Below are positions 1-46,318 of a DNA stretch of 46,318 nt, piece after piece. Each line of letters begins with the position of its first letter. The stretch's first letter is position 1. The position numbers and the translations under genes are program-made. A model generated the notes under the pieces. That model did no database searches and was not told the origin of the DNA. It saw nothing but the letters and a program-made list of their open reading frames with translations. Source of the stretch: an uncultured Muribaculaceae bacterium (GTDB taxonomy: Bacteria > Bacteroidota > Bacteroidia > Bacteroidales > Muribaculaceae); contig CANQZK010000002.1 of the NCBI GenBank assembly GCA_947628285.1, positions 1 through 46,318 on the forward strand. Direction: 5' to 3'.

Positions 1-23
1 GATGACCTGGCGAGTTCTTAATT

Positions 24-461
24 TTAGCCTACGGAGGGGAGAATCTGAAAAGTCAACACTTTTTCAGCGCCCTCGTAACGCTCGCTGGTTATTATATCCT
101 TGCTCTTTTGGGCTTGGTCAAGCGACACATCGCTGCTGTAGGAGCTGGAAATAACGCGCAAACTGGGGTCTTGTGTCCACAGCCATGCAGGGAACATGAT
201 AGTTACAATGGTGCTTTTGGTTGTTCCGGGGGGTATGTTGATAATTATGTCGTAGGGCTTTGGCAGGCGGTTTACAATGTAGTAGGCCAGCTTTTGCAGT
301 TCCTCGCACAGGTAGGCAATGTGCCAGTTAAACACAGGCTCTTCGGGTATAATAACCGACCAAAACGTTTCCACAAAACAGTAGAAACGCTTCCTGCACA
401 TTAGAGCCTGCACCTTATCCAGCAGCTCGTTTGTGGGCTGTATTATCTTACCCTTTGCCAT
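24..461 (-). CDS. Phage terminase large subunit, N-terminal part (frame ends near window edge)
   Basis: Walker A-like IIINIPPGTTKSTIVTIMFPAWLWTQDPSLRVISSSYSSDVSLDQAQKSKDIITSERY typical of TerL; stop at 24 soon after SERY. Confidence 0.85.
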   Translation of the reverse strand: MAKGKIIQPTNELLDKVQALMCRKRFYCFVETFWSVIIPEEPVFNWHIAYLCEELQKLAYYIVNRLPKPYDIIINIPPGTTKSTIVTIMFPAWLWTQDPSLRVISSSYSSDVSLDQAQKSKDIITSERYEGAEKVLTFQILPSVG

Positions 462-465
462 GTTG

Positions 466-1128
466 TTACTGTGCTTCTCGTTTGTCGCGCTTTGCCGCTA
501 TGGCATACAGAGTTTCCAGTTCCTGTTCCGACAGCTCGTTAAGGTCTACACCCTGCGTGCTGGCCATAAGGGGCGTGCCGTCCTTGCCTGTAAGCTCGCT
601 GCGTTCGGGGGCGTATATGCCCAGCAGCTTGCGCCTTTCGGCAAGCTGCTGCCTTATTTCACTTATGTAAGCCACGTTGCCACAGCCGCGCTTTTTGGCC
701 TGCTGCTGTTCGGCATAGATAACCTTTGACGCGCCCTCGCCTTGCAGGGCTTTACCGTCCTCGGTTTTCTTGGGGGATACAGGTATGGCCTTTTGCTTTT
801 GCCAGCCCTCCGTGTAGTCCTCCTTGCTTTTTTCCCATGCCTCCCACAGCTCCATTATGCAATCGTCAATACGTGCCAGCTCCAGCGTTACCAGCTCGTC
901 AACGTTGCCCAGCCTATACTCGCGCCACTCGTCCAGCAGCAGCTTTTTATCCTGCTGTATAAGGTTGGGGCTGGGGAGCTTTGGCAGTTGCAGCCGCGCC
1001 TGTACCTCTTGGCATATCTTGCGCACGCTGTAACCCTTTTTGTACAACTCGGCCACAATTTCCAGCCGTGCCAGCCGCTTCTGCCGCTGCTTGCGGTTCT
1101 GCCTGTCGTTAAGTTCTTTTATGTCCAT
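466..1128 (-). CDS. Phage terminase small subunit-like protein
   Basis: N-terminal basic HTH-like region, coiled-coil middle, directly upstream of TerL. Confidence 0.55.
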   Translation of the reverse strand: MDIKELNDRQNRKQRQKRLARLEIVAELYKKGYSVRKICQEVQARLQLPKLPSPNLIQQDKKLLLDEWREYRLGNVDELVTLELARIDDCIMELWEAWEKSKEDYTEGWQKQKAIPVSPKKTEDGKALQGEGASKVIYAEQQQAKKRGCGNVAYISEIRQQLAERRKLLGIYAPERSELTGKDGTPLMASTQGVDLNELSEQELETLYAIAAKRDKREAQ

Positions 1129-1138
1129 AGCGTTGCCG

Positions 1139-1684
1139 TTAACAGGTTATTAGCACAGGGGCAAATGGCAGGCTTTCAATCCAGCGACAAAACTCCTGCC
1201 ACTGTGGGAGCCTGTGGTTCTTGCGCTGGTGGTATATGCGCCGCAAACACTGGTAGCTGTAGCAGTCCACAGCAGCCTGTTCCTTGCCCATAGGTATTTC
1301 GCTTTTGGCCTTAACCAGTTCCTCGCCTGTCAAGCCCTTGCAGTCAATGTGCATGGTGCTTTCGCATGACAGTCTTTCACGGCCAGCCCTGTAGGTTTCC
1401 ATTTCGCGCCACCAGTATATCGGGGCGACCACCTCTGCCCAAACAATTATTCCGCGCATGGCTTTGGCGTGTTCATCGCCAGCACGCACAAGCCGCTGCG
1501 CCAGCTCTAAATCAGCGTTGGCTACAAAGCTCGCGTAATGGCACGTTATTGTTTGGCCGTCAGTGCTGGTTTGGTAGTCCTTGCCGCCCACAATATCCCA
1601 GCTGTGGGGTCTGCTGCCTTTAGGCAGGCGCATGGCACGCAAAGACGGTATTAGGCCAGCTATTTCAAGTGTTGTTATCTGCAT
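1139..1684 (-). CDS. ThyX-like (FAD-dependent thymidylate synthase family) phage protein
   Basis: APIYWWREMETYRAGRERLSCESTMH ... IPMGKEQAAVDCYSYQCLRRIYHQRKNHRLPQWQEFCRWIESLPFA resembles the divergent ThyX-like phage family; classical RHR motif not intact. Confidence 0.4.
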   Translation of the reverse strand: MQITTLEIAGLIPSLRAMRLPKGSRPHSWDIVGGKDYQTSTDGQTITCHYASFVANADLELAQRLVRAGDEHAKAMRGIIVWAEVVAPIYWWREMETYRAGRERLSCESTMHIDCKGLTGEELVKAKSEIPMGKEQAAVDCYSYQCLRRIYHQRKNHRLPQWQEFCRWIESLPFAPVLITC

Positions 1685-1689
1685 ACCAG

Positions 1690-1959
1690 TTACAGGGTTA
1701 TTGTTGCTCCTATGGCTGCGCCCACAGCACCGCCTGCAACAGTGGCCAGCATATCGAATATGTCAAAAAAGGCTATGCGCATACTGTGGTATGCCATATC
1801 CTTGACCTCGGCTGCTACACCAGCCGCGCCAGCGCACAGCAGCCCACAGGTAAACGCTGGCCAGTAGGTACAGCCAGCATACGTTACGGCCAGCAGCATT
1901 GCGCCGACAATGGCCGCAATAGCACCGCAAATAAGGTGCTTAATTTTGTCCTTTCTCAT
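1690..1959 (-). CDS. Small membrane protein, YfiM-like
   Basis: DKIKH...G...AxxxAGxxxEVKD...D...DMLATVAGGAVGAAIG pattern; strongly hydrophobic. Confidence 0.45.
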   Translation of the reverse strand: MRKDKIKHLICGAIAAIVGAMLLAVTYAGCTYWPAFTCGLLCAGAAGVAAEVKDMAYHSMRIAFFDIFDMLATVAGGAVGAAIGATITL

Positions 1960-2552
1960 TTCATTTGGTTTATTAGGTTCATAAACTCAGCCCTTAACGC
2001 ACTGTCGGTTTGGAACAGGCCAGTTAAGCAGCTGCTTACCATTTCGCCTTTCTTACGCGCTCCGCGCATGGTCTTGCACAGGTGTTCGCCACGCATTACC
2101 AGCGCAATGCCCAGCGGTGGATATTCGCCGCCCAGTGCATCGCCCAGCATTTCCACCACCTCATGTGTAAGCCGTTCCTGCACCTGTAGTTTGGCCGCGC
2201 AATAGTCCACCACGCGCCCGATTTTGGAAATGCCCAGTATTTTGCCTTTGGGGTGTGGCAGGTAGGCGAAATAATACTTGCCAAAGAAAGGCATCATGTG
2301 GTGTTCACAGCAGCTGTAAAAGTCGCCTGTGTCCACTACCATGCTGTCGTACACAATGCCGTCCTCGCCGTTGGGGAACGTTGTTATGTTCGGCTTTTGG
2401 GCTGGGTTATAGCCCCTGTATATTTCGGCATACATACGCGCAACGCGCTTGGGCGTGTCCTGTAGCCCTGTGCGCTGTGGGTTGTCACCGATAAGCTCCA
2501 GCAGTTCCTGTACCAGCTGGGCTATTCGTTGCTCTTTTTGTCCTTTTTCCAT
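1956..2552 (-). CDS. folE: GTP cyclohydrolase I
   Basis: TPKRVARMYAEIYRGY, SCCEHHMMPFFGKYYFAYLPHPKGKILGISKIGR, QVQERLTHEV; start chosen at MEKGQKEQR. Confidence 0.92.
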   Translation of the reverse strand: MEKGQKEQRIAQLVQELLELIGDNPQRTGLQDTPKRVARMYAEIYRGYNPAQKPNITTFPNGEDGIVYDSMVVDTGDFYSCCEHHMMPFFGKYYFAYLPHPKGKILGISKIGRVVDYCAAKLQVQERLTHEVVEMLGDALGGEYPPLGIALVMRGEHLCKTMRGARKKGEMVSSCLTGLFQTDSALRAEFMNLINQMK

Positions 2553-2692
2553 TGGTCGTATGTTTTGCAAAGCGTTTGCAGCGTGTACTGGCTCATAGGC
2601 ACAACACGGAGACCACCAGCATAACCCACGCTGGCAAACGCTGCTTTGAATATCTGCCAAAACAGGTGCTTATAACTCGTCTGCTTGGGCAT
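2522..2692 (-). CDS. 56-aa hypothetical protein within the deazapurine operon
   Basis: MPKQTSYKHLFWQIFKAAFASVGYAGGLRVVPMSQYTLQTLCKTYDQWKKDKKSNE; overlaps the start of folE and end of queD. Confidence 0.5.
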   Translation of the reverse strand: MPKQTSYKHLFWQIFKAAFASVGYAGGLRVVPMSQYTLQTLCKTYDQWKKDKKSNE

Positions 2693-3026
2693 TGTTGTGG
2701 CTGGTATAAATTGCAACATTGCCCTCGCTTTCCTGCACCTTGCATTTGTAGCACTGGGGTATGCGCTGCACCACCCAGCGTGCGATGTTTTCCGCTGTAG
2801 GGTTGAAGCCCAGCACCTCATTAAGGTTGCTGTGGTCTAACTTGCCGTGTATGGCATTTTTGATATGCTTGAAGTCGCACACCATGCCGTCAGCGTTTAG
2901 CTTTTTGGCCTTGCAGTACACTGTTATAATCCAGTTATGGCCATGCAGGCCACCACAGGGGCTGTCATAGCTTAATTGCAGCCTGTGGCACGCTGCAATT
3001 TCCATTCGCTTTGAAACGTAATACAT
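2670..3026 (-). CDS. queD: 6-carboxytetrahydropterin synthase (QueD)
   Basis: ACHRLQ...CGGLHGHNWIITVY...GMVCDFKHIK...LDHSNLNE...PTAENIARWV; QueD/PTPS hallmarks. Confidence 0.9.
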   Translation of the reverse strand: MYYVSKRMEIAACHRLQLSYDSPCGGLHGHNWIITVYCKAKKLNADGMVCDFKHIKNAIHGKLDHSNLNEVLGFNPTAENIARWVVQRIPQCYKCKVQESEGNVAIYTSHNNAQADEL

Positions 3027-3028
3027 GG

Positions 3029-3613
3029 TTATTCTATGCCGATAAATTTGTGCCACTGCATACCCAGCCGCCAGCTGGGGTGTTCCGTTACCAGCGTAAG
3101 GCAGTGGGCGATATTGTCTTTGTTGGGTTGCTCGCCGTCAAAGCAGGGCGACAGGAAATAATGCCGTGCAAACTTGTGTGGCACAGGCATAGGGTCGCCA
3201 GCCTTTACCACATAGCGAAGCTCGTCTATGTTGTCGGGGGCTATCTTGGCGGTCTTGGGGCTGCACACAATGTAATCCACGCCATCGGGCACAGGGAGCA
3301 GGCCGTTTGTTTCTATGCTAATAAACCAGCCGTAACGTTTGAACTCGGCGATTAGCCAGCTGTCCAGCTGTAGTGTTGGCTCGCCACCGCACAGGCTCAC
3401 ACTGGCACAGCGGTTGCCGATGCGCCTGCACTCCTGCACAATTTCGTGTGCTGTCATTTCCTTGTAGCTGCTGGCATGGTCGGTGTCGCAGAAAGGACAA
3501 TGCAGGTTACAGCCGCTAAAGCGCACAAACACCTGTGGAGTGCCTACACGTGCGCCCTCGCCCTGTATGCTGTAAAAGATTTTGTTTACCTTGTAGGTCT
3601 TTTCAGTATTCAT
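3029..3613 (-). CDS. queE: 7-carboxy-7-deazaguanine synthase, radical SAM (QueE)
   Basis: FYSIQGEGARVGTPQVFVRFSGCNLHCPFCDTDH (CX3CX2C), SLCGGEPTLQ. Confidence 0.92.
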   Translation of the reverse strand: MNTEKTYKVNKIFYSIQGEGARVGTPQVFVRFSGCNLHCPFCDTDHASSYKEMTAHEIVQECRRIGNRCASVSLCGGEPTLQLDSWLIAEFKRYGWFISIETNGLLPVPDGVDYIVCSPKTAKIAPDNIDELRYVVKAGDPMPVPHKFARHYFLSPCFDGEQPNKDNIAHCLTLVTEHPSWRLGMQWHKFIGIE

Positions 3614-3633
3614 ATTGTTGGGGGTTAAATTGG

Positions 3634-4449
3634 TTACATATTATCCCTGCACCAGCGTTGGTAAAGCACCCACTGGTCAAAGTTGTTTTGGGCTGCTGCC
3701 ATTGTTATCAGCTTCTTGCCTTCGGGGGCTTTGGTCTTGCCCATTACGCCTGTGCGAGGGTCAAAGTGGTACACAAAGCCGCCCAAATTGCCAGCCAGCC
3801 ATGCAGTGCTATCACAGCTGTAAAACCTGTGGCGGTGCTGCTGCCATACGCTTATCGCTGTAAGCCCCAGTCCATGCACCTTACAGCCATGCTCTGCGGC
3901 CACGTCCAAAAACCAGCCCAGCTGCGCATACTTGTGCGCCTTAAACCAGCTTGTTGTTTTGGTAGCACCGCCCAGCGACAGGCTGGCATAAGGGTACTCC
4001 TTGCAAATGTCTATCCACGCCTGCTTGCCCCTGCACGTGTGCCAGCATGGTATTGGCTGCATACCTGTGCGCCGTTCCATACGCTCGCGCAAACGCCGTG
4101 CGTCCTCCACGCTGGCCACCCAGTCAATATCCATTTCCACAAAGTTCTTTATGCCGTTGCCCAGCACCCAGTCGCAATATTCGTCCGTGTACCGTTCCCA
4201 GTTCACAGCATACTTATCGTCCTGCATAAAGGTAAATGCGCCGCTATCAATTAGCAGGTTGCAGGCGTTGCTGTTTTGGATTACAGGGTATTTCTTATTC
4301 TTGCGTGCATAGTAAAAACTTTGCAGCAGGTTTATGCGCTTGGGGTCGTTGTGCAGCCTGTCGGGTTGCTGGTAACGTGTCAACGGTGTATCGGGGCTTA
4401 AGCCCATCATGCGTATGTAGTCAAACTCGCCAGCCAAATACAGTTCCAT
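3634..4449 (-). CDS. DpdA-like (TGT-fold) DNA 7-deazaguanine transglycosylase
   Basis: NLLIDSGAFTFMQD (cf. TGT DSGGFQ), FVEMDIDWVA, IPCWHTCRG, HGLGLT, YSCDSTAWLAGNLGG; operonic with queE/queD/folE. Confidence 0.8.
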   Translation of the reverse strand: MELYLAGEFDYIRMMGLSPDTPLTRYQQPDRLHNDPKRINLLQSFYYARKNKKYPVIQNSNACNLLIDSGAFTFMQDDKYAVNWERYTDEYCDWVLGNGIKNFVEMDIDWVASVEDARRLRERMERRTGMQPIPCWHTCRGKQAWIDICKEYPYASLSLGGATKTTSWFKAHKYAQLGWFLDVAAEHGCKVHGLGLTAISVWQQHRHRFYSCDSTAWLAGNLGGFVYHFDPRTGVMGKTKAPEGKKLITMAAAQNNFDQWVLYQRWCRDNM

Positions 4450-4459
4450 AGCACCTGCG

Positions 4460-5116
4460 TTATTTAACCTTTACACCTGCATAATCGGCCACAGCAGCCT
4501 CCACCACCTGCCTTATTTCCTCCAGCTCGGCCTCCAACTCCTGTGGCACGCTAACAAGCACGTGCAGCCCCTTTTCTTTGTTGCCGCTGTTGTCAGCGTC
4601 AGTAAAAAAGCTGTCTATGTCCGTGTCTGTGTTATGCCATATATCCATGCCCCACTCGGCCAGCAAGTCGTTATCCCACTCGTTTGCCAGCTTGTCAAAA
4701 TCGTTTTTGCCAAAGCTGACGTTATCCTTAATCACAAACTCGGCCTTTTCTGCATCCGTAAGGTCTGCACCCAAATACACCTTTACCAGTGGCCGCTGCT
4801 GCCACTTTGTCCAGTATTCCAGCAGCTCCTGCTGTTCAAACTGGGTCATGCGCTTAAACTTGGTTTGCTTGTTGAGCGCGTCCAGTATGGCCTGCTGGCT
4901 CATTTGCTGTATAAGCAGCATGGCACGTATGCGCATATTGCCGCCATACACCACGTGCGTTACAGCGTCTATTACTGGGGGGCGAAGTGCCAGCATTTTA
5001 GGGAACACCAAAATGCTCTGCACCAGCAGCTCCATTTTGTCGTCCGTTATCTCACGGGGGTTGTTGGCATTAAGGACAATATCCGTAAGCAGCATATTTT
5101 TAAGGTCGTTTGCCAT
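4460..5116 (-). CDS. ParB-like domain protein (possible DpdB-like partner)
   Basis: LTDIVLNANNPREITDDKMELLVQSILVFPKMLALRPPVIDAVTHVVYGGNMRIRAMLL; first gene of the deazapurine operon. Confidence 0.75.
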   Translation of the reverse strand: MANDLKNMLLTDIVLNANNPREITDDKMELLVQSILVFPKMLALRPPVIDAVTHVVYGGNMRIRAMLLIQQMSQQAILDALNKQTKFKRMTQFEQQELLEYWTKWQQRPLVKVYLGADLTDAEKAEFVIKDNVSFGKNDFDKLANEWDNDLLAEWGMDIWHNTDTDIDSFFTDADNSGNKEKGLHVLVSVPQELEAELEEIRQVVEAAVADYAGVKVK

Positions 5117-5142
5117 TGTCGTACATAAAATTTGCGTACAAA

Positions 5143-5186
5143 GTTAAGGCACAAAGCGTGTTTATTCTTCACGTTTTGTGCCTAAC
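5143..5186. promoter_or_regulatory. Long imperfect inverted repeat adjoining a TAnnTTTG box upstream of the ParB-like/DpdA operon (operator candidate)
   Basis: GTTAAGGCACAAAGCGTG-tttattctt-CACGTTTTGTGCCTAAC; minus strand has TAACTTTG directly next to it, between the repeat and the ATG at 5116. Confidence 0.55.
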
Positions 5187-5264
5187 TTTTGAAAGTAAAA
5201 TGAACTTTTGGCTTTTTGCCTATTTAGCCCATAGTTCCTGCTTGCATACCTGCATAAATTCCTC

Positions 5265-5558
5265 TTAACTGTGGCAAACATGGTAATGGTGTCCCAGTGC
5301 CTTAACGTGCTTTTCAAACTCTACCTGTTTGTGCGTTTGCTTGCCTTTGGGCGTTTTCATTTCCACGTATATGTGCCTGTCTTTTGTTACTATTACCAAA
5401 TCGGCCACGCCTGCCATTGCTCCCTCGGCCTTTAGCTTTGCGGCCACTACTGCATTACGCTGGCCACCATTTGGCACTGCGTAAATAAGCAGGTTGGGAA
5501 ACTGGTAGCGGAAATAATTTACACAGGCCACCTGTATGTTATGCTCTATTTCCTGCAT
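5265..5558 (-). CDS. VRR-NUC domain nuclease
   Basis: YAVPNGGQRNAVVAAKLKAEGAMAGVADLVIV...IYVEMKTPKGKQTHKQVEF. Confidence 0.88.
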   Translation of the reverse strand: MQEIEHNIQVACVNYFRYQFPNLLIYAVPNGGQRNAVVAAKLKAEGAMAGVADLVIVTKDRHIYVEMKTPKGKQTHKQVEFEKHVKALGHHYHVCHS

Positions 5559-5579
5559 TTTTGTGGTGGTTACAGGTTT

Positions 5580-5996
5580 TTAGTAAGGGCATTCATCGGT
5601 ATTATACCCAGCGTATGCACCTGCGCTTGGCTGCTGGGGTTGCTGCTGTTGCGCATCGCCGTTTTTAAGCAGCACAATGTTTTCGGCGATTATTTCCGTT
5701 ATGTAGCGTTTTTGATGCTGCTCGTTTTCATACGAGCGATAACGGATTTTGCCCTCTACATACACCTGCGAGCCTTGCAGCAGGTAGCGTTCCACTATTG
5801 TTGCCAGCCCAGCCCATGCGACCACGTTGTGCCACTCCGTGCGTGCTGGTACTTGCTCGCCAGTCTGCTTGTTGGTAAAGGCAGGTTCGGTGGTAGCCAG
5901 TGAAAACTGCGCTACCTTTGCACCACTGGCCAGCGTTCTTACATCGGGCGTTTTGCCCACGTTCCCTATTAGGGTTGCTCTATTCAAACTTCCCAT
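5580..5996 (-). CDS. ssb: Single-stranded DNA-binding protein
   Basis: MGSLNRATLIGNVGKTPDVRTL...AQFSLATTE...TEWHNVVAWAGLATIVERYLLQGSQVYVEGKIRYRSYE. Confidence 0.95.
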   Translation of the reverse strand: MGSLNRATLIGNVGKTPDVRTLASGAKVAQFSLATTEPAFTNKQTGEQVPARTEWHNVVAWAGLATIVERYLLQGSQVYVEGKIRYRSYENEQHQKRYITEIIAENIVLLKNGDAQQQQPQQPSAGAYAGYNTDECPY

Positions 5997-6181
5997 GCTG
6001 TTTTTGTTTTTGCGTTCTTTTTTTGGGATGTATTTTTATGCCAGCAGCAGGCTGTTTTACTGCCTAACTGCTATTACTTGTATTATTATATTAAATTATA
6101 TATACACACATACCTGCTATATAACATTCCACTGTAAGAGGGGTGTGCGTACAGGCGTAAAGCCGTAAACGGACTGGCCGT

Positions 6182-6592
6182 TTAGCCGTATGGCGAGCGC
6201 ACGCAAAAGGAGCGTGTGCGGAACCAGTACGGACGCGGTTTTGCATACCGTTTACGGTTCGGAAACGTTTTGCCGAACTGCGCCAGCCGCGACCTGCCGA
6301 ACTCGCGCTGCTCGCGCTTTAGCTGTGCCAGTTCCTCGGACACATCACTGCTTACATGCTTTAGCCCTCGTTTTATTTCCTCGGCCATAAGTGCCGCCTG
6401 CTTTTGCAGCATGGCACATTGCTCCATACAATCGGCCATACTTTCGCCCATTTGCCTTATATCCTCGGTTGTATAGCCCAAAGCCAGTGCCAGCTGCTCA
6501 AACGCCTTGCGTGCTGCCGAGCTGCGCATAGCCTTTTTGTATGCCTTTACGTCCTTTGGTGTTGCAGGCGTTTGTATAGTTACGCTATTCAT
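6182..6592 (-). CDS. Hypothetical phage protein with basic C-terminus
   Basis: Open frame in the operon; C-terminal FPNRKRYAKPRPYWFRTRSF. Confidence 0.6.
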   Translation of the reverse strand: MNSVTIQTPATPKDVKAYKKAMRSSAARKAFEQLALALGYTTEDIRQMGESMADCMEQCAMLQKQAALMAEEIKRGLKHVSSDVSEELAQLKREQREFGRSRLAQFGKTFPNRKRYAKPRPYWFRTRSFCVRSPYG

Positions 6593-6624
6593 GGCTATCG
6601 CTTATATAATTTGAATAATTGAAG

Positions 6625-7353
6625 TTAGTAGCTGTAAGTATTCTTGTATATATTGCCTACCACCGTGCATTTATCAGCATATTCACACAGCAGATAGCTA
6701 CCGCCTTCCACGCACATTGCGCCTGCATCATACACAACTGGTGTCGTAATAGTTCCCATGTCCAAATCGGGATAGCTAACAATATCCCCCTCATAGATGT
6801 CATTACCTGCATTGTCTTTCATGCCAGTAAATTGCCCGACTGTTGCAGGTATTACCCTGTTTTCTTGAAACATTAAACCTGCTTGATTATTAGGTAGCTT
6901 GGTATAGATAGAGGTTGCTTTGTTGGGGTATTCAATCAATGAACCATACACCCATTCTTCGGAGTCAAGGCTTTTGCCCCGAAATTTTATTTCTCTTTTC
7001 ATATTGAATTGGAGTTGTTTTTCCAGTAAGTAATAATCACCCTCGCCGCTAAAGCGTTTCTCTTTATAGCCTCTGCGTAAATACCAGTGCAGCACCTCAA
7101 CAGGGGTGTCCTGCTGCTTCCATTCCAGCATTACGCTTTTGTGGCCATGTTGCGCTGCCACGTATTCGGCCATTGATAACAGTTCATCAGCCTTGCCTTG
7201 CCGCCTGTACTGTGGCTCTACCCACAGGCCATATATCCACGCTGTGCCTCCCCAGCGTTGTTTTTTGGCATACATTTCCACCTGCACCGAGCCTTTGCGC
7301 TCGGCTATAAGCAGCCGTGTCATGCTGTGCCACGTTTGACGTTGTATTATCAT
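6625..7353 (-). CDS. GNAT acetyltransferase-YopX fusion protein
   Basis: N-term GNAT: GLWVEPQYRRQGKADELLSMAEYVAAQHGHKSVMLEW...YLRRGYKEKRF; C-term YopX: MKREIKFRGKSLDSEEWVYGSLIE...VGQFTGMKDNAGNDIYEGDIV. Confidence 0.85.
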   Translation of the reverse strand: MIIQRQTWHSMTRLLIAERKGSVQVEMYAKKQRWGGTAWIYGLWVEPQYRRQGKADELLSMAEYVAAQHGHKSVMLEWKQQDTPVEVLHWYLRRGYKEKRFSGEGDYYLLEKQLQFNMKREIKFRGKSLDSEEWVYGSLIEYPNKATSIYTKLPNNQAGLMFQENRVIPATVGQFTGMKDNAGNDIYEGDIVSYPDLDMGTITTPVVYDAGAMCVEGGSYLLCEYADKCTVVGNIYKNTYSY

Positions 7354-7378
7354 AGTAGTTTACTGAATTTTGTGTTGG

Positions 7379-7558
7379 TTACAGTAATGGTGGGTTCTTT
7401 TGCTCCCACAGTATGCGCTCCACGCGAGCAATTTCATTGTCAATTATTTTTTCAATTTCCTTGCTGCGTTGCAGGTCGCATGGCCTGCGTGTTTTGAAAT
7501 ACTGCTTTTGGGCTTCGCGCATACGCTTTACGGTGTCATAAAATGCCTTGCTGTCCAT
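7379..7558 (-). CDS. 59-aa hypothetical phage protein (absent from the supplied ORF track)
   Basis: Translated by eye: MDSKAFYDTVKRMREAQKQYFKTRRPCDLQRSKEIEKIIDNEIARVERILWEQKNPPLL*; fills an otherwise empty operon gap. Confidence 0.65.
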   Translation of the reverse strand: MDSKAFYDTVKRMREAQKQYFKTRRPCDLQRSKEIEKIIDNEIARVERILWEQKNPPLL

Positions 7559-7826
7559 AGCTTGCCATTTTTTCGGTTATACTTGCCGCCATATTTTCAA
7601 GTTGCTTCCTGTATTCGGCCTGCACCTCCTCCTGCGTGCGTATGCCGCTGGCGGTTTCTATCCAGTCCACCGTTACACCGTTTGCGCCCAGTGTAATGCT
7701 GTTGACCTTGACATTAAACTTCGTTTCGTACTGCCGTATAATGTCGGCAATACCATACTCCAGCGCACCTTTGGCCAGCTGCTTAAGGTCGCCTGTTTTG
7801 AACTTAATGTTACTGTTGTCTGCCAT
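7536..7826 (-). CDS. Hypothetical phage protein
   Basis: 96-aa open frame, operon-compatible overlaps. Confidence 0.6.
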   Translation of the reverse strand: MADNSNIKFKTGDLKQLAKGALEYGIADIIRQYETKFNVKVNSITLGANGVTVDWIETASGIRTQEEVQAEYRKQLENMAASITEKMASYGQQGIL

Positions 7827-8247
7827 TTTTTTGGTCGTTATGTTCGTTGATTTTTTTAAGCAGCCATGCTGCGTGCGTGCTGGGTTTGTTGCCGCGCTTT
7901 ACCTTTGGGCTGCGCACATACTTGTCGCGCTTTCGCTTTACCCATTGTAGGTTTGGCAATGCCAAATTTTCATAATTGCCGTCCAGCTCGTTTGCTTTCA
8001 TGCCTGCTGGTTTCGGGCATACAAAGGCAGTAAGTATTATGTCGGCCACCACTACCAGCACAAAAACATCGCCCTTACGGAGCGTTACCCTGCGCATACC
8101 ATAGCCGGACACAAAGCGCAAATCCACGCTTGCGCCAGTTTTGCGTACTCTGCCGTAATTACTGCACTCATAGCCTGTGTAGCCCTGTACAGGTCGCCAC
8201 ACTTCGCTGTCCATACTCACTTGCCCTTGTATGCCTGTTGTTTCCAT
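7810..8247 (-). CDS. NUMOD4 domain protein
   Basis: EVWRPVQGYTGYECSNYGRVRKTG...LANLQW-like C-part; no complete HNH motif seen. Confidence 0.7.
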   Translation of the reverse strand: METTGIQGQVSMDSEVWRPVQGYTGYECSNYGRVRKTGASVDLRFVSGYGMRRVTLRKGDVFVLVVVADIILTAFVCPKPAGMKANELDGNYENLALPNLQWVKRKRDKYVRSPKVKRGNKPSTHAAWLLKKINEHNDQKNGRQQ

Positions 8248-8251
8248 GCCG

Positions 8252-8848
8252 TCAGTATTTTTTGCCGTGCTTGTACGGCCTGTTTTGGTTGTAGCGCATT
8301 TTGGCCTCCACGTGCCACCACAGGTCTATGCCATAGGCTGCGGCCATTATTTCCACGGCTACAATGCCCGACAGTATGCGCTCTTGTACTGTCATGCGCC
8401 TGTTGGAAAGCACCTGTATTATTTCCCACGCATTTTCCGTAAATGCCCTGCTGTTGTGTATGCAGCCCACTACTGCGCCGCCACGCGATAGGTCATAGCC
8501 ATGCGCACCTGCCATATCCAGCAAGCGTATTACGGTGTCGGCCAGTTCATCGGCTGTGGTGTCCTTTAGGTAAAGCTCAAAGGCTGTTTTAAGCTCGTAC
8601 TGGTATAGTTCGGGGTCGCTGTTGCGCTCGGCCTCGTCCTCCCAGTCGGCCATGCTTATTTCAAAGCTGGATTTTTCGGCATAGTTGCCTTTGCGGTCGG
8701 CCTCTATGGCTTCTGCCAGCTCGCATACTACCAGCGTAAAGCAATGTTCATCGCTGGGGTTGCTTTCCCACCAGCCATGCCGCACAGCATTTGCGTGTAC
8801 TTCCATGGCCAGCACGTTAAGGTTGGGGCGTTTTGTTTCTTTTCCCAT
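8252..8848 (-). CDS. MazG-like / all-alpha NTP-PPase-like protein
   Basis: HANAVRHGWWESNPSDEHCFTLVVCELAEAIEADRKG...ELADTVIRLLDMAGAHGYDL; start chosen at MGKETKRPN. Confidence 0.55.
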   Translation of the reverse strand: MGKETKRPNLNVLAMEVHANAVRHGWWESNPSDEHCFTLVVCELAEAIEADRKGNYAEKSSFEISMADWEDEAERNSDPELYQYELKTAFELYLKDTTADELADTVIRLLDMAGAHGYDLSRGGAVVGCIHNSRAFTENAWEIIQVLSNRRMTVQERILSGIVAVEIMAAAYGIDLWWHVEAKMRYNQNRPYKHGKKY

Positions 8849-8976
8849 TGTTATTGCTAAAAATTGAATTCCTGTTTTAAGGCTGATTTTAGAGCAGTTT
8901 CGGGGTTGGGGCGATAACTTGGCTGAATTGCCAGCCAAGCGCGATTACAGCGCACGCCAGCCGCCCTGTGGGGCGT

Positions 8977-9702
8977 TTATCGCCTGCTTTCGCCTGTCAG
9001 CTTTATCACGTTGTAGGTTTTGAAGCGGTCTATAAGTCGGCCAAAGCCGTCTGCAAACTTTTCCTCCAGCTGTTTTATGGTTAAGTTGGTCGTAAGGTGG
9101 GCTGTGTTGCCCATTTGCGTCCAAATTTCGTTTCGGGCGTGGAGAAACTCGTTTGTCAGCAGCTGCGTGTCCATGCCAAAGTACGTTTTGCTTTGCACGC
9201 CTATGTCGTTAAGGCAGATGTTAAAGGGCTGCGGCCTAAAGCCAGTGCTGTTTTCCTCGTTGTAGGTGTACAGGTCTAAATTGTTGTGTATGGTGTAGTA
9301 GTTTACCATTTGCGTTACCGACATACAGTGGAAAAAGCGAGGATTATTGGTGTAGCGCAAATATTCGCTGAATACCTGCATCAGCAGCGTTTTGCCTGTA
9401 CCCACACCGCCCATAATAAGCAGGTTTTTGTTCAGCTTGTATTTGGCATTGGGAAATACCTGCTCGGCCAGCTGCGAGCCGTTAAAGTAGTACAGCAGGA
9501 AACGTAACACCTGCTTGTTATGCTCGTCAATAACAAACTGCCTGCGCTGGGGGAGCAGCAGCTTGTTGGCGATTGTTACCACCAGCCGCGAGTGCTGGTT
9601 AAACACTTCTTCATCGTCCAGCAGGTTGCACTGCTGCTGCGCCCTGCGTGCATCGTTTAGCACACGCTGGAAAATGGATTGTATGGTTACTGGTTCTTCC
9701 AT
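8977..9702 (-). CDS. DnaC-like replicative helicase loader ATPase
   Basis: Walker A LLIMGGVGTGKTLLMQVFSEYL, ICLNDIGVQ, NEIWTQMGNTAHLTTNLT. Confidence 0.82.
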   Translation of the reverse strand: MEEPVTIQSIFQRVLNDARRAQQQCNLLDDEEVFNQHSRLVVTIANKLLLPQRRQFVIDEHNKQVLRFLLYYFNGSQLAEQVFPNAKYKLNKNLLIMGGVGTGKTLLMQVFSEYLRYTNNPRFFHCMSVTQMVNYYTIHNNLDLYTYNEENSTGFRPQPFNICLNDIGVQSKTYFGMDTQLLTNEFLHARNEIWTQMGNTAHLTTNLTIKQLEEKFADGFGRLIDRFKTYNVIKLTGESRR

Positions 9703-9722
9703 ATTGCTGAAAAGTGTGTGGG

Positions 9723-10721
9723 TTAACAGTCTACGCCGCCAAAGCTGCCACCATATTCATCATCGCTGGGGGGCTGCTGTGTCTGCACCTGCTGGGCGTT
9801 GTACTGTGCCGTGCCGCCTTTGGCAGGCTCTACGGCCTCAAACTCGTTTTCCCAGCGTGCTTGATTTATCCATGTTTGCAGGTATGCCCACTGTGGTACA
9901 AACTGGCCAGCAGCCTGCATTTGCTCGCGCCATACTATTTCGCGCTCCAGTGCTGGCATAAGGCATGGCACTATTTCGCGCCAGTTGCTGTATTTCTTTT
10001 TGAAATTTTCCAGTTCAACCTTTAGTCCGCGCTTTGTGCCTTTGTAGGCTTGGCGAAACTGGTTAAACATGGCCTCCAGTTCAGCTGTAGTGTACTGGCC
10101 AGTCGCACCCTGTACAGGCTCGCCGCTTTTCTTTTTTTTATTTTTTTCTTTTAGTATAATATTATCTATATTATATATTTGTTGATTGTCACCAGCTTGC
10201 GGAGCAACTGTTGCGGAACCCTTTGCGGAACTGCTTGCGGAACACGTACTTTTTTGTACAGTTTTGGGCATATTTTTACCCTGTTCACCACCATGCTCAC
10301 CACTTTGTTCTGCAAGCCGTTCACCACTTTGCTCTGCATCGTGTTCTGCAAGCTGTTCATTACATTGTTCCTCACGCTGTTCTGCATCTATTGCGGAACC
10401 ACTGGGCATAACAAATTGATATTTAGTATAATTCACAATATAAATATCAGTGCCTTTTTTGCCGCTTGTAAAAGTAATTTCGCCTGTGCTTTGTAGCTTG
10501 CGCAACTTTGAAATTATGGTGTTTTGGCTCATACCTGTAAGCACGGACAGCTTAGGCACGCTGGTATGCAGCTCGCCCACGCGCTGCACCTTGCCGCGAT
10601 ACCTGTAGTTCGGCAAATAGTTGGCCATGCACAACAGGTGTATGAACAGCGACACCATATAGGCATCATCGTGCCATTCCCAGTGCAAAATCTGCCTGTG
10701 TAGTATTAAGTAGTCTTTCAT
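9723..10721 (-). CDS. Phage replication initiator (winged-helix N-terminus, low-complexity linker)
   Basis: DYLILHRQILHWEWHDDAYMVSLFIHLLCMANYLPNYRYRGKVQRVGELHTSVPKLSVLTGMSQNTIISKLRKLQSTGEI; next to the DnaC-like gene. Confidence 0.8.
   Translation of the reverse strand: MKDYLILHRQILHWEWHDDAYMVSLFIHLLCMANYLPNYRYRGKVQRVGELHTSVPKLSVLTGMSQNTIISKLRKLQSTGEITFTSGKKGTDIYIVNYTKYQFVMPSGSAIDAEQREEQCNEQLAEHDAEQSGERLAEQSGEHGGEQGKNMPKTVQKSTCSASSSAKGSATVAPQAGDNQQIYNIDNIILKEKNKKKKSGEPVQGATGQYTTAELEAMFNQFRQAYKGTKRGLKVELENFKKKYSNWREIVPCLMPALEREIVWREQMQAAGQFVPQWAYLQTWINQARWENEFEAVEPAKGGTAQYNAQQVQTQQPPSDDEYGGSFGGVDC
10197..10399. repeat. TTGCGGAAC iteron-like repeats (5 copies) beside an AT-rich tract; candidate phage replication origin
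   Basis: TTGCGGAGC at 10197 and TTGCGGAAC at 10211, 10223, 10235 and 10391; AT-rich block at about 10130-10190. Confidence 0.5.
10281..10382. repeat. Degenerate 12-bp tandem repeat (4-aa period E-Q/H-x-x) in the replication gene
   Basis: Encodes EQRE-EQCN-EQLA-EHDA-EQSG-ERLA-EQSG-EHGG-EQ. Confidence 0.8.
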
Positions 10722-10785
10722 TGTTGCTTTGTTAAGCCACCCTGCCAGCGTTGCCGCCAGCAGGGGGCTGGGTTGCTGATTGGGT

Positions 10786-11073
10786 TTATACCACCGCCAG
10801 TTTTGCGGTTTCGGTAACAAAATCCTGCGCTGGTTTGAAACTGGGTTTCATGTGGGCTGCCACACGCACGCTTTCGCCTGTACCGATGTTGCGTGCCACG
10901 CGAGCTTTGCAGGCTTTTGGCTTAAAAGAGCCAAAGCCGCGCAATGTTACTTCCTCGCCGCGCTCTACGGCATTGCGGATTTCGCCGAGGGTTGCGTTGA
11001 TTATCTGCTCAACGCTGGCAGTTGTGCAGCCAGTAGTACCTGCCACGGCTTGCACCAGTTCTTGCTTTGTCAT
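10786..11073 (-). CDS. HU family DNA-binding protein
   Basis: MTKQELVQAVAGTTGCTTASVEQIINATLGEIRNAVERGEEVTLRGFGSFKPKACKARVARNIGTGESVRVAAHMKPSFKPAQDF. Confidence 0.95.
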   Translation of the reverse strand: MTKQELVQAVAGTTGCTTASVEQIINATLGEIRNAVERGEEVTLRGFGSFKPKACKARVARNIGTGESVRVAAHMKPSFKPAQDFVTETAKLAVV

Positions 11074-11516
11074 TTCTCTTGGGTGTTTTGGGGTTGTGTG
11101 CTTTCGCTCTTTATGTAATCCAGTATTGGCGTTTCCTTTACGCACACGGCCTCGTAATCAGCCATTGTGCCGCGCATATTGTCTGCCACGGCCTGCATGG
11201 CCTCGGTAAGGTTGCTGGCCTGCACCAGCATACGATTTTTCGTGCGTTTCTCGCAGCCTGTTTTTTCGTCCAGCGTTATAAATTCCAGCTGGGCTTCATA
11301 CCACCTGTCGCCAGCCTCATTTCCCCACACTTCTGCGTACTTTACACGCTTTATGTCGGTAATGGTAAACTCGCCGCTTATAAAGGGCTGGGCGTATTCC
11401 GTTGCGCGTGCCTCGGCTTCGGTAAAGCTCAATGCGTCCACCACATACACGTCAACGGTGGGCTTGATGCAGCCGTTTTCCTGCATCTTGTCGTACTTAA
11501 CTTTAACTTGGTACAT
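11070..11516 (-). CDS. DUF4494-type phage protein
   Basis: MYQVKVKYDKMQENGCIKPTVDVYVVDALSFTEAEARATEYAQPFISGEFTITDIKRVKYAEVW. Confidence 0.75.
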   Translation of the reverse strand: MYQVKVKYDKMQENGCIKPTVDVYVVDALSFTEAEARATEYAQPFISGEFTITDIKRVKYAEVWGNEAGDRWYEAQLEFITLDEKTGCEKRTKNRMLVQASNLTEAMQAVADNMRGTMADYEAVCVKETPILDYIKSESTQPQNTQEK

Positions 11517-11518
11517 GG

Positions 11519-12091
11519 TTAGTCCATTTTGGGGGTTATACCATAGCAGGCACAGCACAGCTCAAAAAACTGCTTGCCCACGAACTGTGCCTTTTCATCG
11601 CTGTTAAGGCACAGGGGGAAACCATAATACGCATGCGTATGCGCACCGCGAATATGCGTACTCGCACAGCGGACACCCGCATACTCCGCATGAACCGCAT
11701 TAGCAGCAGCGAGCAGCTGGTATATGCCTTTACGCTTACATTCTGCCTTGCCCAGCTGTTGCATTTCCTCCTTGCTGTACAGCACGAATACAGGGTAATA
11801 GCCCCAGCCGTCCTTGTCGTACCAGCTGCCATTTCCGTTAATGGCCTCGCAAATAACGAGCAGCTGCTGCATAGCATTGGCCATTTTCATGTACTGGGGA
11901 CGGTCGCCGATTTCCTTAAAATCGCGTGCCTGTATGCCCAGCACCTCGCAGGCTTTTTCGTAGCTGGTTACTTCGCGCCAGTCAAAGGCAAAAAGCTCCT
12001 TGCCGTGCAGGTGTTCCAGTATTTCCTTTTGGTCTGCGTTGCCAGCCTTATAAGCTGCCAGCAGCGCACTTTTTTCTACTTCGATTTTCAT
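11519..12091 (-). CDS. Hypothetical phage protein
   Basis: 190-aa open frame in the operon; YDKDGWGYYPVFVLYSKEEMQQLG region. Confidence 0.65.
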   Translation of the reverse strand: MKIEVEKSALLAAYKAGNADQKEILEHLHGKELFAFDWREVTSYEKACEVLGIQARDFKEIGDRPQYMKMANAMQQLLVICEAINGNGSWYDKDGWGYYPVFVLYSKEEMQQLGKAECKRKGIYQLLAAANAVHAEYAGVRCASTHIRGAHTHAYYGFPLCLNSDEKAQFVGKQFFELCCACYGITPKMD

Positions 12092-12254
12092 TCTTGTAAT
12101 ATTTGTTGTTAGTTAATTCTCGTTGTGCGTTTTGCAGCAGGCGTATTTTGTTAGCCACCCTTAAGCTATGCTGTTTTAGGGGCTGTAAGGCCGTTATTTC
12201 AGCTTGCAGGGCTTCCTCAATAACTTTGGCTGTCGCTTCCGTTACGCACCTCAT
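12048..12254 (-). CDS. Hypothetical small phage protein
   Basis: 68-aa frame; its ATG overlaps the TGA of the next upstream gene (ATGA). Confidence 0.55.
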   Translation of the reverse strand: MRCVTEATAKVIEEALQAEITALQPLKQHSLRVANKIRLLQNAQRELTNNKYYKNENRSRKKCAAGSL

Positions 12255-12982
12255 AACACGCTTGCATTAAGCTGTAGCACCATGCCGCCAATGGCCGCAT
12301 ACACTGGCTTGCCTATGGCCTCGCGCACCTGCTGCACAAACTGGGCTTCGTTGCTGTTGCCGTCCGACAGGTGTATAAGCACCACCTTTTGCAGGGCTGT
12401 GCGGTCGCTGGTAAGCAGGTAGCGTATGCTGTTGGCGATTTCAAAATGGCTGGTCAAAAGCCTGTCGCGCATACCAGCAGACACCCTGCCAGCCGCAATG
12501 TTGGCCTCCAGTATTTCATCGCTGTAGTTGGCCTCCAGCAGGTAGCTGTTTACACCGCTGAACCTGTAATCACAGGCGTATGTGTCAGTAATAAACACTA
12601 CCTTGCCGCACTCGCTATGCTTTATTAGGTAGCCCACACATGGCACATCGTGCTGTACTGCAAAGGGCATTACCACGAAGCCGCCCAGCCTGTAGGCGTT
12701 GCCCATTTTTATAGCTATGCCGTTTCGGGTAATGCCTTTTGCTTCCAGTACATCGGGGAGTGCCAGCACGCGAATGCCAGCGTCTGCGTAATCCTTTGCA
12801 TAGCGCGAATGGTCGTTATGGCTGTGCGTAACAATGCAGCCGCGCACCTTTTGCAGGTCAAAGCCCAGTGCCTTTTTGGTTTCAATAAGTTTCGTGCCTG
12901 CTTCAATGCACAGGGCTTCGCTTGTGCCGTTAAGCACATAGCCGTTACCCTTACTGCTGCTGCCTATTACTACCAGTTCCAT
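12251..12982 (-). CDS. MBL-fold metallo-hydrolase (YycJ-like)
   Basis: VVIGSSSKGNGYVLNGTSEALCIEAG...GCIVTHSHNDHSRYAKDY...ITDTYACDY...LLEANYSDE. Confidence 0.88.
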   Translation of the reverse strand: MELVVIGSSSKGNGYVLNGTSEALCIEAGTKLIETKKALGFDLQKVRGCIVTHSHNDHSRYAKDYADAGIRVLALPDVLEAKGITRNGIAIKMGNAYRLGGFVVMPFAVQHDVPCVGYLIKHSECGKVVFITDTYACDYRFSGVNSYLLEANYSDEILEANIAAGRVSAGMRDRLLTSHFEIANSIRYLLTSDRTALQKVVLIHLSDGNSNEAQFVQQVREAIGKPVYAAIGGMVLQLNASVL

Positions 12983-12994
12983 TGCGCTACAGCT

Positions 12995-13987
12995 TTAGAG
13001 TGGACATTTGCGGCCTGCTCCAGCAGGGTGATGCTCGGCTGTGTTGTCAAACAGGTTTGCAGGCTGGTGGGCGTTTTCCACAGGTTGTGCCGCCTGTGTG
13101 TCGTTATCGGCCGCGTCCAGTACCTCGCCTGTTTCGGTGTCCACCACAGGCAGGGCTTCTCCCTTTACTTCCACATAGTCCACGTTCACGGCCTGCTGGC
13201 CATGCTGTGCGGCCTCACGCTGCATGGCCGCTGTGTCGGGTTCGTCTGCTTCCTCCACGGCTGCGCCCAGCGCAATCTTGCAGGCACGGCTGATTACGGT
13301 TTTCTTGCACATTTGGTCGGTAAAGTTGTTGTGCGCACCACTGTTGCCTTTGGCTGCACCCTGCTGCCAGCTTTTGCGGATTTGGTCCATTGTCATTACC
13401 TCAATCCAGCGGTCGCCGTCCTTGGTAATTACTACTGCATACGCACCCACAATAGCCGACAGGTTGATGTTTTCCAGCTTTGTTTCGTGCTTGACAAGCT
13501 GGTAGCGGCCTTTATCGTCCACGGTGTATACAAATTCATCGTCTTTGTACACCACCTGTGCATTAACATCGGCTACTTCGGTGTCGCGCTTGACACGCAT
13601 CAGTTTGCCGCGATAGTCCTCCCAGCAGGTAAGCTGGTCGCCTGCTACAATGAAGTAGCACTGTTTCTTGGCTACGGATAAGCCTTTGATTACCATTTCC
13701 AGCAGGGCATTGCAAATGCTGGCCTGCTTGCACACTTCCAGTGCAGGACGGTTGTTTCGGTCTTTCACGGTTTGCAGGTTAAGCCATGCCATTTTGAGGG
13801 CGTTGCCTGCTGTGTAGCCAGTAGGCAGTACAAGCTCGCCTGCCTGTTCAAGTGCCGTAACACGTGCCAGCACGTTGTCGCTGATGTTTTTCGGCATGGC
13901 CACTATGGCCGTGCCAGTGACCTGCTGCTGTGCAGGCTGGTTGGTTGGTGTTGTTCCCATATTGCTTTTATTTAGGGGGTTAAACAT
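12995..13987 (-). CDS. recT: RecT family ssDNA-annealing protein
   Basis: LEVCKQASICNALLEMVIKGLSVAKKQCYFIVAGDQLTCWEDYRGKLMRVKR...IRKSWQQGAAKGNSGAHNNFTDQMCKKTVISRACK. Confidence 0.9.
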   Translation of the reverse strand: MFNPLNKSNMGTTPTNQPAQQQVTGTAIVAMPKNISDNVLARVTALEQAGELVLPTGYTAGNALKMAWLNLQTVKDRNNRPALEVCKQASICNALLEMVIKGLSVAKKQCYFIVAGDQLTCWEDYRGKLMRVKRDTEVADVNAQVVYKDDEFVYTVDDKGRYQLVKHETKLENINLSAIVGAYAVVITKDGDRWIEVMTMDQIRKSWQQGAAKGNSGAHNNFTDQMCKKTVISRACKIALGAAVEEADEPDTAAMQREAAQHGQQAVNVDYVEVKGEALPVVDTETGEVLDAADNDTQAAQPVENAHQPANLFDNTAEHHPAGAGRKCPL

Positions 13988-13989
13988 TG

Positions 13990-14841
13990 TTATTCTGCGG
14001 TTATTACCAGTTCTTTGTCGGTGCTTACAAGCAGGTCTATGCGCTGGCTCTGCATCGGCATTACCTCGTTAATGCTTTCGGCGTTGTCTATGAAACAGGG
14101 GGCGTAAACGCCTTTATGCCTGCACATGGCATTTATTATGTCAATGCCAGCGTTTATGCGGTCGGCGTTGTTTAGGTCGCTGTATGGCACGCCACGCACG
14201 GTGCATTCGCATATCGGCTTTAATGCGCCGTTGATTTTGTGGTCAAACATGGTAAAGGTTACGAAGCTGAACAGGGCGTTGACCTTGCTTTCCAGTTCCT
14301 CTATCGTGCGCTCCAGCAGTGCCTCGGCTGTGTAGTCTTGCCCCTCCAGCTGCGACAGCTGTATGTTGAGCTGTTTTTCCTGCTGCTCCAGCTGGGCAAT
14401 GCGCTGCTGTTTGCTGGCTATGGTATTGCCGACCTGTGCCAGCGCGTTGAGCTGGTTGAGCTTTTCCTGTAGCTGCTGCTGGTCGGCCTGTAAGCCCTGC
14501 ACAGCTGCCTGTGTGTCGGCCTGCTCGACTTGCAGGGGCATTGTCGCCAGTTTGGCCTGTAGGCTGGCCAGCTGCTTGCCCAGCTCGCTGTAATCGCTGT
14601 CCTCGGCAATCCTTTCGGCAGGCTGCTTAATGGTTGTGGGGGCTGAGGCTTTGCCGTATGCCAGCTGTGCAGCGTCAAATGCCGCTGTAAGCTGGGCAAT
14701 TTTGCCACTGGCCTCGGCCTTGTCGCGCCGCTGTGCCTCCAGCAGGTTTGTAAGGTTATTTTTCTGCTCCGACAGCCCTTTGGCCTCTACCTCCATAGCA
14801 TCCAGCTTGCTGGCCTTATCGGCATTGAAATTGGCCAGCAT
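13990..14841 (-). CDS. SbcC/Rad50-like ATPase, C-terminal segment (in frame with 14881-16047 across a TGA)
   Basis: Coiled coil then IEELESKVNALFSFVTFTMFDHKINGALKPICECTVRGVPYSDLNNADRINAGIDIINAMCRHKGVYAPCFIDNAESINEVMP. Confidence 0.8.
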   Translation of the reverse strand: MLANFNADKASKLDAMEVEAKGLSEQKNNLTNLLEAQRRDKAEASGKIAQLTAAFDAAQLAYGKASAPTTIKQPAERIAEDSDYSELGKQLASLQAKLATMPLQVEQADTQAAVQGLQADQQQLQEKLNQLNALAQVGNTIASKQQRIAQLEQQEKQLNIQLSQLEGQDYTAEALLERTIEELESKVNALFSFVTFTMFDHKINGALKPICECTVRGVPYSDLNNADRINAGIDIINAMCRHKGVYAPCFIDNAESINEVMPMQSQRIDLLVSTDKELVITAE

Positions 14842-14880
14842 TTGCGCCTTTTTGGCCTCTACGTCCTCGGCCTCAAAAGG

Positions 14881-16047
14881 TCAGCCACAGGTGGGGCAAA
14901 TAAACTGGTCGGGGGAAAACTCCAGCGTGCTTTCGTCCACCTGCTGCCAGCGTGCCTTAAATTCATCAATAGCCCTATCCACTCGCTCCAGCAGTGTTTC
15001 GGTGTTGGCTATTGTGGTGGTTGCCGCCTTTACTTCCTGTTGGGCGATTGCCAGTGCCTTTTCGGCCATGCGCATTTCATCGCTGGCTGCTTGTACCTGC
15101 TGGCGCACCATGCCCATTTCAGCCGTATAAGCCTGCGTGTGCTTGCTGGTTATTTCGTTCATTTCGTCCTGCACCTTGGCTATTTGCTCGCGCACCTGCT
15201 GGCGTGCCGCCTGCTGGCTGGCCAGCTGGGCTTCCTGTGCCTTGCTTTGGTCGGCAATGGTTTCGGCTATTGCTTCGGCAATGCGCTTAATGGCCGCTTC
15301 GGTAGTCTTTATGTCGCCCTCTACCTGTTTCCAGTCCACAGGCTCGGCTGGTGTAATTTTGGCTATGTCGTTTTGCTGCTCGCTTATGCGTACAGGTATG
15401 CGCTCCAGCTCGTCCTTTATTTCTTTCATTTGGTAGCTTAAGTGCTGGCGGAACTTTTCGATGTTCTGCTCACCCATTATTTGCAGGAGGGCTTCAAATT
15501 CCTGCTTGCCCTGTGCCACGCTGGCAGGGCTTACTTCGCCGACCATTTGCGTAAGTATGCTGCGCTGCTGGTCTGCCTTTAGGCTTACAAAATAGGTGGG
15601 GCTGGTTATGGCCATAAACAGGCTTTCGCTGCACAGGCTGTTAATGTAGTCGTTGAAGTCGCGCTGGGTGTACAGCTGGCCGTTTACCATGTACGTTGTT
15701 GTGTGGCCTGTAAGCACCTTTTCGGCCACGCCGCGAGGCTTTGTCCATTTCTCGGTGTAGGTGCGAGTAATGGCTACCTGCTGGCCGTCCACCAGCAGCG
15801 TTACCGTTACTTCATGCTCCAGTTCGGGTATTACTTCGCCGTGCGCGTCTTTGGTCTTAATGCCAAAGTCGGCTTTGCCCTCGGTGTTTTTGCCAAACAA
15901 ACACCAGCGGAATGCATCGGCAATGGTTGTTTTGCCTGTACGGTTCGCGCCGTACACCTTTGTTACTGTGGGGCTAAATTCCACCACACGCTCGCCCTTT
16001 ACGCCTTTGAAGTTGCGCATTACGAGCTTTTGAATGATTATTTCCAT
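14881..16047 (-). CDS. SbcC/Rad50-like ATPase, N-terminal segment ending at the zinc hook
   Basis: MEIIIQKLVMRNFKGVKGERVVEFSPTVTKVYGANRTGKTTIADAFRWCLFGKN...EFSPDQFICPTCG*. Confidence 0.88.
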   Translation of the reverse strand: MEIIIQKLVMRNFKGVKGERVVEFSPTVTKVYGANRTGKTTIADAFRWCLFGKNTEGKADFGIKTKDAHGEVIPELEHEVTVTLLVDGQQVAITRTYTEKWTKPRGVAEKVLTGHTTTYMVNGQLYTQRDFNDYINSLCSESLFMAITSPTYFVSLKADQQRSILTQMVGEVSPASVAQGKQEFEALLQIMGEQNIEKFRQHLSYQMKEIKDELERIPVRISEQQNDIAKITPAEPVDWKQVEGDIKTTEAAIKRIAEAIAETIADQSKAQEAQLASQQAARQQVREQIAKVQDEMNEITSKHTQAYTAEMGMVRQQVQAASDEMRMAEKALAIAQQEVKAATTTIANTETLLERVDRAIDEFKARWQQVDESTLEFSPDQFICPTCG

Positions 16048-16052
16048 ATTGC

Positions 16053-16385
16053 TTATAAGTTTGTGCCCTTGAATATGTTATTGCGCACGGCTTCCTCGGC
16101 CATCAGGGCTTGCAGCAGCTGCGCTTTGCTATAGTGCAGGGGGCTGTTTTGGTGGTGTCCTCTGCGCACAGGCGTTACTGCGCCCTGTTGCACCTGCTGT
16201 GCCAGCCATGCCTCGCCATGCTCGCAACGCCTGCCAAATCGCGTGTCGTAAGCCTTTAGGAAAGCATACGCTTTACGCTGGCTCAACAGGTCGCTGGCTG
16301 GCTCCAGTATGGCAAAAGCCTGTGCTGCTCCGCACTGTGCCACGCCCTCCAAAAATGTGCGCACTTTGTACAGTTCGTTTTCCAT
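16053..16385 (-). CDS. Hypothetical phage protein
   Basis: Open frame starting MENELYKVRTFLEG. Confidence 0.55.
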   Translation of the reverse strand: MENELYKVRTFLEGVAQCGAAQAFAILEPASDLLSQRKAYAFLKAYDTRFGRRCEHGEAWLAQQVQQGAVTPVRRGHHQNSPLHYSKAQLLQALMAEEAVRNNIFKGTNL

Positions 16386-16387
16386 GC

Positions 16388-16846
16388 TTAAGCCTTTGTG
16401 TCGTTGTCTATATCGCGCCATGCTGCTGCCAGTACAGGCGTGCGCTTTATGCTGTAGTAGCAGCCGCCCATTACGGCAAAGCAGGCTGCTTTTTGGGCTG
16501 CGAACCAGCCTATCGGCAGGCTGTCGTTTTCGCCTGCGAGTGCCATAAACGCCAGTATGGCCACCGACACAATTATGTACACGGCCACTTTGGCCAGCAG
16601 CATTTTCAGTCTATCCTTGCGCTCCAGTTTGTAGGCGTATTGCTCCACGCCCAGCAGCAGGGCTTCGTATTCTTTTACTGGCATACCGTAATATGCGTTT
16701 ACGGTGTTGCCGTCAACCTTTACCAGCACTTCGCCTTTTTTGATGTTGGCGACAGCCTGCACGCGCTTGCTGAATGTGTGGGTCATTGTGTTGTTGGCGG
16801 TGTTAAACTGGGTGTCCCAGTTGTAAGTCGGTTGTTTAGTTGCCAT
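16388..16846 (-). CDS. Hypothetical membrane protein
   Basis: Starts MATKQPTYNWDTQFN; hydrophobic segments MLLAKVAVYIIVSVAILAFMALAG and WFAAQKAACFAVMGGCYY. Confidence 0.55.
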   Translation of the reverse strand: MATKQPTYNWDTQFNTANNTMTHTFSKRVQAVANIKKGEVLVKVDGNTVNAYYGMPVKEYEALLLGVEQYAYKLERKDRLKMLLAKVAVYIIVSVAILAFMALAGENDSLPIGWFAAQKAACFAVMGGCYYSIKRTPVLAAAWRDIDNDTKA

Positions 16847-16859
16847 GTTGCTTATGTAT

Positions 16860-17417
16860 TTAGTTGTTGGCGAATAGGTTATTTTCGGCTGCATAGCGGT
16901 TAAACTCGGCCATGCTGTGTACGCCCAGCTTGCGAAAACTGGCTTTTCGGTGGTTTGCTACAGTGTTGATGCTGATAAACAGGCGTTCTGCTATGTCGGT
17001 ATCGCTTACGCCCTCATAGCACAGGCGCATTACTTCCAGCTGGCGTTCGCTTAATTTGCTGTTGAATACAGGCTGGCACAGTATTTTGTCATACTTGCAC
17101 TCGCCGCGCAACGGACAACTTACAAACTCAAAGTGGAAATTACCGTTGCCGTCTACATCAATTTCGTTGTCATATACACCGAAATTGCATTTAATAAACC
17201 TGCGCACGGCCAAATAATCCCTGTAGCTTTTATTGGGCAATGTTTTACTGTATAGCTCCATAAGCGCATCATAAGCCTGTGGGTAATACTCGCGCACGGT
17301 GCTTAACATTGCCTGTATAAAGTCGTAGTCGGTTTCCTTAAGTTGTCGTTCAGCTTGGCCAACTTCGCGCAATGTTACCTCGCCCTCGGGCGTTGTGTAA
17401 AACTCTACCCCTCGCAT
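16860..17417 (-). CDS. LuxR/GerE-type HTH transcriptional regulator
   Basis: C-term LSERQLEVMRLCYEGVSDTDIAERLFISINTVANHRKASFRKLGVHSMAEFNRYA. Confidence 0.87.
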   Translation of the reverse strand: MRGVEFYTTPEGEVTLREVGQAERQLKETDYDFIQAMLSTVREYYPQAYDALMELYSKTLPNKSYRDYLAVRRFIKCNFGVYDNEIDVDGNGNFHFEFVSCPLRGECKYDKILCQPVFNSKLSERQLEVMRLCYEGVSDTDIAERLFISINTVANHRKASFRKLGVHSMAEFNRYAAENNLFANN

Positions 17418-17674
17418 ACTGGTGTAGGAAATAACTGTTCTTCACTATATCCCAGCCTTTCGGCTATTAGCTTGCGTTTCAACGCATCGGGTCGTTGTAC
17501 CCCTTGTATCCACATACGTACAGTTTGCTGGCTGCACATACATAGCTGCGCCATTTCCTCTACGAAAGCCTGCTTGGGGGCTTTTGGCGGTTCGGGCAAT
17601 GCCCGATACAGCTCGCCAAAGGTGGGGGCATAGTCCGCTGAGGTCATTTTTTCATCTTTTTTGCTGTTTGCCAT
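17405..17674 (-). CDS. Phage HTH (Cro/XRE-like) regulator
   Basis: FVEEMAQLCMCSQQTVRMWIQGVQRPDALKRKLIAERLGYSEEQLFP; divergent from the repressor-like gene. Confidence 0.6.
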   Translation of the reverse strand: MANSKKDEKMTSADYAPTFGELYRALPEPPKAPKQAFVEEMAQLCMCSQQTVRMWIQGVQRPDALKRKLIAERLGYSEEQLFPTPVCEG

Positions 17675-17727
17675 ATCGTTTTTGGTATTTTTGATGTATC
17701 TTTGCAGTGTTATTAGCTGTGAACGGG

Positions 17728-17747
17728 GCGTTATCAACTATTAACGC
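17728..17747. promoter_or_regulatory. Inverted repeat GCGTTA-N8-TAACGC near the predicted TSS of the leftward early operon (operator candidate)
   Basis: gcgttatcaactattaacgc, directly downstream of the leftward promoter. Confidence 0.5.
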
Positions 17748-17749
17748 TG

Positions 17750-17781
17750 CAAATCTACAGCTAATTTTGATAAGTGCCAAA
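17750..17781 (-). promoter_or_regulatory. Bacteroidetes-type promoter of the leftward phage operon
   Basis: Minus strand TTTG-N20-TAGATTTG. Confidence 0.65.
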
Positions 17782-17856
17782 TAATTTCACAAATATTTTT
17801 GCGTTGCATATCGCTAAATTTGATGTATAACACGTAAATAACACCTGTAATGCTCT

Positions 17857-18375
17857 ATGAATGAGTTAGATACAATGCGCATTGCGCTTAAAAATTTTTT
17901 TGCCGACAAAGGTATGTCGCAAACCAAAATTGCCGAGCTGGTGGGTACATCACAGCAAACAGTGAGTGGACTGCTGTCTAACCGCAACTTTGGCAAACGC
18001 ACTGCGCAAAAGTGGTGTGAGGTGTTTGGGCTTAACCCAGCATGGCTTATAACAGGCGAGGGCGAAATGCTTATGGCCGACAAGGAGCGCAAAGCTGCGG
18101 AGGCCAGCGAACAGCCAGCCGATGCTACCGCACACGCGCCTATTACATCAAAAATGATTGTAGAGTTAGGAGCAAATGCTGTGGCCACACAAATACTGGA
18201 GCTGGTGCAGAATGGCGAACTGTACACCAAAACACAAGTGGCAAAGTTAGAGGACAAGATTGCCCAGCAGGAAAAAACGATAAACGAGCTTAACCGCGAA
18301 ATAGGCTCTCTACGCGCACAGCTGCACCAGTGCAACGTGCCAGCCAAAGAAACATTAAACAGCACCGAATTATGA
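17857..18375 (+). CDS. XRE-family HTH repressor-like protein
   Basis: MRIALKNFFADKGMSQTKIAELVGTSQQTVSGLLSNRNFGKRTAQKWCEVFGLNPAWLITGEGEM plus C-terminal coiled coil. Confidence 0.85.
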   Translation: MNELDTMRIALKNFFADKGMSQTKIAELVGTSQQTVSGLLSNRNFGKRTAQKWCEVFGLNPAWLITGEGEMLMADKERKAAEASEQPADATAHAPITSKMIVELGANAVATQILELVQNGELYTKTQVAKLEDKIAQQEKTINELNREIGSLRAQLHQCNVPAKETLNSTEL

Positions 18376-18614
18376 CAACACTATACACCACGGCCATAGA
18401 TGCCATTATGGGAGTGCTTGGGGCAATAGCACAAAAAAAGCCTGCCACAGGGGAAAACCTGCAACAGGCATTACTTAAGGTTGAAATCGCACTTGACAAC
18501 GCCAGCACCATGCCAGCAGCCCCAGCCGATGAAGTGGCACGGCTGCTGCACCTGCGCGAGCAGTTATTAACCGCCCAAAGATACAGCTACCATGCCCAGC
18601 CCTGCCAGTATTGA
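18372..18614 (+). CDS. Hypothetical phage protein
   Basis: ATGA overlap with the repressor gene; MTTLYTTAIDAIMGVLGAIAQKKPATGENLQQALLKVEIAL. Confidence 0.55.
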   Translation: MTTLYTTAIDAIMGVLGAIAQKKPATGENLQQALLKVEIALDNASTMPAAPADEVARLLHLREQLLTAQRYSYHAQPCQY

Positions 18615-18927
18615 AGTTAACAGGGGCATTAAGGAAAGGTTTTACAAGGCCATTGTTGCCCTTATAGAAAAAAAGCTGTTAAGGGGTCGGCAAACTTACT
18701 GCAAGCTGTACGACATTGACAAACGCAATTTCTACTCACAGGAAAAGGATTTGCAGGAGGCCAAACTAAAACTGTACTGGCTTGTTCCGTTGGTGGAGCA
18801 TTACGGCATAAGCGCACACTGGCTGCTTACTGGGCAGGGGCGTATGTTTGAACCCAAAGCCCAGCGAAAGCAACGTGCCACCATGTACGACAGGGAAACA
18901 GGCTCGCCCACTACTGGGGAGCAGTAA
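18592..18927 (+). CDS. Hypothetical HTH-like phage protein
   Basis: RQTYCKLYDIDKRNFYSQEKDLQEAKLKLYWLVPLVEHYGISAHWLLTGQGRMFEP. Confidence 0.6.
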   Translation: MPSPASIEVNRGIKERFYKAIVALIEKKLLRGRQTYCKLYDIDKRNFYSQEKDLQEAKLKLYWLVPLVEHYGISAHWLLTGQGRMFEPKAQRKQRATMYDRETGSPTTGEQ

Positions 18928-20176
18928 AGTTTACCAGCTCCAGCACACGCCTGTTCGCCTCGTCCTGCTGGCTGTAATCCTTATCAATGTAAATATCCGT
19001 AATGCGCATTTGCTCGTCTACATGATTTAAGGCTTCGTGTATGGTAGCCTTATCTATATTGGCCTTATTGCGTGCCAGTGTTGCCCATGTATGCCGCGCT
19101 GCGTAAAACTCCAAATCACTTATCTTTACGCTTTCCATTGCCCCTATTAGCTTAAGGCCGCGATTTATGTTGGTACACATGGTTTGATAGCTGGCATAAC
19201 GCCTGTGGAAGTTAAACACCCTTTCGCCAGTAGGGTCAAGGTATTTTTCTACCAAAGGGCGCACGCATGGCTCCACCTTAATACTTATCAGTGCTTCATC
19301 GGCTCGCCTGCTGCGTGTTTTCGTACGCTTATAGGTTATGCGCTCGCCGTCATAGTCCACGGCATTATACAGGTCAACATTATTCATGCCTATAAGGCCA
19401 AAAGACAGCAGGAATAAATCGCGTGCAGTGGTAATTCGGCTGTCCACTGTGTGGCCGTCTTTAACTTGCATTATGGCCTGTAGCTGTTCCACTGTTATAC
19501 TCCGCTTTCGTGTTATCGGGGGCTTTGGCACTTTGAACCGCTTAAAAGGGCTTAACGGTATGCGTATAATGCCTGCGTCCTCGTCATTATAACGCTCTTT
19601 CGCTTTGTTGTGCAGTATACGCACCGCGCCCAAATAAGAACTGGGGGCACGTTCCCCTTTTACCCTGTGGGGGCGTGCTGGCTCGTTTTTTATAAAGGTG
19701 CAAAATTCCTCCAGCAGTTTTACTGTAACCTCGCTTATGTCCAAATGGTCGCGCTTCAAAAAACGTTTAAGGGCTACGAGTGCAGACCTATAGTAACGGC
19801 CAGTACCTACTCGGCCGCAATCCAGCATCTCCTGTACTACCTGCTCGCCAAACTGTATAAAGTCCAGCCTAAATGCGCCATGTTGTTTTTCATAGCTGTT
19901 TATATACTCCAGCACCTCGTCAATTGTCATAACCTCCGCACGCACTTGCGGAATAGTTGCTGCGATGCGCTGGTAACGCTCAACCTCTTTTTTCAGCTGG
20001 TCAGCAATGGCCGCGTCCTTTACCTTTAGCCCACGTGTAAGGTCTTTGGCGGTAACGAATATGTTTGTAGGTATGTGCCGCTTCTGCCTGTTGTGGGTAA
20101 CTCTAATCTTTACGTTGTATGTGCCATCACTTTTGCGGTGGTGGGCATACACAACAGCTTTGAATGTTGTTGCCAT
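18911..20176 (-). CDS. int: Tyrosine recombinase/integrase, Bacteroidetes phage type
   Basis: FLLSFGLIGMNNVDLYNA...SDLEFYAARHTWATLARNKANIDKATIHEALNHVDEQMRITDIYIDKDY; next to the tRNA. Confidence 0.93.
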   Translation of the reverse strand: MATTFKAVVYAHHRKSDGTYNVKIRVTHNRQKRHIPTNIFVTAKDLTRGLKVKDAAIADQLKKEVERYQRIAATIPQVRAEVMTIDEVLEYINSYEKQHGAFRLDFIQFGEQVVQEMLDCGRVGTGRYYRSALVALKRFLKRDHLDISEVTVKLLEEFCTFIKNEPARPHRVKGERAPSSYLGAVRILHNKAKERYNDEDAGIIRIPLSPFKRFKVPKPPITRKRSITVEQLQAIMQVKDGHTVDSRITTARDLFLLSFGLIGMNNVDLYNAVDYDGERITYKRTKTRSRRADEALISIKVEPCVRPLVEKYLDPTGERVFNFHRRYASYQTMCTNINRGLKLIGAMESVKISDLEFYAARHTWATLARNKANIDKATIHEALNHVDEQMRITDIYIDKDYSQQDEANRRVLELVNFTAPQ

Positions 20177-20288
20177 TATACTTTGTTACTGCGAATTAAC
20201 AATGCCAACTGTGGCCACATTCCTGTGGAACATTTGAACCACAATTTGCCGCAAAGTTAGTTACAGGGGCTGAAAAGTGCGGAAAAAA

Positions 20289-20317
20289 GGGTTACTAACT
20301 TTTGAAAGTAGTAACCC
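20289..20317 (-). terminator. Rho-independent terminator downstream of tRNA-Arg
   Basis: Minus strand GGGTTACTACTTTCAAAAGTTAGTAACCC followed by TTTTTT. Confidence 0.75.
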
Positions 20318-20324
20318 TTAAATG

Positions 20325-20396
20325 TACTCCCGAAGGGAATCGAACCCTTATCATTGGAACCGGAATCCAGTATTCTATCCATTGAACTACAGGAGC
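20325..20396 (-). tRNA. tRNA-Arg (anticodon CCG)
   Basis: GCTCCTG TA GTTC AATGGATA GAAT A CTGGA TTCCGGT TCCAA TGAT AAGGG TTCGATT CCCTT CGGGAGT A; cloverleaf folded by hand; no encoded CCA. Confidence 0.88.
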
Positions 20397-20425
20397 TTAC
20401 GATATTTTAGAGCCGAACAATCTCT

Positions 20426-20457
20426 TTTGTTCGTTTGGCCATATTAGCCTATTTTTG
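20426..20457 (+). promoter_or_regulatory. Bacteroidetes-type promoter reading toward ung
   Basis: TTTG-N20-TATTTTTG on the plus strand between the tRNA and the tRNA stub. Confidence 0.5.
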
Positions 20458-20484
20458 TAACTTTGCCCGAAACGGGATAGTTGC

Positions 20485-20522
20485 ACCGGAATCCAATATT
20501 CTATCCATTGAACTACGGAGAC
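20485..20522 (-). pseudogene. Truncated tRNA-Arg (5' half through anticodon loop only)
   Basis: GTCTCCGTAGTTCAATGGATAGAATATTGGATTCCGGT then non-tRNA sequence; near-identical to the 20325-20396 tRNA up to the loop. Confidence 0.85.
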
Positions 20523-20555
20523 GTGTTTTAAGTGCAGTTTTTGCCTTTGCGACTG

Positions 20556-20587
20556 CAAAAGTAATCGTTTTTTTGTAAATTTGCAAA
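20556..20587 (-). promoter_or_regulatory. Bacteroidetes-type promoter driving tRNA stub + tRNA-Arg
   Basis: Minus strand TTTG-N20-TACTTTTG upstream of the tRNA stub. Confidence 0.6.
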
Positions 20588-20645
20588 AAATAAGTGACTC
20601 ACTTGGAATAGCAATTGATTTTTACTTAAAAGACAGCTGAGTATT

Positions 20646-21311
20646 ATGGACGTCCGAATCGACCCCTCATGGCATACGGCTCTTGCCGATGAATGGAATA
20701 AACCGTATTTCGCCGACCTTGCGAACTTTGTCCGCGAGCAATACCGCACAACCACGGTTTACCCGGCCGCCGGCAATATCTTCGCGGCCTTCGACGCCTG
20801 CCCTTTCGACAAGGTCAAGGTTGTCATCGTGGGCCAGGACCCCTACCATGAACCGGGGCAGGCCATGGGCCTATCGTTCGCTGTGCCTCAGGGCGTCCGC
20901 ATGCCTCCCTCGCTGGTCAACATATTCAAGGAAATCCGCAGCGATACGGGCGTGGAGCCGCTGCCCGACGGCGACCTGCGGCGATGGGCCAGTCAGGGCG
21001 TTCTGCTGCTCAACGCCACCCTGACGGTCGAGGCCCATCGCGCCGCCTCGCATCAGGGACGCGGCTGGGAGAATCTGACCGACGCCGCCATCCGTGCGCT
21101 GTCCGAAGGCCGCCAGGGGCTGGTGTTCATGCTGTGGGGCAGCTCGGCCATGCGCAAGGGGGCTTCCATTGACCGCATGCACCACCTGGTGCTGACATCG
21201 CCCCACCCCTCGCCGCTTTCGGCGCATCGCGGATTCTTCGGCAACCATCATTTCTCGCGGGCCAACGACTATCTGAAAGCTCGCGGACTGTCCCCCATAG
21301 ACTGGCGATGA
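20646..21311 (+). CDS. ung: Uracil-DNA glycosylase
   Basis: VVIVGQDPYHEPGQAMGLSFAV...GVLLLNATLTVEAHRAASHQGRGWENLTD...SPHPSPLSAHRGFFGN. Confidence 0.97.
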   Translation: MDVRIDPSWHTALADEWNKPYFADLANFVREQYRTTTVYPAAGNIFAAFDACPFDKVKVVIVGQDPYHEPGQAMGLSFAVPQGVRMPPSLVNIFKEIRSDTGVEPLPDGDLRRWASQGVLLLNATLTVEAHRAASHQGRGWENLTDAAIRALSEGRQGLVFMLWGSSAMRKGASIDRMHHLVLTSPHPSPLSAHRGFFGNHHFSRANDYLKARGLSPIDWR

Positions 21312-22564
21312 AAAGGCTCCTCACACTGCTGTCCGCGCTCTGCTGCATACTGTGCGGCCGGGCCATTACGGACACCATGACCGGCATATTCGACGACCGC
21401 ATCCGCACGGTCCACGCCGTCACGGACGGCAACATGTTCGCGCCCCCGGTGGTGATGGAAGGCACCGGCGGACGCATCAATTTCGCCTTTGACCATCTGG
21501 CGGACGACCGCGACTATTTCCGTTACCGCATAGTGCGCTGCGAGGCCGACTGGCAACCGTCGCGCCTGGCCGAAGCCGAATACCTCGAGGGGTTCAACGA
21601 ATCGCCCATAGAGGATTACGAGTTCTCACGCGCCACCACAGTGCCCTACGTGCATTATTCGTTCGATTTCCCCAACGAGCAGATCCGGCCCACGCTGTCG
21701 GGCAACTATCTTGTGCAGGTGTACCGCGAGGACAATCCGGACGAGGTCCTGTGGCAGCACCGCGTCATGGTGAGCGAGCAGACCGCTCCGATATCGGTCA
21801 GCGTATCCACCGTGACCGATGTCGACTACAACGACGGCCACCAGCAGTTGGCCGTGACGGTCGATACCGAGCGGGCCGACGTAGACAATCCGTTCAACGA
21901 CCTGCGCGTGGTCATAAGCCAGAACGGCCGCGCCGACAATGAGGTGACCCTGCGGCAGCCCATGCGCATGTCCGGCTCGAAGGCCGTCTATGAGCATCAG
22001 CGCCCGCTGGTGTTCGAGGCCGGCAACGAGTACCGCCGCATGGAGGTGTCGAACATCAACTATCCCGGCATGCACGTCGAGGACATTGCCTACTCACGCC
22101 CATACTACCATTTCAAGCTGCAGACAGACCAGTCACGCGCCGGACAGTCCTACCTGTATGATCAGACCCAGCATGGCCGGTTTGTGGTGCGTGAGTATAA
22201 TTCCGACGAGTCAGACGTGGACGCCGATTACGTAGTGGTCCACTTCGCCCTGGAATATCCCGAAATGCCCGGCTATCAGATATTTCTGGACGGCGACTTC
22301 ACCTCCCGTCGGTTCGACCCGTCCTCGATAATGAGCTTCAACCGCGCCACGGGCCTGTATGAGAAAGCCGTGCTGCTCAAGCAGGGCGCATACAACTATC
22401 AGTACCTTGCCGTGCCCCCGGGCGGCAAGCGCGGTACCACCTCGGTAATCGAGGGCGACAAATACCAGACCGTCAACGAGTACCTTGTCAAGGTCTACAC
22501 CCGCCGACCCACCGAACGCACCGATCGCCTCATTGGTGTAACCCAAATCACAACCGAACCATAA
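21308..22564 (+). CDS. Type IX secretion plug-like (DUF5103) protein
   Basis: Signal peptide; FRYRIVRCEADWQPSRLAEAEYLEGFNESPIEDYEFSRATTVPYVHYSFDFPNEQIRPTLSGNYLVQVYREDN. Confidence 0.8.
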   Translation: MKRLLTLLSALCCILCGRAITDTMTGIFDDRIRTVHAVTDGNMFAPPVVMEGTGGRINFAFDHLADDRDYFRYRIVRCEADWQPSRLAEAEYLEGFNESPIEDYEFSRATTVPYVHYSFDFPNEQIRPTLSGNYLVQVYREDNPDEVLWQHRVMVSEQTAPISVSVSTVTDVDYNDGHQQLAVTVDTERADVDNPFNDLRVVISQNGRADNEVTLRQPMRMSGSKAVYEHQRPLVFEAGNEYRRMEVSNINYPGMHVEDIAYSRPYYHFKLQTDQSRAGQSYLYDQTQHGRFVVREYNSDESDVDADYVVVHFALEYPEMPGYQIFLDGDFTSRRFDPSSIMSFNRATGLYEKAVLLKQGAYNYQYLAVPPGGKRGTTSVIEGDKYQTVNEYLVKVYTRRPTERTDRLIGVTQITTEP

Positions 22565-22566
22565 GC

Positions 22567-23166
22567 ATGATACAGATACAGGACACAATAGTGAGCCTCG
22601 ACCTCATAGAACGTTATTTCTGCTGCGACCTTGACAAATGCAAGGGCCAATGCTGCATCGACGGCGATGCCGGCGCCCCTCTGACCGCCGAGGAGGACGA
22701 GCGCATCAAGGCCATCCTGCCCGAAATTTACGATGACCTTCTGCCGGCGGCCCGCCGCGTCATTGACGAGGAAGGGACAAGCTACGTGGACGAGGAAGGC
22801 GACCTGGTGACGCAGATAATCGACGGCGGCAACTGCGTGTTCAGCTGCTATGACGACAACGGCATGTGCCTGTGCGCCATCGAGAAAGCCTACCGCGAAG
22901 GACGCGTCGATTTCCGCAAGCCGCAGTCATGCCATCTCTATCCCGTACGCCTGAAAAAGTACCCAACCTTCACGGCCGTCAACCTGCACCGCTGGAAAAT
23001 CTGCAAATGCGCCGAGGTGCTGGGCCGTGCCAAGCAACTGCGGGCATACGAATTCCTGCGCGAGCCTCTCACCGAGCGGTTCGGCAAGGACTGGTACGAC
23101 GAACTGGCCCTCACCGCAGGCGAGTACCTGAAGTGGAGCCAATCGTCTGACGGGCATAAGGATTAA
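22567..23166 (+). CDS. DUF3109 family protein
   Basis: YFCCDLDKCKGQCCIDGDAGAPLTAEE...GNCVFSCYDDNGMCLCAIEKA...KPQSCHLYPVRL. Confidence 0.85.
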   Translation: MIQIQDTIVSLDLIERYFCCDLDKCKGQCCIDGDAGAPLTAEEDERIKAILPEIYDDLLPAARRVIDEEGTSYVDEEGDLVTQIIDGGNCVFSCYDDNGMCLCAIEKAYREGRVDFRKPQSCHLYPVRLKKYPTFTAVNLHRWKICKCAEVLGRAKQLRAYEFLREPLTERFGKDWYDELALTAGEYLKWSQSSDGHKD

Positions 23167-23453
23167 CGACTCCCTACGGGCTCGTCAAGATAGTTGCGGG
23201 CGTGCGGCACGACTTTCGGTTTCGGCGTTTCCGGGCCGGATTTGCGTCGGCCTTTCCGTTTGCGGACTTTTCCGTCATTGACCGTATCGGCCGGCGTCTC
23301 CGGGATGGAATCAAGGCTGGCCGCCGGCACCTCACGTATCTCCACCTGACGGGTAGAGTGCTTTGCCGTGAATATGATGACGGCAAAGACTATGAGCAGC
23401 CCCACGGCAAGACCTATTGACTCACGGACAGTCTGACGGAAACGCCTCGCCAT
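23163..23453 (-). CDS. Hypothetical membrane-anchored protein
   Basis: Single TM SIGLAVGLLIVFAVIIFTA then basic tail. Confidence 0.6.
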   Translation of the reverse strand: MARRFRQTVRESIGLAVGLLIVFAVIIFTAKHSTRQVEIREVPAASLDSIPETPADTVNDGKVRKRKGRRKSGPETPKPKVVPHARNYLDEPVGSR

Positions 23454-23454
23454 G

Positions 23455-24822
23455 TCATATGAAGTTGGTTATCAGGATGGTGGCAATCAGCACCGGGGCA
23501 AGATAACGTACCACGAAAATCACGAAACCGGTGATGCGCGAGCGGATGGTACCCTCGTTGCTGAGCTGCGATTTGAGCAGCCCGCGGGGTGCGAACCAGC
23601 CTATGTACACGCAGACACCGATGGCTACCAGAGGCAGCATTATGTTGGTCGACACGGTATCGAGGAAGTCGAACAGATTCAGCCCGAAAATGGTGAACCC
23701 TCTCAGCGAGCTGAACGACAGTGAGCACAGCGCGCTGCAAGGCAGCAGCGGCAGCAGGGCCACGCAGCAGGCTTTCAGGCGGCTCATGCCGAATTTATCC
23801 TGCAGGAAGGCTATGATGACCTCGGTCGATGACACTGTAGAGGTCAGCGCAGCCGCAAACAGCAGGAAGAAGAACAGGATGGACCACAGCTGCGTGCCGG
23901 GGATTCTGGCGAACACCTCGGGCAGGGTCTGGAACACCAGCGTCACGCCGCGCAGCGAGTGGTCCGACAGGCCGAAACTTGCCACCGCCGGGAATATCAC
24001 AAAACCGACAAGCAGCGCCACAAGCAAGGTCATGCATGCCACGATGACAGATGTGCGCGTCAGGCGCGTGTCCGAGGGGTAATAGGCGCCGTAGGTTATC
24101 AGGATGCCCATGCCCAGGCTGAGCGAGAAAAAGCACTGTCCCAGGGCGTTGACCACGGTCATAGGCGTAATTTTGCTGAAGTCGGGCGAGAGGAACCACT
24201 CAACGCCGGCCGATGCGCCGGGCAGCGACAGCGTGACGCAGCACAGCACCACCAGCACCACGAACAGTACCGGCATCAGCACGTTGGACAGGCGCTCGAT
24301 GCCCTTCTGCACGCCGCCCATCAGCACTCCCAAGTTAATCAGGATGACCAGCGCGGTGAATATCACCGGCTGCAGGGGCGAGAAGATGTAATCCGTCATC
24401 TTGCCGGTGAAGAATTCGTCGGCAGCCGCCGAATTGCTCAGGTCGGCCCCGGCATAGAGGTCGCCCGTCAGCGAGTTCCAAAAGTACTGCAGTGTCCAAC
24501 CCTCAACCACCATGTAAAAACAGGCAATGAGGCATGACGCAAGGATTCCGGCAGCTCCGACCAGCCACCATGATTTGCCCGGCGACAGCTTGTTGAACAC
24601 CGTCACAGAGTCGGAACGGCCGCCGCGGCCCAGCGAAAACTCTGCCAACATGACCGAAATGCCCAGCATGAATATGCAGCATATGTACAGCAGCAGGAAC
24701 GCCGCGCCGCCGTTGGCCTGGGTCTCGGCCGGGAATCGCCATATGTTGCCCAGGCCCACGGCCGACCCGACCGTGGCCGCTATCAGGCCGACTTTGCTTT
24801 TGAATAATCTGTTTGTCGACAT
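23455..24822 (-). CDS. Sodium-dependent (NSS/SNF family) transporter
   Basis: LIAATVGSAVGLGNIWRFPAETQANGGAAFLLLYICCIFMLG; many TM segments. Confidence 0.92.
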   Translation of the reverse strand: MSTNRLFKSKVGLIAATVGSAVGLGNIWRFPAETQANGGAAFLLLYICCIFMLGISVMLAEFSLGRGGRSDSVTVFNKLSPGKSWWLVGAAGILASCLIACFYMVVEGWTLQYFWNSLTGDLYAGADLSNSAAADEFFTGKMTDYIFSPLQPVIFTALVILINLGVLMGGVQKGIERLSNVLMPVLFVVLVVLCCVTLSLPGASAGVEWFLSPDFSKITPMTVVNALGQCFFSLSLGMGILITYGAYYPSDTRLTRTSVIVACMTLLVALLVGFVIFPAVASFGLSDHSLRGVTLVFQTLPEVFARIPGTQLWSILFFFLLFAAALTSTVSSTEVIIAFLQDKFGMSRLKACCVALLPLLPCSALCSLSFSSLRGFTIFGLNLFDFLDTVSTNIMLPLVAIGVCVYIGWFAPRGLLKSQLSNEGTIRSRITGFVIFVVRYLAPVLIATILITNFI

Positions 24823-24858
24823 ATAATCTCTAATCTCTTTAAGTATAACTATGTGTAA

Positions 24859-26199
24859 TCAATCCAAAGTTTCGCATATAAGCGTGGCCGATGTCGCATC
24901 CGTCACGCGGACGCGGACCGTCTGCCCTATCGAGTGGCCACCGCGCGGCAGCACACAGGCCTTGTTGCCTTCGGTTCGGCCCACAAGCTGCTCGGTGCTC
25001 TTCTTGGCTATGCCCTCGATGAGCACCTCGAACTCGCGGCCTATGTCGCGGCGGTTCGACTCGCTCGACAGCTCGTTCTGCAGGGCTATCATGCGGTTCA
25101 GACGGTCAATCTTGACCTCCTCCGGGACGTTGTCAGGCATGGTGCGCGATGCCAGCGTGCCCGGGCGCTCCGAATACTTGAACATGAAGGCGGCGTCGAA
25201 GCCCACCTGACGCATCAGCGACAGTGTCTGCTCGAAATCCTTCTCGGTCTCGTCGTGGAAGCCCGTGAACATATCGGTAGTGATGGTACAGTCCGGCATG
25301 ATGCGGCGGATGGCCGCCACGCGGTCCAGATACCAGGCGCGGGTATACTTGCGGTTCATGGCCTGAAGCACCTTGTCGCTGCCCGACTGCACGGGCAGAT
25401 GTATGTGGCGGCAAATGTTGGCATGGGCTGCCATCGTCTCTATGACTTTATCGCTAAGGTCTTTGGGGTGCGATGTGGTGAAGCGGATTCTCATATCCGG
25501 CGCCGCCAGGGCCACAGCCTCCAGCAGGGCGGCGAAGTCCGTATCCCGGCCTTCTTCGTCGGTATAGCGGTACGAGTTCACATTCTGGCCCAGCAGGGTG
25601 ACTTCCTTGTATCCGCGCTGGCGCAGGTCGGCAATCTCGCTGAGGATACTCTGCACCGGACGGCTGCGCTCGCGTCCGCGTGTGTAGGGCACGATGCAGT
25701 ACGAGCAGAAATTGTTGCAGCCGCGCATAATGCTCACATATCCGCTGACACGCGCTGCCCCGATACGCCGCGGAATCACATCGCGGTAAGTCTCGGTGGT
25801 GCTCAGCTCCACATCAATGGCTTTCTGCCCCAGCTCGGCGGCGGCGAACAACTCCGGCAGATGCAGGTAGGAGTCCGGTCCTGCCACGACATCCACGCCG
25901 TGGTTCTCGATGAGATTCTCGCGCACACGCTCGGCCATGCAGCCGATTACGCCCACTATGAGCCGGCGGCCGGTGCGTTTGCGGCGCAGCGAGGCCAGAT
26001 ATTGCAGGCGCGACACGATTTTCTGCTCGGCGTTGTCACGTATGGAGCATGTGTTGAGCAGAATTGCGTCGGCCTCGGCGATATCGTCGGTCAGCTCATA
26101 GCCGGCCATGCCCAAAATAGATGCCACGACCTCAGAATCAGCCACATTCATCTGGCATCCGTAGGTCTCGATATATAATTGTCCGTTAATTTTCTGCAT
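24859..26199 (-). CDS. miaB: tRNA-2-methylthio-N6-dimethylallyladenosine synthase MiaB
   Basis: YIETYGCQMNVADSEVV...GYVSIMRGCNNFCSYCIVPYTRGRERSRP; C-terminal TRAM. Confidence 0.96.
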   Translation of the reverse strand: MQKINGQLYIETYGCQMNVADSEVVASILGMAGYELTDDIAEADAILLNTCSIRDNAEQKIVSRLQYLASLRRKRTGRRLIVGVIGCMAERVRENLIENHGVDVVAGPDSYLHLPELFAAAELGQKAIDVELSTTETYRDVIPRRIGAARVSGYVSIMRGCNNFCSYCIVPYTRGRERSRPVQSILSEIADLRQRGYKEVTLLGQNVNSYRYTDEEGRDTDFAALLEAVALAAPDMRIRFTTSHPKDLSDKVIETMAAHANICRHIHLPVQSGSDKVLQAMNRKYTRAWYLDRVAAIRRIMPDCTITTDMFTGFHDETEKDFEQTLSLMRQVGFDAAFMFKYSERPGTLASRTMPDNVPEEVKIDRLNRMIALQNELSSESNRRDIGREFEVLIEGIAKKSTEQLVGRTEGNKACVLPRGGHSIGQTVRVRVTDATSATLICETLD

Positions 26200-26215
26200 A
26201 ATTCTTTAAAAAAAT

Positions 26216-26247
26216 TTTGTGCCGTTGCACAATAATCTTTAAATTTG
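26216..26247 (+). promoter_or_regulatory. Bacteroidetes-type promoter of the CoA-transferase gene
   Basis: TTTG-N20-TAAATTTG. Confidence 0.6.
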
Positions 26248-26302
26248 TGCAAATTTACAAATTTTGAATTTAATACCGTAATTTATCAACGTCAAAATAC
26301 AC

Positions 26303-27802
26303 GTGCATATGGCTTTTAACCGTATTACGGCAGCTGAGGCCGCCGATATGATTAAGGACGGCGATACCGTCGGATTTTCAGGATTTACGGCTCCGGGAGC
26401 CCCTAAATTCGTACCCGAAGAAATTGCAGCCAAGGCTGTAAGAGAACACGAGGCCGGTAGGCCCTTCAAAATCAACCTGTTCACGGGCGCATCCACGTCG
26501 GAACACGCCGACGGTGCCCTGGCCCGCGCCAACGCCATCAACATGCGCGCGCCCTATCAGAACGTCCCCGACCTGCGCAAGCGTATTAACTGCCACGATG
26601 TCCACTACTGCGACCGTCACCTCTCCGAGATGGCTCAGGAATTCCGCTACGGATTCTACGGCAAGATGGACTTCGCCATCATCGAGGCCGCCGACATCAC
26701 TCCTGACGGCGAGATAATCCTGGGCTGCGGTCTGGGTAACATCCCCACCTACGCCTCGATGGCCGACAAAATCATCATCGAGCTCAACGCCAAACTGCCC
26801 AAGTCGCTGCACGGCATGCACGACGTGGTCATCCTTCAGGACCCTCCCTACCGTCGCGAAATCGGCATCTACACGCCGTCGGACCGCATCGGCTCGCCCG
26901 TCCTCAAGGTCGACCCCTCTAAGATTGTCGGCATCGTCGAGACCGATTCATATGACTGTGTCAAGCCCTTCACCGAACCCGACGACACCTCCAAGCTCAT
27001 CGGCTCAAACGTAGTCCGTTTCCTGGTGGGCGAATATCAGGCCGGCCGTCTGCCCAAGGAGTTCCTGCCTCTGCAGTCAGGCGTGGGCAACGTGGCCAAC
27101 GCCGTGCTCTATGACCTGGGCGAAAGCACCGTGCTGCCCAAGTTCCAGATGTACACCGAGGTTATCCAGGACGCCGTGGTAGAGCTGCTCAAGAAAGGCA
27201 AATGTACCTTCGCATCGACCTGCTCGATGACCTTCTCGGACAAGACCGAGGAAGAGGTATTCGCCAACATGGACTTCTTCCGCGACAAGATTGTGATGCG
27301 CCCCGCCGAAATCTCCAATAACCCCGAGGTTATCCGCCGACTGGGCGTCATCGCCATGAACACCGCGCTTGAAGCCGACATCTTCGGCGGCGTCAACTCC
27401 ACCCACGTGCTCGGCACAAAGATGATGAACGGCATCGGAGGCTCAGGCGACTTCACCCGCAACGCCTACATCTCCATCTTCAGCTGCCCCTCTGTAACCA
27501 AGGGCGGTCTGATCAGCAACATCGTGCCCATGGTGGCACACGCCGATCACTCGGAACACTCCGTCGACGTTGTCGTTACCGACCAGGGCATTGCCGACCT
27601 GCGCCACCTCGACCCCGTTCAGCGCGCTCAGGTCATCATCGAAAACTGCGCACACCCCGACTACCGTCCCCTGCTGCTCGACTATCTCCACCTGGGCAAG
27701 GGCGGTCAGACACCCCACTCTCTCCAGGCCGCGTTTGAATTCCACAACGCATTCAACAACACCGGCGACATGCGCAACGCCGACTTTGCCAAGTACAAAT
27801 AA
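26303..27802 (+). CDS. Acetyl-CoA hydrolase/transferase family (succinate CoA-transferase-like)
   Basis: ITAAEAADMIKDGDTVGFSGFTAPGAPKFVPEEIA...FGGVNSTHVLGTKMMNGIGGSGDFTRNAYISIF. Confidence 0.93.
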   Translation: MHMAFNRITAAEAADMIKDGDTVGFSGFTAPGAPKFVPEEIAAKAVREHEAGRPFKINLFTGASTSEHADGALARANAINMRAPYQNVPDLRKRINCHDVHYCDRHLSEMAQEFRYGFYGKMDFAIIEAADITPDGEIILGCGLGNIPTYASMADKIIIELNAKLPKSLHGMHDVVILQDPPYRREIGIYTPSDRIGSPVLKVDPSKIVGIVETDSYDCVKPFTEPDDTSKLIGSNVVRFLVGEYQAGRLPKEFLPLQSGVGNVANAVLYDLGESTVLPKFQMYTEVIQDAVVELLKKGKCTFASTCSMTFSDKTEEEVFANMDFFRDKIVMRPAEISNNPEVIRRLGVIAMNTALEADIFGGVNSTHVLGTKMMNGIGGSGDFTRNAYISIFSCPSVTKGGLISNIVPMVAHADHSEHSVDVVVTDQGIADLRHLDPVQRAQVIIENCAHPDYRPLLLDYLHLGKGGQTPHSLQAAFEFHNAFNNTGDMRNADFAKYK

Positions 27803-27826
27803 AATTCGTCATCCATCCTAATACTT

Positions 27827-27861
27827 CGGGGCCGGTCACTGTCAATCAGTAACCGGCCCCG
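27827..27861. terminator. Bidirectional terminator hairpin
   Basis: CGGGGCCGGT-N15-ACCGGCCCCG between convergent genes. Confidence 0.75.
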
Positions 27862-27883
27862 GTCTTATTTCCTGTAATCAATT

Positions 27884-28255
27884 TTACTTTGTCAGGCTGA
27901 CACCGGCCAGGACGGCGGCGATGCCCAGCAGGACGCTGAGCAGGACGTAGACTGTGGCCGTATGCCAGTTGCCCTCCTGAATCAGCACAAGGCACTCGCG
28001 CGAGAAGGTGCTGAAGGTGGTGAAACCTCCGCAGAACCCCACGACGAGGGCCAGCCGGGCCGCCTCGGAGTCGATATGGCGCACGAACAGCCCGGCCAGC
28101 AGCCCTATCAGGAATGAGCCTATGACATTGACCGCGAACGTAGGCCATGGAAAGGCATACGCAGTCTGCAAGGCGGTGCTGCGGCTTATCAGAAAGCGGC
28201 ACACACTGCCTATGCCTCCGCCGGCAAAGACGCAGGCCACATCAGTCCAGGTCAT
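27884..28255 (-). CDS. crcB: Fluoride efflux channel CrcB/FluC
   Basis: GGGIGSVCRFLISR...FPWPTFAVNVIGSFLIGLLAG...LALVVGFCGGFTTFSTFSRE; start at MTWTD. Confidence 0.93.
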   Translation of the reverse strand: MTWTDVACVFAGGGIGSVCRFLISRSTALQTAYAFPWPTFAVNVIGSFLIGLLAGLFVRHIDSEAARLALVVGFCGGFTTFSTFSRECLVLIQEGNWHTATVYVLLSVLLGIAAVLAGVSLTK

Positions 28256-28262
28256 GCCGCGT

Positions 28263-29204
28263 TCAGAGTGTATGCTCCACAAGGAAACGCTCGGCGTCAA
28301 GAGCCGCACGGGCGCCTGAACCGGCTGCGACGATGGCCTGGCGGTAGCGCGGATCGGCCACGTCGCCGGCCGCGAACACGCCTTCAACGCTGGTGCATGT
28401 CGAGGGTGCCTTGACCTTGATGTAACCGTCGGCGTCGAGCTCAAGCTGGCCGTCGAACATGGCCGTGTTGGGCTTGTGGCCGATGGCCAGGAAGAAGCCG
28501 TCGATGGCTATGTCGAAATGATCCTCGCGGGGTGTGCCGAGATGCGACACAACGTGTGCGCCTTCAACCACCTCTTCGCCAAAGAGGCCTTCGGTGTTGG
28601 TGTTGAACAGAATCTCGATTTTGGGGTTCTCGCCGACACGCTTCTGCATCACCTTGGAGGCGCGCAGATAGTCCTTGCGCACAATCAGATAGACCTTCTT
28701 GGCCAGACCGGCCAGGTAGAGAGCCTCCTCGCAGGCTGTATCGCCGCCGCCCACCACTGCTACGGTGCGGTTGCGGTAGAAGAAGCCGTCGCAGGTGGCG
28801 CAGGCCGACACACCCATGCCGTTGTATTTCTGTTCGTCGGGCAGGCCCAGGTATTTGGCCGTGGCGCCGGTGCATACAATCAGCGTTTCGGCCATGATGA
28901 TGTCGCTGCCGTTGAGCGTGACGGTGAAGGGGCGCTTGGAGAGGTCGACCGATGTAACCAGGGCTTCGCGGATTTCGGTGTTGAAGCGCAGGGCCTGGGC
29001 GCGGAGGTCGTTCATCATCTCGGGGCCTTGAATACCCTGAGGATAGCCTGGGAAGTTTTCCACCTCAGTGGTGGTGGTGAGCTGTCCGCCGGGGACGGGA
29101 CCCTGCACGAGTACGGGACTGAGATTGGCGCGGGCGGCATAGATGGCGGCGGTGTAGCCGGCCGGGCCCGAACCTATTATAAGGCATTTGACTGTCTGTG
29201 CCAT
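28263..29204 (-). CDS. trxB: Thioredoxin-disulfide reductase
   Basis: IIGSGPAGYTAAIYAARANL...GVSACATCDGFFYRNRTVAVVGGGDTACEEALYL. Confidence 0.96.
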   Translation of the reverse strand: MAQTVKCLIIGSGPAGYTAAIYAARANLSPVLVQGPVPGGQLTTTTEVENFPGYPQGIQGPEMMNDLRAQALRFNTEIREALVTSVDLSKRPFTVTLNGSDIIMAETLIVCTGATAKYLGLPDEQKYNGMGVSACATCDGFFYRNRTVAVVGGGDTACEEALYLAGLAKKVYLIVRKDYLRASKVMQKRVGENPKIEILFNTNTEGLFGEEVVEGAHVVSHLGTPREDHFDIAIDGFFLAIGHKPNTAMFDGQLELDADGYIKVKAPSTCTSVEGVFAAGDVADPRYRQAIVAAGSGARAALDAERFLVEHTL

Positions 29205-29234
29205 TGATGGTTATATTGGTTATATTAGTTATGT

Positions 29235-29852
29235 TTAACGTAAATCAATTATTTCAGAGGCCGGATAGACCTTCTCGTCATAACGGAAGGTCGTGGCCTT
29301 GGGATTGGAACCGCGTTTGATTTCGGTTATCGTCATGGTGGCCGTCTGGCCGGACTGCATGCTCACGGTGACTTTCTTGGGCAGATTATCGGCCAGGTCG
29401 ATGCTTATGACAGCCTTGCTGACGGGATTCGACGCCGATTTGGCCACAAGCTCAACCTGCTGCAGGTCTCCTATCTTGTCCAGCAGACGCACGTTGTACA
29501 CCTTGTCATACCCGGTCAGGATGACAAAGGGGTTGGCGTCAAGCAGTTCGGCAGCGATAGGCTCGGTGACGGTAAGCTGCTTCGACTCATTGACATAGCT
29601 CCACTGTGTGCTGCCGTCGTACCATATGCGGGCCACGCCGGCATCAATGGCGAAGCGCTGGCGTGCCAGCGTCATGGCGCAATGCAGCGTCTGCCCTCCG
29701 GTGTTGAACGTAAAACGGATGTGCCACGAGGGCGCCGAATTGACCTTGGCGGCGCACTTGGCCATCAGCGAGGCGGCCGACTCGGGTTGTGCAGCCGTGG
29801 CGCCGAGCACCGCAGCTAACAACAATATCAGTATGGATAGTTTCTTGTACAT
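29235..29852 (-). CDS. LolA-like outer-membrane lipoprotein carrier family protein
   Basis: Signal peptide; TFNTGGQTLHCAMTLARQRFAIDAGVARIWYDGSTQWSYVNESKQLTVTEP. Confidence 0.75.
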   Translation of the reverse strand: MYKKLSILILLLAAVLGATAAQPESAASLMAKCAAKVNSAPSWHIRFTFNTGGQTLHCAMTLARQRFAIDAGVARIWYDGSTQWSYVNESKQLTVTEPIAAELLDANPFVILTGYDKVYNVRLLDKIGDLQQVELVAKSASNPVSKAVISIDLADNLPKKVTVSMQSGQTATMTITEIKRGSNPKATTFRYDEKVYPASEIIDLR

Positions 29853-29874
29853 ACCTTATATACGCCGATACGGG

Positions 29875-32529
29875 TCAAAGTGTTCTGAGCAGGTCCTCGA
29901 GCGCAATCTGGTCGATGAGCACCGCGCGGGGTTTCTGGCCGTTGGCGGCACCGACTATGCCGGCGGCCTCTAACTGGTCCACAATCTTGCCGGCCTTGTT
30001 GTATCCTATGCCGAAGCGGCGCTGCAGCATGGAAGTGGAGGCCGTGGTACCCTGCGACACGATGAAGCGGGCGCAGTCGTCAAAGAGCTCGTCGCGCTTG
30101 GACAGGTCAACAGCGCCGGGCACGGCAGCATTGTCGTTCTGGGGCTCGGGCAGCAGATAGGCTGTGGGATAGCCAATCTGATTGTCGATGAAATCGACGA
30201 TTGCCTCGACCTCAGGCGTGTCGATGAAGGCGCACTGCACACGCTGGATGCTGCTGTTGAGGCTGAACAGCATGTCGCCGCGGCCTATCAGGCGGTTGGC
30301 GCCCGGCTGGTCCAGGATGGTGCGCGAGTCAACCATCTGCGCCACCTTGAACGCGATGCGGCAGGGGAAGTTGGCCTTGATCATACCGGTGATGATGTCG
30401 GTCGAGGGGCGCTGCGTGGCGATAATCATGTGGATTCCGACGGCACGGGCCTTCTGCGCTATGCGGGCAATGTGGACGGTGATATCCTTGCCGGCGGTCA
30501 TGATGAGGTCGGCAAACTCGTCGACAATCACCACTATGTAAGGCATGTATCGGTGGCCCTTCTCGGGGTTGAGACGGCGGTTGGTGAACTTGCGGTTGTA
30601 CTCGTCGATGTTGCGCACGGAGGCCGACTTAAGCAGCTCGTAACGCGCATCCATCTCTATGCAGAGGCTCTGCAGGGTGCTGAGCGCCTTGGCCGGGTCG
30701 GTGACGATGGCGTCCTCCTCCTCGGGCAGCTTGGCCAGATAGTGCTTTTCCAGGCGGCTGTAAAGACTGAACTCAACCATCTTGGGGTCGATGAGCACAA
30801 ATTTCAGTTCGCCGGGATGCTTCTTATATAATAATGAGGCGATGATGCAGTTCAGGCCTACCGACTTACCCTGACCGGTGGCGCCGGCCACGAGCATGTG
30901 GGGCATTTTGGCCAGATCGGCTATGAAGATGTCGTTGTCGATTGTCTTGCCGAGCGCCATGGGCAGTTCCATCTTGCATGAGCGGAATTTGGCCGAGTTG
31001 ATTACGGTGTACATCGACACGGTCTGGGGCACACGGTTAGGTACCTCGATGCCGACGGTATACTTGCCGGGAATCGGGGCGATGATGCGGACACCCAGGG
31101 CGGCCAGCGCGCGGGCAATGTCGTCCTCGATGCGCTTGATCTGCGAGATGCGCACACCCTCGGCGGGAACAATCTCGTACAGGGTGATTGTCGGGCCCAC
31201 GGTGGCCTCAATCTTGGATATGCCTATGCCGTAATCACCCAGCGCCTTGACAATCATGTTCTTGTTGTCCTCCTGTTCCTGTTCGTCCACCTGTTCCTTT
31301 ACGGGGCGGTCAATCAGCAGGTCGACGCCGGGGAAACGGTAGCGCGACAGCTCGTCGCGTATATCGAGAGGCTCCTGGCGGGGTTCCTCGCCGGCTTCGG
31401 GCACGAAATCCTCGTCGCTCTTGCCGGTGCTGACACTGAATTCGGGTTCGCCGGGTGTGGCGGGTTTGACCTCGGTCTTGGCCGGTTCGGCGGCAGGATG
31501 TGTCTCGGCGGGAACGGGGTCGTCAGTCGCGGCAGGTTCCTCATCGTCAATCGAGAAGCCCACCAGCCCCGATGAATCGGCTGCGGGAGCCGGAGTCACT
31601 ACGCGGTCAAAGGCGGAATGTATCTCGGTGACCGGTGCGGGTGTCGCGGTGGCCGGTTCCTTGGCGGGTTCGGCTGATACTTCGGGTTCCGAGCCGGGCA
31701 CGTCGGCAATGGTCGTATCGCCCTTGCGCGCCTCGGCGGCGGCGTGGGCCATGGCGTCGCGTGCGCGGCTGACACTGCCACTCACGTTGCGTATGAACGA
31801 CCGCAGCTGGGCAAAGTACATCACCGTCAGCAGGCCGGCCAGCGTTACCGTTACGGCAAACTGCCCCAGCGCGTCGCTTACATGGTAGAGCCACTCGTTG
31901 ACATAGCGGCCATGGTCGCCGCCCCAGTGGATTTCAGTTCCGGCGTGGTAGGTGAGCAGGCCCAGGATGATTGACACGGATATGGCCGTGAACAGGCACT
32001 TGAAGGTGAACGACCAGAAGCGGCAACGCACCAGCCCGAACAGAGACAGTCCCAGGACGGCGGTATAGACCACCGTCACCAGCGAGCCCAGGCCAAGGCC
32101 TTCGACAAGCAGCACATGAGCCAGCCACGCCCCGAAGGCGCCGCCGGTGTTATTGATTTTTTCACCGGAATCGGCTATCTCCGTAATGGTACGGCCTTCG
32201 ACAATGCTTTGGTCGGCCGCGCCTGACTTGAGATAGTTGAACATGACGATGAGCATCACCACGCTTATGACCACCAACAGCACGCCCAGCGTGTGGCGTG
32301 TCTCGGGCTTTCTGAAAAAAGCCACAATGGGGTTGAGGCGCGTTGACTCGCCGCCCTTGTGCGGCTTTTCGGGCTGCTGCGAGGGGGTGGGCTTGCGTCG
32401 GGGTGCCTTTGGCTTGGCCGCGGCCTGAGGCTCGGAAGCCGCAGCCGCGGCGGGCTGCGCCGTGGAAGTATTGGTCGACGGAATACCGAATCCGTCGAAC
32501 GAGAGGTCTATCGGACTGTTACTGTTCAT
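29875..32529 (-). CDS. ftsK: DNA translocase FtsK
   Basis: PHMLVAGATGQGKSVGLNCIIASLLYKKHP...IVVIVDEFADLIMTAGK...winged-helix gamma domain. Confidence 0.96.
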   Translation of the reverse strand: MNSNSPIDLSFDGFGIPSTNTSTAQPAAAAASEPQAAAKPKAPRRKPTPSQQPEKPHKGGESTRLNPIVAFFRKPETRHTLGVLLVVISVVMLIVMFNYLKSGAADQSIVEGRTITEIADSGEKINNTGGAFGAWLAHVLLVEGLGLGSLVTVVYTAVLGLSLFGLVRCRFWSFTFKCLFTAISVSIILGLLTYHAGTEIHWGGDHGRYVNEWLYHVSDALGQFAVTVTLAGLLTVMYFAQLRSFIRNVSGSVSRARDAMAHAAAEARKGDTTIADVPGSEPEVSAEPAKEPATATPAPVTEIHSAFDRVVTPAPAADSSGLVGFSIDDEEPAATDDPVPAETHPAAEPAKTEVKPATPGEPEFSVSTGKSDEDFVPEAGEEPRQEPLDIRDELSRYRFPGVDLLIDRPVKEQVDEQEQEDNKNMIVKALGDYGIGISKIEATVGPTITLYEIVPAEGVRISQIKRIEDDIARALAALGVRIIAPIPGKYTVGIEVPNRVPQTVSMYTVINSAKFRSCKMELPMALGKTIDNDIFIADLAKMPHMLVAGATGQGKSVGLNCIIASLLYKKHPGELKFVLIDPKMVEFSLYSRLEKHYLAKLPEEEDAIVTDPAKALSTLQSLCIEMDARYELLKSASVRNIDEYNRKFTNRRLNPEKGHRYMPYIVVIVDEFADLIMTAGKDITVHIARIAQKARAVGIHMIIATQRPSTDIITGMIKANFPCRIAFKVAQMVDSRTILDQPGANRLIGRGDMLFSLNSSIQRVQCAFIDTPEVEAIVDFIDNQIGYPTAYLLPEPQNDNAAVPGAVDLSKRDELFDDCARFIVSQGTTASTSMLQRRFGIGYNKAGKIVDQLEAAGIVGAANGQKPRAVLIDQIALEDLLRTL

Positions 32530-32585
32530 TACAATTAATGTGAAAGTGGAGAGGAGAAATATAGGAGAAGTTTATAGGTTCAATG

Positions 32586-33230
32586 TCATAAGGCTGCCAG
32601 GGCTCGGATCACCTCGGCAGGTTCAGGGGCGCTGAGCACGGCGTTGCCGGCCACAAGCACATCGGCGCCGGCGGCGGCCAGTGCGGCACCGGTCTGCAGG
32701 TTGACGCCGCCGTCAATCTCGATCAGCGCGTTTGAGCCGCTTTCGGCTATCAGCGCCTTGAGCCGTTTCAGCTTGGGCAGGGTGTTCTCAATGAATTTCT
32801 GACCGCCGAAACCGGGGTTGACGCTCATCAGCAGCACCATGTCCACATCGCAGATTATATCCTGAAGCATGCACACCGGGGTGGCCGGATTGAGCGTCAC
32901 GGCGGCCTTCATGCCGGCTTGACGGATGGCCTGGACGGTGCGGTGCAGGTGGGTGCAGGCCTCGTAGTGCACATTCATTATCGCAGCTCCGCAGTCACGC
33001 AGGCGTGTGACGTAGTTCTGGGGGTCCACCGTCATCATGTGCACGTCAAGCGGCTTGGCAGCACGTCGTGCCACGGATTCGATGATGGGGAAACCCATGG
33101 ATATATTGGGCACGAAGACACCGTCCATCACATCGCAGTGGATAAGCCCGGCCTCGGAGTTGTTGATCATGTCGACAACCCGGCCCAGTTCACAGAAGTC
33201 AGCGGATAAAAGCGAAGGCGATACTATCAT
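32586..33230 (-). CDS. rpe: Ribulose-phosphate 3-epimerase
   Basis: VSPSLLSADFCELGRVVDMI...GLIHCDVMDGVFVPNISMGFPII...LLMSVNPGFGGQKFI. Confidence 0.96.
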   Translation of the reverse strand: MIVSPSLLSADFCELGRVVDMINNSEAGLIHCDVMDGVFVPNISMGFPIIESVARRAAKPLDVHMMTVDPQNYVTRLRDCGAAIMNVHYEACTHLHRTVQAIRQAGMKAAVTLNPATPVCMLQDIICDVDMVLLMSVNPGFGGQKFIENTLPKLKRLKALIAESGSNALIEIDGGVNLQTGAALAAAGADVLVAGNAVLSAPEPAEVIRALAAL

Positions 33231-33907
33231 TTCTTATCGGATTTGTGCGGTTTGAACATATGCCACAGGATGAAGCCCAGACACAACACGCCAAGCGCCA
33301 GTCCGGCCCATGTGAGGTAGGAATTGTATTTTTCCACTTCGGGATAGAGCTGGTCCTCGGGCTCGGCCTTTCCCAGCCAGTAGCCTAAGGCGCCCAACAC
33401 CAGATTCCATGTCAGGGCGCCCAGGCCGGTGAAGATGACAAACTTGCCGATGTTCATCCGCGCCAGACCGGCCGGAATGGAAATCAGCTGGCGCACGGCG
33501 GGGATGAGTCGGCCCACAAAAGTGGATATAGAGCCGTGCTTGTCAAAGTATTCCTCGGCATGGCGCACCTTGGCCTCGTCAATCAGGCACATGTGCCCGA
33601 AGCGGCTGTTGGCGAATTTGTACACTATCGGGCGGCCTATCCAGACTGACAGGCCGTAATTGACCAACGCGCCGACAATGGCGCCTGCAGTGGCTATGGC
33701 TATCACCGCCGTAAAGCTTACATCATGCTGGGTACAGGCCAGATAAGCAGCAGGCAGCACTATGATTTCCGAGGGGAAAGGTATGAACGAACTCTCGACG
33801 CACATCAGCGCGAACACCAGCAGATACACTGTGGCTGGCTCGGCATGAAGCAGGTCGTTGAACAGTTTGGCGGCGTCAAACAATGCCGCGGGTATAAAAA
33901 GCTCCAT
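33227..33907 (-). CDS. DedA family membrane protein
   Basis: ESSFIPFPSEIIVLPAAYLA...KHGSISTFVGRLIPAVRQLISIPAGLARM. Confidence 0.93.
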   Translation of the reverse strand: MELFIPAALFDAAKLFNDLLHAEPATVYLLVFALMCVESSFIPFPSEIIVLPAAYLACTQHDVSFTAVIAIATAGAIVGALVNYGLSVWIGRPIVYKFANSRFGHMCLIDEAKVRHAEEYFDKHGSISTFVGRLIPAVRQLISIPAGLARMNIGKFVIFTGLGALTWNLVLGALGYWLGKAEPEDQLYPEVEKYNSYLTWAGLALGVLCLGFILWHMFKPHKSDKK

Positions 33908-34027
33908 CTTTATGTCAAAATTTACGCAAATTTACTCATAATTTTTTAAATCGGAAACAATATCGCAAAATTCCCCGGCCGATATTCGCCGACAATAACA
34001 GCACGCGACGCAAGAGCGTTCATAACG

Positions 34028-34059
34028 TTTGTTTATATATAAGAAAAGTCGTACCTTTG
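34028..34059 (+). promoter_or_regulatory. Bacteroidetes-type promoter of valS
   Basis: TTTG-N20-TACCTTTG. Confidence 0.65.
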
Positions 34060-34085
34060 CGGGCAAAAATCAATCATTGACAAAA

Positions 34086-36791
34086 ATGAAAGAATTAGCC
34101 ACGATTTATAATCCCGCCGAGGTTGAGGACAAGTGGTACGCCTACTGGCTTGAGAACAGACTGTTCCGTTCCACTCCCGACGCCCGTCAGCCTTACACGG
34201 TGGTGATTCCGCCCCCCAATGTGACCGGTGTGCTGCATATGGGACATATGTTGAACAATACCATCCAAGACATCCTGGTGCGTCGTGCGCGTATGGCCGG
34301 ATACAATGCCCTGTGGGTGCCCGGCACTGACCACGCTTCAATCTCCACCGAGACTAAAGTCATAGCCAAACTCGCTTCGGAAGGCATCAAGAAGACCGAC
34401 CTGACACGCGAGCAATTCGTAGAGCACGCATGGGAATGGACCCGCAAGCACGGCGGCATCATCCTGGAGCAGCTGCGCAAATTGGGCGCTTCATGCGACT
34501 GGGAACGCACCTCCTTCACCATGGACGAGCCCCGCTCACGCGCCGTCATCAAGGTGTTCTGCGACCTCTATGAAAAGGGCCTGATTTACCGCGGCCTGCG
34601 TCCCGTCAACTGGGATCCGGTGAACCGTACCGCTATCAGCGACGACGAGGTGATGTTCGAGCAGGAGCAGAGCAAGCTCTACTATCTGCGCTATTACCTT
34701 GCAGACGACGAGGCAAATATCCCCGCAACCGATGGCGCCGTGATACACACCGACGCCGAGGGTCGTCACTACGCTGTGGTGGCCACCACACGCCCGGAGA
34801 CCATCATGGGCGATACCGCCATGTGCATCAACCCCAAGGACCCCAAGAACACCTGGCTCAAAGGCCATAAGGTGATCGTGCCCCTGGTGGGCCGCGTAAT
34901 CCCCGTTATCGAGGACCGCTACGTGGAGATGGACTTCGGCACCGGCTGCCTCAAGGTAACGCCCGCCCACGACAAGAACGACTATGCCCTGGGCCAGAAG
35001 CACAACCTTGAGATAATCGACATCTTCAACGAGGACGCCACCGTGGCTGAAGTTGCCGGCATGTACGTGGGCATGGACCGCTTTGATTGCCGCAAGGCCA
35101 TCGTGGCCGACCTGGAGAAGGCCGGTCTGATGGAAAAGGTTGAGGACTACACCAACAACATCGGTCTGAGCGAACGCACCCGCGTGCCCATCGAGCCGCG
35201 CCTGTCCATGCAGTGGTTTGTGCGCATGGAGCACTTCGCCAAGGAGTCGCTCGGCCCCGTTATGGACGATATCATCCGCTTCGTGCCCGACAAATACAAG
35301 AACACCTACCGCGTATGGCTTGAGAACATCAAGGACTGGTGCATCAGCCGCCAGCTGTGGTGGGGCCACCGCATCCCGGCATGGTACTACCGTGTGCCCG
35401 GCTCGCCCGCCGAAGCCGAGGAGAGCATCGTTGTGGCCGAAACCTTGGAGAAAGCCGTCGACAAGGTCCGCGCCCTGCCCGGCTGCGCCGACCTTCAGCC
35501 CTCCGACCTGCGTCAGGACGAGGACGCCCTGGACACATGGTTCTCATCCTGGCTCTGGCCCATCTCGCTGTTCGACGGCATCAACAATCCCGGCAACGAG
35601 GAAATCAACTACTACTATCCCACCGCCACACTGGTCACCGGCCCGGACATCATCTTCTTCTGGGTAGCACGCATGATCATGGCCGGTTATGAATACGTGG
35701 GCCGCGAACCCTTCAAGAACGTTTACTTCACCGGTATTGTGCGCGATAAATTAGGCCGCAAGATGTCCAAGATGCTGGGCAACTCGCCCGACCCGCTGGA
35801 ACTCATCGCCAAATACGGCGCCGACGGCGTGCGCATGGGCATGATGTTGGCCGCTCCCGCCGGCAACGACATCATGTTCGACGAGAGCCTGTGCGAACAG
35901 GGCCGCTACTTCTGCAACAAGATCTGGAACGCCTTCCGCCTGATGCAGGGCTGGCAGGTGGACGAGAAGCTGGAGCAGGCCGAGGCATCGCGCATCGCAT
36001 CCAAGTGGTTCGCCTCCAAGCTCAGCGCCACAGCCGCCGAGGTCGAGGACCTGATGAACAAGTTCCGTCTCAACGAGGCGCTCATGGCCATCTACCGCCT
36101 GTTTGTCGACGAGTTCTCGTCATGGTATCTCGAGATGGTCAAGCCCGCCTACGGTCAGCCTGTCGACCGCGTGACAATCGGCGAAGTCAAGCAGTACTTC
36201 GACGCCCTGCTGCGCCTTATCCATCCCTTCATGCCCTTCATCACCGAGGAACTGTGGCAGCACATCGAGACACGCGCCGCCGGCGAGTCGATCATGTACG
36301 CAACCCTGCCGCAGTCCGGACAGACGGACGCCGCCTTGCTGCGCGAGATGGAGACTGTCAAGGAAATCGTTTCAGGCGTGCGCGGCGTACGTGCCAAGAA
36401 GAACATTCCCTCCAAGGACGCGCTGACGCTCAACATGGTGGGCCGCATCGATCCGACTTACGTTCCCGTCATTGTCAGGTTAGCTAACCTGGACGCCGTC
36501 AACTTCGGCTGCGAGCACGATGCCGGTGCCGCATCATTCATGGTAGGCACGCTGGAGTGCAACATTCCGCTGACATCGGCCATCGACGTGGACGCCGAGG
36601 TGACCCGTATCCGCAAGGACATCGAGTACCTGGAAGGTTTCCGCCGCTCCGTGGAGAAGAAGTTGTCAAACGAGCGTTTCGTGTCCGGCGCACCTGAGGC
36701 CGTCGTGAACAACGAACGCAAGAAGTTGGCCGACACGGACGAGAAGCTGGCCAACCTCAAAGCCGCACTCTCTGCTCTGACCCAAGGCTGA
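34086..36791 (+). CDS. valS: Valyl-tRNA synthetase
   Basis: [22 protein letters not shown] (HIGH-like), [12 protein letters not shown] (KMSKS-like). Confidence 0.97.
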
Positions 36792-36813
36792 CACTCAGCC
36801 AACCGATAACCTA

Positions 36814-36843
36814 AGCGCCCCGACCGAAACCGGCCGGGGCGCT
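36814..36843. terminator. Terminator hairpin after valS
   Basis: AGCGCCCCG...CGGGGCGCT then TTGTTGG. Confidence 0.7.
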
Positions 36844-36867
36844 TTGTTGGGGGGGGTATGTCTATGC

Positions 36868-38859
36868 TCAGAGAGCCACTTTCACGCCGTTGATGATGTA
36901 AATGCCGCGGTCCAGGCCGTCGATGACGGTTGATCCCTCGCCGTTGCAGTTGACGGTGCGCACCATGCGTCCGTCAGGACGATACAGCTGATAGGAAGCG
37001 GGAACGTCGGACGATACGACCAGTGCGCCGTCCTTGACGCTTGCGCTGAACGATGCTGACGGTGCGATGATGTCCTCGACACCTGAAGCATCAACCACAA
37101 AGGTGATGATGCGCGAGTAAATCGACTCGCCGCCCTTGTATGATGTGGCTTTGATGCGGTATTTGTGTTTGCCGACAACGTCGCGGGCCATCTCAACGTA
37201 AACCAGGCCCATGGGCTTTCTGTAATCCACGCCGTTTTCAAGCACCTTGTACTCCTGCCACTCGCCGTTGTCAATCTTGCGTTCTACGATGTAGTTCACG
37301 CCGGTCTCGCCGTTGAGGTCGTCAAAACAGATGGTGGGAAGGCCGTTGTTGGTGATTTTGCGGGGCAGCGGGGGAGCGATGCGCCACTCATGCACGTACT
37401 GGACTTCGGGGTCGAAGCCGGGACGCGAGCGGAAATTGGCAAAAACCTTGCCGGCCGGGGTCAGCTTGCCTTCAATCACTACCGAGCGGGCGTCCTCAAC
37501 CCAGTTGTAGAAGGCGTGGCGCTCCAGGAAGGGACATTCGTCAAACGCCTTGAGCATGTCGGTGAGCCATGCCACCTGCTTGTCGGAGTTAGCCTTGGTG
37601 TGGGGGCGCTTGACGGTGGTCTGCTTGCCGTCCTTGTCCAACAGGATGTTGAACTCGGCGTCAAGGCGTACGCCTTCGCGGTCGGGCCATGACTCGTTGG
37701 TCCAGTTGGCGCCGTTGTTCCATTCGGTAATCCACATGGGGCGGCCGCCGTAATTGTTCCGGCACAGATTGTTGATGTTGTCGGTCAGGCCCTTGGGAGT
37801 CTGGTTGTTCCAGTACATATGGGTTGCGACAAAGTCGACACGGTAGTTGAGCGAGTCGGCCATCTGGATGAACTTGCGCAGCCAGTCCTTGTTGATAGCG
37901 TCGGGCGCGGGCGAGCCAAGGCGCAGGCCGGATGCCAATAGGTCGGGCCACTGGCGCAGACAGCCGTACTGGCTCATGTCGGCTTGGTCGCTATGGTCGG
38001 GCTCGTTGTGGCCCAGTGCATTGGAGGTGTTGGTGCGCGAGCCGATGCGGTCAAAGCCGTCCCAGCTGCTGTTGTGACGCATGGGGATGAACTCCCAGTC
38101 CTGAGCGGGCTCGTCGGATGCGCCCCAGGAGTAATACCAGGTGGAGCGGGTGATGCCGGTGACGTCCAGGCCGCAGATACCGCGCTTGCCTATGCGGTCC
38201 ACGCGGCACACGCGGATGAAGGACACAAAATCCAGGCCCTCAGGCATCACGGGCACTTCAAGGTCCTCATTGAAGGCGGTGAACACGCGGGAGTAGCCCG
38301 TACCGTCAAGGTTATTGGCAAAGGTTGCCGAGTAGCCGCGACGCAGCTTGAACGAGCGGATGTTGTTGTTGAAATCGCCAAGCAGCTCGGTGGGAAGGTA
38401 CTTGTTGAATTTGGTCATCTTCTTCTCGCGGTAAAACTTGTCCTGGTCGCAGACTTTGGACTGGCCGCCGTAATTGGCTTCGGTGTAGACGGTCAGAGGG
38501 GCGCTCATGCCGTCGGCAATGATTTCGGAGCCGTTGCCGTAGAGGCCCAGGCGGTCCTTGGCGGGGTCGAACGCGCGGCCGCCTACGGTCACGTATTTGA
38601 GGAAATCCTTCTCAACTTCCGAGGGCAACAGGCCTTCGAAAATGAGTTGCGACGAGTTGTCGGTGAGGTCGACTGTGGAGTTGACCAGCGGGGTCGTTCC
38701 GGTTAGACGCAGGATGGCGCCCGGTTTGACCACCGCCTTGGTATCGGTGATCGATTCGCGGCTCACTTCGCCTTTGTCCACGTTCAGATCGGCGGCAAAG
38801 GATGAAAGACAAACCGACATCGATACCCCGAGTGTGATAAGGGGTCGGATTATTTTCAT
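36868..38859 (-). CDS. Secreted glycoside hydrolase-like protein (GH128-type catalytic core)
   Basis: Signal peptide MKIIRPLITLGVSMSVCLSSFA; LTVYTEANYGGQSKV; LGHNEPDHSDQADMS; LGSPAPDAINKDWL; DFVATHMYW; MWITEWNNGANW; C-terminal sorting-like domain. Confidence 0.65.
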   Translation of the reverse strand: MKIIRPLITLGVSMSVCLSSFAADLNVDKGEVSRESITDTKAVVKPGAILRLTGTTPLVNSTVDLTDNSSQLIFEGLLPSEVEKDFLKYVTVGGRAFDPAKDRLGLYGNGSEIIADGMSAPLTVYTEANYGGQSKVCDQDKFYREKKMTKFNKYLPTELLGDFNNNIRSFKLRRGYSATFANNLDGTGYSRVFTAFNEDLEVPVMPEGLDFVSFIRVCRVDRIGKRGICGLDVTGITRSTWYYSWGASDEPAQDWEFIPMRHNSSWDGFDRIGSRTNTSNALGHNEPDHSDQADMSQYGCLRQWPDLLASGLRLGSPAPDAINKDWLRKFIQMADSLNYRVDFVATHMYWNNQTPKGLTDNINNLCRNNYGGRPMWITEWNNGANWTNESWPDREGVRLDAEFNILLDKDGKQTTVKRPHTKANSDKQVAWLTDMLKAFDECPFLERHAFYNWVEDARSVVIEGKLTPAGKVFANFRSRPGFDPEVQYVHEWRIAPPLPRKITNNGLPTICFDDLNGETGVNYIVERKIDNGEWQEYKVLENGVDYRKPMGLVYVEMARDVVGKHKYRIKATSYKGGESIYSRIITFVVDASGVEDIIAPSASFSASVKDGALVVSSDVPASYQLYRPDGRMVRTVNCNGEGSTVIDGLDRGIYIINGVKVAL

Positions 38860-38969
38860 GATATAATTATGGGTTATGATTAGTTTATAATTTTTCAAGT
38901 GCAAAGATAATACATCGCGTCCTGACCGATGCGATGTAAAATCGCAAAAAAAGAGGGATAATTCGTTTT

Positions 38970-39281
38970 TTACGTCGCTCCGGCCCATGTGGAGCCGCAA
39001 ATCAGGGCATAGGCCAACAATCCCACCACCGCAGCAAGGCTGACCGAGCCCAGCGCGAGGCATATCTTGGCGACGATCTTGGCGGGCTTGCCCCCGCTGA
39101 GCGAGGTGCAGGCCGAGACCAGGAACAGGATGGCGGCCGAGGGCAGCAGCAGACCGAAGCAGAGCAGCGTGAATGCGCCGTAGCTCATGCCGGTCAGCGA
39201 AGCGCCGTCGGCCAGCATCCGGGCGCATATCCCGCACAGCGTGTCCCACGAATTTGTCGTGACGGCTTCAAGCAATATCAT
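38970..39281 (-). CDS. Hypothetical membrane protein
   Basis: 103 aa with hydrophobic helices; overlaps the start of the next gene by 4 nt. Confidence 0.6.
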   Translation of the reverse strand: MILLEAVTTNSWDTLCGICARMLADGASLTGMSYGAFTLLCFGLLLPSAAILFLVSACTSLSGGKPAKIVAKICLALGSVSLAAVVGLLAYALICGSTWAGAT

Positions 39282-40168
39282 TTGTCGTCAATATAGCGTT
39301 TGAGGATATCGCCGTAGGCGTCGATGCGGCGGTCTCGCAGGAAGGGCCACCAGCGGCGCACCTGCTCGGAGCGCTGCAGGTCGATGTCGATGAAGGCAGT
39401 CTCCTCGTTGTCGGCCGAGGCGCGGAACAGAAACTCGCCCTGCGGACCGGCCACAAAGGAATTGCCCCAGAATCTGATGCCTCCCGTGGCACCTGAGGGG
39501 TCGGGCTCGTGGCCTACCCTGTTGACTGTGACCACCGGGAGGCCGTTTGCCACGGCATGTCCGCGCTGGACGGTCACCCAGGCCTCGAGCTGACGGGCCT
39601 GCTCGTCGGCGGTGTCGCTTGACTCCCAGCCGATGGCGGTGGGATAGATGAGCATGTCTGCCCCGGCCAGGGCCATCAGGCGGGCAGCCTCGGGGTACCA
39701 CTGGTCCCAGCATACGAGGACGCCCAGTCGGCCCACGGAGGTGTCGACGGGCTTGAATCCGATATCGCCGGGTGTGAAATAAAATTTCTCATAATAAGCC
39801 GGGTCGTCCGGGATGTGCATCTTGCGGTACTTGCCGGCAACCGAGCCGTCAGCGTCGAATACCACGGCGGTGTTGTGGTAGAGTCCGGGGGCGCGGCGTT
39901 CAAACAGCGAGGTGACAATCACCACCTTGTTTTCGCGGGCCAGGCGGGCATAAAATTCCGTGGCTTCCGTATCAAGCCCGACGGCCTGATCGAAGACATC
40001 GACTGCCTCGGTCTGACAGAAGTAGAGTCCGTCGTGCAGTTCCTGATTGACAATCAGGCGAGCGCCATCGCGGGCCAGAAGTGCCGTTTTCTCGGCTATG
40101 CGCCGACGGTTGTCCTCGCGGTCGGCGGTGTTATGCTGTTGTATGATACCTGTTCTGAGTGTTTTCAT
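39278..40168 (-). CDS. aguB: N-carbamoylputrescine amidase / carbon-nitrogen hydrolase
   Basis: LIVNQELHDGLYFCQ...GKYRKMHIPDDPAYYEKFYFTPGD...LGVLVCWDQWYPEAARLMAL; next to aguA. Confidence 0.93.
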   Translation of the reverse strand: MKTLRTGIIQQHNTADREDNRRRIAEKTALLARDGARLIVNQELHDGLYFCQTEAVDVFDQAVGLDTEATEFYARLARENKVVIVTSLFERRAPGLYHNTAVVFDADGSVAGKYRKMHIPDDPAYYEKFYFTPGDIGFKPVDTSVGRLGVLVCWDQWYPEAARLMALAGADMLIYPTAIGWESSDTADEQARQLEAWVTVQRGHAVANGLPVVTVNRVGHEPDPSGATGGIRFWGNSFVAGPQGEFLFRASADNEETAFIDIDLQRSEQVRRWWPFLRDRRIDAYGDILKRYIDDK

Positions 40169-41220
40169 ATGGGCAGTACGTCTTTGGGCAACTGCATGGT
40201 GGCGCAATGCAGCGAACCATGCTGACAGATGAGCGGCCGGCAGTCGACACGCTCGATGATATGGTGGGGATAGGCCACGCGCACAATGCGCTCGGCCAGG
40301 AGGTCGTTCTGCGGCTGTCCATATGACGGCAGCAGGACGGCATCGTTGATTACCAGATAGTTGGCATAGGTGGCAGGCAGGCGCTCGCCGTCCTCGTCGT
40401 AAATCGGGTCGGGCAGCGGCAGTTCCAGCAGGTTGTAGGGCATGCCTTCAGGGGTACGCAGGTTCATGACGGAGCTGCGCAGATTGTCAAGCATCTCGGC
40501 CTGCTGGTCCGTGTCGCGGCCGGATGTGGGATGGCCTACGAACATGATTGTGTCGTCGGGGCAGAGACGCGCCAGCGTGTCGATGTGGCCGTCGGTGTCG
40601 TCGCCTACTATGCCGCCGCCCTCCACCCACAGGATGTGGCGGGCGCCGAGTGTCGATGCGAGTTTGCGCTCTATGTCAGCGCGGTCCATGCCGGGGTTGC
40701 GTGTGGGCGTCAGCAGACAGTCCGGCGTGGTCATGATTGTGCCGCGGCCGTCGCTCTCTATCGAGCCGCCTTCAAGGATGAACGCGTTCTCGTCGCGGTA
40801 CTCGCCGCGCAGCAGGCCGGCGGCCACCATGCGGGCTGTCACGCCGTTATCGGCCGATGCCTCGAACTTGCCGCCCCAGGCGTTGAAGCTGAAGTCGGTT
40901 ATGACCGGCTTTCCGTCGGCGTCGCACGTCACGATGGGGCCGTAATCGCGCGTCCAGGTGTCATTGGTGGGGGTGTCGAAGTAGAGGATGTCGCCGGGGA
41001 CGCCGCTAAGCATATGCCGGGCACGGGATGTGTCCGGCGCCACGACTATGACAGCAGCGTGGCGTGCGATGGCCTCGACCATCCGCACATAACATTCCTC
41101 TATATCGGCCAGCATGTAGGCCCAGTCGGTGCCGGAGTGCGGCCATGCCACCATGACGGCGCCCTGGGGCTCCCACTCGGCGGGCCAGCGCACGGCGGGC
41201 TCGTTATTCTTCATTGTCAT
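40165..41220 (-). CDS. aguA: Agmatine deiminase
   Basis: RWPAEWEPQGAVMVAWPHSGTDW...NDTWTRDYGPI...LEGGSIESDGRGTIMTT...GHIDTLARL. Confidence 0.95.
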   Translation of the reverse strand: MTMKNNEPAVRWPAEWEPQGAVMVAWPHSGTDWAYMLADIEECYVRMVEAIARHAAVIVVAPDTSRARHMLSGVPGDILYFDTPTNDTWTRDYGPIVTCDADGKPVITDFSFNAWGGKFEASADNGVTARMVAAGLLRGEYRDENAFILEGGSIESDGRGTIMTTPDCLLTPTRNPGMDRADIERKLASTLGARHILWVEGGGIVGDDTDGHIDTLARLCPDDTIMFVGHPTSGRDTDQQAEMLDNLRSSVMNLRTPEGMPYNLLELPLPDPIYDEDGERLPATYANYLVINDAVLLPSYGQPQNDLLAERIVRVAYPHHIIERVDCRPLICQHGSLHCATMQLPKDVLPI

Positions 41221-41443
41221 AATCGCTCAGTGAATTCCATACATCGTTGCGGTCGGCGAGGTATTCCTCGCAGAAGTCCATAAAGCCGTGCTTTTCGCTG
41301 TGTCCGTTTATGTGACACCATTCGCGGTACTGAAGGTGCAGGTCATCGTCATCGGCAATGGCGCGCTTGAATTCGGCCTCGGCTATGTCCAAACTGTGTG
41401 CCTGTTGTAAAATCTGAACGAAAAAATCAGTGATATCTTCCAT
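41204..41443 (-). CDS. Hypothetical acidic small protein
   Basis: MEDITDFFVQILQQAHSLDIAEAEFKRAIADDDDLHLQYREWC; overlaps aguA start. Confidence 0.65.
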   Translation of the reverse strand: MEDITDFFVQILQQAHSLDIAEAEFKRAIADDDDLHLQYREWCHINGHSEKHGFMDFCEEYLADRNDVWNSLSDYDNEE

Positions 41444-41589
41444 TATAATATGCAGAGATGCGAGATACAAGGTTTTGCGCAAATGTAACGAATATATTTC
41501 GGATAGGACTTATCCGAGAGGTTATTTTTAGTTAAATAAACAAAGGTGAACGCATAATCGTTTACAATAAAAACAAAATTCAATATCGT

Positions 41590-42213
41590 ATGAAAAAAAC
41601 TCTCCTCGCAGCCATAGCCCTTATAGCCATGCTTGCAACCTCATGCAGCCCGTTCACGCTGGTCAACAGCGAGACTTACAACGGCGCTGACCTGGCTCAA
41701 TACAAGACCTTCCACATCGTATCGCCGGCCGACGGTGCCCTACCCCCGGGCATGCAGCTTGTGACATACTACAACATAGCCGCCGCCATCCGCGAGCAGA
41801 TGATTGAGCGCGGCTACACCGAAGACCCCAACTCGGCCCTGCTGGTCAACATCGGCCTGACCGTGCACAAGGAAATCGAGACCGAGCCGGCGCTGCCTCC
41901 CGGCTACATGCCCTATGCCGGACCTTACTACAACGGCTATTATCCGTATTTCATGTATCCCCGCAACCTGTACTGGGACAATTATTACGCCAACGCCCGC
42001 GTAATCACGGGAATATACAAGGAGGGCGTGCTGACCATGGATATGGTGAACATCCAGCAGAAACTGCCCCTCTACTCGGCATCCGTGGCCACGATTCTTG
42101 AAAACGGCAACAGCCAGTTCCGCAACCTCAGCGGCATAGCGGAGGCCGTGCAGACCCTGTTCTCTAAATTCCCCGTTCCTCTGGAACCGCAATACCGCCT
42201 GAACAAGAAGTAA
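41590..42213 (+). CDS. DUF4136-type lipoprotein
   Basis: Lipobox LATSC; YKTFHIVSPADGALPPG...GYTEDPNSALLVNIGLTVHKE. Confidence 0.8.
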   Translation: MKKTLLAAIALIAMLATSCSPFTLVNSETYNGADLAQYKTFHIVSPADGALPPGMQLVTYYNIAAAIREQMIERGYTEDPNSALLVNIGLTVHKEIETEPALPPGYMPYAGPYYNGYYPYFMYPRNLYWDNYYANARVITGIYKEGVLTMDMVNIQQKLPLYSASVATILENGNSQFRNLSGIAEAVQTLFSKFPVPLEPQYRLNKK

Positions 42214-42235
42214 TGTAACAGCTCATACTTACGGG

Positions 42236-42269
42236 GCGGGGCCTGAGTCGGATTCGACTCAGGCCCCGC
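42236..42269. terminator. Strong terminator hairpin between convergent genes
   Basis: GCGGGGCCTGAGTCG-gatt-CGACTCAGGCCCCGC, 15-bp perfect stem. Confidence 0.85.
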
Positions 42270-42288
42270 TTTGTGATTGTAACGGCTT

Positions 42289-43260
42289 TTATGCCAATAT
42301 CTTATAAACGGTGTATGCCACGTAGCAGGCAAACATAAGCAGACCTTCGCTGCGGGTGATGGTGCGCTTCTTGTAGAACCAGCCTACAAACCAAAACAGC
42401 AGCGAGGCCCCGACCAGCGTGGAGAGGTCAAACACGCCTATCTGTCCGAACGCCAACGGCTTGATGACCGAAGTAAGGCCCAGCACGAAGAACACATTAA
42501 ATATACATGAGCCTATCACGTTGCCCAGGCACAGTCCGGGGAAGCCGCGCATGGCCGCAACGGCCGATGTGGCCAGCTCGGGCAGCGAGGTGCCGGCCGC
42601 GAGGATGGTCAGGCCGATAAGGGCCTCGGACCAGCCCAGTATGCGGGCCACGCCCACGGCGCCGTCGACAAACAACTGTCCGCCGAATATCAGCGCGGCA
42701 AGGCCGCCTACAAGGTAGACCAGTGCGCGCCACAGCGGCAACTCTTTCTGCCGGGCGCCGTCGGCGGCAACAGGTTCATCGGGCTGCGGCATGTGTTTGG
42801 CCGACGCTATGGTATAGCGCATGAACACCACGAAGAACAGCAGCAACAGCAGGCCGTCAACTCGCGTCACCACCATGGGACCGCTGTCAAGCAGCGGCGA
42901 CAGGCCCATGACCAGCAACACAACCGACGACAGAATCATCAGCGGTATCTCGTTGACCAGCACGCCGCGCGTTACCCCGATGGGCTTGATCATCGCCACT
43001 ACGCCTATGATGGCAAGGATGTTGAAGATATTGCTGCCCACAATGTTGCCCACGGCCATCTCGGTCGACGCCTTGAAGGCGCTCATCACCGACACGACCA
43101 GCTCAGGCGCGCTCGTCATCATGGAAACGATGGTCAGCCCGACTATGAAATCGGACATGCCCATGCGCTTGGCCACTGCAGCCGAGCCTTCTGTCAGATA
43201 GTTGGCGCCGCCCAGTATCAGAACCAGGCCGACCACCAACAACAGTATACTGATAAGCAC
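42289..43260 (-). CDS. Calcium/sodium antiporter (CaCA family)
   Basis: Two repeats FIVGLTIVSMMTSAPELVVS...GNIVGSNIFNILAIIG and LIGLTILAAGTSLPELATS...GNVIGSCIFNVFFVLG. Confidence 0.94.
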   Translation of the reverse strand: MLISILLLVVGLVLILGGANYLTEGSAAVAKRMGMSDFIVGLTIVSMMTSAPELVVSVMSAFKASTEMAVGNIVGSNIFNILAIIGVVAMIKPIGVTRGVLVNEIPLMILSSVVLLVMGLSPLLDSGPMVVTRVDGLLLLLFFVVFMRYTIASAKHMPQPDEPVAADGARQKELPLWRALVYLVGGLAALIFGGQLFVDGAVGVARILGWSEALIGLTILAAGTSLPELATSAVAAMRGFPGLCLGNVIGSCIFNVFFVLGLTSVIKPLAFGQIGVFDLSTLVGASLLFWFVGWFYKKRTITRSEGLLMFACYVAYTVYKILA

Positions 43261-43269
43261 GGGGCGCGG

Positions 43270-44127
43270 TTATTTATCGGCCTTGAAGCTCATGTCCAGT
43301 CCCTTGACCGAGTGTGTCAATGCGCCTACGGAGATGAAGTCTACTCCGGCCTCGCCGTAGCTGCGCAGGGTGTCCAGCGTGATGCCTCCGGATGATTCAA
43401 TCTCAACCGACGGATTCTTGGAGCGGATAAGCCGAACGGCCTCGGCTGTGGCTGCGGGAGTGAAGTTATCCAGCATGATGCGGTCCACGCCGGCGGCCAG
43501 CGCCTCGTTGATTTCGGCGGTGTCGCGCACCTCCACCTCTATCTTGAGATCCTTGCCGTTCTCCTTGCACCAGGCCTTGGCACGGCCCACCGATGCGGTG
43601 ATGCCACCGGCAAAGTCGTTATGATTGTCCTTGATGAGAATCATGTCGAACAGACCGATGCGGTGGTTGGCGCCGCCGCCTATCTTTACGGCCTGTTTCT
43701 CCAACAGACGCATGCCGGGCGTAGTCTTGCGGGTGTCCAGGACCTTGGCCTTCAGCCCTTCAAGGCGCTGCTGGTACTTGGCCGTGGTGGTGGCTATGCC
43801 GCTCATGCGCTGCATGATGTTGAGCATGATGCGCTCTGTCTGGAGCAGCGAGCGCACAGGACCTTCCACCACGAAGGCAATGTCGCCGGGGCGCACATGG
43901 GCACCGTCCTCAATCATCACCGTCATCCGCAGCGACGGATCGAATTTCGCAAACACGCGGCGGGCAATGTCCACACCGGCCAGGATGCCCTCTTCCTTGA
44001 TGAGCAGATGCTGGCGGCCCATGGCGTCGGCCGGTATTGTGCTGAGGGTGGTGGCGTCGCCGTCGCCCACATCTTCGGCGAAAGCTAACGTGAGCAAATC
44101 GTCTATTAATTGGTCTTGAGTTTTCAT
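43270..44127 (-). CDS. nadC: Nicotinate-nucleotide pyrophosphorylase (carboxylating)
   Basis: NIMQRMSGIATTTAKYQQ...VLDTRKTTPGMRLLEKQAVKIGGGANHRIGLFDMILIKDNH. Confidence 0.96.
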   Translation of the reverse strand: MKTQDQLIDDLLTLAFAEDVGDGDATTLSTIPADAMGRQHLLIKEEGILAGVDIARRVFAKFDPSLRMTVMIEDGAHVRPGDIAFVVEGPVRSLLQTERIMLNIMQRMSGIATTTAKYQQRLEGLKAKVLDTRKTTPGMRLLEKQAVKIGGGANHRIGLFDMILIKDNHNDFAGGITASVGRAKAWCKENGKDLKIEVEVRDTAEINEALAAGVDRIMLDNFTPAATAEAVRLIRSKNPSVEIESSGGITLDTLRSYGEAGVDFISVGALTHSVKGLDMSFKADK

Positions 44128-44182
44128 AGCTGTGATTTTTTTGTAATTTTGCGCAAATATAATCAAAAATCAGCAATCGCAG

Positions 44183-44656
44183 ATGAAAATTCAGCTCATT
44201 TGTATCGGGACAATGCGTGATTCCGGCTTGCGCGAGCTTGTCGACCGCTTCAGCGCGCGCATCCCGCACTATATGCCCTTCGAGGTCGTATCCCTGCCGG
44301 ATGTCAAGGCCACAAAGGCTCTGACCCCTGACCTGCAGAAGATTCGGGAGGGCGAGGCCATACTTGCGCGGGTATCGCGCGCCGACTGCATGATTCTGTT
44401 CGACGAACGAGGCCGCGAGCTGACGTCGCGCGAATTTGCCGACTTCATCAGTCGCAAGGCCAACACCCTTGGCGGCAATCTGTGCCTGGTGATAGGCGGC
44501 CCTTACGGCTTCTCGGCGGACGTATACGCACGCGCCGATGGCAGCCTGTCCCTGTCTCGCATGACCTTCACCCACGAGATGGCCCGCTTCATCGCCGCCG
44601 AACAAATCTACCGCGCCATGACCATCCTCCGCAACGAACCCTACCACCACGACTAA
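44183..44656 (+). CDS. rlmH: 23S rRNA (pseudouridine1915-N3)-methyltransferase RlmH
   Basis: LCLVIGGPYGFSADVYARADGSLSLSRMTFTHEMARFIAAEQIYRAMTILRNEPYHHD. Confidence 0.96.
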   Translation: MKIQLICIGTMRDSGLRELVDRFSARIPHYMPFEVVSLPDVKATKALTPDLQKIREGEAILARVSRADCMILFDERGRELTSREFADFISRKANTLGGNLCLVIGGPYGFSADVYARADGSLSLSRMTFTHEMARFIAAEQIYRAMTILRNEPYHHD

Positions 44657-44680
44657 CGTATCCGACCCGACTATAAACTT

Positions 44681-44715
44681 AGAACTGCGGAGTGCTATGG
44701 GCATTCCGCAGTTCT
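44681..44715. terminator. Terminator hairpin after rlmH
   Basis: AGAACTGCGGA...TCCGCAGTTCT. Confidence 0.75.
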
Positions 44716-44746
44716 TGATGTGTTATTTTCGTGATGTTTATCCGGG

Positions 44747-45730
44747 TCAGCGGACTCTCAGCTTCTGGCCGGGACGGAGTTTGGCGGAGGAGCTGATTCC
44801 GTTCAGACGGCACAGGGCGCGTACTGAGGTGCCGTTGCGCGATGCGATGCGTGAGAGTGAATCGCCTGAGCGGACTTTGTAGGTCTTGCTGCCGGAGGAT
44901 TTGGACGATGATTTATTGCCGGAGGATTTTGATGAGCCGTATTCGATTTTGTGGGTCGAGCGGTACTGTGCGGCATAGGCTGCGTTGGCCTCGGGCGAGA
45001 AGTTTCGGGCGTTCTGATACGTGTTCTTGTCGAAGGTATAGGTATCAGTGTGGGTTGTCTGGTTGGCGAAGTCGAAGATTGCGGCAGGGTTGATGGCATA
45101 ACCCATGTATCGGGTTTCGAAGTGCAGGTGTGAGCCGAATGAGCGGCCGGTGTTGCCTGCCAGGGCGATGGGGTCGCCGGCGTGTACATATTGGTCGGGC
45201 TCAACGAGGAATTTGGACAGGTGGCCGTAGACGGTCTCCAGGTCGTTGGTATGGCGCACCACTACGTAATAGCCGTAGCCGCGGCGCTCATATTTGGTGA
45301 GGCGGACTTTACCGTCGAAGGCTGCGCGGATGGTATCGCCGGTGTTGGCCTTGATGTCGATGCCCTTGTGCATGCGGCGGAAGCGGCGGCGATAGCCGTA
45401 AGGCGATGTGATGTAACCCGGGTGGGGCATTGCAAATTTGCTGACGTCGATTACAGCGGTCTGCGGAACTTCCGAGTTGCGGTAGCAGTTTACGAAACCG
45501 CTCTCCCATCCTTCGGTATAGATATCCCGTTCGGGCTCTTCTTCTTCCTCGAAGAGTGATTCAAGATATTTGGTGGTGTTGCCTACTTCAACTGTATTGG
45601 CCTGCGATGCTATGAGCTCGCCGTGCTGAACACCATGTTGTCCGGGGAGACGATATGTCTGGGCCGTAACTGTAAGGCCTGTGAAAATTGCTAATGCTGA
45701 GAGTATTAATGATTTTGTTGAGAAATTCAT
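44747..45730 (-). CDS. M23 family metallopeptidase with C-terminal LysM
   Basis: HKGIDIKANTGDTIRAAFDGKVRL...SHLHFETRYMG; YKVRSGDSLSRIASRNGTSVRALCRLNGIS. Confidence 0.95.
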   Translation of the reverse strand: MNFSTKSLILSALAIFTGLTVTAQTYRLPGQHGVQHGELIASQANTVEVGNTTKYLESLFEEEEEPERDIYTEGWESGFVNCYRNSEVPQTAVIDVSKFAMPHPGYITSPYGYRRRFRRMHKGIDIKANTGDTIRAAFDGKVRLTKYERRGYGYYVVVRHTNDLETVYGHLSKFLVEPDQYVHAGDPIALAGNTGRSFGSHLHFETRYMGYAINPAAIFDFANQTTHTDTYTFDKNTYQNARNFSPEANAAYAAQYRSTHKIEYGSSKSSGNKSSSKSSGSKTYKVRSGDSLSRIASRNGTSVRALCRLNGISSSAKLRPGQKLRVR

Positions 45731-45771
45731 GAGTATCTGTAAGGAGAGAAATCTTCTAAGCCGGTTTTAAG

Positions 45772-46236
45772 TCAGTCCCGTTCGTCGGGAGCGTAGGTTG
45801 CAGGGAATGTGAGCGGGGTGTAATCGAAAATTTCTTCAGGGGCGAAGAAGCGGTTGATTTCGATTATGGCGTTCTCGGGCGAGTCAGATGCGTGAACGAT
45901 GTTTTCCTGGCCCGACATGCCGAAGTCGCCGCGGATAGTACCGGGGAGGGCCTTGCGGCAGTTGGTGGCGCCGACCATCGAACGGACACATTCGACAACG
46001 TCCTTGCCCTTAAGAACCATCACGATGACGGGGGTAGCCATCATGGAACGCAGCAGCGAGGGGAAGAAAGGACGGTCAACAAGATGTGCGTAATGCTCGC
46101 GAAGAATCTCTTCGGTCATCTGCATCATTTTGATACCTGTAATCACCAGGCCCTTGTGTTGGAATCGTGATAACACCTCACCTACGAGGCCACGCTGTAT
46201 TGTGGATGGTTTAAGGATTACGAACGTCTGCTCCAT
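45772..46236 (-). CDS. ndk: Nucleoside-diphosphate kinase
   Basis: TFVILKPSTIQRGLVGEVLSRFQHKGLVITGIKMM...MVGATNCRKALPGTIRGDFG...NIVHASDSPENA. Confidence 0.95.
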   Translation of the reverse strand: MEQTFVILKPSTIQRGLVGEVLSRFQHKGLVITGIKMMQMTEEILREHYAHLVDRPFFPSLLRSMMATPVIVMVLKGKDVVECVRSMVGATNCRKALPGTIRGDFGMSGQENIVHASDSPENAIIEINRFFAPEEIFDYTPLTFPATYAPDERD

Positions 46237-46318
46237 GATTGTTAATTAGGGTTTACTGAATAATGCATAATATGCTGTATAACAGGTAATTAATTTGTTT
46301 AAGCATTTGTTTTTTTAA

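Follow-up and report, generated by a model that had tools for sequence, protein, structure and literature searches.

In phage CAjan, DpdA installs dPreQ0, and DNA made without dpdA loses both the base and its protection against restriction, while in phage Rosebush dPreQ0 is found at about 28% of G (PMC6884629). Phage DpdA proteins have usually been described as solo enzymes, whereas the whole clade reported here keeps a gene with a ParB-CTPase fold beside dpdA. For the bacterial Dpd systems, DpdB has been described as a ParB-like ATPase (PMC12839542), and the ParB–DpdA pairing itself has a single earlier mention, in a paper on mycobacteriophage CRB2, whose authors proposed the ParB ORF as a DpdB homologue and related the first six genes of this phage to subcluster B2 phages (PMC6392294). 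A survey of phage ParB proteins mentions neither queuine, transglycosylase nor deazaguanine (PMC12704722).

Here we analysed a stretch of 46,318 nucleotides from an uncultured Muribaculaceae bacterium (hereafter the window), in which a dormant phage within a gut Bacteroidales-type genome carries genes whose very probable function is to exchange part of the guanines in its own DNA for a 7-deazaguanine. We consider it highly likely that this temperate-phage cassette produces a 7-deazaguanine from GTP, to be put into DNA by DpdA with a ParB-like partner. FolE, QueD and QueE would convert GTP to 7-carboxy-7-deazaguanine (CDG), the DpdA transglycosylase would exchange guanine in DNA for the deazaguanine base, and the likely use would be to keep the phage DNA from being restricted in the lytic phase, a role suggested for the window phage by work on other phages.

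Cassette organization and gene identities

The minus-strand block at 1956-5116 comprises genes for a ParB-like protein (4460..5116), DpdA, a putative DNA-guanine transglycosylase (3634..4449), QueE (3029..3613), QueD (2670..3056) and FolE (1956..2552). ORF positions and strand are those given by an earlier sequence-only reading of this DNA, and the enzyme identities it proposed are borne out by Pfam and PHROG family matches. FolE, a GTP cyclohydrolase I for which a longer TTG ORF begins at 2660, matches PF01227 (6.6e-54) and scores 191 bits against NF006826, above the cut-off of 162. QueD, a 6-carboxytetrahydropterin synthase with a likely ATG start at 3023, carries the CxxxHGH motif as CGGLHGH and matches PF01242 (PTPS, 9.3e-28), as well as TIGR03367 at 84 bits, under the cut-off of 89. 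QueE, a radical SAM 7-carboxy-7-deazaguanine synthase with the CX3CX2C motif, matches PF04055 (Radical_SAM, 4.4e-13), PHROG 2076 (5e-33) and TIGR04508 (2e-39, yet under that model's cut-off), and is 52% identical to the host QueE. PADLOC matches to the viperin pVip were rejected as a general radical-SAM match. All five genes are under purifying selection (dN/dS 0.04-0.23), with values of 0.04-0.09 for QueD, 0.08-0.10 for DpdA and 0.13-0.22 for the ParB-like gene. The same cassette was found at three other loci, L003, L011 and L012; L011 has the gene order of the window, whereas in the other two queE and queD are separated by an inserted DUF6527 gene.

Two minus-strand features had not been itemised in the sequence-only reading, namely a small ORF of 56 aa between queD and folE (2522..2692), which is kept in L011, and a conserved hairpin with a -7-like box at the head of the cassette (5139..5190; -22.3 kcal/mol, z -5.4). 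The hairpin consists of the inverted repeat AGTTAGGCACAAA...TTTGTGCCTTAACT and ends in TAACTTTG, a Bacteroidota -7-like box; the exact Bacteroidota promoter pattern was not found before the cassette. This element is a putative promoter, operator or terminator of the cassette. The 3' arm was also considered as a repeated phage operator and rejected, as it has no further copy in the window.

Prophage setting and host

The cassette is flanked upstream by phage replication genes, with VRR-NUC directly adjacent (5265..5558) followed by SSB (5580..5996), and downstream by a terminase small-subunit-like gene (466..1128) and a terminase large-subunit fragment cut by the contig end (24..461), all on the minus strand. 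This position between replication and terminase genes suggests that the cassette is expressed in the lytic phase, yet the conserved element at its head belongs to the cassette alone. The same strand carries an HTH_3 repressor-like regulator (17405..17737) and a tyrosine integrase (18911..20176; PHROG 1 4.5e-18, PF13102, PF17293) beside a tRNA-Arg(CCG) (20324..20396) that is the integration locus, with host DNA beyond. In a genome of another genus (G641), the same phage sits at this tRNA-Arg, with the same integrase and with host neighbour genes that are also those of the window. No second attachment site was found in the MAG, and the rest of the phage genes are absent from it.

While the prophage location proposed in the sequence-only reading is supported, its description of the element as vertically inherited is not: this DpdA was detected in only 6 of 397 genomes of the same family, with close copies in other genera of that family, and it was missing from every other genome of the same genus among those listed. 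The temperate setting further raises the question of lysogen DNA modification. The host's own MAG encodes QueC and QueF (contig C24), QueD and QueE (contig C65), and TGT.

A DpdA clade coupled to a ParB-like protein

By sequence alone, the window DpdA has no credible match in Pfam, NCBIfam or PDB; a NucA/NucB Pfam match (2e-4, under the cut-off, in 2 of 39 members) was rejected as chance. It does match PHROG 887 (4e-36), and its AF2 model (pLDDT 83.5) has a TGT fold, the six best PDB matches in Foldseek being TGT, along with a match to the bacterial DpdA 7ui4 (E 8e-4). Across an alignment of 39 sequences, D68, D107 and D213 are invariant, D68 and D213 being the aspartates of the DSGAFT and SCDST motifs. 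Both features on which the sequence-only reading had made its case depend, a TGT fold and active-site aspartates at 3634-4449, are therefore present. The window dpdA is also linked to genes of 7-deazaguanine synthesis, FolE, QueD and QueE, and the loci of relatives carry FolE/QueD/QueE/QueC and/or a precursor transporter. Taken together, gene families, fold and conserved aspartates support the proposed DNA-modification cassette, in which the window DpdA would swap DNA guanine for a 7-deazaguanine base.

Relatives were collected with a DpdA profile, the ParB-like query having given none usable: as a single sequence it had no match among GenBank phages and none that was confirmed in viral contigs. 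In a tree subject to a long-branch caveat and built without DpdA3, DpdA4 and bacterial DpdA sequences, 58 rows including the window DpdA form a clade (100/99, branch 3.4) apart from both the 9g-type (DpdA1) and Dp-1 (DpdA2) sequences. This clade thus appears far from the classical phage DpdA1 and DpdA2, and is marked by its pairing with ParB, which the sequence-only reading had missed. Of 55 non-redundant loci, 49 have a ParB-like gene within 700 bp upstream of dpdA and in the same orientation, and five of the six exceptions have less than 240 bp of upstream sequence. Among the 50 loci with enough sequence, 49 thus have a ParB-CTPase-fold gene immediately upstream of dpdA.

The window ParB-like protein matches PHROG 498/620 (1e-14/3e-12), and the best Foldseek matches of its AF2 model (pLDDT 87) are ParB and Noc, at only E 3e-3. 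The family profile matches Spo0J 6sdk (5.8e-13), and PF02195 is found in 27 of 39 ParB partners, although not in the window protein alone. Partner sequences, profile and Foldseek concur on a ParB-CTPase / sulfiredoxin fold. The Box II Gly/Arg are conserved, with R62 present in 36 of 39 sequences including the window, and the Box II Arg is needed for NTP binding (PMC12704722). We propose that the adjacent ParB-like protein serves DpdA as a dedicated partner, most likely in the form of a DNA clamp switched by NTP that either brings DpdA onto DNA or directs it to its sites.

Alternative explanations and candidate bases

Two other readings of the cassette were weighed. In one, it boosts host tRNA queuosine or folate, with the TGT-like protein working on tRNA, as might be expected from the name of PHROG 887 ("queuine tRNA-ribosyltransferase") and from QueE, QueD and FolE being tRNA-Q and folate enzymes as well. 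We regard this as very improbable, since the host is already equipped with TGT and the Q pathway, and since DpdA is remote from TGT in sequence, does not conserve the zinc cysteines of TGT (no Cys exceeds 28 of 39 rows) and is paired with a ParB fold within the phage replication-to-packaging region; its homologue from phage 9g also fails to complement an E. coli tgt mutant (Hutinet 2019). In the other, the ParB-like protein has no part in base insertion and is a partition protein or regulator that neighbours dpdA without a functional link. This is unlikely, given that the two genes adjoin on one strand throughout the clade and that ParB-like ORFs are otherwise scarce in these loci, even though ParB-like domains are common in phages, where they are also found next to methyltransferase genes or inside them (PMC12704722, PMC12783734), and phiFN37 has three ParB-like genes, one of which adjoins dpdA.

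Within the favoured reading of DNA modification, two candidate bases were weighed. FolE, QueD, QueE and QueC are all carried by 37 of 86 loci, while QueC is absent from the window, L003 and L011 cassettes, an absence requiring two separate changes on the DpdA tree, where the window lineage forms a long branch (1.79 vs a median end branch of 0.45). A loop in most of the clade, VAIGGIVxxE, aligns with the TGT base-recognition motif IGGLAVGE, although the underlying hhalign match is very weak (E 0.09); the window lineage instead has LSLGGATKTTS, two residues longer and with Lys and Thr in place of Glu. Given the missing QueC and the remodelled loop, the base may be CDG itself, or dPreQ0 obtained from preQ0 finished by host QueC. 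The base dCDG is already known in nature. Its formation here, with a DpdA of remodelled loop taking phage-made CDG directly, is plausible if somewhat short of probable: it would account for the QueC-less cassettes, long branch and loop, and for the QueC-less phage Bipper this possibility was already considered by Hutinet 2019, but the host has QueC, the loop alignment is very weak, and the Glu is neither universal in QueC-carrying or transporter-type DpdA nor present in 9g-type DpdA. The host QueC and QueF, along with its QueD and QueE, favour dPreQ0 or a derivative, for which phage FolE, QueD and QueE would raise CDG flux, host QueC would yield preQ0, and DpdA would insert it, much as 9g DpdA alone uses host preQ0 in E. 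coli (PMC6884629). This route leaves both the remodelled loop and the QueC of many relatives unexplained, and we see it as a credible candidate at slightly less than an even prospect. It is rather doubtful that the ParB-coupled clade has an NTP-switched ParB clamp as obligatory targeting partner and also includes a QueC-less temperate lineage installing CDG directly. As a natural experiment, the QueC-less lineage could help to show what determines which base DpdA selects.

Comparison with known systems

Mycobacteriophages CRB2 and Funsized resemble the window in having a ParB-superfamily gene close to DpdA, in their case alongside the preQ0 genes QueC, QueD and QueE; both, like Rosebush (subcluster B), carry QueC, unlike the window cassette, and the Funsized DpdA falls outside the 58-row clade. 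Among cultivated phages, ParB is found at the dpdA/que cluster in Funsized and in Arthrobacter phage Sonali (MK411746), where ParB-like, DpdA, QueC, QueD, QueE and FolE genes form a single block. Sonali differs from the window in its distant DpdA (28% identity), its QueC and its Actinobacterial host. The combination of DpdA with FolE, QueD and QueE is shared by Queuovirinae DpdA1 phages (9g, CAjan, MiCath) and the DpdA2 phage Dp-1, and DNA modification is proven in several of them; they have QueC or Gat-QueC, and their DpdA clades are separate. Those examined (9g, MiCath, ALK, Dp-1) have no ParB partner near dpdA, unlike the window, so ParB need not be essential.

In bacterial Dpd islands (DpdA and DpdB, then DpdC), much as proposed for the window, the transglycosylase acts together with a ParB-like protein, there an ATPase (PMC12839542), and the solved bacterial structure 7ui4 is among the structural matches of the window DpdA. 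In contrast to these islands, no DpdC or restriction genes were found in the window cassette, and the NCBIfam DpdB model NF041060 matches neither its ParB-like protein, at a threshold of E 0.1, nor anything else in its own genome. Finally, the same type of ParB domain is found in phage ParB-CTPase modules that are fused to a DNA methyltransferase and in ParB genes located close to CmoX (PMC12704722, PMC12783734), although the window ParB is a separate gene whose partner is a transglycosylase, not a methyltransferase. That ParB is kept with such different enzymes suggests that it is an NTP-switched loader of general use to enzymes modifying DNA bases, and provides otherwise unexplained orphan phage ParBs with a testable role.

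Prophage context of the cassette

The window from position 1 to ~20,300 is the integrase-side portion of a prophage, the remainder being host chromosome. Minus-strand phage genes run from a tyrosine integrase (18911-20176) adjoining a tRNA-Arg (20324-20396), through genes for an HTH regulator, SbcC-like and endonuclease proteins, RecT, HU, a DnaC-like protein, SSB and a VRR nuclease. Next come the cassette and, reaching the contig end, the terminase genes, an order that places the cassette inside a prophage, as the sequence-only reading had proposed. Because the large terminase subunit is truncated by the contig edge and its missing part was not found elsewhere in the 203-contig MAG, the prophage is incomplete in this MAG. 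The remaining phage genes are absent from the MAG, and at the contig end (1-71) the sequence no longer follows the terminase frame seen in relatives.

The same phage occurs in another genus of the family (MAG G641), where a homologous integrase also lies at this tRNA-Arg(CCG) and the next three host genes are likewise shared. A more distant relative, inside a 194-kb contig of G570, encodes ParB, DpdA, QueC, transporter, QueD, QueE and FolE, and is flanked on one side by an integrase-sized ORF, then host-type genes. Window-type DpdA was detected in only 6 of 397 same-family genomes; hence it marks an infecting phage group, and not the vertically inherited trait initially proposed.

A ParB-coupled DpdA clade

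The cassette, entirely minus-strand, encodes a ParB-like protein (4460-5116), DpdA (3634-4449; PHROG 887 match, 4e-36), and clear family members QueE (3029-3613; CNLHCPFC, CX3CX2C), QueD (2670-3056; CGGLHGH) and FolE (1956-2552; CEHHMMPF), confirming the three synthesis genes first recognized by motif. All five have dN/dS of 0.04-0.23 in comparisons with close cassette relatives (L003, L011, L012). A DUF6527 gene (PF20137) separates queE and queD in L003 (6422-6703) and L012 (9419-9703), and is absent from the window and L011. Upstream, a hairpin (5139-5190; -22.3 kcal/mol, z -5.4) ending in TAACTTTG could serve as promoter, operator or terminator; the ParB-gene leader 3' of it is almost invariant in four relatives.

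An AlphaFold model of DpdA, built from a 39-row alignment (pLDDT 83.5), had TGT structures as its six best Foldseek matches, and the solved DNA preQ0 insertase DpdA (7ui4) also among its matches (E 8e-4). The protein is thus, by predicted fold, the transglycosylase anticipated, and the expected active-site aspartates are present (D68, D107 and D213, invariant). Cysteines reach at most 28/39 rows in any alignment column, none being conserved throughout, so the protein probably lacks the zinc site of TGT.

Searching viral contigs with a DpdA profile recovered 80 relatives. Of the 73 loci whose upstream sequence spans 400 bp or more, 64 have a ParB-like ORF directly upstream of dpdA, and the others except L069 have one within 700 bp or overlapping. 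After collapsing at 85% identity, the pairing held in 49 of 55 loci, and five of the six exceptions have <240 bp of upstream sequence. PF02195 was matched by 27 of 39 ParB partners, the Box II arginine is retained in 36, and the partner profile matched Spo0J at 5.8e-13. The window ParB-like protein is predicted to fold like ParB-CTPases, with weak Foldseek E-values, and gave no DpdB-model match. On the tree, 58 clade rows separate from the DpdAs of Queuovirinae, Dp-1 and Sonali/Funsized (support 100/99), on a branch of 3.4 that calls for caution about long-branch effects; the window DpdA belongs to this ParB-coupled clade. Variant layouts include one ParB-like gene followed by two tandem dpdA copies (L117:6838-8891, from same-family genome G444) and, in Fusobacterium phage phiFN37 (L008), three ParB-like genes within 12 kb, one of which immediately precedes dpdA.

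Candidate modified bases

Across 86 loci, FolE, QueD, QueE and QueC occur together in 37, and a precursor transporter alone in 26. Another 12, all ParB-clade dpdA loci, combine QueC with a queuosine-precursor transporter and have no FolE, QueD or QueE in the available stretch, as if importing a QueC substrate (L023, L024, L040, L041, L042, L052, L060, L070, L071, L081, L084, L091). The window, L003, L011, L068 and L072 have FolE, QueD and QueE without QueC, a state requiring two separate changes on the DpdA tree. In L068 (1894-2793) and L072, the other QueC-less lineage, the place expected for QueC is taken by a SAM-methyltransferase-like gene, so judged by its sequence alone; it falls between dpdA and queD and overlaps the dpdA end. 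Elsewhere, the C-terminus of a 436-aa QueC ORF in L115 (7347-8657) matches HNH_3 (1e-9).

Opposite TGT IGGLAVGE in the alignment, most of the clade has VAIGGIVxxE, and the window lineage has LSLGGATKTTS. The latter would fit a carboxylated base (7-carboxy-7-deazaguanine), if weakly, because the clade-to-TGT alignment has an E-value of 0.09 and the Glu is also missing in other members. Since the host has QueC, QueF, QueD, QueE and TGT, preQ0 is equally possible.

Comparison with known systems

In phage CAjan, base insertion requires DpdA, and the bases protect against restriction enzymes (PMC6884629). A ParB ORF adjoining DpdA in CRB2 was suggested to be DpdB-like (PMC6392294), and DpdB itself, from bacterial Dpd systems, has been described as a ParB-like ATPase (PMC12839542). 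A 2025 survey of the ParB-CTPase fold reported methyltransferase fusions in phages, and its text mentions neither transglycosylases nor deazaguanine (PMC12704722). We found no description of clade-wide ParB-DpdA pairing in the searchable literature; key work on 7-deazaguanine in DNA lies outside it and may contain one. ParB was not found in the examined stretches of 9g, MiCath, ALK, Bhz54, RHEph06, ZHS or Dp-1. It is present in those of Sonali, Funsized and Cellulophaga phiSM, as in the window clade; the Sonali/Funsized DpdA falls outside the 58-row clade.
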